Notes under the pieces: model-generated | The model's database searches: none | Told to the model about the DNA's origin: nothing | What the model saw: the letters and a program-made list of their open reading frames with translations, nothing else | NCBI GenBank assembly: GCA_017481945.1 | Contig: JAFUOJ010000025.1 | Location: 1 to 41,274, forward strand | Direction of reading: 5' to 3' | DNA length: 41,274 bases | DNA from: Parabacteroides sp. | GTDB taxonomy: Bacteria; Bacteroidota; Bacteroidia; Bacteroidales; Tannerellaceae | Translations under genes and position numbers: made by a program | In this document: positions 1 through 41,274 of the stretch, in pieces | How the letters are laid out: every line of letters starts with the position of its first letter | Numbering within the stretch: the stretch's first letter is position 1

Positions 1-127
1 AACTACTACACCTGCAGGAGCAGCGATTGTTGCGTTGTCTGATGTAAGAACTGTGTTAGCTACTACCTGACCTAAGATGTTGCTTACTACAACTTTCTTA
101 CCAGCAGCGCCATTGATTGTTACATTA
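1..127. repeat. 127-bp terminal direct repeat, left copy
   Basis: These 127 bases are identical to 41148-41274 in the same orientation. They encode part of the C-terminal module (from about TINGAAGKK to APAGVVV) of the edge surface-protein gene. The exact length of 127 fits a k-mer overlap left by a de Bruijn graph assembler. Confidence 0.95.
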
Positions 128-2820
128 CCTTCACCAGCGATAACTGTTACACCTTCAGCAGCGATTGTTTCGTTTGCTGTAGGAGCTTCTTCTGCCTTTT
201 CAAATTCGAATGTCAAAGCATTGTTCAAAGCAGTCTTCAAGTTACCTGTTGTGTAATATAATACACCGTTAGATTGTGCTAAGTAACCATAGTGAGTATT
301 ATCCTTGCGATATTCTACGTATGCTACATTACCTTCTGCACCGTCAACCTTACGCAATGCTACTGTATAAGCAGGATTTTTAGCCAATGCAATTTTTGTA
401 GTATCATTGATCTGTAATGAATCAGAACCAACACGAAGAGCAGAAACAAAGCTTACTGAATCATTTGCAGCAAGAACATCGTTAGCAGGAGCAACAAATG
501 TACCAGAGTTCTTCAAATAAGCCATGTGACCAGCTTCTTTCAAGCTATCAGCTACCAAACCTTGCTGAGCTGTACCGATCAAGAATGTAGGACGTACTAC
601 ATTTGTATCAACTGTGTCAATCCACAATTTGAACCAGTCTGCTTCGTAACCCGGTTTATCCTGTTCAGCTTTCAAGATCGCGTTCTTGTTAGCAGCGTTA
701 GCAGTGATAGCCAATGTTGTATTTTCAGTTGAAGATACTCTGTAGTGACCCGGTTCTAATGACAAGTATTCAGGAACAACTGTCGGAACGAATGACCACA
801 AACCGTTCAATTCATTCAAATATGAATTTCTATAAACATCAGCTGTAGTTGCTGCTACAGATACCTGTGAGTACACATAACGAGGATTTAAACCAGGTAA
901 CATTCCACTACTAGCTATTTTTATACGATCAGCAGCTTTAACGATTTCCCCTTCATTAGGACATAAACGATTAGTAGGACCATATTGCAAAGGCACTGCT
1001 AATATTTGATATTTACCTTCATCATAAGTTGCACGCATTAAGAAGTTAGTAGCATTTGCAACATCTTTTGTGTGATGTATTTTACCATAAGATACGTTAC
1101 TTAAACTATTCACATAGAAAGTATCAGTACCTGCTACATAATACAATTTATAAGAGATAGCAGTCAAAATATCACGACCGATAGAGAATGTATCAACCGG
1201 CATTACTTTGTAAGCGCGAGCACCTGCAACATCTTCCATTGCACGTACTTTCAACATTGAGTCTGTTGCATAAGCAGATTCTACAACATAAGCCAAGTTA
1301 TTTTCGCCCATGATTTCAGTATTGAACTGCAAATAAACTTCTGTAACTTCAGTTTCTTCAGCATCTACACCAAATCTCTTATATCCCAAATAAGGATCTT
1401 CCGGATTGATCTTAATCATTGTGATAGTATCACCACCTATTTCATACGCATTAGGAATTGTATCACCATCTGCATTTACAATAGAATAGAACTTCTTAGT
1501 ATTAACAGCTGAACCTTGCAAGTTATCAACATAAGGATTTGTTGTTTCACGGTTGAAGATAGTTGGATAGTAAGAAGTTTCAGGTACATACCACTGTGCA
1601 GCAGCTACCAATTCTTTACCTTCACGGTTTGCCATCCACGTAAACTGTGAAGTATACATGTATTGACTAAGAACAGCCACTTTAGCAGAATCCTGAGTTA
1701 AACCTTTATAGATATAGTAGTAACCTGCTTCAATCTGTTCACCTTTACCTCTTGTCATTGTAATCTGAGGATTCGGCATACCTTTTTTAGAGAAGCAACC
1801 TTCTGCTGCTGTCAATGCTGTTTCATTATAACCAGCGTCATAAGAAGACAAAGTGATCCAACCATTATCAGTCGCGTCATCAGATGTATTATCTTTGAAT
1901 AATTCACCTGAGTTAGGAGTTGCAATCACAGGAATACCATGTACTTGAATTGCCAAAGAATCTTTATCTGCAGTTCTTAACTTCCAGATTGTAAACTGAT
2001 AAGTTTCAATAGCCTTTTTATTAGTGATTGTATCCAATGTCAATACAAGACCTCCTAATCTCTTTGTGCTATCCAACAAACCAATACGATCATAATAAGT
2101 AGTATCGACGTTCAAATACTTTTTAGTACCATAAACATTCAATTTATATTCAGTATCAGTATCTAAACTATTAACACCTTCTGCATGGAACTTGCTTTCA
2201 ATAGCCTTATGAGAATTCTGAGCCTGTGTTGTTTGAGAAGTAGCAGAATTATCTGTCAATTTGAACCAGTCAGAATACATCTTGTTCAACTCAGCAGCTG
2301 TCATTTTCTTCCAACCCACTTCTGTTGCATACAGATTAGAACCTGCATTATCGCTCTTAATCATCTTAACAGCAGTACCTGAAGCATCTACCTGATAGTT
2401 TTCATAGTTATAAATATAACCTAACTTAGCAGGAGTATCAGTTGCTTCAAAGTTCCAACCAAATTCATTAGCTATTACAGCTTCAGAAATCGGCAATTGG
2501 AAGTAGTTATCAGTTGCCACGTTCTGGAACTGGTACATATTATTTACTTTAATAACCTTCCAAATAGCAGAGTCACCCTTAGCAGCCAAATCAGCGTTAG
2601 TAACACATACTACAGAATCTTTAGCACCAGCTTTTGTTACAGCAAAATAATCATCACTATCTGCTACATCTGTAGTTGTATTAGTAGCAGTATAACGAAG
2701 ATAATAAAGTTTACTACTTTCAATTGAAGTAGCTACAACCTCACCTTCAACTGGACATTGTGCATACGCACTACCTACCATCAGTGAAGCCGCGAAAAGA
2801 GTAAAAAACTTTTTCTTCAT
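1..2820 (-). CDS. Large secreted surface protein with DUF6383-like C-terminus (3' end cut by window edge)
   Basis: An uninterrupted reading frame of 940 codons runs from ATG at 2818-2820 off the left edge, so it lacks a stop codon here. The N-terminus (MKKKFFTLFAASLMVGSAYA, then QCPVEG) is a type I signal peptide. The mature part is low in cysteine, rich in Thr, Asp, Tyr and Ala, and built of beta-type segments with recurring YYL/YKLYY patterns; I see no catalytic motif. The last visible residues (GKKVVVSNILGQVV...) resemble a type IX-secretion-like sorting module and what I recall as DUF6383 in Parabacteroides surface proteins. If the edge repeat is followed into the right end of the window, the protein would be 954 residues and end in VKAIVK. 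The likely role is a cell-surface or S-layer-like protein. Its 5' region holds no fixed promoter that I can find but a candidate invertible one. The family name is from memory; the signal peptide and frame are seen. Confidence 0.85.
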   Translation of the reverse strand, partial: MKKKFFTLFAASLMVGSAYAQCPVEGEVVATSIESSKLYYLRYTATNTTTDVADSDDYFAVTKAGAKDSVVCVTNADLAAKGDSAIWKVIKVNNMYQFQNVATDNYFQLPISEAVIANEFGWNFEATDTPAKLGYIYNYENYQVDASGTAVKMIKSDNAGSNLYATEVGWKKMTAAELNKMYSDWFKLTDNSATSQTTQAQNSHKAIESKFHAEGVNSLDTDTEYKLNVYGTKKYLNVDTTYYDRIGLLDSTKRLGGLVLTLDTITNKKAIETYQFTIWKLRTADKDSLAIQVHGIPVIATPNSGELFKDNTSDDATDNGWITLSSYDAGYNETALTAAEGCFSKKGMPNPQITMTRGKGEQIEAGYYYIYKGLTQDSAKVAVLSQYMYTSQFTWMANREGKELVAAAQWYVPETSYYPTIFNRETTNPYVDNLQGSAVNTKKFYSIVNADGDTIPNAYEIGGDTITMIKINPEDPYLGYKRFGVDAEETEVTEVYLQFNTEIMGENNLAYVVESAYATDSMLKVRAMEDVAGARAYKVMPVDTFSIGRDILTAISYKLYYVAGTDTFYVNSLSNVSYGKIHHTKDVANATNFLMRATYDEGKYQILAVPLQYGPTNRLCPNEGEIVKAADRIKIASSGMLPGLNPRYVYSQVSVAATTADVYRNSYLNELNGLWSFVPTVVPEYLSLEPGHYRVSSTENTTLAITANAANKNAILKAEQDKPGYEADWFKLWIDTVDTNVVRPTFLIGTAQQGLVADSLKEAGHMAYLKNSGTFVAPANDVLAANDSVSFVSALRVGSDSLQINDTTKIALAKNPAYTVALRKVDGAEGNVAYVEYRKDNTHYGYLAQSNGVLYYTTGNLKTALNNALTFEFEKAEEAPTANETIAAEGVTVIAGEGNVTINGAAGKKVVVSNILGQVVANTVLTSDNATIAAPAGVVV

Positions 2821-2890
2821 AAACTTAACTTTTTAATTAATAAATTATTTGTAATCACTTAATTTCCAATCCTTAAGTTAATTTTGGTAT

Positions 2891-2926
2891 AAAGACCAAC
2901 GAAAACGATCGTTTTCGTTGGTCTTT
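2891..2926. repeat. Perfect 36-bp palindrome, left flank of candidate invertible promoter
   Basis: The 36 bases are their own reverse complement, built on GACCAACGAAAAC and its complement around a GATC centre. A related site lies at 3072-3107, identical at 29 of 36 positions and itself partly palindromic. A run of T follows on the + side, so it could also act as a terminator for + strand transcription. It lies 70 bp upstream of the surface-protein ATG. Confidence 0.85.
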
Positions 2927-3032
2927 TTTTTGGTGTTTTTTACTTCGTATCAAAAAGCAGGAATTTCGTCCTCAATTTTCTATTTAATTGATAAGAAAGG
3001 ATATAGAAAAAGAAATTTCTTGGAGAAAATAA

Positions 3033-3062
3033 TTGCAGGAATAAAAAGTATATGTATTTTTG
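3033..3062 (+). promoter_or_regulatory. Promoter inside candidate invertible segment, pointing away from the surface-protein gene
   Basis: A TTG at 3033-3035, a 19-base spacer and TATTTTTG at 3055-3062 match the Bacteroidota -33/-7 promoter pattern (TTTG, 19-21 bases, TAnnTTTG). It points rightwards, where no + strand gene follows before 6231. It lies between the palindromic sites at 2891-2926 and 3072-3107. Flipping the roughly 181-bp segment would place it about 110 bases upstream of the surface-protein ATG and facing it. Confidence 0.6.
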
Positions 3063-3071
3063 CAGTTGAAA

Positions 3072-3107
3072 ATGACAAGTGTAAACGATCCTTTTCGTTG
3101 GTCATTG
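3072..3107. repeat. Degenerate palindrome, right flank of candidate invertible promoter
   Basis: It aligns without gaps to the 36-bp palindrome at 2891-2926 with 7 differences. The right half is conserved best: TTTTCGTTGGTC is identical in both sites. Because the left site is a perfect palindrome, the two sites match in inverted as well as direct orientation, as needed for site-specific inversion of the DNA between them. Confidence 0.7.
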
Positions 3108-3356
3108 ATTTTTCCCTCCTAAGATTTTGATTATCACCGTTTTAACATTTGATTTAACACTTTCAGACCAACCATTTTAGTGGGTTTTCGGCTATTTGCG
3201 AAAACCAGGGTTAACTGATTGGTGCTTATCGAGTTAGACCTCCATGCGGAGCGGTTCTCGGAGGGGTGCTTTTCGCCTTTTGGGGCGCATTCCAGCGATT
3301 TCGGGATTTTCCCGGGGTACTACCTTCAAAAAAGTTCCAAAAGTTCCAAAAATTCC
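3108..3356. other. Non-coding stretch downstream of the primase gene
   Basis: No credible gene is seen. A short hairpin (GGTTTTCG at 3183-3190, CGAAAACC at 3199-3206) lies here. From about 3190 the sequence becomes GC-richer, like the primase cassette, which suggests the cassette's edge is near this point. The 29-bp repeat at 3328-3356 abuts the primase stop codon. I found no clear Rho-independent terminator for the primase gene. Confidence 0.5.
3328..3356. repeat. 29-bp inverted repeat, outer copy after the primase stop
   Basis: This segment contains GTTCCAAAA-type units in tandem and is the exact reverse complement of 4812-4840, inside the primase gene. Weaker similarity continues beyond 29 bp on the gene side. 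The outer copy sits immediately downstream of the TAG stop at 3357-3359. Confidence 0.9.
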
Positions 3357-5705
3357 CTATGGTATTTCTGGAGCAACAATTGTTTTTCCCTCTTCTGTTT
3401 TCTGGTAGTAACCTGCTCCTAATGAGACTAATAGCCCAAGCAACTCACATTTTTTTACCATTCGGAATAGGCTCGTCTTTGCTATCTTCCGGACACGCGC
3501 TTCCTCAATTAATTCCCCCCATTTGAACTTCTCCGGAAGGTCGGCGAAGAACTTTTGTTGGTTATAGGGGAACTTATAACGAGCTTTCTTCTGCGGACGT
3601 TGCAACGTGGTGCTGACTACGTAGGAGTGTTTCAAACAGACCTTTGCCATCTCCAAGGCGATATCGACGTCTCGGTCTTCAATGGTACAGTTTGTTTCCC
3701 ACGAATGTCTCTCCCCTTTGCGCAGTCCGGTGAGCGTAGAGGCTATACGAAAGACAGCCAGCCGATTGCGAAGTACAGAAGAGGATAGGTCTTCGTTGTC
3801 GAAGGCACGTACCTGATTGTATTCGCGTTCGAAAAAGCGGTCTATTCGTTTCCGTTGAGCGTCTGTAAACTTAACCCAGGTGGGTGATTGTTCCAGATGG
3901 AGGGCAATGTCTAAGACTCGTTTCCCTAAGGATCCGAAATAGTCTGCTGCCGTCCGGGTATCATCCTCTGAGGTCAGTTTACGATAGGCGCTGTTACCGA
4001 TCAACTTATAAATCATCAATCGGCTGAAGGTACCGTTCTCTGTAGACGGGACCAACTGTTTGAACATTCCGTCCGTCCCGGTGACGAAGAGTGCCAACTT
4101 GGGTGTTCCTACCAAGTAGGGCCCACTCATCTTGGAGTCACTTCCGGCACGTTCATGGTGTGCAGCCTGATTGAGCAGGTAGCCATATCCTCCGAAGTCC
4201 TGCCCCATCGTCTGAATCAGTGCTTCCATCTCGGTCTCAAAGAGACAGGAGATGTAGGGGTCATTGTCCTGAAGGAGTTCCAAGAAACGAGCCAGCGTTA
4301 TGTACCCGAAGATGTTCAGGTTCTTCTGCTTGACGACTTCCGGTTCGTCGGGGAGGTCGAGCGGGAGTTTGGGGTTCTTACGAGAACTCTGCTTCCAGTT
4401 CTGGATGTAGAGGTCGTACTCTCGTTTGCGCTTTTCATACTCCTTGACCTGCCGACGGGACTCTTCGTAGACGTGCTGCTGCCAGGGTTCCACCATCTTG
4501 TGCATGGCTGCGACACATCCTTTCCCACTTCCGGAGGGTCCGATGACGGCGGCATAGAAGCAGGGGAAGTGTTCGTGTCTTCCCAAAGAGCCGCTGACGT
4601 TGTTCATCACGCTGCTGAAAAGAACCATTCCAGCCAGTAGCATAATGTCCCGTTCGTCTTGGCTTTTCGCCGGCTTCAACGTGTCCGAAAGGATGTCCGG
4701 AAGTTGGTCGTAAATAGCCTTGCTGAAGTGGGGTAAAAGGGACTCATTTAGTTCTATATCAGCTTCTTCGTCCTCTTCATCTGAAGGTGTGTTTTTTTCA
4801 GATATACTATAGGAATTTTTGGAACTTTTGGAACTTTTTTCTGAGTCTCTCTCCTCTTTCGGGGCATAGGGTTGAGTCGCATGGGAAGTGCGGTAGCGGG
4901 TGTAAATATCCCGTACGGTCTTCTCTATCTCCCCTATGGAGAAGTCGGTGCTGCTGTATCGACGCCGGCACTCCTCGACTACTTCGTCGAGTGGGAATCC
5001 GGCATGGTTCAGCTGGGCTGCCAACTTCACGATGAAGAGGTGTCGCTGTCCGTCCAGAAAGGCGTTGTTGCGTTCAAACTTACTGATGTAGAGTTCGAGC
5101 GCGCTTTTCTTGAGTTTGTTCTTCCCGACGCTTTCCGCTTCTGCAGTGCTAATCTTCAGGCACTCCGTTTCTTCCTTCATGAATGCGAGTGGATCATGAC
5201 TCACAAAGCAGCCTCGGTTGGCGTCTTTTCCACTAATGTCAACTTGTATGCCGGGGATCTCTTTTTCGAGGCGACAGCGGACGGTCTCGAAGGCTTGCGC
5301 GTGTTGTGCCAACGAGCTGTCAACGGTCACAAAGAGTTTATAGCCAGTCCCTGAGGGGCTGACGTGCCCGGCCTTGACGTACGAGAGTTTTTCGGCGATT
5401 CGTCTGATCTCTTCGGGAGAGACGGGCGAGTTGTCGATGTCGATACAGAGACACTGGCTGTAGTGCAGAAGGTGTTCGAGGCGTCTACCGCCTTTCATGA
5501 CTCCTCCTACAACGAAGAGGGGTAGCTTCTTCTTGTACTCGACAGCTTCCTGTTTCTTACCGGCTTTCATCAGTTCACGTAGTCGGGTGATCTGCGAAGC
5601 AAATTCATGACTGCGTACCTTGTCAATGTACTGACCCAAGGTCATTTGTCGCATGTTTTCCGTATGGAAAACAGAATCGAAGTAGGTACCTTCGATGTTT
5701 TTCAT
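3357..5705 (-). CDS. BT4734-type primase fused to DUF3987 helicase-like ATPase
   Basis: This protein of about 782 residues combines a BT4734/VirE-like N-terminal domain with a DUF3987 ATPase. Around residues 88-91 the IDID motif, and near 116-121 SPSGTG, fit an archaeo-eukaryotic primase (PrimPol) fold. A PriCT-like helical region follows (about 215-270), then an acidic and Ser/Lys-rich linker (KSSKSSKN near 290-297), then the ATPase with Walker A GPSGSGKG near 389-396 and a Walker-B-like FETEME. The family is a replicative primase-helicase of mobile elements; the role here is not known. I chose ATG 5703-5705 because a -7 element at 5720-5727 would make the upstream ATG at 5712-5714 nearly leaderless. 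DUF4248 lies 85 bp upstream on the same strand. A 29-bp segment of the linker recurs inverted just after the stop. Confidence 0.85.
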   Translation of the reverse strand: MKNIEGTYFDSVFHTENMRQMTLGQYIDKVRSHEFASQITRLRELMKAGKKQEAVEYKKKLPLFVVGGVMKGGRRLEHLLHYSQCLCIDIDNSPVSPEEIRRIAEKLSYVKAGHVSPSGTGYKLFVTVDSSLAQHAQAFETVRCRLEKEIPGIQVDISGKDANRGCFVSHDPLAFMKEETECLKISTAEAESVGKNKLKKSALELYISKFERNNAFLDGQRHLFIVKLAAQLNHAGFPLDEVVEECRRRYSSTDFSIGEIEKTVRDIYTRYRTSHATQPYAPKEERDSEKSSKSSKNSYSISEKNTPSDEEDEEADIELNESLLPHFSKAIYDQLPDILSDTLKPAKSQDERDIMLLAGMVLFSSVMNNVSGSLGRHEHFPCFYAAVIGPSGSGKGCVAAMHKMVEPWQQHVYEESRRQVKEYEKRKREYDLYIQNWKQSSRKNPKLPLDLPDEPEVVKQKNLNIFGYITLARFLELLQDNDPYISCLFETEMEALIQTMGQDFGGYGYLLNQAAHHERAGSDSKMSGPYLVGTPKLALFVTGTDGMFKQLVPSTENGTFSRLMIYKLIGNSAYRKLTSEDDTRTAADYFGSLGKRVLDIALHLEQSPTWVKFTDAQRKRIDRFFEREYNQVRAFDNEDLSSSVLRNRLAVFRIASTLTGLRKGERHSWETNCTIEDRDVDIALEMAKVCLKHSYVVSTTLQRPQKKARYKFPYNQQKFFADLPEKFKWGELIEEARVRKIAKTSLFRMVKKCELLGLLVSLGAGYYQKTEEGKTIVAPEIP
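4812..4840. repeat. 29-bp inverted repeat, inner copy within the primase gene
   Basis: It encodes the KSSKSSKN linker between the primase and ATPase halves and is the exact reverse complement of 3328-3356. Recombination between the copies would invert about 1.46 kb and replace the whole ATPase half with a tail of about 21 residues ending at a TAA. Confidence 0.9.
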
Positions 5706-5719
5706 AATTTGCATTATTG

Positions 5720-5727
5720 CAAAGATA
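5720..5727 (-). promoter_or_regulatory. Candidate -7 promoter element of the primase gene
   Basis: Read on the minus strand this is TATCTTTG, matching TAnnTTTG. No good TTTG -33 element lies 19-21 bases upstream, so the promoter is weak or only partly supported. It gives the primase gene a start of its own as well as any read-through from the DUF4248 gene. Confidence 0.4.
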
Positions 5728-5790
5728 TTAGGGTATTTCAGGACGGCTTGTTTATCTTCCGTCCAGCCTCCCCATGTGTTTTAGGTTTGT

Positions 5791-6027
5791 TCAGGGTTCT
5801 CCCAAATGTTCTACCAGACAGGCTACTTGCTTGGGTGTGTAGAGTTTTTGGAATTTAACCCATCCGGCTGCGATGAGTTTTTCTTTCAATCCACGTGAGG
5901 TAGCAATCCAAACCCACATACGTTTGTAGGCTACTTCCGGCGTGCAGTCGGGGAAATAGAGTTGGGCGAACTCGGTGACGCCCATCGCCCCTCTGACAGG
6001 GCGATTGTCTTTACTTTCGTATTCCAT
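5791..6027 (-). CDS. DUF4248 family protein
   Basis: The 78-residue product starts MEYESKDNRPVRGAMGVTEF and ends CLVEHLGEP. It carries the DUF4248 pattern as I know it: ELAxLYFPD (here EFAQLYFPD), a central RMWVWIATSRGL segment and a C-terminal TPKQVACLVEHLG. The fold looks like a helix-turn-helix-type small protein, but the function is unknown. ATG 6025-6027 is chosen over a GTG at 6055-6057 because the promoter at 6061-6091 would start transcription at about 6053. In Bacteroidales this family commonly sits beside BT4734-type primases and HU proteins, as it does here. It is divergent from the HU gene, 203 bp apart. Confidence 0.8.
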   Translation of the reverse strand: MEYESKDNRPVRGAMGVTEFAQLYFPDCTPEVAYKRMWVWIATSRGLKEKLIAAGWVKFQKLYTPKQVACLVEHLGEP

Positions 6028-6060
6028 AGCGTATTGTATTTGTGTTTTCTTATACACTTA

Positions 6061-6091
6061 CAAGGTACGCATTTATTTCGTAAGCAGCAAA
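6061..6091 (-). promoter_or_regulatory. Promoter of the DUF4248-primase unit
   Basis: On the minus strand a TTTG (6088-6091) is followed after 20 bases by TACCTTG (6061-6067), one base short of the TAnnTTTG consensus. The predicted start of transcription lies about 25 bases before the DUF4248 ATG. Confidence 0.5.
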
Positions 6092-6182
6092 TTATCAGTG
6101 CATTATTTTCCGAAAAGTAGTAAATACCGCAGAAATATCGGAGAGCTTTCCATACCTTTCCGGGGAGAGGCTGCCGGGGGTG

Positions 6183-6190
6183 TATCTTTG
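6183..6190 (+). promoter_or_regulatory. Promoter -7 element of the HU-glucosaminidase operon
   Basis: TATCTTTG matches TAnnTTTG and is followed about 40 bases later by the HU ATG at 6231. The -33 position holds only a TTTC (about 6157-6160) in a GC-rich stretch, so the upstream element is poor and may need an activator. Confidence 0.5.
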
Positions 6191-6230
6191 TAGTGTAATT
6201 AAGCACTAACTCTTAACTTATTTATTTGAT

Positions 6231-6674
6231 ATGGCTTTAAAATATAAATTGGTCCAGAAAAAGGACTTGACAAAGGGAGCAGCGGACGACGCTAAACGGT
6301 ATTATGCTTCGGCTAACGTGACGGGTACGATGGATTTCGATTCGATTTGTGAGACGGTGGCAGACCGTTCGACAGCGAGTGACGGGGATGTGGCGTTGGT
6401 ATTGCTGGGGTTGATTCGTTGCATGCAGGAGGCGTTGTTGCGTGGCGAGGTGATACAGTTGGGGGCGTTGGGTAACTTCCGTCTCTCGATTGGTAGCTCC
6501 GGAGTGGTAAATGCGGAGGATTTTCAGGCGTCAATGATCCGGAAGCCGAAAATAATCTTCTCTCCGGGAGCAAAACTGAGGGAAATGATCAACAAGGTAA
6601 CGGTTGAACGTATTGATTCTGAGTCTACTACTACAGAATCAAGCAGTGAAAATGAGGTTCCAGATGAGTTATGA
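6231..6674 (+). CDS. HU family DNA-binding protein (HU-HIG type)
   Basis: The 147-residue protein is an IHF/HU-like DNA-bending protein of the Bacteroidales type. Residues 1-125 hold the HU domain: the helical N-terminal part has DFDSICETVADRST, the dimer core has VQLGxLGNFRLS-like IQLGALGNFRLSIGSSG, and the arm is followed by IRKPKIIFSPGAKLREMI. The last 20 or so residues are an acidic Ser/Thr/Glu tail, a common extension in this family. This is a longer protein than housekeeping HU (about 90 residues). The stop codon overlaps the glucosaminidase start (ATGA at 6671-6674), which implies translational coupling. The partner DNA is unknown; a role in packaging or regulating the adjacent cassette is a guess. 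Confidence 0.85.
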   Translation: MALKYKLVQKKDLTKGAADDAKRYYASANVTGTMDFDSICETVADRSTASDGDVALVLLGLIRCMQEALLRGEVIQLGALGNFRLSIGSSGVVNAEDFQASMIRKPKIIFSPGAKLREMINKVTVERIDSESTTTESSSENEVPDEL

Positions 6675-7138
6675 AAACAGAGCAAATTAGATTCGTAAAG
6701 CGTTATTTGGGGGCTGCCTTGGAGGCCGGATGTGCTTTCGGGATGAATCCAGTGGTAATTTTGGCACAGGCAGCATTCGAGAGTGGTTGGGGGTCGAGCC
6801 GATTGGCGAGGGAGGCGAACAACTTCTTCGGGCTGACTGCCTACGGGTGCAGTAATGCGTATTGGCATGGCGAGAAGGTCTCAGTGAAGACTTCGCAATA
6901 TGCGTTGGACTTTCGCCGATATGATTCGGCAGCACTTTCTTTTTGGGATTTTGCGCGGTTGATTCGAAACGGGTATCGTTCGGCCTGGCAGGTGAGTGAA
7001 CATCCGGAAGCGTACGCAAAAGAGATTGCGTATAGTCGGTATATTCATGAGTCGAATGGGGATAACCGGGAGGTTTATCGGCAGAGTCTGGTTCAGATTT
7101 CACAGACAATTACGGCTGTGATTCAGTTGATTCGTTAA
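6671..7138 (+). CDS. Glucosaminidase-domain peptidoglycan hydrolase
   Basis: A 155-residue single-domain protein of the glucosaminidase (LYZ2/FlgJ-like, GH73-type) family that cleaves the glycan strands of peptidoglycan. The motif AQAAFESGWGSSRLA holds the likely catalytic Glu (residue 37); NNFFGLTAYG and a FRRYDSAALSFWDFARLI segment follow as in family members. No signal peptide or membrane segment is seen, so it must leave the cell by another route, act after lysis, or stay inside. It overlaps the HU gene by 4 bp and is followed 14 bp later by a 31-codon membrane-peptide gene, an arrangement that recalls an endolysin-holin pair, though this is only an analogy. In related cassettes an amidase often takes this place. 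Confidence 0.8.
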   Translation: MKTEQIRFVKRYLGAALEAGCAFGMNPVVILAQAAFESGWGSSRLAREANNFFGLTAYGCSNAYWHGEKVSVKTSQYALDFRRYDSAALSFWDFARLIRNGYRSAWQVSEHPEAYAKEIAYSRYIHESNGDNREVYRQSLVQISQTITAVIQLIR

Positions 7139-7152
7139 TAAATAGTGTTTGT

Positions 7153-7248
7153 ATGAGAGGAAAGATCAAAAAGGTGTTAGAGTTTATCTTGGCTCTATTG
7201 AATTTCTTGTTTCACTTTAAATCGGGTGACGAGGAAGAGGTTGAATGA
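7153..7248 (+). CDS. 31-residue hydrophobic small protein (smalltalk-like)
   Basis: A short frame from ATG 7153-7155 to TGA 7246-7248 encodes a peptide with a basic start (MRGKIKKV), a hydrophobic middle (LEFILALLNFLFHF) and an acidic end (KSGDEEEVE). It sits 14 bp after the glucosaminidase stop and 4 bp before the terminator stem, so it is cotranscribed. Bacteroidales lysozyme/HU cassettes often contain a roughly 30-residue protein named smalltalk; size and place fit, but I cannot confirm family membership. A single membrane helix with a cytoplasmic basic end is plausible. The function is unknown. Confidence 0.6.
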   Translation: MRGKIKKVLEFILALLNFLFHFKSGDEEEVE

Positions 7249-7252
7249 AAAA

Positions 7253-7285
7253 AGCCCGTCGGAGAATACTCCGGCGGACTTTTTT
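7253..7285. terminator. Bidirectional terminator between the cassette and rplQ
   Basis: Two 12-base arms (7253-7264 and 7269-7280) pair with one mismatch and one wobble around an AATA loop. A-rich sequence precedes and T-rich sequence follows, so the hairpin can end the + cassette transcript and the - ribosomal transcript. It lies 32 bp beyond the rplQ stop. Confidence 0.85.
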
Positions 7286-7316
7286 ATTTAGAGTTTGATA
7301 GAATACTCTTTGATGC

Positions 7317-7799
7317 TTATTCAGCTGCATTTTCTTCTGTAGCTGGAGCTTCAGCAGCAGGTGCTTCAACAGCAGCAGCAGATTTTTTGCGAGAACGTCT
7401 TGTCTTAGAAGCTTTCTTAGCAGGTGCATTCAACATGTTTTCGTTGTAATCAACTAATTCAATGAAGCACATAGCTGCGTTATCTCCTAAACGGTTACCA
7501 GTCTTAAGGATACGAGTGTAACCACCTGGACGGTCACCAATTTTCTGAGATATTTCCTTGAACAATTCTGTTACAGCATATTTGTCTTGCAAATTGCTGA
7601 ATACCACACGTCTTGAATGAGTTGTATCCTCTTTAGACTTCGTGATAAGTGGTTCTACAAATTTACGAAGCGCTTTAGCTTTAGCAACAGTGGTAAAAAT
7701 TCTCTTATGTTTGATTAGAGAACAAGCCATGTTAGAAAGCATAGCGTTACGGTGAGTATTTGTACGACCTAAATGGTTGAATTTTTTATTATGTCTCAT
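7317..7799 (-). CDS. rplQ: 50S ribosomal protein L17
   Basis: L17 (bL17) of 160 residues, last gene of the ribosomal supercluster. The conserved core runs from [20 protein letters not shown] through [26 protein letters not shown]. After about residue 125 there is a Lys/Arg-rich then Ala/Glu-rich extension ([16 protein letters not shown]) that makes it longer than the E. coli protein (127); such tails are usual in Bacteroidota. L17 binds near the peptide exit tunnel of the large subunit. It follows rpoA after 8 bp, as in the classic alpha operon. Confidence 0.98.
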
Positions 7800-7807
7800 C
7801 GCTTTAC

Positions 7808-8800
7808 TTACTCTTTATCTAATTTATATTTCGTGATATCCATACCGAATGAAAGGTTCAGACTTTCCAGCAATTCATCAAGTTCAGTAAGTGACTTCTT
7901 ACCGAAGTTGCGGAACTTCAACAGGTCATTCTTGTTGAATTTAACCAATTCACCTAACGTTTCTACATCAGCGGCTTTCAAACAGTTCAACGCGCGAACT
8001 GAAAGATCCATGTCAGAAAGTTTGCTCTTCAGCAACTGGCGCATGTGAAGAATTTCTTCATCAAATTCTTCATTACCGTCAGTATCCACAGTTTCAATTG
8101 CGATTTTTTCATCTGAGAACAACATGAAATGATGAATCAGAATCTTAGCTGCCTCTTTCAAAGCTTCTTTCGGATGGATAGAACCATCAGTGGCTATTTC
8201 AAGAACCAACTTTTCGTAGTCCGTCTTTTGCTCAACACGGAAGTTTTCAATTGAATACTTAACGTTACGGATCGGTGTGTAAATAGAGTCGATAGCTATT
8301 ACTTGTACGTCTGCGTTCGGATCTCTGTTTTCGTCAGCAGGAACATATCCACGACCTTTGTTAATCGTCAGTTCAATCTGGAAACTTGCGTTCGGATCTA
8401 AACGACAAATAACTAATTCCGGATTCAATACTTCAAATCCAGTTAGCTGTTTACCAATATCACCGGCTTTGAACACTTCCGAACCCGAAACAGTAAGACT
8501 TACTTTTTCATTCTCAACGTCATCTACCGTATGTTTGAATCTCACTTGCTTAAGATTCAAGATAATGTTGGTTACATCTTCCATAACACCGGGGATTGTA
8601 CCAAATTCATGGTCAACCCCTTCGATTTTAATGGATGTAATAGCAAAACCTTCAAGTGATGACAGAAGAATACGGCGCAAAGCATTACCTATAGTAATAC
8701 CATAGCCGGGTTCCAACGGACGAAATTCGAATTTACCGAAGAAATTGTCCGCTTCCAACATTAATACTTTATCGGGTTTTTGAAATGCTAATATCGCCAT
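7808..8800 (-). CDS. rpoA: RNA polymerase alpha subunit
   Basis: A 330-residue alpha subunit. The N-terminal half (to about 230) is the dimerisation and beta/beta' assembly domain, with the conserved [20 protein letters not shown]. The C-terminal half holds the alpha-CTD helix-hairpin-helix region ([20 protein letters not shown], then [15 protein letters not shown]), which contacts upstream DNA and regulators. Length and order match the family. It is between rpsD (11 bp upstream) and rplQ (8 bp downstream), so polymerase and ribosome synthesis share a transcript. Nothing is missing. Confidence 0.99.
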
Positions 8801-8811
8801 GGAATCATTTA

Positions 8812-9417
8812 TTATTTAGAATACAATTCTACGATCAACTGCTCTTTAATGTTTTCAGGGATGTCAGCTCTTTCCGGTAAATGTAAGAACTTACCGCTCA
8901 TAGAAGCCTGTTCCCATTCGATCCAAGGATACTTGCTGTGGTTGAATCCAGACAAAGCATCAGCGATCACTTCAAGAGATTTAGATTTTTCTCTAACGCC
9001 AATAATCTGACCTGCTTTTACAGAGTAAGAAGGGATGTTAACAACCTTTCCGTCTACTGTAATGTGACGATGAGAAACTAACTGACGAGCAGCAGCACGT
9101 GTCGGAGCGATACCTAAACGATATACGATGTTATCCAAACGAGCTTCCAATAACTGCAAAAGAACTTCACCGGTAATACCTTTAGAGCGAGAAGCTTTAT
9201 CAAACAAGTTTCTAAACTGTTTTTCCAATACACCGTAAGTATATTTAGCTTTCTGCTTTTCACGAAGCTGGATTCCGTATTCAGAAGTTTTTCTTTTGCG
9301 TGAATTTCCGTGCTGTCCAGGAGGATAGTTCTTCTTAGAAAGAACTTTATCCGGTCCGAATATTGCCTCACCAAATTTACGGGCAATTTTTGTTTTAGGT
9401 CCAGTATATCTTGCCAT
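8812..9417 (-). CDS. rpsD: 30S ribosomal protein S4
   Basis: S4 (uS4), 201 residues, a primary 16S rRNA binder that nucleates the 5' domain of the small subunit and, in many bacteria, represses its own operon. The S4 RNA-binding domain is seen at about 90-155 ([40 protein letters not shown]). Conserved N-terminal [18 protein letters not shown] is present. Unlike its neighbours it is preceded by a 122-bp non-coding gap, which might hold a leader for S4 autoregulation. Confidence 0.98.
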
Positions 9418-9539
9418 TTTTTATTGTTTTAATGTTCTAATCTGAATCTGGAACCGTGCAGCCGCGACTACAGAGAGGATAAGGTCTTTGTGTAATCTAT
9501 TCACAATTCCGGATTCGTTGTTCAAGAAACTATAGTTAA
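9418..9539 (-). promoter_or_regulatory. Unusually long rpsK-rpsD spacer, candidate S4 leader
   Basis: 122 bases separate rpsK and rpsD in an operon whose other gaps in this part are 8-35 bases. The minus strand can form short stems, including TTGTG with CACAA around 9 bases and a GC-rich near-palindrome centred on CGCG about 50 bases before rpsD. I did not find a clear internal promoter. A structured leader is an inference. Confidence 0.35.
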
Positions 9540-9929
9540 TTATACTCTTCTCTTTTTCGGAGGACGACAACCATTGTGTGGCAACGGAGTAACGTCAACG
9601 ATTTCAGTTACTTCAATACCTGCACCGTGGATAGTTCTAATAGCAGACTCACGTCCGTTACCTGGTCCTTTTACGAATACTTTTACTTTTCTCAAACCAA
9701 GATCATAAGCTACTTTTGCACAATCCTGAGCTGCCATCTGAGCGGCATACGGAGTGTTCTTTTTAGAACTTCTGAATCCCATCTTACCTGCAGAAGACCA
9801 GCTAATTACTTGACCTTCGCTATTAGCAAGAGATACAATGATGTTGTTAAAAGAAGAATGAATATGAGCTTGACCATAAGCGTCAACTTTTACATTTCTC
9901 TTCTTTGCTGCGACTGTTTTCTTTGCCAT
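9540..9929 (-). CDS. rpsK: 30S ribosomal protein S11
   Basis: S11 (uS11), 129 residues, part of the small-subunit platform that lines the mRNA path near the E site. The sequence shows the expected [57 protein letters not shown] and the C-terminal [18 protein letters not shown]. Full length. It follows rpsM after 11 bp. Confidence 0.98.
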
Positions 9930-9940
9930 ATCAACTCTTA

Positions 9941-10321
9941 TTATTTAGTAGCTTTTTTCTTATTTGCAACAGTTTTCTTCTTACCCTTACGAGTACGAGC
10001 GTTATTTTTAGTACTCTGACCTCTCAAAGGCAAACCAAGACGGTGACGAACACCTCTATAACATCCGATATCCATCAAACGTTTGATGTTCAACTGAATT
10101 TCAGAACGAAGATCACCTTCTACTTTGTATTCAGCACCAATGATTTCACGAACCTTTGCAGCTTGGTCATCAGTCCAATCTTTTACTTTGATGTCACGAT
10201 CAATACCAGCCTTGTCTAAAATTGATTTTGAAGCGCTACGACCGATACCGAAAATATAGGTCAAGGCAATTTCTCCTCTTTTATTTTGCGGCAAATCTAC
10301 ACCTACAATTCTTATAGCCAT
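9941..10321 (-). CDS. rpsM: 30S ribosomal protein S13
   Basis: S13 (uS13), 126 residues, located in the head of the small subunit, where it contacts the large subunit and P-site tRNA. Conserved features are [20 protein letters not shown], the helix-two-turns-helix [20 protein letters not shown], and [20 protein letters not shown] before a basic tail rich in Lys. It starts 35 bp after rpmJ, the usual order. Confidence 0.98.
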
Positions 10322-10356
10322 ATTATTTACTTGAATTTTTTTGCAAAAATAATAAA

Positions 10357-10473
10357 TTATCCTTGACGTTGTTTATACTTAGGATTTTTCTTGTTAATTA
10401 CATATAAGCGACCCTTTCTTCTTACGATCTTACATTCAGGAGTACGCTTCTTTAAAGATGCTCTTACTTTCAT
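10357..10473 (-). CDS. rpmJ: 50S ribosomal protein L36 (zinc-free form)
   Basis: A 38-residue protein beginning [20 protein letters not shown] and ending NPKYKQRQG, the L36 (bL36) signature. The usual zinc ligands (CxxC, then C and H) are reduced to a single Cys, so this is the C- (zinc-independent) type. It lies between infA (17 bp upstream) and rpsM (35 bp downstream), its standard site. Its size puts it below common gene-calling cut-offs. Confidence 0.95.
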
Positions 10474-10490
10474 ATCTTTTGTTGTTTTTT

Positions 10491-10709
10491 TTATTTGTAT
10501 CTAAAAGCAATTCTACCTTTCGATAGATCATACGGAGACATCTCCACTCTTACTTTATCACCCGGAAGAATCTTAATGTAATGCATTCTCATCTTTCCTG
10601 AGATGTGAGCTGTGATTTCATGTCCGTTTTCCAACTCCACACGAAACATAGCGTTCGATAATGCTTCAACTATAACTCCGTCTTGTTCAATTGCTGACTG
10701 TTTAGCCAT
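10491..10709 (-). CDS. infA: Translation initiation factor IF-1
   Basis: IF-1, 72 residues, a single S1/OB fold that occupies the A site during initiation and helps IF-2 and IF-3. Conserved [60 protein letters not shown] and GRIAFRYK are all present and the length is exactly typical. It sits between map and rpmJ, the common arrangement in Bacteroidota. Confidence 0.98.
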
Positions 10710-10726
10710 ATAAATCCTTAATCAAA

Positions 10727-11512
10727 TTAAATTGCGTTATTACCTAAAACTTCTTCTAAAAAATCAAACGAAGATAAAATCTGGGGACCTTCCGGACGAA
10801 TCGCAATGCAATGCTCAAAATGAGCAGAACATTTGCGGTCTTTCGTTCGTACTGTCCAACCGTCTCTCTCAAATACGACATTCTTACTTCCCATATTGAT
10901 CATCGGTTCAATACAGATACACATACCACTTTTTAACAAGGGACCACAACCGGGACGACCATAATTGGGTACTTCCGGTTCTTCATGCATCTTACGACCG
11001 ATACCGTGACCGACCAATTCTCTGACGACAGAGTAACCTTTCGATTCACAATAGGACTGAACAGCGTGACTAATGTCTCCTAATCGACGTCCTTCAAGGG
11101 CGTGTTGGATTCCTAAATAAAGAGATTCTTTAGTTGTCTTCAAAAGTTTTTTTACTTCCGGAGCGACCTCTCCTACACAAAACGTATAGGCTGAATCTCC
11201 AACAAAACCGTTTAGAATCGTTCCACAATCAACGGAAATAACATCGCCTTCTTTCAAAACGGCTTTTGCCGATGGAATGCCGTGAACCACTTGCTCATTT
11301 ACGGAAGCACAAATTGAATTTGGAAATCCTCCGTATCCTAAAAAAGCAGGAACTGCACCATTATCTCTAATGAATTCCTCGGCTATTTTATCAAGTTGAA
11401 GCGTATTGACACCTGGAGCAATATGTTTGGCTAATTCACCAAGCGTTTTACCAACCAGTTGATTGGCAGCACGCATCAACTCAATTTCTTCATCTGTCTT
11501 TAAGTAGATCAT
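10727..11512 (-). CDS. map: Type I methionine aminopeptidase
   Basis: Removes the initiator methionine from new proteins at the ribosome exit. The 261 residues form a single pita-bread fold. The metal-binding ligands are visible as DCG (in VISVDCGTILNGFVGDSAYT, two Asp), the His in VGHGIGRKMHEEP, and Glu residues in CICIEPMIN and further on in the C-terminal part; the HGIGRxMHEEP and catalytic His of SVNEQVVHGIP are classic. No zinc-finger extension, so type Ia-like. It follows secY after 5 bp. Confidence 0.98.
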   Translation of the reverse strand: MIYLKTDEEIELMRAANQLVGKTLGELAKHIAPGVNTLQLDKIAEEFIRDNGAVPAFLGYGGFPNSICASVNEQVVHGIPSAKAVLKEGDVISVDCGTILNGFVGDSAYTFCVGEVAPEVKKLLKTTKESLYLGIQHALEGRRLGDISHAVQSYCESKGYSVVRELVGHGIGRKMHEEPEVPNYGRPGCGPLLKSGMCICIEPMINMGSKNVVFERDGWTVRTKDRKCSAHFEHCIAIRPEGPQILSSFDFLEEVLGNNAI

Positions 11513-11517
11513 TCTAA

Positions 11518-12858
11518 TTAATAAGCACCAGCGGCGCCTGAGCGACCTTTAATTCTTCCTGACTTCAACAAACCGTCATAATGACGCATCAACAAATGAC
11601 TTTCTATTTGCTGTAATGTATCTAACACTACACCTACCAAAATCAACAAAGATGTACCTCCAAAGAACTGAGAGAATTCCATACTTACACCGGCAAGTCT
11701 TGCGAAAGCAGGCATGATAGCCACTAATGCTAAGAAGAATGCACCCGGCAATGTAATACGGTCCATAATGGTATCCAAATAGTCTTTTGTACTCTTACCC
11801 GGTTTAACACCCGGAATGAAACCATTATTTCTCTTCAAATCATCAGACATCTGAGTCGGATTAATCGTGATAGCTGTATAGAAATATGTAAATAGAATAA
11901 TTAATACAGCAAATACGAAATTATACCAGAATCCGGTATTGTCCATAAACGCAGAGACAAATGCAGACTGTTCACCTGTATTTGAGAAACCAACAATGGA
12001 AATAGGGATGAACATGATTGCTTGCGCAAAGATGATCGGCATTACGTTAGCAGCATTTACCTTTAAAGGAATATACTGACGTGCACCTCCATATTGTTTG
12101 TTTCCTACAATGCGTTTTGCATATTGTACAGGAACCTTACGAGTACCTTGTACCAATAGAATAGCACCTGCGATTACCAACAAAAGGACTAACATTTCAA
12201 ATAAGAACATAACCAAACCACCAGTCTTTTCACTTGTTCTTGAGATGAATTCCTGGAACAATGAATGAGGTAGACGAGCTATAATACCTACTAAAATGAT
12301 AAATGAAATACCATTTCCAACACCTTTATCTGTAATTCTTTCACCAAGCCATAAGATAAACATACTACCTGCAGCTAAAATAACTGTAGAAGAGATAGTA
12401 AACCAAATACCTGCTGGCAATTCAGCTCCAACGGCTCTTAATTGTACACTTAAGTTAACAAGATAAGTGGGACCCTGGAACAAAAGAATGAGGATAGTCA
12501 GATAACGTGTCCACTGGTTAATCTTACGACGACCACTTTCTCCCTCTCTCTGTAATTTCTGGAAAGAAGGTACTGCGATTGCCATTAACTGCATCACAAT
12601 AGACGCAGAAATATACGGCATAATCCCTAATGCAAAAATAGAAGCATTAGAGAAAGCACCACCAGAAAACATATCCAACAAAGCTAATAAGCCACCTCTT
12701 GTTTGTTCCTGCAAAGCGGTCAAAGCTTTTGGATCAATACCCGGAAGAACTACATATGTACCGAAACGATAGATCGCTACAAAGAAAAGAGTAGTGAGGA
12801 TCCGATTTCTCAGATCCTCAATCTTCCAGATATTTTTTATTGTTTCAACTGCTCTCAT
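11518..12858 (-). CDS. secY: Preprotein translocase subunit SecY
   Basis: The central channel of the Sec translocon in the inner membrane, 446 residues with about ten membrane helices. Typical stretches are FGTYVVLPGIDP, GGALLALLDMFSGG-like GGLLALLDMFSGGAFSNASI, ALGIMPYISASIVMQLMA (second helix), GITDKGVGNGIS-like ITDKGVGNGISFIILVGI, and a late cytosolic loop NNGFIPGVKPGKSTKDYLD that binds ribosome and SecA. It starts 3 bp after rplO, as in the spc operon, and is followed by map. Confidence 0.99.
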   Translation of the reverse strand: MRAVETIKNIWKIEDLRNRILTTLFFVAIYRFGTYVVLPGIDPKALTALQEQTRGGLLALLDMFSGGAFSNASIFALGIMPYISASIVMQLMAIAVPSFQKLQREGESGRRKINQWTRYLTILILLFQGPTYLVNLSVQLRAVGAELPAGIWFTISSTVILAAGSMFILWLGERITDKGVGNGISFIILVGIIARLPHSLFQEFISRTSEKTGGLVMFLFEMLVLLLVIAGAILLVQGTRKVPVQYAKRIVGNKQYGGARQYIPLKVNAANVMPIIFAQAIMFIPISIVGFSNTGEQSAFVSAFMDNTGFWYNFVFAVLIILFTYFYTAITINPTQMSDDLKRNNGFIPGVKPGKSTKDYLDTIMDRITLPGAFFLALVAIMPAFARLAGVSMEFSQFFGGTSLLILVGVVLDTLQQIESHLLMRHYDGLLKSGRIKGRSGAAGAY

Positions 12859-12861
12859 AAT

Positions 12862-13308
12862 TTAGAGTTTAACAACAGTTCCACCTACTGCTTGGATAGC
12901 AGCTTCAGCACTCTTAGAGAAAGCATGAGCTTCCACTTCCAATTTAGCTGTCAAGTTGCCATTACCAAGAATTTTAACCAACTGAGAAGCTGATACGAAA
13001 CCAGCATTAATCAATTCTGCCATACCAATCTTTGTCAACTGATTAGCTTCAGCCAAAGTCTGTAATGTAGACAAATTGATAGCTTTATATTCAACGCGGT
13101 TAATATTCTTGAAACCAAATTTAGGTAAGCGTCTCTGAATAGGCATCTGACCACCTTCGAAACCGATCTTGTTCTTGTAACCTGATCTTGATTTCGCACC
13201 TTTATGACCTCTAGTTGAAGTTCCTCCTAATCCAGAACCTGGACCACGGCCAATTCTCTTTCTGGTCTTGATAGAGCCTTCTGCAGGTTTTAAATTTGAT
13301 AAATTCAT
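12862..13308 (-). CDS. rplO: 50S ribosomal protein L15
   Basis: L15 (uL15), 148 residues, a late-assembling protein with a long N-terminal extension into 23S rRNA. I chose ATG 13306-13308 (MNLSNLKPAEGSIKTRKRIG); an upstream TTG would add seven non-conserved residues. The glycine/arginine-rich GRGPGSGLGGTSTRGHKGAK and FEGGQMPIQRRLPKFGF are diagnostic. It lies between rpmD and secY. Confidence 0.97.
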   Translation of the reverse strand: MNLSNLKPAEGSIKTRKRIGRGPGSGLGGTSTRGHKGAKSRSGYKNKIGFEGGQMPIQRRLPKFGFKNINRVEYKAINLSTLQTLAEANQLTKIGMAELINAGFVSASQLVKILGNGNLTAKLEVEAHAFSKSAEAAIQAVGGTVVKL

Positions 13309-13335
13309 ATCGTATCGTTTATTTTTCAACCGTTA

Positions 13336-13512
13336 TTACTTTACTACTGAAACTAAATGTTTCACTTTCTCAACCATACCCAGAATAGCCGGAGTAGCTT
13401 CATGTTCTACTACTTGGTTCATTTTCTTCAGACCCAATGCTGCAAGCGTTCTTTTCTGGTCTTTCGGGCAATTGATTTTACTTTTTGTCTGTTTAACTTT
13501 AATAGTTGCCAT
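13336..13512 (-). CDS. rpmD: 50S ribosomal protein L30
   Basis: A 58-residue L30 (uL30) starting MATIKVKQTKSKINCPKDQK and containing RTLAALGLKKMNQVVEHEAT, then MVEKVKHLVSVVK. The length is normal for bacterial L30. It lies between rpsE (19 bp) and rplO (27 bp), the standard spc position. Small size makes it easy to miss. Confidence 0.96.
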   Translation of the reverse strand: MATIKVKQTKSKINCPKDQKRTLAALGLKKMNQVVEHEATPAILGMVEKVKHLVSVVK

Positions 13513-13531
13513 AACTTTCTATCCTCCCTAA

Positions 13532-14056
13532 TTAACCTTTGAATACTTTTTCTACTGCAACACCTCTGTTCTGAGCAACCATCATCGGGCTTCTTAACTC
13601 ACCCAATGCAGCTATTGTAGCTTTTACTAGGTTGTGAGGGTTAGAAGAACCTTTTGACTTAGCCAAAACGTCTGTGATACCTACACTTTCCAATACAGCA
13701 CGCATAGCACCACCTGCCTTAACACCAGTACCGTGAGATGCCGGTTTGATCAAAACCTGAGCACCACCGAACTTAGCAAACTGTTCGTGAGGAATTGTAC
13801 CTTTATGAACAGGAACTTTAATCAAGTTCTTCTTAGCAGCTTCAACACCCTTAGCGATAGCTGTTGTTACTTCACCGGCTTTACCTAAGCCCCAACCAAC
13901 GATGCCGTCTTCATTACCTACTACTACAATAGCAGCAAAACTGAATGTACGTCCACCCTTAGTTACTTTTGTTACGCGGTTGATTGCAACCAAACGGTCC
14001 TTCAACTCTATGTCGTTGGTTGACTTAACTCTATTATTAACTCCTGCCATCTTCAT
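13532..14056 (-). CDS. rpsE: 30S ribosomal protein S5
   Basis: S5 (uS5), 174 residues, on the back of the small subunit near the mRNA entry, important for decoding fidelity. The N-terminal dsRNA-like half holds [20 protein letters not shown] with [23 protein letters not shown]; the C-terminal half holds [20 protein letters not shown] and [16 protein letters not shown]. Start is ATG 14054-14056, which overlaps the rplR stop by one base (TAATG); a second ATG two codons later is possible. Confidence 0.97.
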
Positions 14057-14400
14057 TAAAATTTAAGGCCGCCGTTACGTGCAGCATCAGCTAATTCTTT
14101 AATTCTCCCGTGATACAGGTAACCATTACGGTCAAAAACTACTGCTTGTACACCAGCTTCCTGAGCTACCTTAGCGATCTGTTCGCCAACCTTTGCAGCG
14201 ATTTCTTTCTTCGGAGCTTTGATATCCATTTTCAATGAAGATGCAGCTGCCAAAGTCTTACCTGTTGTATCATCTATAACCTGTGCATAGATCTGCTTGT
14301 TGCTTCTAAACACAGTCAGGCGCGGACGTTCAGGAGTTCCTGATATTTTACCGCGTACGCCTGCTTTTATTTTTAATCTTCTTTCTTCCTTCGTTGTCAT
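14056..14400 (-). CDS. rplR: 50S ribosomal protein L18
   Basis: L18 (uL18), 114 residues, which binds 5S rRNA and helps place it in the central protuberance. The sequence has the basic N-terminus, [40 protein letters not shown] and the end [20 protein letters not shown], typical of the family. It is coupled to rpsE by a one-base overlap of stop and start. Confidence 0.98.
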
Positions 14401-14421
14401 GATAATTTCAGTTTACGTAGA

Positions 14422-14973
14422 TTACTTACCTGCTGATTTACCAGACTTTCTGCGAATTTCTTCACCCACGAACTTAATACCTTTACCTTTATATGGTTCC
14501 GGCATTCTGAATGAACGAATCTTAGCACAAATCTGACCTAATAATTGTTTATCAGCAGACTCAAGGATAATAAGAGGATTCTTATTTCTCTCTGCTTTTG
14601 TTTCAACTTTTACTTCTTTAGGCAACTGCATATAAATGTTGTGAGTATAACCTAAAGAAAGGTCTAACAACTGACCTGTATTTGTCACACGGTAACCAAC
14701 ACCAACAAGTTCTAGTTCTTTCTTGTATCCTTCTGAACAACCAATAACCATATTGTTGATCAATGCGCGATACAAACCGTGTAATGCACGATGATTCTTG
14801 TCGTCTGTCGGACGTGTTAGATGGATAATACCATCTTCCAAAGAAACCGTAATATCAGGATTTACTACCTGAGTTAATTCACCTTTGGGACCTTTTACAG
14901 TCACTACATTATCCTTAATGGTAACCGTAACACCGGCCGGTACATGAATTGGCAATTTTCCTATTCTTGACAT
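14422..14973 (-). CDS. rplF: 50S ribosomal protein L6
   Basis: L6 (uL6), 183 residues in two similar alpha/beta domains, located near the GTPase-associated region. Family features include MSRIGKLPIHVPAGVTVTIK, VTVKGPKGELT, the LELVGVGYRV repeat start, and the C-terminal RMPEPYKGKGIKFVGEEIRR. It begins 16 bp after rpsH and ends 21 bp before rplR. Confidence 0.98.
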   Translation of the reverse strand: MSRIGKLPIHVPAGVTVTIKDNVVTVKGPKGELTQVVNPDITVSLEDGIIHLTRPTDDKNHRALHGLYRALINNMVIGCSEGYKKELELVGVGYRVTNTGQLLDLSLGYTHNIYMQLPKEVKVETKAERNKNPLIILESADKQLLGQICAKIRSFRMPEPYKGKGIKFVGEEIRRKSGKSAGK

Positions 14974-14989
14974 TCTTCTTTCCTCCTAA

Positions 14990-15385
14990 TTAATAAACAT
15001 AACATAATACTTCACCACCGATCTTAAGATCACGGGCTTCTTTGTCTGTCATCACACCTTTAGAAGTAGAAAGAACGGCAATACCTAAACCATTCAATAC
15101 TCTCGGCATTTCTTTGTAACCAGTGTACTTACGCAAACCAGGGGTAGAAACTCTTTCAAGTTTCTTGATTGCATTTACTTTGTTTACCAGGTCATACTTC
15201 AAGGCGATTTTAATCGTACCCTGAGGACCATCTTCTACAAACTTAAAATTAAGAATGTAGCCCTTGTCGAAAAGGATCTTTGTGATCTCTTTCTTTAAAT
15301 TTGACGCCGGCACTTCAACAACTCTGTGCTTCGCTTTGATTGCATTGCGCAATCTTGTCAAATAATCTGCAATAGGATCTGTCAT
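14990..15385 (-). CDS. rpsH: 30S ribosomal protein S8
   Basis: S8 (uS8), 131 residues, a primary binder of the 16S central domain; in E. coli it also represses the spc operon. Seen: MTDPIADYLTRLRNAIKAKH, the middle RVSTPGLRKYTGYKEMPRVL, and the conserved NGLGIAVLSTSKGVMTDKEA with C-terminal GGEVLCYVY. It is preceded by a 58-base gap with a strong hairpin, unlike the short gaps around it. Confidence 0.98.
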   Translation of the reverse strand: MTDPIADYLTRLRNAIKAKHRVVEVPASNLKKEITKILFDKGYILNFKFVEDGPQGTIKIALKYDLVNKVNAIKKLERVSTPGLRKYTGYKEMPRVLNGLGIAVLSTSKGVMTDKEARDLKIGGEVLCYVY

Positions 15386-15400
15386 ATAATAAATAATTAA

Positions 15401-15423
15401 ATTGATCCGGCCTCCCGGACAAT
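15401..15423 (-). promoter_or_regulatory. Hairpin between rpsN and rpsH, candidate S8 control site
   Basis: Two stacked arms pair around a four-base loop: TCCGG/CCGGA (406-410 with 415-419), then ATTG/CAAT (401-404 with 420-423) with one bulged base at 405. No T-run follows, so it is unlikely to be a simple terminator. It lies 16 bases before the rpsH start. Its role is unknown; feedback control by S8 or an RNA processing site are the options. Confidence 0.45.
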
Positions 15424-15443
15424 ATTTAAATTAATAAAAACTC

Positions 15444-15713
15444 TTACCAACTTGCTTTCTTTACACCCGGAATTAAACCAAGAGATGCCATTTCACGCAG
15501 TTGAATACGAGAAATACCGAATTGGCGTATATAACCTTTCGGACGACCTGTAATTTTACAACGATTGTGCAAACGTACAGGAGATGCATTTTTAGGTAAA
15601 GCCTGTAAAGCTTCATAGTCACCTGCTGCTTTCAATTCTGCTCTTTTAGCAGCATACTTAGCTACGAGCTTAGCTCTTTTTACCTCACGGGCTTTCATTG
15701 ATTCCTTTGCCAT
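15444..15713 (-). CDS. rpsN: 30S ribosomal protein S14 (zinc-free form)
   Basis: S14 (uS14), 89 residues, in the head of the small subunit. Conserved [20 protein letters not shown] and [20 protein letters not shown] with the terminal KKASW identify it. Only one Cys is present, so this is the longer C- type without the CxxC...CxxC zinc site. It starts 6 bp after rplE. Confidence 0.98.
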
Positions 15714-15719
15714 AACTAC

Positions 15720-16277
15720 TTAGTCTTTTTTTGCATTTTTAAAAGGCAATCCAAATTCTCTTAAAAGAGCATAACCTTCTTCGTCTGTCTTCGCAGAGGT
15801 TACAAAGGTAATATTCATTCCTAATATTTTGGTAATATTATCGATATTTATTTCAGGAAAAATAATTTGTTCCTGAATACCAAGTGTATAATTACCTCTA
15901 CCGTCCAGCTTGCTTTCGATACCCTTGAAGTCACGGATACGAGGAAGAGCTACACGAACTAATCTTTCTAAGAATTCATACATTTGCTCACGACGTAATG
16001 TTACCATTACACCAATCGGCATTTTCTTACGCAACTTGAAGTTTGAAATATCTTTCTTTGAAACTGTTGCTACAGCCTTTTGACCTGTAATAGCAGACAA
16101 TTCACTGATTGCGATATCAATAATCTTCTTATCTGCAGTAGCCATACCTAAACCCTGATTGATAACAATCTTTTTAAGTACCGGAACCTGCATTACGGTT
16201 TTATAACCGAACTCTTTTGTCAAAGCAGGAACAATTCTGTCCTGATATTCTTTCTTAAGACTGGCAGTATTGCTCAT
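15720..16277 (-). CDS. rplE: 50S ribosomal protein L5
   Basis: L5 (uL5), 185 residues, binds 5S rRNA and contacts P-site tRNA through the central protuberance. Visible family blocks are [40 protein letters not shown], the [20 protein letters not shown] segment and [20 protein letters not shown]. Its start overlaps the rplX stop by one base (TAATG). Confidence 0.98.
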
Positions 16278-16597
16278 TACTTAATTTCCTCCCCTGATTT
16301 TTTAGAATAACGCACTAAAGCACCTTTCTCGTCTAACTTACGACCAATACGTGTCGGCTTACCGGATTTCGGGTCAACAACGTTAAGGTTAGAAATATGA
16401 ATAGGGGCTTCTTTCTTTTCAATACCTCCTTGAGGATTCTTTGCATTAGGCTTGGTATGCTTAGATACCACATTAATACCTTCGACAATAGCTCGGTTGT
16501 CCTTTACAAGAACTTCCAAAACACGACCAGTTTTACCTTTGTCTTCGCCGGTATTAACAAAAACTATATCGCCTTTTTTGATATGTAATTTACTCAT
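16277..16597 (-). CDS. rplX: 50S ribosomal protein L24
   Basis: L24 (uL24), 106 residues, an assembly initiator near the exit tunnel with a KOW motif ([20 protein letters not shown]). The start is ATG 16595-16597 (MSKLHIKKG); an upstream TTG extension would run through the gap and overlap rplN. The C-terminal half has [20 protein letters not shown] and a final [11 protein letters not shown]. Confidence 0.97.
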
Positions 16598-16616
16598 TAC
16601 TTTAAATTTTACAAAA

Positions 16617-16982
16617 TTAAAGCACTTCAGGTGCAAGTGAAACGATCTTCATGTTTGTTGCACGAAGTTCTCTGGCAACCGGACCAAAGATACGGCTACC
16701 GCGAATATCACCACCAGCATTCAATAATACACAAGCGTTATCATCGAAACGGATGTATGAACCATCCTGACGGCGGATTTCCTTTTTAGTGCGAACAATG
16801 ACAGCCTTAGAAACAGCACCCTTCTTCACATCACTTGACGGGATAACACTCTTAATTGCTACTACAATTACATCCCCAACAGTGGCATAGCGTTTTCTTG
16901 TACCACCCAAAACTCGGATACATAACGCTTCTTTTGCACCACTGTTATCTACTACTACTAGTCTTGATTCTTGTTGTATCAT
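16617..16982 (-). CDS. rplN: 50S ribosomal protein L14
   Basis: L14 (uL14), 121 residues, a beta-barrel protein at the subunit interface that also binds the silencing factor RsfS in many bacteria. The start [20 protein letters not shown], the middle [20 protein letters not shown] and the end [13 protein letters not shown] with VSLAPEVL are all standard. The rpsQ stop lies one base upstream of its ATG. Confidence 0.98.
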
Positions 16983-16983
16983 G

Positions 16984-17241
16984 TTACTTAGCCCTTTCGA
17001 TTATTTGAACTAATCTCCATCTTTTTGTTTTGCTCAAAGGACGAGTTTCCATAATTTTTACGGTATCGCCAATGTTGCATTCATTCTTTTCGTCGTGAGC
17101 ATGATATTTTTTCGTCTTATTGACGAACTTACCATAAATGGGGTGTTTTTCCTTCCATTTAATAGCAACAGTGATACTCTTATCCATCTTGTTGCTAGTA
17201 ACCACGCCCGTTCTTTCTTTTCTTAAATTTCTAGTTTCCAT
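16984..17241 (-). CDS. rpsQ: 30S ribosomal protein S17
   Basis: S17 (uS17), 85 residues, an OB-fold protein that binds 16S rRNA early in assembly. [39 protein letters not shown] and the C-terminal [20 protein letters not shown] are the family signature. The ATG at 17239-17241 is chosen over an in-frame TTG at 17248-17250, since the extra residues are not conserved. It lies 9 bp after rpmC. Confidence 0.97.
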
Positions 17242-17250
17242 CAGGCTCAA

Positions 17251-17448
17251 TTATTTGTTGTTAAGTTCTCTCTGGCGCAATTCTGTCTTCATGCGCGCAA
17301 TCATCCTGCGTTGTTGTTTAATCTGAGCAGGGTTTTCACTCGGAGAAATACTGTGGTTGATCACTTTCTGATCATAAGCTGCAACTTCAGCATCAATTCT
17401 TTCTACTAACTCCTTCGTGCTTAATTCTCTAATTTCTGCAATCTTCAT
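17251..17448 (-). CDS. rpmC: 50S ribosomal protein L29
   Basis: L29 (uL29), 65 residues, a two-helix hairpin at the exit tunnel, next to the docking site for trigger factor and SRP. MKIAEIRELSTKELVERIDA and the closing IKQQRRMIARMKTELRQREL fit the family. The gaps to rplP (6 bp) and rpsQ (9 bp) are short, as in other S10 operons. Confidence 0.97.
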   Translation of the reverse strand: MKIAEIRELSTKELVERIDAEVAAYDQKVINHSISPSENPAQIKQQRRMIARMKTELRQRELNNK

Positions 17449-17454
17449 AACAAA

Positions 17455-17889
17455 TTACGCATTTTGATTAGCCATATCATAATCACGTCTCACAACAAAT
17501 TTTGTTGTTACCGGAAGCTTTTGAGCTGCCAAACGCAAAGCTTCTTTAGCAATATCAAAAGGAACTCCTTCCACTTCAAAAATCATACGACCTGGAGTAA
17601 CTGGAGCAACAAACCCTTCCGGATTACCTTTACCTTTACCCATACGTACTTCAGCAGGTTTCTTTGTGATAGGTTTATCTGGGAAAATACGAACCCAAAC
17701 CTGACCTTGACGTTGCATATAACGAGTTACCGCAATACGAGCAGCTTCAATCTGACGACCGGTAATCCATTTATTTTCTAACGCTTTTATACCAAACGAA
17801 CCGAAGGCCAGCTGGTTACCACGTTGAGCTTCGCCCTTCATGCGACCTTTCTGCTGTCTTCTGAACTTGGTTTTCTTTGGTTGTAACAT
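17455..17889 (-). CDS. rplP: 50S ribosomal protein L16
   Basis: L16 (uL16), 144 residues, placed late at the A-site side of the large subunit where it orders t[23 protein letters not shown], the [20 protein letters not shown] stretch, [20 protein letters not shown] and GMIFEVEGV-like [20 protein letters not shown] are the diagnostic blocks. An Arg in the [11 protein letters not shown] region is the usual site of hydroxylation in some bacteria; whether it is modified here is unknown. Confidence 0.98.
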
Positions 17890-17909
17890 TTCTTCTTAAA
17901 TTCTAACGT

Positions 17910-18641
17910 TTAACGATTAGCTTTCTTTCTCTTGAAGTTCTTTTCTCTGCTGCCGCCAGCATTTTCTCTACGACCTGAATCCTTTGAAGCAGCGAATGAA
18001 GGAGCAAGATCTTTCTTACCATATACTTCACCACGACAGATCCAAACCTTAACACCAAGCAAACCAACTTTCGTTAACGCTTCAGCCAAAGCATAGTCGA
18101 TATCTGCTCTAAAAGTGTGCAACGGAGTTCTTCCTTCTTTATACATTTCTGAACGAGCCATTTCAGCACCATTCAAACGACCAGAAACTTGCACTTTAAT
18201 ACCTTCGGCTCCCATTCTCATGGTAGAAGCAATAGCCATCTTAATAGCACGACGGTAAGCAATTTTACCTTCAAGTTGACGAGCAATATTATTTGCAACG
18301 ATCACAGCATCCAATTCAGGTCTCTTTACTTCAAAGATATTAATCTGAACTTCCTTATCTGTAATTTTCTTCAACTCTTCTTTCAACTTATCAACTTCCT
18401 GACCACCTTTACCGATGATGATACCTGGACGTGATGTGCAAACTGTAATTGTAATCAACTTCAGCGTACGTTCAATAACGACGCGAGATACACTAGCTTT
18501 AGCAAGACGAGCATTCAAATATTTACGGATTTTGCTATCTTCTAACAAAGTATCTCCGTATTTCTTGCCGCCATACCAATTGGAATCCCAACCACGGATG
18601 ATTCCTAAACGATTACTAACCGGATTAACTTTTTGTCCCAT
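17910..18641 (-). CDS. rpsC: 30S ribosomal protein S3
   Basis: S3 (uS3), 243 residues, part of the mRNA entry channel and its helicase activity. [20 protein letters not shown] opens the protein; the KH domain shows [20 protein letters not shown]; the C-terminal domain has [20 protein letters not shown] followed by [21 protein letters not shown] basic, Gly/Arg-rich tail closes it. Order rplV-rpsC-rplP is standard. Confidence 0.98.
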
Positions 18642-18648
18642 CTACAAA

Positions 18649-19059
18649 TTAATTTTGACTATCGTTTTTACTAAGTGTATCAACAAACAGAGTTACATGG
18701 TTCGAACGTTTACGAATTCTGTAACCTCTTCCCTGAGGAGCTGGACGCATTCTCTTCAATGTAGTAGCACAATCTACGCTGATTGAAGATACGCACAACT
18801 CTCCAGCTTCTGCTTTGCGTTCATTCTTCTGCTCCCAATTGGCAATAGCTGAACGAAGCAATTTCTCTACTCTTGCTGCAGCTTCCTTATTAGAAAACTT
18901 CAAAACACCAAGTGCACGGAATACTTCCATACCGCGAATCATGTCTACAACAAGACGCATTTTACGCGGAGAAGTCGGCACGTTACGCAATTTTGCGAAA
19001 TACATGGTCTTTTGGGCTTCTTTTCTTGCTTCAGCTGATATTCTTTTTCTAGCACCCAT
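18649..19059 (-). CDS. rplV: 50S ribosomal protein L22
   Basis: L22 (uL22), 136 residues; its beta-hairpin lines the exit tunnel and macrolide-resistance changes map there. Seen are the helical [40 protein letters not shown] and the loop [20 protein letters not shown]. The loop is intact, with no insertion or deletion visible against the usual pattern. The N-terminal extension ([16 protein letters not shown]) is typical of Bacteroidota. Confidence 0.97.
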
Positions 19060-19108
19060 TTTATTGATTCTTTTTATTTTCAGATTCCTGAATTCCTGTT
19101 ACTACCGA

Positions 19109-19378
19109 TTATTTTTTCTTGTTACCGGCGTGACCACGGAATGTACGCGTTGGAGAAAATTCTCCTAACTTATGACCTACCATGTTCTCGGTTACAAAAA
19201 CAGGAATAAATTTATTTCCATTGTGAACTGCAATAGTATGGCCTACAAAGTCAGGCGAAATCATTGAAGCTCTTGCCCATGTCTTAACGACAGCTTTTTT
19301 GCCTGACTCATTCATTGCCAAGACTTTCTTTTCAAGCTTTACATTAATATACGGGCCTTTTTTTAGCGAACGACTCAT
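19109..19378 (-). CDS. rpsS: 30S ribosomal protein S19
   Basis: S19 (uS19), 89 residues, in the head of the small subunit with S13, touching the large subunit. [40 protein letters not shown], and [20 protein letters not shown] are the family landmarks. The 49-bp gap to rplV is longer than its neighbours, but I see no distinct structure in it. Confidence 0.98.
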
Positions 19379-19398
19379 AGTTTACTTAATTAATCAGA

Positions 19399-20223
<825 letters not shown>

Positions 20224-20231
20224 TTCTTTTT

Positions 20232-20525
20232 TTAGATATTACTAAAGAAATCAATTGTTTCTCCTTCTTTCAACGTTACGATAGCTTTCTTAAAAGCAGA
20301 TTGTTTGCCATTGATAATACCAGACTTAGTATAACGAGTTTTCTGTTTTCCAGAGTAGTTGATGGTATTTACATCAACTACTGTTACATTATACATATCT
20401 TCAACAGCTTTTTTAATCTCTAACTTGTTGGCATCAGGAGAAACACGAAAACCATAGCGATTAGCCATCTTTTCTGTAATCGCAGTTTGCTTCTCTGTTA
20501 CTATAGGTTTAATAATAATTCCCAT
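20232..20525 (-). CDS. rplW: 50S ribosomal protein L23
   Basis: L23 (uL23), 97 residues, the main docking protein for trigger factor and SRP at the exit tunnel. [40 protein letters not shown] and [20 protein letters not shown] fit the family; the surface Glu that contacts trigger factor in other bacteria lies in the early TEK region. The gap from rplD is 11 bp. Confidence 0.98.
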
Positions 20526-20536
20526 TTCTCTACTCC

Positions 20537-21166
20537 TTATGCGTTAAACAGTTTTTCAATTACAGCTACTGAACTTTCAGTCAATACAAGATTAACAGCA
20601 TCCAATACTTTGTATGTATTTAGTTCAGAAGCGGTTATAACATTTGCCTTTTCTAAATTTCTGGCCGACAAATATACGAAATTATTTTTCTCTGATAAAA
20701 CCAAAAGAAGCTTTCCTTTAGCAACTTTTAGATTCTTAGCAATTGTTATAAATTCTTTAGTTTTAGGAGCTTCCAAAGTGAAATCTTCTACAACTACAAT
20801 TGCATTATTCTTTGCTTTATAAGCCAAAGCAGATTTACGAGCCAAGCTTTTTACTTTCTTATTCAATTTGAACTCATAATCTCTTGGTTTAGGGCCGAAT
20901 ACACGACCACCACCTACCAATACAGGAGAGTTGATGTCACCACGACGAGCACCACCACCACCTTTCTGGCGGATCAATTTACGAGTACTACCAGAAACTT
21001 CACTTCTTTCCTTTGATTTGTGAGTTCCTTGACGCTGATTAGCCAAATACTGCTTTACATCCAAGTAAATAGCATGATCATTGGGTTCAATGCCAAAGAT
21101 AGCATCGTTCAATGTTACCTTTCTTCCGGTATCTTCACCTTTAATATTTAATACGCTCAGTTCCAT
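20537..21166 (-). CDS. rplD: 50S ribosomal protein L4
   Basis: L4 (uL4), 209 residues; its long loop reaches the exit tunnel constriction with L22. The loop is seen as [20 protein letters not shown] followed by [20 protein letters not shown] and [11 protein letters not shown]. The start overlaps the rplC stop by one base (TAATG). In E. coli this protein regulates the S10 operon; whether it does so here cannot be judged. Confidence 0.98.
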
Positions 21167-21783
21167 TACTTTTCAATTAATAAGATTGAACCTTTTGCTC
21201 CTGGAACAGATCCTTTTACTAACAAAAGATTGTGTTCCGGCATAACCTTGATCACTTGTAGGTTCTGAACAGTTACGCGTTCATTACCCATTTGTCCACC
21301 CATACGCATTCCTTTGAATACTTTTGCAGGGTAAGAACAAGCACCGATAGAACCCGGTTTACGAGCACGGTTGTGCTGACCGTGAGTAGTCTGACCTACA
21401 CCACCAAAACCATGACGTTTAACAACACCTTGGAAACCTTTACCCTTTGATGTACCAACTACGTCAACGAAACCTGCATCTTCTAAAAAGTCTACAGTGA
21501 TTACATCACCTAACTTATATTCGGTTTCAAAATTCTTGAACTCGGCCAAGTATCTCTTGGGTGTTACACCTGCTTTTTTGAAATGACCCATTTCTGGCTG
21601 AGTAGTATGTTTCTCTTTCTTATCAACGAAACCTAACTGTACAGCTTCATAGCCATCTTTTTCCAAAGTCTTAATCTGTGTAACTACACAAGGACCCACT
21701 TCGATAACAGTGCATGGAAGATTTTTTCCCTCGGCACTGAAAACGGATGTCATTCCGATTTTTTTTCCTAATAATCCTGGCAT
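21166..21783 (-). CDS. rplC: 50S ribosomal protein L3
   Basis: L3 (uL3), 205 residues, near the peptidyl transferase centre. [20 protein letters not shown] opens the globular part; the tunnel loop appears as [20 protein letters not shown] with [20 protein letters not shown] and [21 protein letters not shown] Gln in the GMRMGGQMG loop is the methylated residue in E. coli. Start is 21 bp after rpsJ. Confidence 0.98.
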
Positions 21784-21804
21784 TTCACTAATTTGTTAAA
21801 AAAC

Positions 21805-22110
21805 TTACACTTTAATTTCTACTTCAACACCGCTTGGCAATTCCAATTTCATCAAAGCGTCAACTGTCTTTGCTGTTGAACTGTAGATATCAATTAATCT
21901 CTTATAAGAAGAGAGTTCGAACTGCTCACGAGACTTTTTGTTTACGAAAGTAGAGCGGTTCACAGTAAAAATACGCTTGTGCGTAGGCAGAGGTATCGGT
22001 CCGCTAACAACTGCACCGGTAGCCTTAACCGTCTTCACGATTTTCTCTGCAGACTTGTCTACAAGAGAATAATCGTAAGACTTTAATTTAATTCTGATCT
22101 TTTGGCTCAT
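21805..22110 (-). CDS. rpsJ: 30S ribosomal protein S10
   Basis: S10 (uS10), 101 residues, in the head of the small subunit; in other bacteria it also joins NusB in antitermination. [40 protein letters not shown] and [20 protein letters not shown] are present. It is 24 bp after fusA, so tuf is not between them, as is usual for Bacteroidales. Confidence 0.98.
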
Positions 22111-22134
22111 ATTTATATATATGTTTCTAATATT

Positions 22135-24261
22135 TTATTTGATCAAATCAGCACGACCCTGAACTTCTGTTAACACCTGCTTAGCAATAGAAGAAGATAC
22201 CTGAGCATAGTGTGAGAACTGCATTGAAGAGGTTGCACGACCTGAAGTGATAGTACGCAAAGCTGTTACATAACCGAATGTTTCAGCCAATGGAACTTTT
22301 GCTTTAACGATACGAGCACCTGTACGGCTTGTTTCCATACCTTCAACCTGTCCACGACGTTTGTTCAAGTCACCGATCACATCACCCATGCTTTCTTCCG
22401 GAGTTACAACTTCCATCTGCATAATCGGTTCCATCAAAGCAGGACCAGCCTTTTCAGAAGCATTCTTGAATGCTTGAAGAGCTGCGATTTCAAAAGACAA
22501 CTGATCTGAGTCAACTGGGTGGTATGAACCATCCATCAAAGTAACTTTCAATTGATCTAATGGATAACCAGCCAATACACCGTTCTTCATTGCTTTTTCG
22601 AAACCTTTCTGTACTGACGGGATGAATTCCTTAGGAACGTTACCACCTTTTACTTCATCAATAAACTGAAGTGTACCTTCGAAACCTTCATCAGCCGGCT
22701 CAATACGAACAATGATATCAGCGAATTTACCACGACCACCAGACTGTTTCTTGTAAACTTCACGAAGTTCAACAGATTTAGTGATTGCTTCTTTATAAGT
22801 AACCTGAGGTTTACCCTGATTACATTCTACTTTAAATTCACGTTTCAAACGGTCAATAATGATATCCAAGTGAAGCTCACCCATACCACTAATTACAGTC
22901 TGACCTGTTTCTTCGTTTGTCTGAACACGGAATGTTGGGTCTTCTTCAGCCAACTTAGCCAATCCCATACCCAATTTATCCAAGTCTTTCTGAGTCTTCG
23001 GTTCTACAGCGATACCAATAACCGGTTCTGGGAATTCCATTGATTCCAATGTGATCGGATTAGCTTCGTCACACAAAGTATCACCAGTACGGATATCTTT
23101 AAAACCAACACCTGCACCGATATCACCACAACCGATAGTTTCCATCGGGTTCTGTTTATTTGAGTGCATCTGGAACAAACGAGAGATACGTTCTTTTTTA
23201 CCTGAACGTGTATTCAAAACGTAAGAACCAGCGTTGATTTCACCTGCATATACACGGAAGAAGCACAAACGACCTACGTATGGGTCTGTAGCAATCTTAA
23301 ATGCCAAAGCAGTCAACGGTTCTGTTGATAACGGCTTACGTACGATTACTTTATCAGGATCAGAAGGATCTGTACCTTCGATAGCTGGAGTATCTTCAGG
23401 AGAAGGTAAGTATGCACAAACTGCATCCAACAATGTTTGAACACCTTTGTTCTTGAAAGAAGAACCACAAGTCATCGGGTTGATCTGCATTGCCAATGTA
23501 CCCTTACGGATAGCAGCTTTAATTTCATCTTCTGTAATAGAAGAAGGATCATCAAAGTACTTTTCCATGATAGCGTCATCACATTCAGCCAATGCTTCCA
23601 ACATCTTGTCACGCCATTCTTCTGCTTCTGCCTGCAAATCAGCCGGGATTTCTTCTATGCTATATTCAGCACCCATTGATTCGTCATGCCACAAAATGGC
23701 TTTCATCTTGATCAAGTCTACTACTCCCTTGAATGTTTCTTCAGCACCGATAGGAATCTGGATAGGACACGGATGTGCACCTAAGATATCCTGCATCTGA
23801 CGAATAACTTCGTAGTAGTTTGCACCTGAACGGTCCATTTTGTTTACGTAACCGATACGAGGTACATTATATTTATCAGCCTGACGCCATACAGTTTCAG
23901 ACTGCGGTTCCACACCACCTACAGCACAGAAAGTAGCAACAGCACCGTCCAACACACGCAAAGAACGTTCTACTTCTACAGTAAAGTCAACGTGCCCCGG
24001 AGTGTCAATCAAGTTGATTTTATAACGGTTGCCTAAATAGTTCCAGAATGTAGTAGTTGCAGCAGAGGTAATAGTAATACCACGTTCCTGCTCCTGAGCC
24101 ATCCAGTCCATTGTAGCAGTACCATCATGAGTCTCACCAATTTTATGAGTCAAACCAGTGTAAAACAAAATACGTTCAGAAGTAGTTGTTTTACCAGCGT
24201 CGATGTGAGCCATGATACCGATGTTTCTTGTAAACACCAATTGCTTATCGTTGTTTGCCAT
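22135..24261 (-). CDS. fusA: Translation elongation factor G
   Basis: EF-G, 708 residues, the GTPase that drives translocation and, with RRF, ribosome recycling. G1 is [15 protein letters not shown] near residue 18; the switch region has [16 protein letters not shown]3 is DTPGHVDF; G4 is NKMD. Domains II-V follow, with the C-terminal domains including [31 protein letters not shown] and [20 protein letters not shown]. Length is standard. It sits in the str operon between rpsG (22 bp) and rpsJ (24 bp), so it is the housekeeping EF-G and not a paralogue. Confidence 0.99.
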
Positions 24262-24283
24262 ATTCTTTCTAAGCCTTTATTAA

Positions 24284-24760
24284 TTAAAATCTGAAGTGAG
24301 CGAATGCACGGTTAGCTTCTGCCATACGGTGCATATCTTCTTTTCTTTTAAAAGCACCACCCTGGTTATTGAAAGCATCTACAATTTCAGCAGACAATTT
24401 GTCAGCCATAGTTTTACCACCACGCTTACGAGCGAAGATGATAAGATTCTTCATTGAAATTGATTCTTTACGATCCGGGCGGATTTCAGTAGGTACTTGG
24501 AATGTCGCACCACCAACACGGCGGGATTTTACTTCGACCTGAGGAGTAATATTATCTAATGCTGCTTTCCAAATTTCAAGAGCAGACTTTTCTTCGTTAG
24601 GCATTTTAGCCTTTACAGTTTCCAAAGCGGAATAGAAAATTTCGAAGGCAGTATTTTTCTTGCCATCATACATCAAATGGTTAACGAATTTCGTAACCTT
24701 AACATCACCGAAAACAGGATCTGGTAACACCTGTCTTTTCTTTGGTTTTGCTTTTCTCAT
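24284..24760 (-). CDS. rpsG: 30S ribosomal protein S7
   Basis: S7 (uS7), 158 residues, primary binder of the 16S 3' domain near the E site, an operon repressor in E. coli. ATG 24758-24760 ([20 protein letters not shown]) is chosen over a TTG 18 codons earlier. Other landmarks are [40 protein letters not shown] and [20 protein letters not shown] with RAFAHFRF at the end. The 153-bp gap upstream of it is the longest inside the ribosomal cluster. Confidence 0.98.
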
Positions 24761-24913
24761 TTTGTCTTTTAAAAAATTTTGTTCTTGTTCTTGGTTGCCT
24801 CTAATCGTCTTCAACGGTTCCGCTGAACCATTTACTCAACCGGTAGCCTATCCAAATAACTCAAACCAGCTTAATACTTTAATTTAATTCTCAGTTTGAA
24901 GGGATGTAACTAA
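24761..24913 (-). promoter_or_regulatory. Long rpsL-rpsG spacer, candidate S7/S12 leader
   Basis: 153 bases without a gene. On the minus strand GGTTC-AGCG-GAACC forms a compact hairpin, and surrounding sequence (ACCGGTTGAGTAAAT before, CGTTGAAG after) may extend it. In E. coli S7 represses this region. No good TTTG/TAnnTTTG promoter is seen. Assignment as a regulatory leader is an inference. Confidence 0.35.
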
Positions 24914-25324
24914 TTACTTCTTCTTTCCTTTTGCTGCAGCAGCTGCCTGTCCTGGCTTCGGACGCTTAGCACCATATTTAGAACGTCTTTGAGTACGTCC
25001 GTTTACGCCTGCTGTATCCAAAGTTCCACGTACAATGTGATAGCGCACACCTGGAAGGTCTTTAACACGACCACCACGTACTAATACGATTGAGTGTTCC
25101 TGCAAGTTGTGTCCTTCTCCCGGAATGTAAGAGTTCACCTCTTTACCATTTGTCAAACGTACTCTCGCTACTTTACGCATTGCAGAGTTAGGTTTTTTCG
25201 GTGTTGTAGTGTAAACACGTACGCAAACGCCACGTCTCTGAGGACATGAATCCAACGCAGGTGATTTACCTTTTTCCACCAAAGTTTCCCTTCCTTTTCT
25301 AACTAATTGCTGAATTGTAGGCAT
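24914..25324 (-). CDS. rpsL: 30S ribosomal protein S12
   Basis: S12 (uS12), 136 residues, at the decoding centre. The loops [19 protein letters not shown] and [18 protein letters not shown] carry the lysines (43 and 88 with the initiator counted) where streptomycin-resistance changes arise; both are wild type here. The C-terminus has an Ala/Lys-rich tail ([12 protein letters not shown]). It is the first gene of the cluster, with a promoter at 25454-25484 and a leader of about 120 bases. Confidence 0.98.
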
Positions 25325-25453
25325 TTCTTTTCTTTTTTAAACCTTGAATGTGTTATTATTACAATTATCTATTTTCTTTATTTTTGAGTCTCGAAAGTGC
25401 TTCATTTTCTTTCGCTTTTCGCGCCTTTTAGCACTCCCCACTCTAAAACGCTG

Positions 25454-25484
25454 CAAAGGTACATATTTGTTCGCGTATAACAAG
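25454..25484 (-). promoter_or_regulatory. Main promoter of the str-S10-spc-alpha cluster
   Basis: On the minus strand CTTG (25481-25484), a 19-base spacer and TACCTTTG (25454-25461) fit the Bacteroidota housekeeping promoter; the -7 element is perfect, the -33 has one mismatch. Transcription would start near 25447. I found no comparably good promoter inside the cluster, so the 18 kb may be transcribed largely from here. Confidence 0.75.
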
Positions 25485-25551
25485 ATATTTCTTTCCCATA
25501 TTTACGCATAATTAACAATTATTTTCTATCCAATAAATCTGCATCCATAAA

Positions 25552-25595
25552 AAATCCGATAAGCACTGAATTAAAAACTCATGCTTATCGGATTT
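25552..25595 (-). terminator. Rho-independent terminator of the mutL operon
   Basis: A perfect 14-bp stem (25552-25565 with 25582-25595) with a 16-base loop is followed on the minus strand by a run of T. It lies 42 bp beyond the mutL stop and separates the envelope/mutL transcript from the ribosomal promoter. Confidence 0.9.
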
Positions 25596-25637
25596 CTATT
25601 CGATTACCACCCAAATTTAGACTTATACATATAAATA

Positions 25638-27500
25638 TTACCGAAAACGCTTCTCCAATTCTTCATCTGTCAACATAGAAAGAATTGTCTTCCCATCCGG
25701 TGTCAAATTAGATTCCGGACAAGAGAACAGTGAAGCAAGCAAATTATCCATTTCTTCTACTGATAAAATTTTACCAGAACGTATAGCTGCTGCTTTCGCC
25801 AAAGAGAGCGCAAAAGATTCACATATATCTTCATGTACTTCACACCCTGTTTCAATAGCTCGATCCACTATCTCACGAACCAATGATACAGGAGCTAACT
25901 TTTCAGTTCCAGCAGGGATTCCATTTATAGTATAAGAATCCAGACCCAACGGAGTCAAATCGAATCCCATCAAATGCAAATCTTCGAGTAGGATCGGTAA
26001 ATAGGCTATTTCCTCAGCAGTAAATTCAATTACTTCCGGGAAAAGGACTTGCTGAGAGGCTCTCTGCTGCTGCTTTAAATTCATTAAATACCGATCATAC
26101 AGTATTCGGACATGAGCGCGATGTTGATCAATCAAAACCAACCCGGACTTTAAAGAGGTTACTATATATTTACCTTTATATTGATAACATGGAGCAGACA
26201 TCTTCCCAAACAAATCCTCCGTTCTATTCGACTCCAAATCCTCTTCTGTTTCAATTTTCGGTTCGGAAGAAATTAGCGAAGGTATTTCCATTGAATCCGC
26301 TCCTTGCTGAATCATCGATCGTTCTTCCTCAAAATCATTATAGAGCTTAGCCCAATCAAATTCCGGTTTCTTGTATGAAACTGTATCAAAAGGATTGTAT
26401 CCAGTATTGACTTGAACCCGAGGAGTATCTTGCAGCTTCACCTCTTTTACTGGATTATAAACCGGAATATCTATTGCATCATTTGCCTCAAAATCAATAG
26501 GAGGAATCGCACTTGACTTTGCCAAAGCCTCACGAACAGCCGCGACTAATATCTGCCAAATCGGTTGCTCATTCTCAAACTTTATTTCTGTCTTAGTCGG
26601 ATGAATATTTACATCAATCGTAGATGGATCCAACGTGAAATAGATAAAATAGTTTGGCTGCTCTCCTGCTGGAATCAGTTGTTCATACACCTGCATAATC
26701 GCTTTATGGAAAGAAGGATGTTTCATAAAGCGTCCATTCACGAAAAAGTATTGCAAAGCACCTCTCTTCTTAGCAGAATCCGGTCGCCCCACAAACCCAG
26801 AGATTGTAACCAAGGAGCTTTGAGCGTCTACAGAAAGGAGTTTTTGATTTAAACTCTTACCATACACATTAATAATACGCTGACGAAGTCCCGACTCTGG
26901 AAGATTAAATATCTCCGTATCATTATGGTAAAGAGAAAATGCAACTTGTGGATTTACTAAAGCTACCCGTTCAAACTCATTAATAATATTTCTAAACTCT
27001 GTTTCGTTCTTCTTTAGAAATTTACGGCGAGCCGGTATGTTGAAAAACAAATTCTTTACAGAAAAAGAACTTCCTTCCAAACAATTATCCTGTTCTGTGT
27101 ATTCCAATTTTGAACCAGAAAAGGACAAATGAGTACCCAACTCTGCTCCTTTCAAACGTGTACGTAACTCCACTTGAGAGACAGCGACGATAGAAGCCAA
27201 AGCCTCTCCTCGAAAGCCCATCGTATGTAGAGAAAAAATATCTTCTACAGAAGCGATCTTGGAAGTAGCGTGTCGTTCAAAAGCCATTCGGGCGTCTGTT
27301 TCGGACATACCTTTCCCGTCATCAATCACTTGGACCAATGTTCGACCAGCGTCTTTTATATTGACTTGAATTTGACTGGCTCCTGCGTCAATCGCATTTT
27401 CCACCAACTCTTTAACTACAGAGGCAGGACGCTGAATTACCTCACCTGCTGCAATCTGGTTGGCAATATGATCAGGAAGTAAATGAATTATGTCGCTCAT
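25638..27500 (-). CDS. mutL: DNA mismatch repair protein MutL
   Basis: MutL, 620 residues, links mismatch recognition by MutS to strand removal. The GHKL ATPase is intact: VVKELVENAIDAG, DDGKGM, HATSKI, GFRGEALASI (95-104), then the transducer end DVNIHPTKTEI. The C-terminal dimer domain begins after about 430. The endonuclease motif of MutH-less bacteria, DQHA(x2)E(x4)E, is degenerate: DQHRAHVRILYD at 458-469, with Arg, Val and Asp at the key places, and the CPHGRP-type motif reads CPESNLTPDG near 594. So the nicking activity is doubtful. Start overlaps the upstream small-protein stop by one base. Confidence 0.98.
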   Translation of the reverse strand: MSDIIHLLPDHIANQIAAGEVIQRPASVVKELVENAIDAGASQIQVNIKDAGRTLVQVIDDGKGMSETDARMAFERHATSKIASVEDIFSLHTMGFRGEALASIVAVSQVELRTRLKGAELGTHLSFSGSKLEYTEQDNCLEGSSFSVKNLFFNIPARRKFLKKNETEFRNIINEFERVALVNPQVAFSLYHNDTEIFNLPESGLRQRIINVYGKSLNQKLLSVDAQSSLVTISGFVGRPDSAKKRGALQYFFVNGRFMKHPSFHKAIMQVYEQLIPAGEQPNYFIYFTLDPSTIDVNIHPTKTEIKFENEQPIWQILVAAVREALAKSSAIPPIDFEANDAIDIPVYNPVKEVKLQDTPRVQVNTGYNPFDTVSYKKPEFDWAKLYNDFEEERSMIQQGADSMEIPSLISSEPKIETEEDLESNRTEDLFGKMSAPCYQYKGKYIVTSLKSGLVLIDQHRAHVRILYDRYLMNLKQQQRASQQVLFPEVIEFTAEEIAYLPILLEDLHLMGFDLTPLGLDSYTINGIPAGTEKLAPVSLVREIVDRAIETGCEVHEDICESFALSLAKAAAIRSGKILSVEEMDNLLASLFSCPESNLTPDGKTILSMLTDEELEKRFR

Positions 27501-27808
27501 TACATGAACAAATACCAGAATATTCCGAGTAAAATAGAAGCTGCTAATAACAGCTTGACATTCTTATAAGTACGACTTCGAGAATCTTGTCCCCGATCGC
27601 GGCTTTTCTTCAAATGAGATGTTCCTTCTATAAAGCTTCCTTTGATTTCTGCTTTATAATCTTCAATTGTCAGTTCTTCTTCTACCCCCATCTCACGCTT
27701 TACCTTCCGGATACGCTCTTCCATCGCCTCTTTATGTGGATCCCAATAAATCGGCTTATGCTCATACTGACGGGGTTTCCGCACATTATAAAAAGAAAAT
27801 AATGCCAT
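27500..27808 (-). CDS. Small tail-anchored protein, function unknown
   Basis: A 102-residue protein I do not recognise by name, though proteins like it are common in Bacteroidales next to mutL. The N-terminal part is charged and Pro/Tyr-rich (FSFYNVRKPRQYEHKPIYWD), a helical acidic stretch follows (EERIRKVKREMGVEEELTIE), and the C-terminus is a single membrane helix (LLLAASILLGIFWYLFM) ending the chain, which suggests a tail-anchored inner-membrane protein facing the cytoplasm. It is coupled to mutL (TAATG overlap) and lies 26 bp after the OstA-like gene. Confidence 0.8.
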   Translation of the reverse strand: MALFSFYNVRKPRQYEHKPIYWDPHKEAMEERIRKVKREMGVEEELTIEDYKAEIKGSFIEGTSHLKKSRDRGQDSRSRTYKNVKLLLAASILLGIFWYLFM

Positions 27809-27834
27809 ATATTTTATACTTAGAATTTATTCCG

Positions 27835-29490
27835 CTAATGTACAAATTTATTACTTCTCTTTGGAGATTCTGTCTCTTTTCTTTTCACTACTTGGTAAAT
27901 ATCATATCGATCCTTCGGGCGCAAGTAGTCAAACCAATAAAAATCTTTCAAGGTTTTCTGTTCCGGTTTTAAATCCGGTATAGGAGTCATACTTCCTACT
28001 GGGTTCGGCCAGATCTTTAATTTATCCAATTTATTATCCTTTACCCAGATTGTTAAAAAGCCACTCTTTGTTTCATTCAAGCCTACCTTTGCCCCATCGC
28101 TTTCTAATGGATAAAAGATTGATTCCGCATTCCCTTCGACATCAATCTTACGTACGGTCTTTCCATCAAAATAGGCTTTCAAATCATTTCCCTTTAACTG
28201 GTTGTAATAACTTGAATCCACATGTTGGGCAGCAAAAGCGAACTGGATTACATGTGCGTAATCAATGGTACTGTCATTCATATAGACAGCAATCGTATCA
28301 CCATACAACTGATATTGTTCATTCCAAAGTACAGGTTCCTTATACATATATAATACGGAATCTCGTGTATTGAACTGCATGGAATCACAAACTCCTTGCA
28401 TATCTTTCCTGAAGAAACGAACGCCATAGAAAGCCTTAATTTCCCGATAGACAGAATCAACCGTTATCATCTGCAACGTATCAGCATGCAAGAACAACGT
28501 GTCTCCTTGAGAATATTCAAGGAAGCAGGCACTATCTGTTGCAAATGCATACCCCGTTTTCTCGTTATAGTAACCATACCTTCCTGTTAAAGTAACATGT
28601 TGCATAGTATCTATCACATTCATATTACCAAATACCTCTCCAACCCCCAAATCCCGATTATAAAAGATAGAATCTCCTATCAAAATTTTCTCTCCCGATT
28701 CCACTTGAGAACGATCTAACAACAAGGAGGTATTCAACTCCGTATTATACCAGCCACGAGAGGTATGAATCATTCCACTATCTGACTCTATAATAGAAGG
28801 GCCCAAAATCGTAGCGATTTTAGAATCGGTATTATATTCTAATGTATCCGAATACAAGGTAAAATTCGGGTTCTCCAACCGAACACTATCATTAAAAACA
28901 GCCAATTTGGTTTCCGGAGAGTATTGTCCATAAAAAGAAGAAAGTTGATTCAATGAATCAACAATCAGACCTCCTTCAAAATAATAACCGATATTGGGAA
29001 TTCTTTCGTAGTTTAAGCTATCCGTAAAAAGCGTTACTTGTCCATTCTCCATTCGGACATTTTCACGTAAATAAGCTATTTGTGCATTTCCATCATAGAA
29101 AAGATAATCTCCATAAACAAACAACGTATCCCCTTGTTCCATACGGACATTACTAAATGCTTCAAGAGAATTGGTCTTTTCAAAGAAATAAGCACTATCA
29201 CAATACATATAGTAACTATCATGACGGAAGCAAACTTCCCCACTTAATATCTGTGCATCGGGTCGTACTGCTTTGTCAAATGATAACGTATTGGTATGTT
29301 CCAAATAAATTTTCGTCTTTTTAGCGGGAATCGTATCCGAACTTCGCACACTATCAACAGAAACGACTTGTGGCTTTTTCATCGAAACGACTGTAGTATC
29401 ATGCGTAATACCCTCCTGAGTCTGCGCAAAAACACATACTACAGTCAATAAAAATAGAACTAAAAGAATAAATTTATTTACAGTTCTCAT
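27835..29490 (-). CDS. OstA/LptA-like outer-membrane biogenesis protein
   Basis: A 551-residue secreted protein with signal peptide (FILLVLFLLTVVCVFA, then QTQEG). The mature part is a long series of OstA/LptA-type beta-jellyroll repeats, seen as recurring short blocks such as DTLFVYGDYLFYDG, VTLFTDSLNYERI and FTLYSDTLEYNTD, each turn ending in a DxLxY-like motif. The fold bridges LPS across the periplasm in LptA and LptD. Here it may serve LPS or lipoprotein transport; it is longer than LptA (about 185) and lacks the LptD barrel. Start overlaps the SurA stop by 4 bp, and lptB lies elsewhere in the window. Confidence 0.85.
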   Translation of the reverse strand: MRTVNKFILLVLFLLTVVCVFAQTQEGITHDTTVVSMKKPQVVSVDSVRSSDTIPAKKTKIYLEHTNTLSFDKAVRPDAQILSGEVCFRHDSYYMYCDSAYFFEKTNSLEAFSNVRMEQGDTLFVYGDYLFYDGNAQIAYLRENVRMENGQVTLFTDSLNYERIPNIGYYFEGGLIVDSLNQLSSFYGQYSPETKLAVFNDSVRLENPNFTLYSDTLEYNTDSKIATILGPSIIESDSGMIHTSRGWYNTELNTSLLLDRSQVESGEKILIGDSIFYNRDLGVGEVFGNMNVIDTMQHVTLTGRYGYYNEKTGYAFATDSACFLEYSQGDTLFLHADTLQMITVDSVYREIKAFYGVRFFRKDMQGVCDSMQFNTRDSVLYMYKEPVLWNEQYQLYGDTIAVYMNDSTIDYAHVIQFAFAAQHVDSSYYNQLKGNDLKAYFDGKTVRKIDVEGNAESIFYPLESDGAKVGLNETKSGFLTIWVKDNKLDKLKIWPNPVGSMTPIPDLKPEQKTLKDFYWFDYLRPKDRYDIYQVVKRKETESPKRSNKFVH

Positions 29491-30851
29491 TCTCTAACCC
29501 AACCCGGATACTGGAAATCACAATTCTGCCAACCATCGCTGATACGCACATAAGTACTCTTCTGTTTTTTCCGAATCCAGTCTTTCAATAATTCTTCACG
29601 CTTTTGATCCTCAACAATAGTCTTCAACACTTGATAGTCGTCTGAGATATTGGCTTTATGTTGTTCTACGCGAGCTTTCAATTTCACGATAGCTACTACT
29701 TCTCTCTGTTTGTCATTAATCATCGTGAATGGTTTGGAAATATCTCCTACCTGCATAGTGTACACCATTTTACCGATTTCTTGTGGTAATTCAGCCATTT
29801 CAAACTTCGGAGTGCCACTATTGCTACTTTCCATGTGCTGGTTTACCATCAAACCTTTATTATTACGGGTATCTTTGTCCGCAGAAAGGAAAGTCGCTGC
29901 TTCCTCAAAAGAGAATTTCTTAGCAGTCAAATCATTATACAAAGAGTCCATGCGAGCCATACATTCATTCATCTCCTTATCTGCAACTTTCGGCTTCAAC
30001 AAAATATGTCGACAATTGATACGGTCTCCACGTTTCTCTATCAACTGAATGATATGATAACCATATTCAGTCTGAACAATCTGAGAAATCTTTTTCGGAT
30101 CTTTCAAATTAAATGCCACATTCGCAAACTCTGGTAGCAAACTGGCTTTTCCAACGAAACCTAACTCACCGCCTCTTTTTGCAGATTCCGGATCTTCAGA
30201 ATACAGACGAGCCAATGTTGAAAATTCATATTTTCCCGAATTGACATCCTCTGTAAATTGACGTAAACGATCTTTAATCGCGTCAGTCTCCTCAAAAGGA
30301 ATCTTAGGTTCCATAGTGATAATCTGTACCTCTACCGTAGTCGGAATATTGGGCAGACTATCTTTCGGTATCTGATTATAATATCGACGAACCTCAGCAG
30401 GGGTCAATTTAATTTCACCAATCAACTTACGCTGCATTTGTTGTACAGTCTGTTGTTCCATAAGCATTTCCTTACGTTCTTCTTTCAACTGAGAAATCTT
30501 CTTATTGAAATATTCCTCCAACTGCTCTTTAGAACCGATCTGATTGATAGCATAATTTATCCAACGTTCTGCTTCCTGAATGACTTGACTTTCATTCACC
30601 TCTATACTATCCAATTTCGCTTGATTCAAATATAATTTCTGAATCGCCAAACGTTCAGGGATTACACAATAAGGGTCTCCATCCAAACGTTCACCCTCGT
30701 TCTGTATATATAAACGCTGGTTCTCAACATCTGAACGTAGAATTGCATCATCTCCTACCACCCACACAATTTCATCAATCACATTTTCTTGAGCGGATAC
30801 CGCACAAGATAAACAGGCAAGAATGAATACTGTCAAAATCTTTTTCATCAT
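29487..30851 (-). CDS. surA: SurA-like periplasmic chaperone/peptidyl-prolyl isomerase
   Basis: A 454-residue periplasmic protein with a signal peptide (KILTVFILACLSCAVSA). Residues about 22-160 form the SurA N-terminal chaperone region (VIDEIVWVVGDDAILRSDVE). A parvulin domain lies near 170-275 (FSTLARLYSEDPESAKRGGE, then IVQTEYGYHIIQLIEKRGD), and a second, weaker one follows (NCRHILLKPK). It assists outer-membrane protein folding. The domain order matches SurA, but with three related genes here orthology is not certain. Two adjacent ATGs are possible starts; I used the first. Confidence 0.85.
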   Translation of the reverse strand: MMKKILTVFILACLSCAVSAQENVIDEIVWVVGDDAILRSDVENQRLYIQNEGERLDGDPYCVIPERLAIQKLYLNQAKLDSIEVNESQVIQEAERWINYAINQIGSKEQLEEYFNKKISQLKEERKEMLMEQQTVQQMQRKLIGEIKLTPAEVRRYYNQIPKDSLPNIPTTVEVQIITMEPKIPFEETDAIKDRLRQFTEDVNSGKYEFSTLARLYSEDPESAKRGGELGFVGKASLLPEFANVAFNLKDPKKISQIVQTEYGYHIIQLIEKRGDRINCRHILLKPKVADKEMNECMARMDSLYNDLTAKKFSFEEAATFLSADKDTRNNKGLMVNQHMESSNSGTPKFEMAELPQEIGKMVYTMQVGDISKPFTMINDKQREVVAIVKLKARVEQHKANISDDYQVLKTIVEDQKREELLKDWIRKKQKSTYVRISDGWQNCDFQYPGWVRE

Positions 30852-30874
30852 GTACTTTCTTTAAAAGTTATCAG

Positions 30875-31732
30875 TTACGGTTCCGTATAAAACTCAACAT
30901 TTCCGTCACTGACTGCATCATTATATAATTCTTCTTCAAATTTTCTCAAAAAATCCAACTTTCGCTGATTGGTCAACATCTCTACAATTTGCGGACTTAC
31001 ATACTCAAAAGGGGCAATTGTACCCACTGGTAAAAATTCCTTTATATTCAGTAAGTAACAATACAAACTATCACTTACCTCCACAAATTTATTTGACCTT
31101 AAAAAAGTATTCGCATTGGGGATATGAATCGGAATATTATCCATCACCTGATCAAAATCTACCCATTTATCATAAAAGTAGTCGTAGATATTTGCATTTT
31201 GCACACTATACTTCTCTATCTTCTCTAAAGAAGACTCAGAAGTTGAGCGGTACCACCCTTTCACGTCAGAAAGTCCAGGTGCGTCAATCGGTATTTTCAA
31301 GAACAACCCTTTTATTAAAGCTTTCTCTAAAATAAACTTTTTCTGATTTTCTTCGTAATATTTTAACTTATCACTTTCCTGAAATTCAGCAGAAAGCTTT
31401 TCCTTTATCAATTGTTCTTGATAACGATAACGAATCAGCGAATGTCGATATTCTTCAACCAGCCGATCGACTTCAACCTTTTCCTCCGCTTCCAAGTTAC
31501 GCAATGCTACATCATATACCAATACGTCTTTTACCCACTTTTTCTCCAGATTTTCAGCAAGTAACAGACTGTCAGCCGAGGAAATTCCACGAGGGATTTG
31601 TGCTTTTATATCTGATCGTGCAAGGGTTCTATCCTTCACTCTTACCAAAACATCCGCAGTATCTATGGGTTGCGTTCTTTTACAAGAACACAGCAAAGAT
31701 ACGAATGCTATAAAAATGAAGCAAGACCTCAT
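30875..31732 (-). CDS. SurA-like lipoprotein without a recognisable parvulin domain
   Basis: A 285-residue predicted lipoprotein: MRSCFIFIAFVSLLCSCKRT has a lipobox-like LCSC with the modifiable Cys at 17. The mature N-terminus (VLVRVKDRTLARSDIKAQIP) resembles the opening of SurA-type chaperones, and a long charged helical stretch (about 75-140) fits a SurA N-domain. The part where a PpiC domain should lie has none of the GxLG, FGYHI or HIL motifs seen in its neighbours. It is probably a chaperone-only member of the trio. It is 15 bp after the double-parvulin gene and 23 bp before surA. Confidence 0.75.
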   Translation of the reverse strand: MRSCFIFIAFVSLLCSCKRTQPIDTADVLVRVKDRTLARSDIKAQIPRGISSADSLLLAENLEKKWVKDVLVYDVALRNLEAEEKVEVDRLVEEYRHSLIRYRYQEQLIKEKLSAEFQESDKLKYYEENQKKFILEKALIKGLFLKIPIDAPGLSDVKGWYRSTSESSLEKIEKYSVQNANIYDYFYDKWVDFDQVMDNIPIHIPNANTFLRSNKFVEVSDSLYCYLLNIKEFLPVGTIAPFEYVSPQIVEMLTNQRKLDFLRKFEEELYNDAVSDGNVEFYTEP

Positions 31733-31747
31733 ATAAATTTCTCTTAA

Positions 31748-33346
31748 TTATTTCTTTATCATTTTACTAATCTTCTTCACCAGCTTCCGATTTATCTCAA
31801 CTGGATACTTCTGATTTAACTGCGCAATCCAATCCGCTTCTGCCTTAGCTTGCTGCTCCATCGGCTTACTCCAAACCTCTTTATTGCTGATTTCAAACAA
31901 CAAAATACCATCTCGATATTCCTGCATTAGCAGATTGAACTCAGGATGTTTCGTTGTCAGGTTCTTACGCTCTGCCGTCGTTACAATATCTCGAACAAAT
32001 AAATCATACACCTCCTGCATAAAATCACCGGCATACGATTTAGTGGAGAATGGACATCGTTGGATATAATAAGCAAATTCATTCTGCGGAAAATCTATTC
32101 CATTTAAGTGGAATAAAGTCTTATTCATATCTTTCGCCTTTTCATAAAAAGCAGGATCTGAAGGGAAACACTCGTTACAAATTGCCTGCAACTCAGCATA
32201 GGCCTCAGGATAGAATATATATCCATATTCTTGTTTCATCCGTTCGTCAAAAGCTTGATAGTATTCAAAATTTCGTTCACCCTGTGCCATCTGACGAGAC
32301 CAGCTTTTTTTCTTCGTATCGAAAGAGGGGATTCCTTTCTTTTCTACTAACTTAATAATATGATAACCAAAGCGAGTTTTCACCGGACGAGAGATTTCTC
32401 CCGGAGTGTTTAAAGCGAACGCTGCCGTCTCAAAAGGTTTCAGCATTTCTCCCACGCCAAAAACAGGTAATTCACCTCCTTTCTTAGCAGTTCCGGAATC
32501 AGCAGAATAATTCTTTGCCAATTCAGCAAAATCGGCACCTGCTTTCGCTTTTTCATATACCTCTTCAGCTTGTGCCAACGTTTGTGCCTCTCCATTTGCT
32601 ACAGAATCTTTTGGAAAAGCAATTAAGATATGAGCTACACGAAGCAATCCCGGATTGGGCTTCCGACTGTGTAGCTTAATCACATGAAAACCCATAGTAG
32701 TCCGAACAGGTTTCGATAAGGATCCGACCGGCATGGAATAGGCAACGCTTTCAAAAGCTTTCACTGTCTGCATTGGCAGCAGACTGCTCACATATTCATA
32801 CCCGACGTGTTCTTTATCTGCTTTCATCAACTCTTCACCTACTGTAGCAAAGTCTTCTCCTCCAGCGATACGCTCATACGCTTTCATCGCTTCTTGGTAA
32901 ACAGCGACAGTATCCTTTGATAAAGATTTTTGAGGCAAACGGAATAGAATATGACTAAGTTCCAGAACCTCTCCATAACGGTCATAGACCGTACGAACAG
33001 CAGCCTCCTCGCCTTCCTTATCAGAGAGATAACTCGAAGTTAATTGCGTACGATAATTTTCTAATTCATCTCTAAAACTTTTAGTTTTATCCATTCCCAA
33101 AGATTCTGCTTCCGCAACCTTCAGTTTGAAATTCTTAAATAGTTCTACATATGCGTCCACTGACTTACGATCAGACAAATCAACTTCGCTATTCTTTTGT
33201 GCAATAAAAACAAACTCGTCCAAAGGAATCTGCTTTCCGGCAACAGTCATAACTACCGAATCTGCTGGTATCTGTGCTTTCCCTATAACACAAACAAATA
33301 TTCCGGTCAATACCAACAACTCCTTTATTACTCTTCTTCTTATCAT
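31748..33346 (-). CDS. Periplasmic peptidyl-prolyl isomerase with two parvulin domains
   Basis: A 532-residue exported protein (signal IKELLVLTGIFVCVIGKAQ). Two PpiC domains are seen at about 128-226 (LSHILFRLP ... MGFHVIKLHSRK) and 236-335 (RVAHILIAFP ... KKGGELPVFGVGEM ... RFGYHIIKLVEKKG). The first is more diverged: it lacks the GG/GxLG loop found in the second. The C-terminal 190 residues are helical and unassigned, with four Cys in the ICNECFPSDP and YYIQRCPFS area. It is first in the envelope-mutL operon, with a promoter at 33363-33392 just upstream. Related to PpiD/SurA proteins of Bacteroidota. Confidence 0.9.
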   Translation of the reverse strand: MIRRRVIKELLVLTGIFVCVIGKAQIPADSVVMTVAGKQIPLDEFVFIAQKNSEVDLSDRKSVDAYVELFKNFKLKVAEAESLGMDKTKSFRDELENYRTQLTSSYLSDKEGEEAAVRTVYDRYGEVLELSHILFRLPQKSLSKDTVAVYQEAMKAYERIAGGEDFATVGEELMKADKEHVGYEYVSSLLPMQTVKAFESVAYSMPVGSLSKPVRTTMGFHVIKLHSRKPNPGLLRVAHILIAFPKDSVANGEAQTLAQAEEVYEKAKAGADFAELAKNYSADSGTAKKGGELPVFGVGEMLKPFETAAFALNTPGEISRPVKTRFGYHIIKLVEKKGIPSFDTKKKSWSRQMAQGERNFEYYQAFDERMKQEYGYIFYPEAYAELQAICNECFPSDPAFYEKAKDMNKTLFHLNGIDFPQNEFAYYIQRCPFSTKSYAGDFMQEVYDLFVRDIVTTAERKNLTTKHPEFNLLMQEYRDGILLFEISNKEVWSKPMEQQAKAEADWIAQLNQKYPVEINRKLVKKISKMIKK

Positions 33347-33362
33347 ATTCCGATATACATTA

Positions 33363-33392
33363 CAAAAATAACACTAATTTAACGGAGAGCAA
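33363..33392 (-). promoter_or_regulatory. Promoter of the envelope-mutL operon, inside a terminator
   Basis: On the minus strand TTG (33390-33392), 19 bases, and TATTTTTG (33363-33370) fit the Bacteroidota promoter. The spacer is the downstream arm of the recQ terminator, and the -7 element uses its T-run. Transcription would start about 10 bases before the isomerase ATG. Confidence 0.55.
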
Positions 33393-33427
33393 CCCGGAAA
33401 AGTATATAGCTCCGTTAAATTAGTGTT
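33370..33427. terminator. Strong bidirectional terminator after recQ
   Basis: A perfect 18-bp stem (33370-33387 with 33410-33427) encloses a 22-base loop. T-runs follow on both strands. It ends the clpP-clpX-recQ transcript, 41 bp after the recQ stop, and overlaps the promoter of the next operon. Confidence 0.92.
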
Positions 33428-33467
33428 TTTTATCAAACCCAACCTCTAAAAAAGAGTTGATATTTAT

Positions 33468-35648
33468 TTAATTTGCCATCTCCGACAAGAACTTAATACG
33501 TACTAAACGAATCTCTTCTTCTGTATAGTCGCAACCTAATTCATCAATTGCATCTTCTAAATCATCCGTTTCTGAGTCCTTGAAGTATTCATAGATGTCC
33601 TCTACATGATCTTCATCCATTACGTCATTCAAGAAGTAGTCTATATTAATTCGTGTACCGGAATAAACGATTGCTTCAATCTCATCCAACAATTCATTAA
33701 ATTCCAAACCGTTTGTCATAGCAATCTCATCCAATGCCACTTTACGGTCAATACGCTGAATGATCGAAACCTTTAATTTAGATTTGTTTGCTACAGTTCG
33801 AACACGTAGATCTTCAGGACGTTCAATTTCGTTCTCCTCAACATGTTTCTTGATCAACTCTACAAACTCTTTTCCGTAACGTTTTGCCTTACCGGCTCCT
33901 ACCCCCGGAATATTTTGCAATTCCTCTAAAGTCACAGGATAAGTCGTTGCCATCGCTTCCAAAGAAGGATCTTGAAAAATTACAAAAGGAGGAACTTCCA
34001 AACGTTTTGACAACTTCTTACGTAAATCCTTCATCATTGAATAAAGGACTGGATCGACCGCACAAGTTGCCCCACCGCGAACAGGTACTTCTTCTTCCTC
34101 TTCATCAAACTCATTATCCTCTGTAATCTTGAAAGAGACCGGTCTCTTTAAGAAATCTCTACCTTTATCCGTAATCTTCAACAAACCGTAATTTTCTATA
34201 TCTTTCACCAAATATCCAGCAATTAGAGCTTGACGGATTACGGCATTCCATGTTTTCTCATCTTCTTCCGTTCCAGAAGCAAACACTTCCAGTTCGTTAT
34301 GCTTATAAGATTGTATTTCGGAAGTCTCATTGCCAATCAACATATTGACAATATATTCAGCTTTAAACTTTTCTTTCAAAGTAACTACTACTTCCAGTAC
34401 TGCGCTTAATAATTCTTTTGCTTCCACTTTCTTTTTAGGGTTCAAACAATTATCACAATTTCCACAATTATCTTCCAGATATTCCTCGCCAAAGTAATGT
34501 AACAACACCTTTCTACGACATACCGAAGTTTCAGCATAGGCAGCCGTCTCTAACAGGAGTTGTTTTCCTATCTCTTGCTCTGCCACCGGTTTCCCCTGCA
34601 TAAACTTCTCTAACTTCTGCAAATCTTTATATGCATAGAAAGCGATACATTGCCCTTCGCCTCCATCACGACCGGCACGGCCAGTCTCTTGGTAATATCC
34701 TTCGAGGCTCTTCGGTATATCATAATGTATCACGTAACGTACATCCGGTTTATCAATTCCCATACCAAAAGCGATTGTCGCAACAATCACATCCGCTTTC
34801 TCCATCAAGAACGCGTCTTGATTGGCAGAACGCATTTGGGAATCCATCCCTGCATGATACGGTAAGGCCTTAATTCCATTTGCTTTCAATATATCGGCAA
34901 ACTCTTCTACCTTCTTACGACTCAAACAATAGATAATACCCGATTTCCCCTCATTAGACTTTATGTACTTAATAATATCTCGGTCTATATTATTTGTTTT
35001 CGGACGGATTTCATAATACAAATTAGCGCGATTAAAGGAGGATTTAAAAACAGAAGCGTCAACCATTCCTAAGTTCTTCTGAATATCATGCTGAACCTTT
35101 GGAGTTGCCGTTGCAGTCAAAGCAATCAAAGGGCGTTTACCTATTTCATTGATAATAGGACGTATTCGACGATACTCCGGTCGGAAATCATGTCCCCATT
35201 CAGAAATACAGTGTGCCTCATCTACCGCATAAAATGAGATATTAACCTGACGCAAGAACTCCACATTCTCTTCCTTTGTCAAAGACTCCGGAGCTACATA
35301 AAGTAACTTGGTTCGTCCACTCCTTATATCTTCCTTTACTTGGTCTATTGCCGACTTATTCAGAGAAGAATTAATGAAGTGAGCCACCCCATCTTCTTCG
35401 CTAAAGTTACGCATGGCATCTACCTGATTCTTCATCAATGCTATCAAAGGAGAGATTACTATCGCCGTTCCCTCCATCATAAGAGAAGGCAACTGATAAC
35501 ACAAAGACTTTCCTCCACCGGTCGGCATTAATACAAAGGTATCATTTCCTGCCAGTACATTTTCGATTATAGCTCTTTGGTTTCCTTTAAACGTATCAAA
35601 ACCAAAATGTTTTTTGAGTTCTTCTGTTAATTTATCCTTCTTCGCCAT
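33468..35648 (-). CDS. recQ: ATP-dependent DNA helicase RecQ
   Basis: RecQ, 726 residues, 3'-5' helicase in recombination and repair of stalled forks. Walker A TGGGKS lies at about 43-48, DEAH at about 143-146 (AVDEAHCISEWGHDFRPEYR), LTATATP is motif III, and ETGRAGRDG is motif VI. A zinc module follows with four Cys (CRRKVLL, NCGNCDNC), then an RQC winged helix and an HRDC domain (FVIFQDPSLEAMA ... LQNIPGVGAGKAKRYG). An acidic extension after HRDC makes it longer than E. coli RecQ (609), as usual in Bacteroidales. ATG 35646-35648 is chosen over a TTG ten codons upstream. It is 26 bp after clpX. Confidence 0.97.
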   Translation of the reverse strand: MAKKDKLTEELKKHFGFDTFKGNQRAIIENVLAGNDTFVLMPTGGGKSLCYQLPSLMMEGTAIVISPLIALMKNQVDAMRNFSEEDGVAHFINSSLNKSAIDQVKEDIRSGRTKLLYVAPESLTKEENVEFLRQVNISFYAVDEAHCISEWGHDFRPEYRRIRPIINEIGKRPLIALTATATPKVQHDIQKNLGMVDASVFKSSFNRANLYYEIRPKTNNIDRDIIKYIKSNEGKSGIIYCLSRKKVEEFADILKANGIKALPYHAGMDSQMRSANQDAFLMEKADVIVATIAFGMGIDKPDVRYVIHYDIPKSLEGYYQETGRAGRDGGEGQCIAFYAYKDLQKLEKFMQGKPVAEQEIGKQLLLETAAYAETSVCRRKVLLHYFGEEYLEDNCGNCDNCLNPKKKVEAKELLSAVLEVVVTLKEKFKAEYIVNMLIGNETSEIQSYKHNELEVFASGTEEDEKTWNAVIRQALIAGYLVKDIENYGLLKITDKGRDFLKRPVSFKITEDNEFDEEEEEVPVRGGATCAVDPVLYSMMKDLRKKLSKRLEVPPFVIFQDPSLEAMATTYPVTLEELQNIPGVGAGKAKRYGKEFVELIKKHVEENEIERPEDLRVRTVANKSKLKVSIIQRIDRKVALDEIAMTNGLEFNELLDEIEAIVYSGTRINIDYFLNDVMDEDHVEDIYEYFKDSETDDLEDAIDELGCDYTEEEIRLVRIKFLSEMAN

Positions 35649-35674
35649 ACAATTTATATTAAAGAGAACCGTCG

Positions 35675-36904
35675 TCAAACAACTTGTAAACGATTCACGT
35701 CCGATTTTCCAAACTTGTCCTTTGCATATTCCAACGTAACTCGAAGAGACTGCTCTTTAGAAGAAGGCATGCCATACATCGCGTCCATCATAATGGCTTC
35801 CACGATAGAACGTAAGCCACGTGCTCCCAACTTAAACTCCTGAGCCTTGTCTACAATAAATTCATAGACTTCCTCTTCAAATGTCAACTGAATTCCATCC
35901 ATCTCAAACAACTTTATATACTGTTTGATAATAGAATTCTTCGGTTCCGTCAAAATATTTCGCAACGCATTTCGATCCAACGGATTTAAATACGTCAAAA
36001 TAGGCAAACGTCCGATAATCTCCGGTATTAAACCAAAAGATTTTAAATCAGTAGGTGTAATATACTTCAATAGATTGTCACGATCTACCTGCGCAGTAGT
36101 CTCACTTGCGACATAACCAACCACACGCGTATTCAAACGTTGTGCGATCTTCTTCTCAATACCGTCAAATGCTCCTCCGCAGATAAACAATATATTCTTC
36201 GTATCCACAGCAATCATTCTTTGTTCCGGATGTTTACGTCCCCCCTGAGGTGGTACATTTACAACTGATCCTTCCAACAATTTCAACAAAGCTTGCTGTA
36301 CACCTTCACCACTTACATCGCGAGTTATTGATGGATTATCCCCTTTACGAGCAATCTTATCAATCTCATCAATAAAAACTATACCCCGTTGTGCTGCCTC
36401 TACATCATAATCTGCCGCCTGCAACAAACGAGTCAAAAGACTTTCAACATCCTCACCAACGTAACCAGCTTCCGTCAATACCGTCGCATCTACAATTGTA
36501 AACGGTACATGCAGTAACCTTGCAATCGTACGTGCCAACAATGTCTTACCGGTACCTGTTGCCCCCACCATAATGATATTAGACTTTTCAATCTCAACAT
36601 CATCGGTTGTTACTTTCTGAATCAAACGTTTGTAATGGTTATAAACGGCAACCGACAAAAAACGTTTGGCGGAGTCCTGTCCAATCACATACTGATCCAA
36701 AAAAGTTTTTATATCTTCCGGTCTCGGTAAATCCTCATATTTTAATTCCAAAGAACTTCTTTCGCTCGACTTATGTTCTTGCACAATATTGTACGCCTGA
36801 CCTGCACATTCATCGCAAATAGCTCCTGTGATTCCACCAATCAACAGATTCACATCCTTACGTGAGCGCCCACAAAACGAACAACTATCACCTGTTTTGG
36901 CCAT
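35675..36904 (-). CDS. clpX: ClpX, ATPase subunit of ClpXP protease
   Basis: ClpX, 409 residues, unfolds substrates and feeds them to ClpP. The N-terminal zinc domain has Cys 8, 11, 30 and 33. The AAA+ part has Walker A GATGTGKT (114-121), the pore loop GYVG (147-150), Walker B FIDEID (177-182) and the sensor region [15 protein letters not shown]. The ClpP-docking loop, normally with an IGF-type tripeptide, reads [12 protein letters not shown] (about 260-271); the usual Ile-Gly-Phe is not obvious. It is 11 bp after clpP. Confidence 0.98.
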
Positions 36905-36915
36905 TCCGTATCCTT

Positions 36916-37581
36916 TTATTTATTACGTATTAAAACTTTATCAACCATACCATAAGCCAAAGCCTCCTCTGCCGTCATCCAGTAGTCACGATCACTGTCG
37001 CGTTCAACCTCTTCTATCGGTTTACCTGAATGGTTGGAAATGATTGTATAGAGTTCTTTCTTTACCTTCAAAATTTCACGAGCTACAATCTCGATATCGG
37101 AAGCTTGTCCCTGTGCACCGCCTAAAGGTTGGTGAATCATCACACGAGAATGAGGTAACGCCATACGTTTACCCTTTGTTCCTGCCACCAACAGAACTGC
37201 AGCAAAAGAGGCTGCCATACCTGTACAAATAGTAGACACATCACTATTTATATACTGCATAGTATCATAGATACCATATCCTGCATACACAGAACCTCCC
37301 GGAGAGTTAATATAAATAGAAATATCTTTGCCCGGATCACTTGAATCCAAATATAACAATTGCGCCTGAATCACATTTGCAGTATAATCATCGACTTGTG
37401 TCCCTAAAAAAATGATACGATCCATCATCAAACGAGAAAACACATCCATCTGCGCAACATTCAACTGACGTTCTTCTATAATGGTCGGAGAGATGTAACT
37501 ACTGGTTATATTCATATAACTATCCAGCGCATTACTATTCATTCCTAAATGCTTCGTTGCATACTTTCTGAAATCATTCAT
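36916..37581 (-). CDS. clpP: ClpP, proteolytic subunit of ClpXP
   Basis: ClpP, 221 residues, a serine protease that forms a double-ring chamber. The catalytic Ser is in [10 protein letters not shown] (Ser 125) and His in [10 protein letters not shown] (His 150); the Asp lies in the [12 protein letters not shown] segment. The N-terminal 30 or so residues are a propeptide-like extension before [19 protein letters not shown]. Walls of the chamber ([20 protein letters not shown]) are conserved. It has its own promoter at 37651-37682 within a large inverted repeat and is first in clpP-clpX-recQ. Confidence 0.98.
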
Positions 37582-37618
37582 ATACTATATCTCTTATTAT
37601 AATACCGAAAAGTCATAA

Positions 37619-37730
37619 AAAAAGGGACTTCCCCTTGCCTATCGGAATAACAAAGTTATAAATAAATTTCTGAAAGAAACAACTTATTTGTTATCCGGAA
37701 AGATATTTTTTTCGCAAGGAAGTCCTTTTT
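37619..37730. repeat. Imperfect inverted repeat spanning the clpP promoter
   Basis: Outer arms 37619-37638 and 37714-37730 (built on AAGGACTTCC and GGAAGTCCTT) pair with small bulges. Inside, CGGAATAACAAA-type and TTTGTTATCCGG-type sequences also pair, so most of the 112 bases could fold into one extended structure. On the minus strand the left arm is followed by seven T, like a terminator tail, upstream of clpP. Confidence 0.65.
37651..37682 (-). promoter_or_regulatory. Promoter of clpP-clpX-recQ
   Basis: On the minus strand TTG (37680-37682), a 21-base spacer and TAACTTTG (37651-37658) fit the Bacteroidota promoter. The 5' leader would be about 60 bases and includes one arm of the inverted repeat with its T-run. 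Confidence 0.6.
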
Positions 37731-37735
37731 AAAAG

Positions 37736-37761
37736 AAAAAGGCAACCGAAGTTGCCTTTTT
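37736..37761 (-). terminator. Terminator of tig
   Basis: A perfect 11-bp stem (AAAAAGGCAAC with GTTGCCTTTTT) closes a four-base loop that is TTCG on the minus strand, i.e. the very stable C(UUCG)G loop, with T-rich sequence after it. It is 12 bp beyond the tig stop. Confidence 0.93.
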
Positions 37762-37772
37762 ATCGAAGTTTT

Positions 37773-39128
37773 TTAAGCTTCAAAAAGTTTATTGAACTCG
37801 TCGGCTGAAACCTCTTTAACATCCAACTCAACTTGTTCCTTCAACCAGCCTGCCAATTTTTCTTCAACAGCGCGGTCGATAATGTTCTGTAGGGTCTGCT
37901 TGTTCTTCAAAATGTCTTTTGAATAATTAGCCAATACATCTTCAGGAACAGACAACATACCATACTGTGCAAACTGTGCTTTAGCCACACGCTTAGCGAA
38001 GTCTTCGATATCAGCATCTTCAACTTTCAAACCGTTACCCTTAACCAAAGTTTCTTTAATCAAGTGATATTTCAAGTCTTCAACGATCTTCGGATAATCT
38101 TCGTCAAGTTTTTCTTTTGTATTCTTTTCGTTAGCTACCAATAACCAACGTTTCAACAAGTCATCAGCAAAAGCCAATTCTCCAGCCTTTTCAACCAACA
38201 ACTCACGAGCATCAACTAAGAACTTATAGTCGCTCTGCGGTGTGAACTGTTCTGCCAATGCTTCACGAATCTTATTCTTAAATTCTTCTTCGCTGCTAAC
38301 AACGCCTTCACCGAATACTTTATCAAACAATTCCTGATTCAATTCAGCATTCTTATGACGAGTGATTTCCTGAATTTCAAAGCTAAAGTCAGCTGTAATA
38401 CCAGCAGCGACCTCTTTATCCACTTTCAAGAAAGAAGCCAATTCAGCTTCAGCACCTTCATACGCTTTGTTAGGGTTGAATACGACCACTGCATTCTTAC
38501 CTGCACTTAAGAATTTAGCCTTTTCTGCTTCATCCTTAATGTACATCGGCATTAAAACAGCGTTTTCAACAACAAGACCTCCCTCTTTCGGAGTACCGTT
38601 TTCCAACTCTGCTACTCTACCCTTAATCAAATCCTTTTCCTGAACATCTTCTACTTGGTCGTAGTTACCGAAATTAGCCTGATAAGCTTCAACCTGCTTA
38701 TTTACCATTTCGTCATCAATGTTCACCTGATAGAAAGGAACCTTATCGTTTTTAGAAAGTTCAATTTTGATTTCCGGAGCCAAAGCTACGTCAAAACAAA
38801 ATTCAAATTCTTCTTGTGTATCGAAGTTTATCTCTTTCTGTTCTGTTTCGTTAGGCAGCGGTTCGCCCAGGATGTTCACTTTATTTTCACGGATATAGTT
38901 GAAAAGACTTTCTGAAACCAATTTATTGACTTCTTCAACCAAAACATGTTTACCATACATCTTTTTTACCATACCCATTGGAACCATACCTTTACGGAAC
39001 CCTGGCACATTTGCTTTCTGACGGAAGCTACGAAGGTTCTTCTCTACCCTGTCAGCATAGTCAGCTTTCACTATTTCTAATTTCACGATACCTTTTGTGG
39101 CATCAATGTTGTTAAGCGAAACGTTCAT
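37773..39128 (-). CDS. tig: Trigger factor
   Basis: Trigger factor, 451 residues, ribosome-bound chaperone that meets new chains at L23/L29. The ribosome-binding loop is seen as GFRKG (43-47; FRK at 44-46). The middle domain, FKBP-type in E. coli, is diverged (KDLIKGRVAELENGTPKEGG ... DFSFEIQEITRHKNAELNQE), so isomerase activity is doubtful, as in other Bacteroidota. The C-terminal helical arms hold many charged residues. It has its own promoter and terminator. Confidence 0.95.
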   Translation of the reverse strand: MNVSLNNIDATKGIVKLEIVKADYADRVEKNLRSFRQKANVPGFRKGMVPMGMVKKMYGKHVLVEEVNKLVSESLFNYIRENKVNILGEPLPNETEQKEINFDTQEEFEFCFDVALAPEIKIELSKNDKVPFYQVNIDDEMVNKQVEAYQANFGNYDQVEDVQEKDLIKGRVAELENGTPKEGGLVVENAVLMPMYIKDEAEKAKFLSAGKNAVVVFNPNKAYEGAEAELASFLKVDKEVAAGITADFSFEIQEITRHKNAELNQELFDKVFGEGVVSSEEEFKNKIREALAEQFTPQSDYKFLVDARELLVEKAGELAFADDLLKRWLLVANEKNTKEKLDEDYPKIVEDLKYHLIKETLVKGNGLKVEDADIEDFAKRVAKAQFAQYGMLSVPEDVLANYSKDILKNKQTLQNIIDRAVEEKLAGWLKEQVELDVKEVSADEFNKLFEA

Positions 39129-39175
39129 TCTGAATGATTTATTTAATTAATTAGTCTTATTCAAATTTTAGGGTG

Positions 39176-39207
39176 CAAAATTAGCCTTATTCTTTTAATC
39201 TCGCAAA
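39176..39207 (-). promoter_or_regulatory. Promoter of tig
   Basis: On the minus strand TTTG (39204-39207), a 20-base spacer and TAATTTTG (39176-39183) give a full match to the Bacteroidota consensus. Transcription would start near 39169, about 40 bases before the ATG at 39126-39128. Confidence 0.8.
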
Positions 39208-39265
39208 TTGTTTGCTTAATTTGTTATAAACGAGAGAAATTTAAACAAGTTCTTATTTTTCTCTC

Positions 39266-39273
39266 TATCTTTG
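39266..39273 (+). promoter_or_regulatory. Candidate -7 element of the CPBP protease gene
   Basis: TATCTTTG fits TAnnTTTG; the -33 position has only a TTTA. Transcription would start at about 39279, which rules out the TTG at 39271-39273 as a start codon and supports ATG 39298-39300. Confidence 0.5.
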
Positions 39274-39297
39274 GACAAATATTTATCGATAAAAAGT

Positions 39298-40209
39298 ATG
39301 TTTCTAAAAGGTATATTCGCTGATAAATCGGCTGTTTTTCAATTAATGATCCTACTCCTACTCGTCCTGTTCGGATCCATCTTTTCATCCCTTCTGGTTG
39401 TAACTCCTTTTTATCTATTCTATGGAATGCAGGCAGACCTTATGCAGCACCCGGACCTCATGCGCCTGATACAACTTTTCTCCGCTATCGGAACTTTTTT
39501 ATTACCTGCTTTGGTTTTCGCATGGACCTGTAGTTACCATCCGAAAGACTTCCTATCCATCGGAAGATTCCCAAACGTACACCTCCTGCTACTTACCCTT
39601 CTCAGCATGGTGCTACTCTCTCCGGCCATCAACCTAATCGGGCTGTTCAATCGACAAATGGACCTCCCGGATTGTTTAGCTCCCCTTGAAAACTGGATGT
39701 TAGCCCAAGAAGAGGCAGCAGAGCAGGTTACCCAACTTTTATTATCAGGAGAAGGAGTGATTACGCTATGCGCCAATCTGATTGTAATTGCTTTAGCCGC
39801 AGGAGTCACTGAAGAGTTCCTTTTTCGAGGGGCTCTACAACGGGTTTTCGAGAAATGGACACCTAATCATCATCTTGTCATCTGGATTACCGCCATTCTA
39901 TTCAGTACCTTTCACTTGCAATTCTATGGTTTTATCCCCCGAATGCTTTTAGGAGCCTATTTCGGATACCTGCTTTATTGGAGCCGAAACCTCTGGGTCC
40001 CAATCTTTGCCCACTTTACCAACAATACTATAGCAGTACTCAGTATGTCTGACGAAAGTCTGAAAGAGAACGAATATATCACCGGAGAGATCACAGCTCC
40101 CCATCTATTTCCTTATACGGTCATTGCCGTCATCCTCTTTATTCTCTTCCTCTTTTGTTGCCAAACAATCAAACGGTCGGCACTTAAAACTCTTTCTTCC
40201 TCAAAATAA
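39298..40209 (+). CDS. CPBP-family intramembrane metalloprotease
   Basis: A 303-residue membrane protein with several hydrophobic helices. The CPBP (CAAX protease and bacteriocin-processing) motifs are complete: EExxxR as E172, E173, R177 in [15 protein letters not shown], FxxxH with H206 in FSTFH, and HxxxN with H239 and N243 in FAHFTNN. The substrate is unknown; relatives process prenylated or peptide substrates or act as scaffolds. It is the only + strand gene in this half, divergent from tig, and its 3' end overlaps that of lptB by 26 bp. Confidence 0.88.
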
Positions 40210-40936
40210 AGTCTTTTCCTAAATACTTTTCCCTTACAATCTCGTTTTCAGCGAGTTGTTCGGCTGTTCCTTGGAAAAGGACTTTTCCTTCAAACAAGAG
40301 ATAAGCACGATCACAAATACTCAAGGTTTCGTACACATTGTGGTCTGTGATCAAAATACCTATATTCTTATATTTCAACTTGGCAACAATACTCTGAATA
40401 TCGTGTACAGCAATCGGGTCTACGCCGGCAAAAGGTTCATCCAGCATAATAAACTTCGGATTGATTGCCAAACAGCGAGCAATCTCTGCCCGTCTACGCT
40501 CTCCACCGGACAACTGATCACCCAAGTTTTTCCGGACCTTATGCAACCCAAATTCTGTCAGTAGGCTCTCCAACTTTTCTTTCTGGTATTCCGGAGTCGT
40601 TTCAGTCATTTCCAATACAGAACGAATATTATCTTCCACCGTCATTTTACGGAAGATAGAAGCCTCTTGAGCCAAATACCCGATTCCATTACGTGCCCGT
40701 TTGTACACCGGAAACTTTGTGATTTCCATGTCATTCAAGAAAATCTTTCCCTCATTCGGAGTCACTAACCCCACCGTCATATAGAAAGAGGTGGTCTTTC
40801 CTGCCCCATTCGGGCCAAGCAATCCCACGATTTCTCCCTGCTTCACATGGATAGAAACATGGTTCACCACCGTACGCATTTTATATTTCTTCACCAAGTC
40901 CTCCGTCCGGAGCACCATCTGTCCTTCTTCTGCCAT
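40184..40936 (-). CDS. lptB: LPS export ABC transporter ATPase LptB
   Basis: LptB, 250 residues, powers LPS extraction by the LptBFGC complex at the inner membrane. Walker A GPNGAGKT (41-48), Q-loop Gln 90 ([15 protein letters not shown], the LptB-typical sequence), signature LSGGE (142-146), Walker [15 protein letters not shown] (from 162) and the switch His near 199 are present. ATG 40934-40936 is chosen because the promoter at 40955-40987 lies between it and an upstream GTG. The 3' end overlaps the convergent CPBP gene. Confidence 0.96.
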
Positions 40937-40954
40937 ATTCAAAAAAATCTTGTA

Positions 40955-40987
40955 CAAAGATACAAAAAAGAAATAGGCAGAAACAAA
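40955..40987 (-). promoter_or_regulatory. Promoter of lptB
   Basis: On the minus strand TTTG (40984-40987), a 21-base spacer and TATCTTTG (40955-40962) match the consensus fully. The start of transcription lies about 12 bases before the lptB ATG. The -33 element touches the arm of the preceding hairpin. Confidence 0.75.
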
Positions 40988-41018
40988 AGAGGCGAAGAAA
41001 GAACTTCCTTCGCCTCTT
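40987..41018 (-). terminator. Terminator of the right-edge surface-protein gene
   Basis: Arms of 15 bases (40987-41001 and 41004-41018) pair with one mismatch; the two-base gap means the innermost pairs open into the loop. A T-rich tail follows on the minus strand. It lies 85 bp beyond the stop of the edge gene and before the lptB promoter. Confidence 0.7.
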
Positions 41019-41102
41019 ATTTTTTGGCTGCTTTTGCTCTTCACAGAGGGACTTGCAGCGATATTATTAATTTAAAAGATTTACGATATGTAAGAATATT
41101 AC

Positions 41103-41274
41103 TTACTTAACGATTGCTTTAACAGCAGCTTCGCCTTCAACAGCTACAACTACTACACCTGCAGGAGCAGCGATTGTTGCGTTGTCTGATGTAAGAACTG
41201 TGTTAGCTACTACCTGACCTAAGATGTTGCTTACTACAACTTTCTTACCAGCAGCGCCATTGATTGTTACATTA
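41103..41274 (-). CDS. 3' end of a surface-protein gene with DUF6383-like C-terminus (5' cut by window edge)
   Basis: The last 56 codons and the TAA stop (41103-41105) of a gene entering from the right edge. The visible residues end in APAGVVVVAVEGEAAVKAIVK, the closing strand pattern (AGVYxVxVxG...K-type) of sorting-like C-terminal modules. The first 127 bases on the edge side are identical to the left-edge gene at nucleotide level. Either it is a paralogue with a homogenised C-terminus, or the two are the same gene joined through the repeat. Function as for the left-edge protein. Confidence 0.75.
   Translation of the reverse strand, partial: NVTINGAAGKKVVVSNILGQVVANTVLTSDNATIAAPAGVVVVAVEGEAAVKAIVK
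41148..41274. repeat. 127-bp terminal direct repeat, right copy
   Basis: Identical to bases 1-127 in the same orientation. It lies wholly within the coding sequence of the right-edge surface-protein gene. Confidence 0.95.

Follow-up and report, generated by a model that had tools for sequence, protein, structure and literature searches.

A candidate invertible promoter of a DUF6383 surface-protein gene in Parabacteroides, with paired sites whose crossover dinucleotides covary

Positions 2891-3106 of the DNA studied here very probably form a site-specific inversion switch of a surface-protein promoter, flipped by a serine invertase that is most likely a protein of the Mpi family. The DNA (the window, 41,274 nucleotides) is the entire contig C19 of a Parabacteroides sp. 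genome of 45 contigs, 83% complete with about 5% contamination; coordinates are those of the window unless another contig is named. A preliminary description had proposed a candidate invertible promoter caught in the OFF orientation, and this proposal is now supported by an inverted paralogue, an inverted orthologous locus, an Mpi gene in the genome and the specificity of the sites. From comparison of sequences we infer ongoing flipping, the role of Mpi as the enzyme and the control of expression by orientation.

The surface-protein gene (1-2820, minus strand; 940 codons, cut off by the contig end) encodes a C-terminal DUF6383 domain. Its leader, from the ATG to the proximal site (2821-2890, minus strand), is kept in paralogues, with 63 of 70 positions identical to the locus on contig C2 and a match to the leader profile. 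The proximal recombination site is a perfect 36-bp palindrome at 2891-2926 (centre 2908/2909), and the distal site lies at 3071-3106 (centre 3088/3089); the central dinucleotide is AT in both. Of the two related palindromic sites described earlier, the first was placed exactly, but the second had been put at 3072-3107, one base off. The match of 29 of 36 positions between them was confirmed in the register 2891/3071, which is the sole same-strand pair of 36-mers in the window with at least 29 matches within 400 bp. Twenty approximately dinucleotide-preserving shuffles of the window gave no such pair, and their longest perfect palindromes were 12-18 bp. Centre to centre, the invertible segment spans 2909-3088 (180 bp); it is OFF in the window, and its orientation is opposite in the C2 paralogue.

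Between the sites a motif scan finds the good promoter of the preliminary description on the plus strand at 3033-3062, consisting of TTG (3033-3035), 19 bases and TATTTTTG (3055-3062). It is the only occurrence of TTG-N18..21-TAnnTTTG in 2780-3200, and TAnnTTTG is given as the Bacteroides -7 consensus (PMC4747536). As had been noted, its direction is away from the gene for the surface protein, which starts at 2820, and no fixed promoter of this kind faces that gene, the minus strand of 2780-3200 being without any TAnnTTTG. A generic sigma-70 scan of 2700-3400 returned four weak sites, about as many as chance would give (shuffles 1.9, sd 1.6); two of them, at 3202-3174 and 3085-3056 on the minus strand with 9 of 12 matches each, face the gene, so that a fixed promoter of a different, weak type may exist. 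Inversion would, as proposed, bring the TTG promoter near the ATG in the right direction, with the -7 element about 115 bp away by arithmetic, as it is in the C2 paralogue. A terminator-like hairpin followed by a T-run (2891-2931, plus strand) stands upstream of the promoter in C19, and a counterpart does so in C2; the hairpin thus travels with the promoter and precedes it in both orientations. It may shield the promoter from upstream transcription, to judge by its position; in number such hairpins are barely above chance for the window (one found; shuffles 0.6, sd 0.8).

When the genome itself was searched at the DNA level, the C2 locus came up together with two places on contig C40: a third locus near 58.7 kb and, near 2.7 kb, a related promoter. 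Two of the site-bearing loci, C19 and the one at 58.7 kb, are OFF and the third, C2, is ON; the 2.7-kb locus lacks sites and is ON. Aligned over sites and segment, C19 and C2 agree in 203 of 218 columns once C2 is turned round and in 125 of 235 as it stands. The inner half-sites are swapped between the two loci and the outer ones are not, which places the switch point at the site centre.

Orientation was also compared in related genomes, and the most direct evidence of inversion in this analysis is an orthologous locus that is ON in genome G013 (2845 kb) and OFF in G014 (3205 kb). The flanks are collinear, with 79-81% identity beside the segment, and the roughly 205 bp between them are reversed, at 86%. 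Both are single-contig assemblies, of which a 340-kb stretch each was read, covering 9 of 13 DUF6383 matches in G013 and 9 of 14 in G014. Each stretch holds nine DUF6383 genes with the promoter. In both, a single site-less gene is ON; the genes with sites are seven OFF and one ON in G013, and all eight OFF in G014.

Together, the window's genome and these two stretches contain two ON and 17 OFF loci with sites, and all three site-less loci are ON (Fisher p 0.0065). Among all loci read, the site-less ones are ON in eight of eight cases from eight genomes, with one call corrected by hand (L152, where the surface-protein gene starts on the other strand and the script had called OFF from a wrong neighbouring ORF). 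These paralogues with the same promoter lie on C40 (L010, 2545-2815) and in G007, G012, G013, G014, G021, G023 and G030. Gene bodies and promoter types sometimes travel separately, as shown by the site-less gene of G013, which has 80% identity to a gene of G014 that bears sites and is OFF. The site-less C40 locus has a response-regulator gene beside it that is found at other places in G013 and G014, and by that test there is no synteny among the site-less loci. A rule of one switch ON per genome fits the window's genome and the G013 stretch (one each) and was rejected, the G014 stretch having none. The 36 relative loci of the count described below are 29 OFF, three ON and four without an assigned gene direction (L133, L146, L165 and L175), proportions that are biased by the OFF query; a rate from 60 leaders (46 OFF, nine ON, five promoterless) was left unused, having come from a query with an OFF locus and including some duplicated loci.

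The central dinucleotides of the paired sites are reverse-complementary in all 55 two-site loci, from 13 genomes, while differing between loci: AT in 20, AA/TT in 18, TA in 16 and GA/TC in one. Sites were located with a matrix that gives zero weight to the two central bases. Random re-pairing across all loci gave on average 15.5 complementary pairs and never more than 28, and re-pairing within genomes, the fairer control, had a mean of 31.5 and a maximum of 44; related loci among the 55 are not independent. Positions -1 and +1 have no mismatch within pairs, and their commonest base has a share of only 0.55 and 0.60 across loci. Positions -2, +5 and +6 also have none, yet are nearly invariant, and -4, -3 and +3 are mismatched within pairs in 7, 8 and 4 of the 55. 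The promoter motif is present in every one of these loci.

The set comprises three loci of the window's genome, eight each of G013 and G014, and 36 of the 44 relative loci scanned. Excluded were L169 (weak right site), L136, L148 and L168 (second site beyond the contig sequence) and four without sites (L152, L156, L160 and L180); two loci of G021 are counted once only, as L145 and L149. For G014_3205684 one site was admitted by eye despite a score of only 2.7, and leaving that locus out gives 54 of 54. The serine invertase Hin makes 2-bp staggered cuts at the site centre, and mismatched core bases are described as not ligatable (PMC4817059); centres that are complementary yet vary from locus to locus are as expected of a serine invertase. 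The covariation speaks for a serine over a tyrosine enzyme.

At high stringency, and in the sequence searched, paired sites occur only at promoters of this gene family. As the preliminary description had suggested, the genome was searched for further copies of the site: all nine matches to a pattern with 19 fixed bases, allowing at most three mismatches, fall in the six switch sites, which score 27.9-36 on the site matrix; a control pattern had one match. The matrix (threshold 16), run over 340 kb each of G013 and G014, placed 16 of 16 and 15 of 15 sites at DUF6383-gene promoters, a sixteenth G014 site being below threshold. It found no site in the stretches around the Mpi genes of the window's genome, G013 and G014, and in eight stretches around Mpi or pattern matches (threshold 14) it gave a lone 14.5 match in L066 and no pair. 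A short pattern, AAACGNNCGTTT, was dropped as non-specific (11 places, 12 for its control).

No recombinase gene had been seen in the window, and the search of the genome bears this out: its two PF00239 and 11 PF00589 matches are all on other contigs, and none is on C2 either. One PF00239 match is an intact Mpi-family gene on contig C12 (82049-82672; 207 residues) that scores 314 bits against NF009949 (cut-off 272). The other, of 527 residues, lies on contig C9 (L073, 4.8 kb) and is a large serine recombinase that adjoins a protein resembling, by eye, a mobilisation protein; that contig is probably a mobile element or contamination. By elimination and by the chemistry expected of the sites, Mpi is most likely the enzyme acting here. 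The genome being 83% complete with about 5% contamination, further invertases may be absent from the assembly. Mpi relatives of any closeness occur in 38 of 59 genomes, the window's own included. With ten candidates scored per genome, promoter-region matches were found in 16 of the 34 other genomes of the genus, and another 16 of the 34 have an Mpi relative and no such match. G006 and G034, the only genomes of the genus without any Mpi relative, have no promoter-region match; in G004, which has the promoters, all Mpi matches are weak or broken. This co-occurrence neither proves nor disproves a link.

A real switch flipped by one of the genome's tyrosine recombinases instead of Mpi would account for the same inversions. 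There are the 11 PF00589 matches to draw on, and capsule loci of P. distasonis are linked to tyrosine-type recombinases (PMC8400631). What argues against it is the pattern within the sites, where only the central two bases always match while varying between loci, and -4, -3 and +3 tolerate mismatches within pairs. A tyrosine recombinase is expected to need a longer matched overlap. None of the 11 candidates is on either C19 or C2. On the whole we consider a tyrosine enzyme unlikely.

The state counts raise a different doubt, that the segment inverted formerly and the C19 locus is now a fossil locked OFF, as the 17 OFF loci among the 19 with sites might suggest. Against this, the two sites of C19 match strongly and agree in their centres, the Mpi gene is intact, and C2 is ON in the same genome, and this reading appears very improbable. 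Still less probable, to the point of being hardly credible, is that the palindromes do no more than terminate or attenuate transcription and that loci differ in orientation by chance rearrangement or through errors of assembly. With its T-run the left palindrome does look like a terminator, but against this reading stand the paired sites with matching centres in 55 of 55 loci counted, the exchange between C19 and C2 at the centre of the sites, and the orthologous locus inverted between two single-contig assemblies.

For the preferred switch, flipped by a serine invertase, the steps would be as follows. The invertase, most likely the Mpi-family protein of C12, would bind both palindromic sites, cut each at the central dinucleotide with a 2-base stagger, and rejoin the ends with the 180-bp segment reversed. 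When ON the promoter would read into the DUF6383 surface-protein gene, and when OFF, as in the window, away from it. By arithmetic from C2, transcription in the ON state would begin about 105-110 nt upstream of the ATG, and the leader would include the proximal site.

Segments may also be shared between loci. In G013 the loci at 2746 and 2845 kb have segments that are 96% alike between flanks that are 52% and 60% alike; the likeness starts at the distal-site core and stops about 24 bases past the proximal-site centre. The 2746-kb locus has an ortholog in G014 with 97% protein identity and a segment only 87% alike. Two loci of G021 have segments 93% alike and flanks 55% and 57% alike. Among 120 within-genome pairs (those with flanks shorter than 40 bases having been removed beforehand), 16 share at least 90% of the segment; 14 of these have the same dinucleotide, and in six both flanks are below 75%. 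Likeness of segments beyond that of flanks suggests copying of cassettes between loci, with common descent accounting for part of it. Gene conversion and exchange by the recombinase both fit the data and either may be the route. C19 and C2, with segments 96% alike, are a weaker case for copying than at first appeared, their near flanks being 85-90% alike and their dinucleotides different; this difference speaks against simple recombinase exchange between that pair. We offer only tentatively, as a possibility short of a probable one, that the promoters form a pool of cassettes copied between loci by the recombinase or by site-bounded gene conversion, that a code of dinucleotide classes (AT, TA, AA/TT and GA/TC) would limit the partners, and that a site-less ON locus would provide a default coat.

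Upstream of the switch lies a primase-like gene of 785 aa (3357-5714, minus strand) with DUF3987 and BT4734-like N-terminal domains, which is not known to belong to the switch. With an HU-HIG DNA-binding protein and a glucosaminidase it adjoins the surface gene (3357-7138). Primase-like genes are also close to the C2 locus, where the call was made by likeness to C19, and to the 58.7-kb C40 locus. An alignment of DUF6383 scanned against genome contigs gave 33 loci, and a scan with the primase-like protein gave none that was confirmed. A perfect 29-bp inverted repeat of AAAAGTTCC units occurs at 3328-3356, at the 3' end of the primase-like gene, and at 4812-4840, inside it. Elsewhere in the genome it also flanks three elements of 375-438 bp (L227, 2867-3304; L228, 2643-3017; L229, 2602-2989) with mostly unrelated interiors, and where the primase-like gene recurs on C2 another unit has replaced both arms.

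Both ends of the contig fall inside DUF6383 domains (1-183 and 41109-41273, both minus strand). The final 177 bp in the assembly of the C19 and C2 surface genes are identical at 176 positions; this probably broke the assembly, and it points to homogenised gene ends. The DUF6383 C-terminal domain scored 12.6 bits against the T9SS sorting domain TIGR04183, below its cut-off of 23; the likeness was set aside, an unrelated transporter family having scored higher (15.8 bits) in the same search.

The kind of switch is already known, since phase-variable surface proteins have been described in Parabacteroides; the covarying crossover code and the signs of cassette copying are less expected. Phase-variable surface glycoproteins of Parabacteroides distasonis are reportedly the subject of Fletcher et al. 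2007. Surface proteins of that species are described as phase-variable in expression by DNA inversion (PMC8400631), and glycoproteins DgpA and DgpC are listed (PMC2943079). The genus is shared with the present case, as is the probable control of a predicted surface protein by inversion. The hin gene sits within its single switch, unlike the present arrangement. The Hin/hix flagellar switch resembles the proposed one in its serine invertase with 2-bp staggered cuts at the site centre (PMC4817059).

The Mpi of Bacteroides fragilis inverts 13 regions, of which seven are polysaccharide promoters, and acts at a distance (PMC4747536); FinA is described as a master serine invertase of the same species (PMC3090145). 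The present protein resembles Mpi (FinA) in belonging to the same NCBI family, in being encoded apart from most of its putative targets and in the many promoters that it may serve; unlike the B. fragilis regions, the sites found in the sequence searched belong to DUF6383 surface-protein promoters. Another comparison is with the capsule promoters that carry the repeat GTTCGTTTAA, presumably in B. intestinalis. That repeat is 10 bp long, and the invertible regions are 183-186 bp (PMC12118408). It resembles the inner half of the present sites, and the present segments are 180-193 bp (21 loci); the GTTCGTTTAA promoters drive capsule operons, whereas those described here drive surface-protein genes. 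A limited literature search, with subscription papers mostly outside it, turned up no account of either dinucleotide covariation or the copying of cassettes at loci of this type.

The covariation of crossover dinucleotides provides a test that needs only sequence and could help to match promoters to their enzyme without reads. The sharing of cassettes suggests that the switches themselves may move among surface genes. For the organism, such a switch would allow individual cells to alter their outer coat, with possible consequences for phage attack and for contact with the host.
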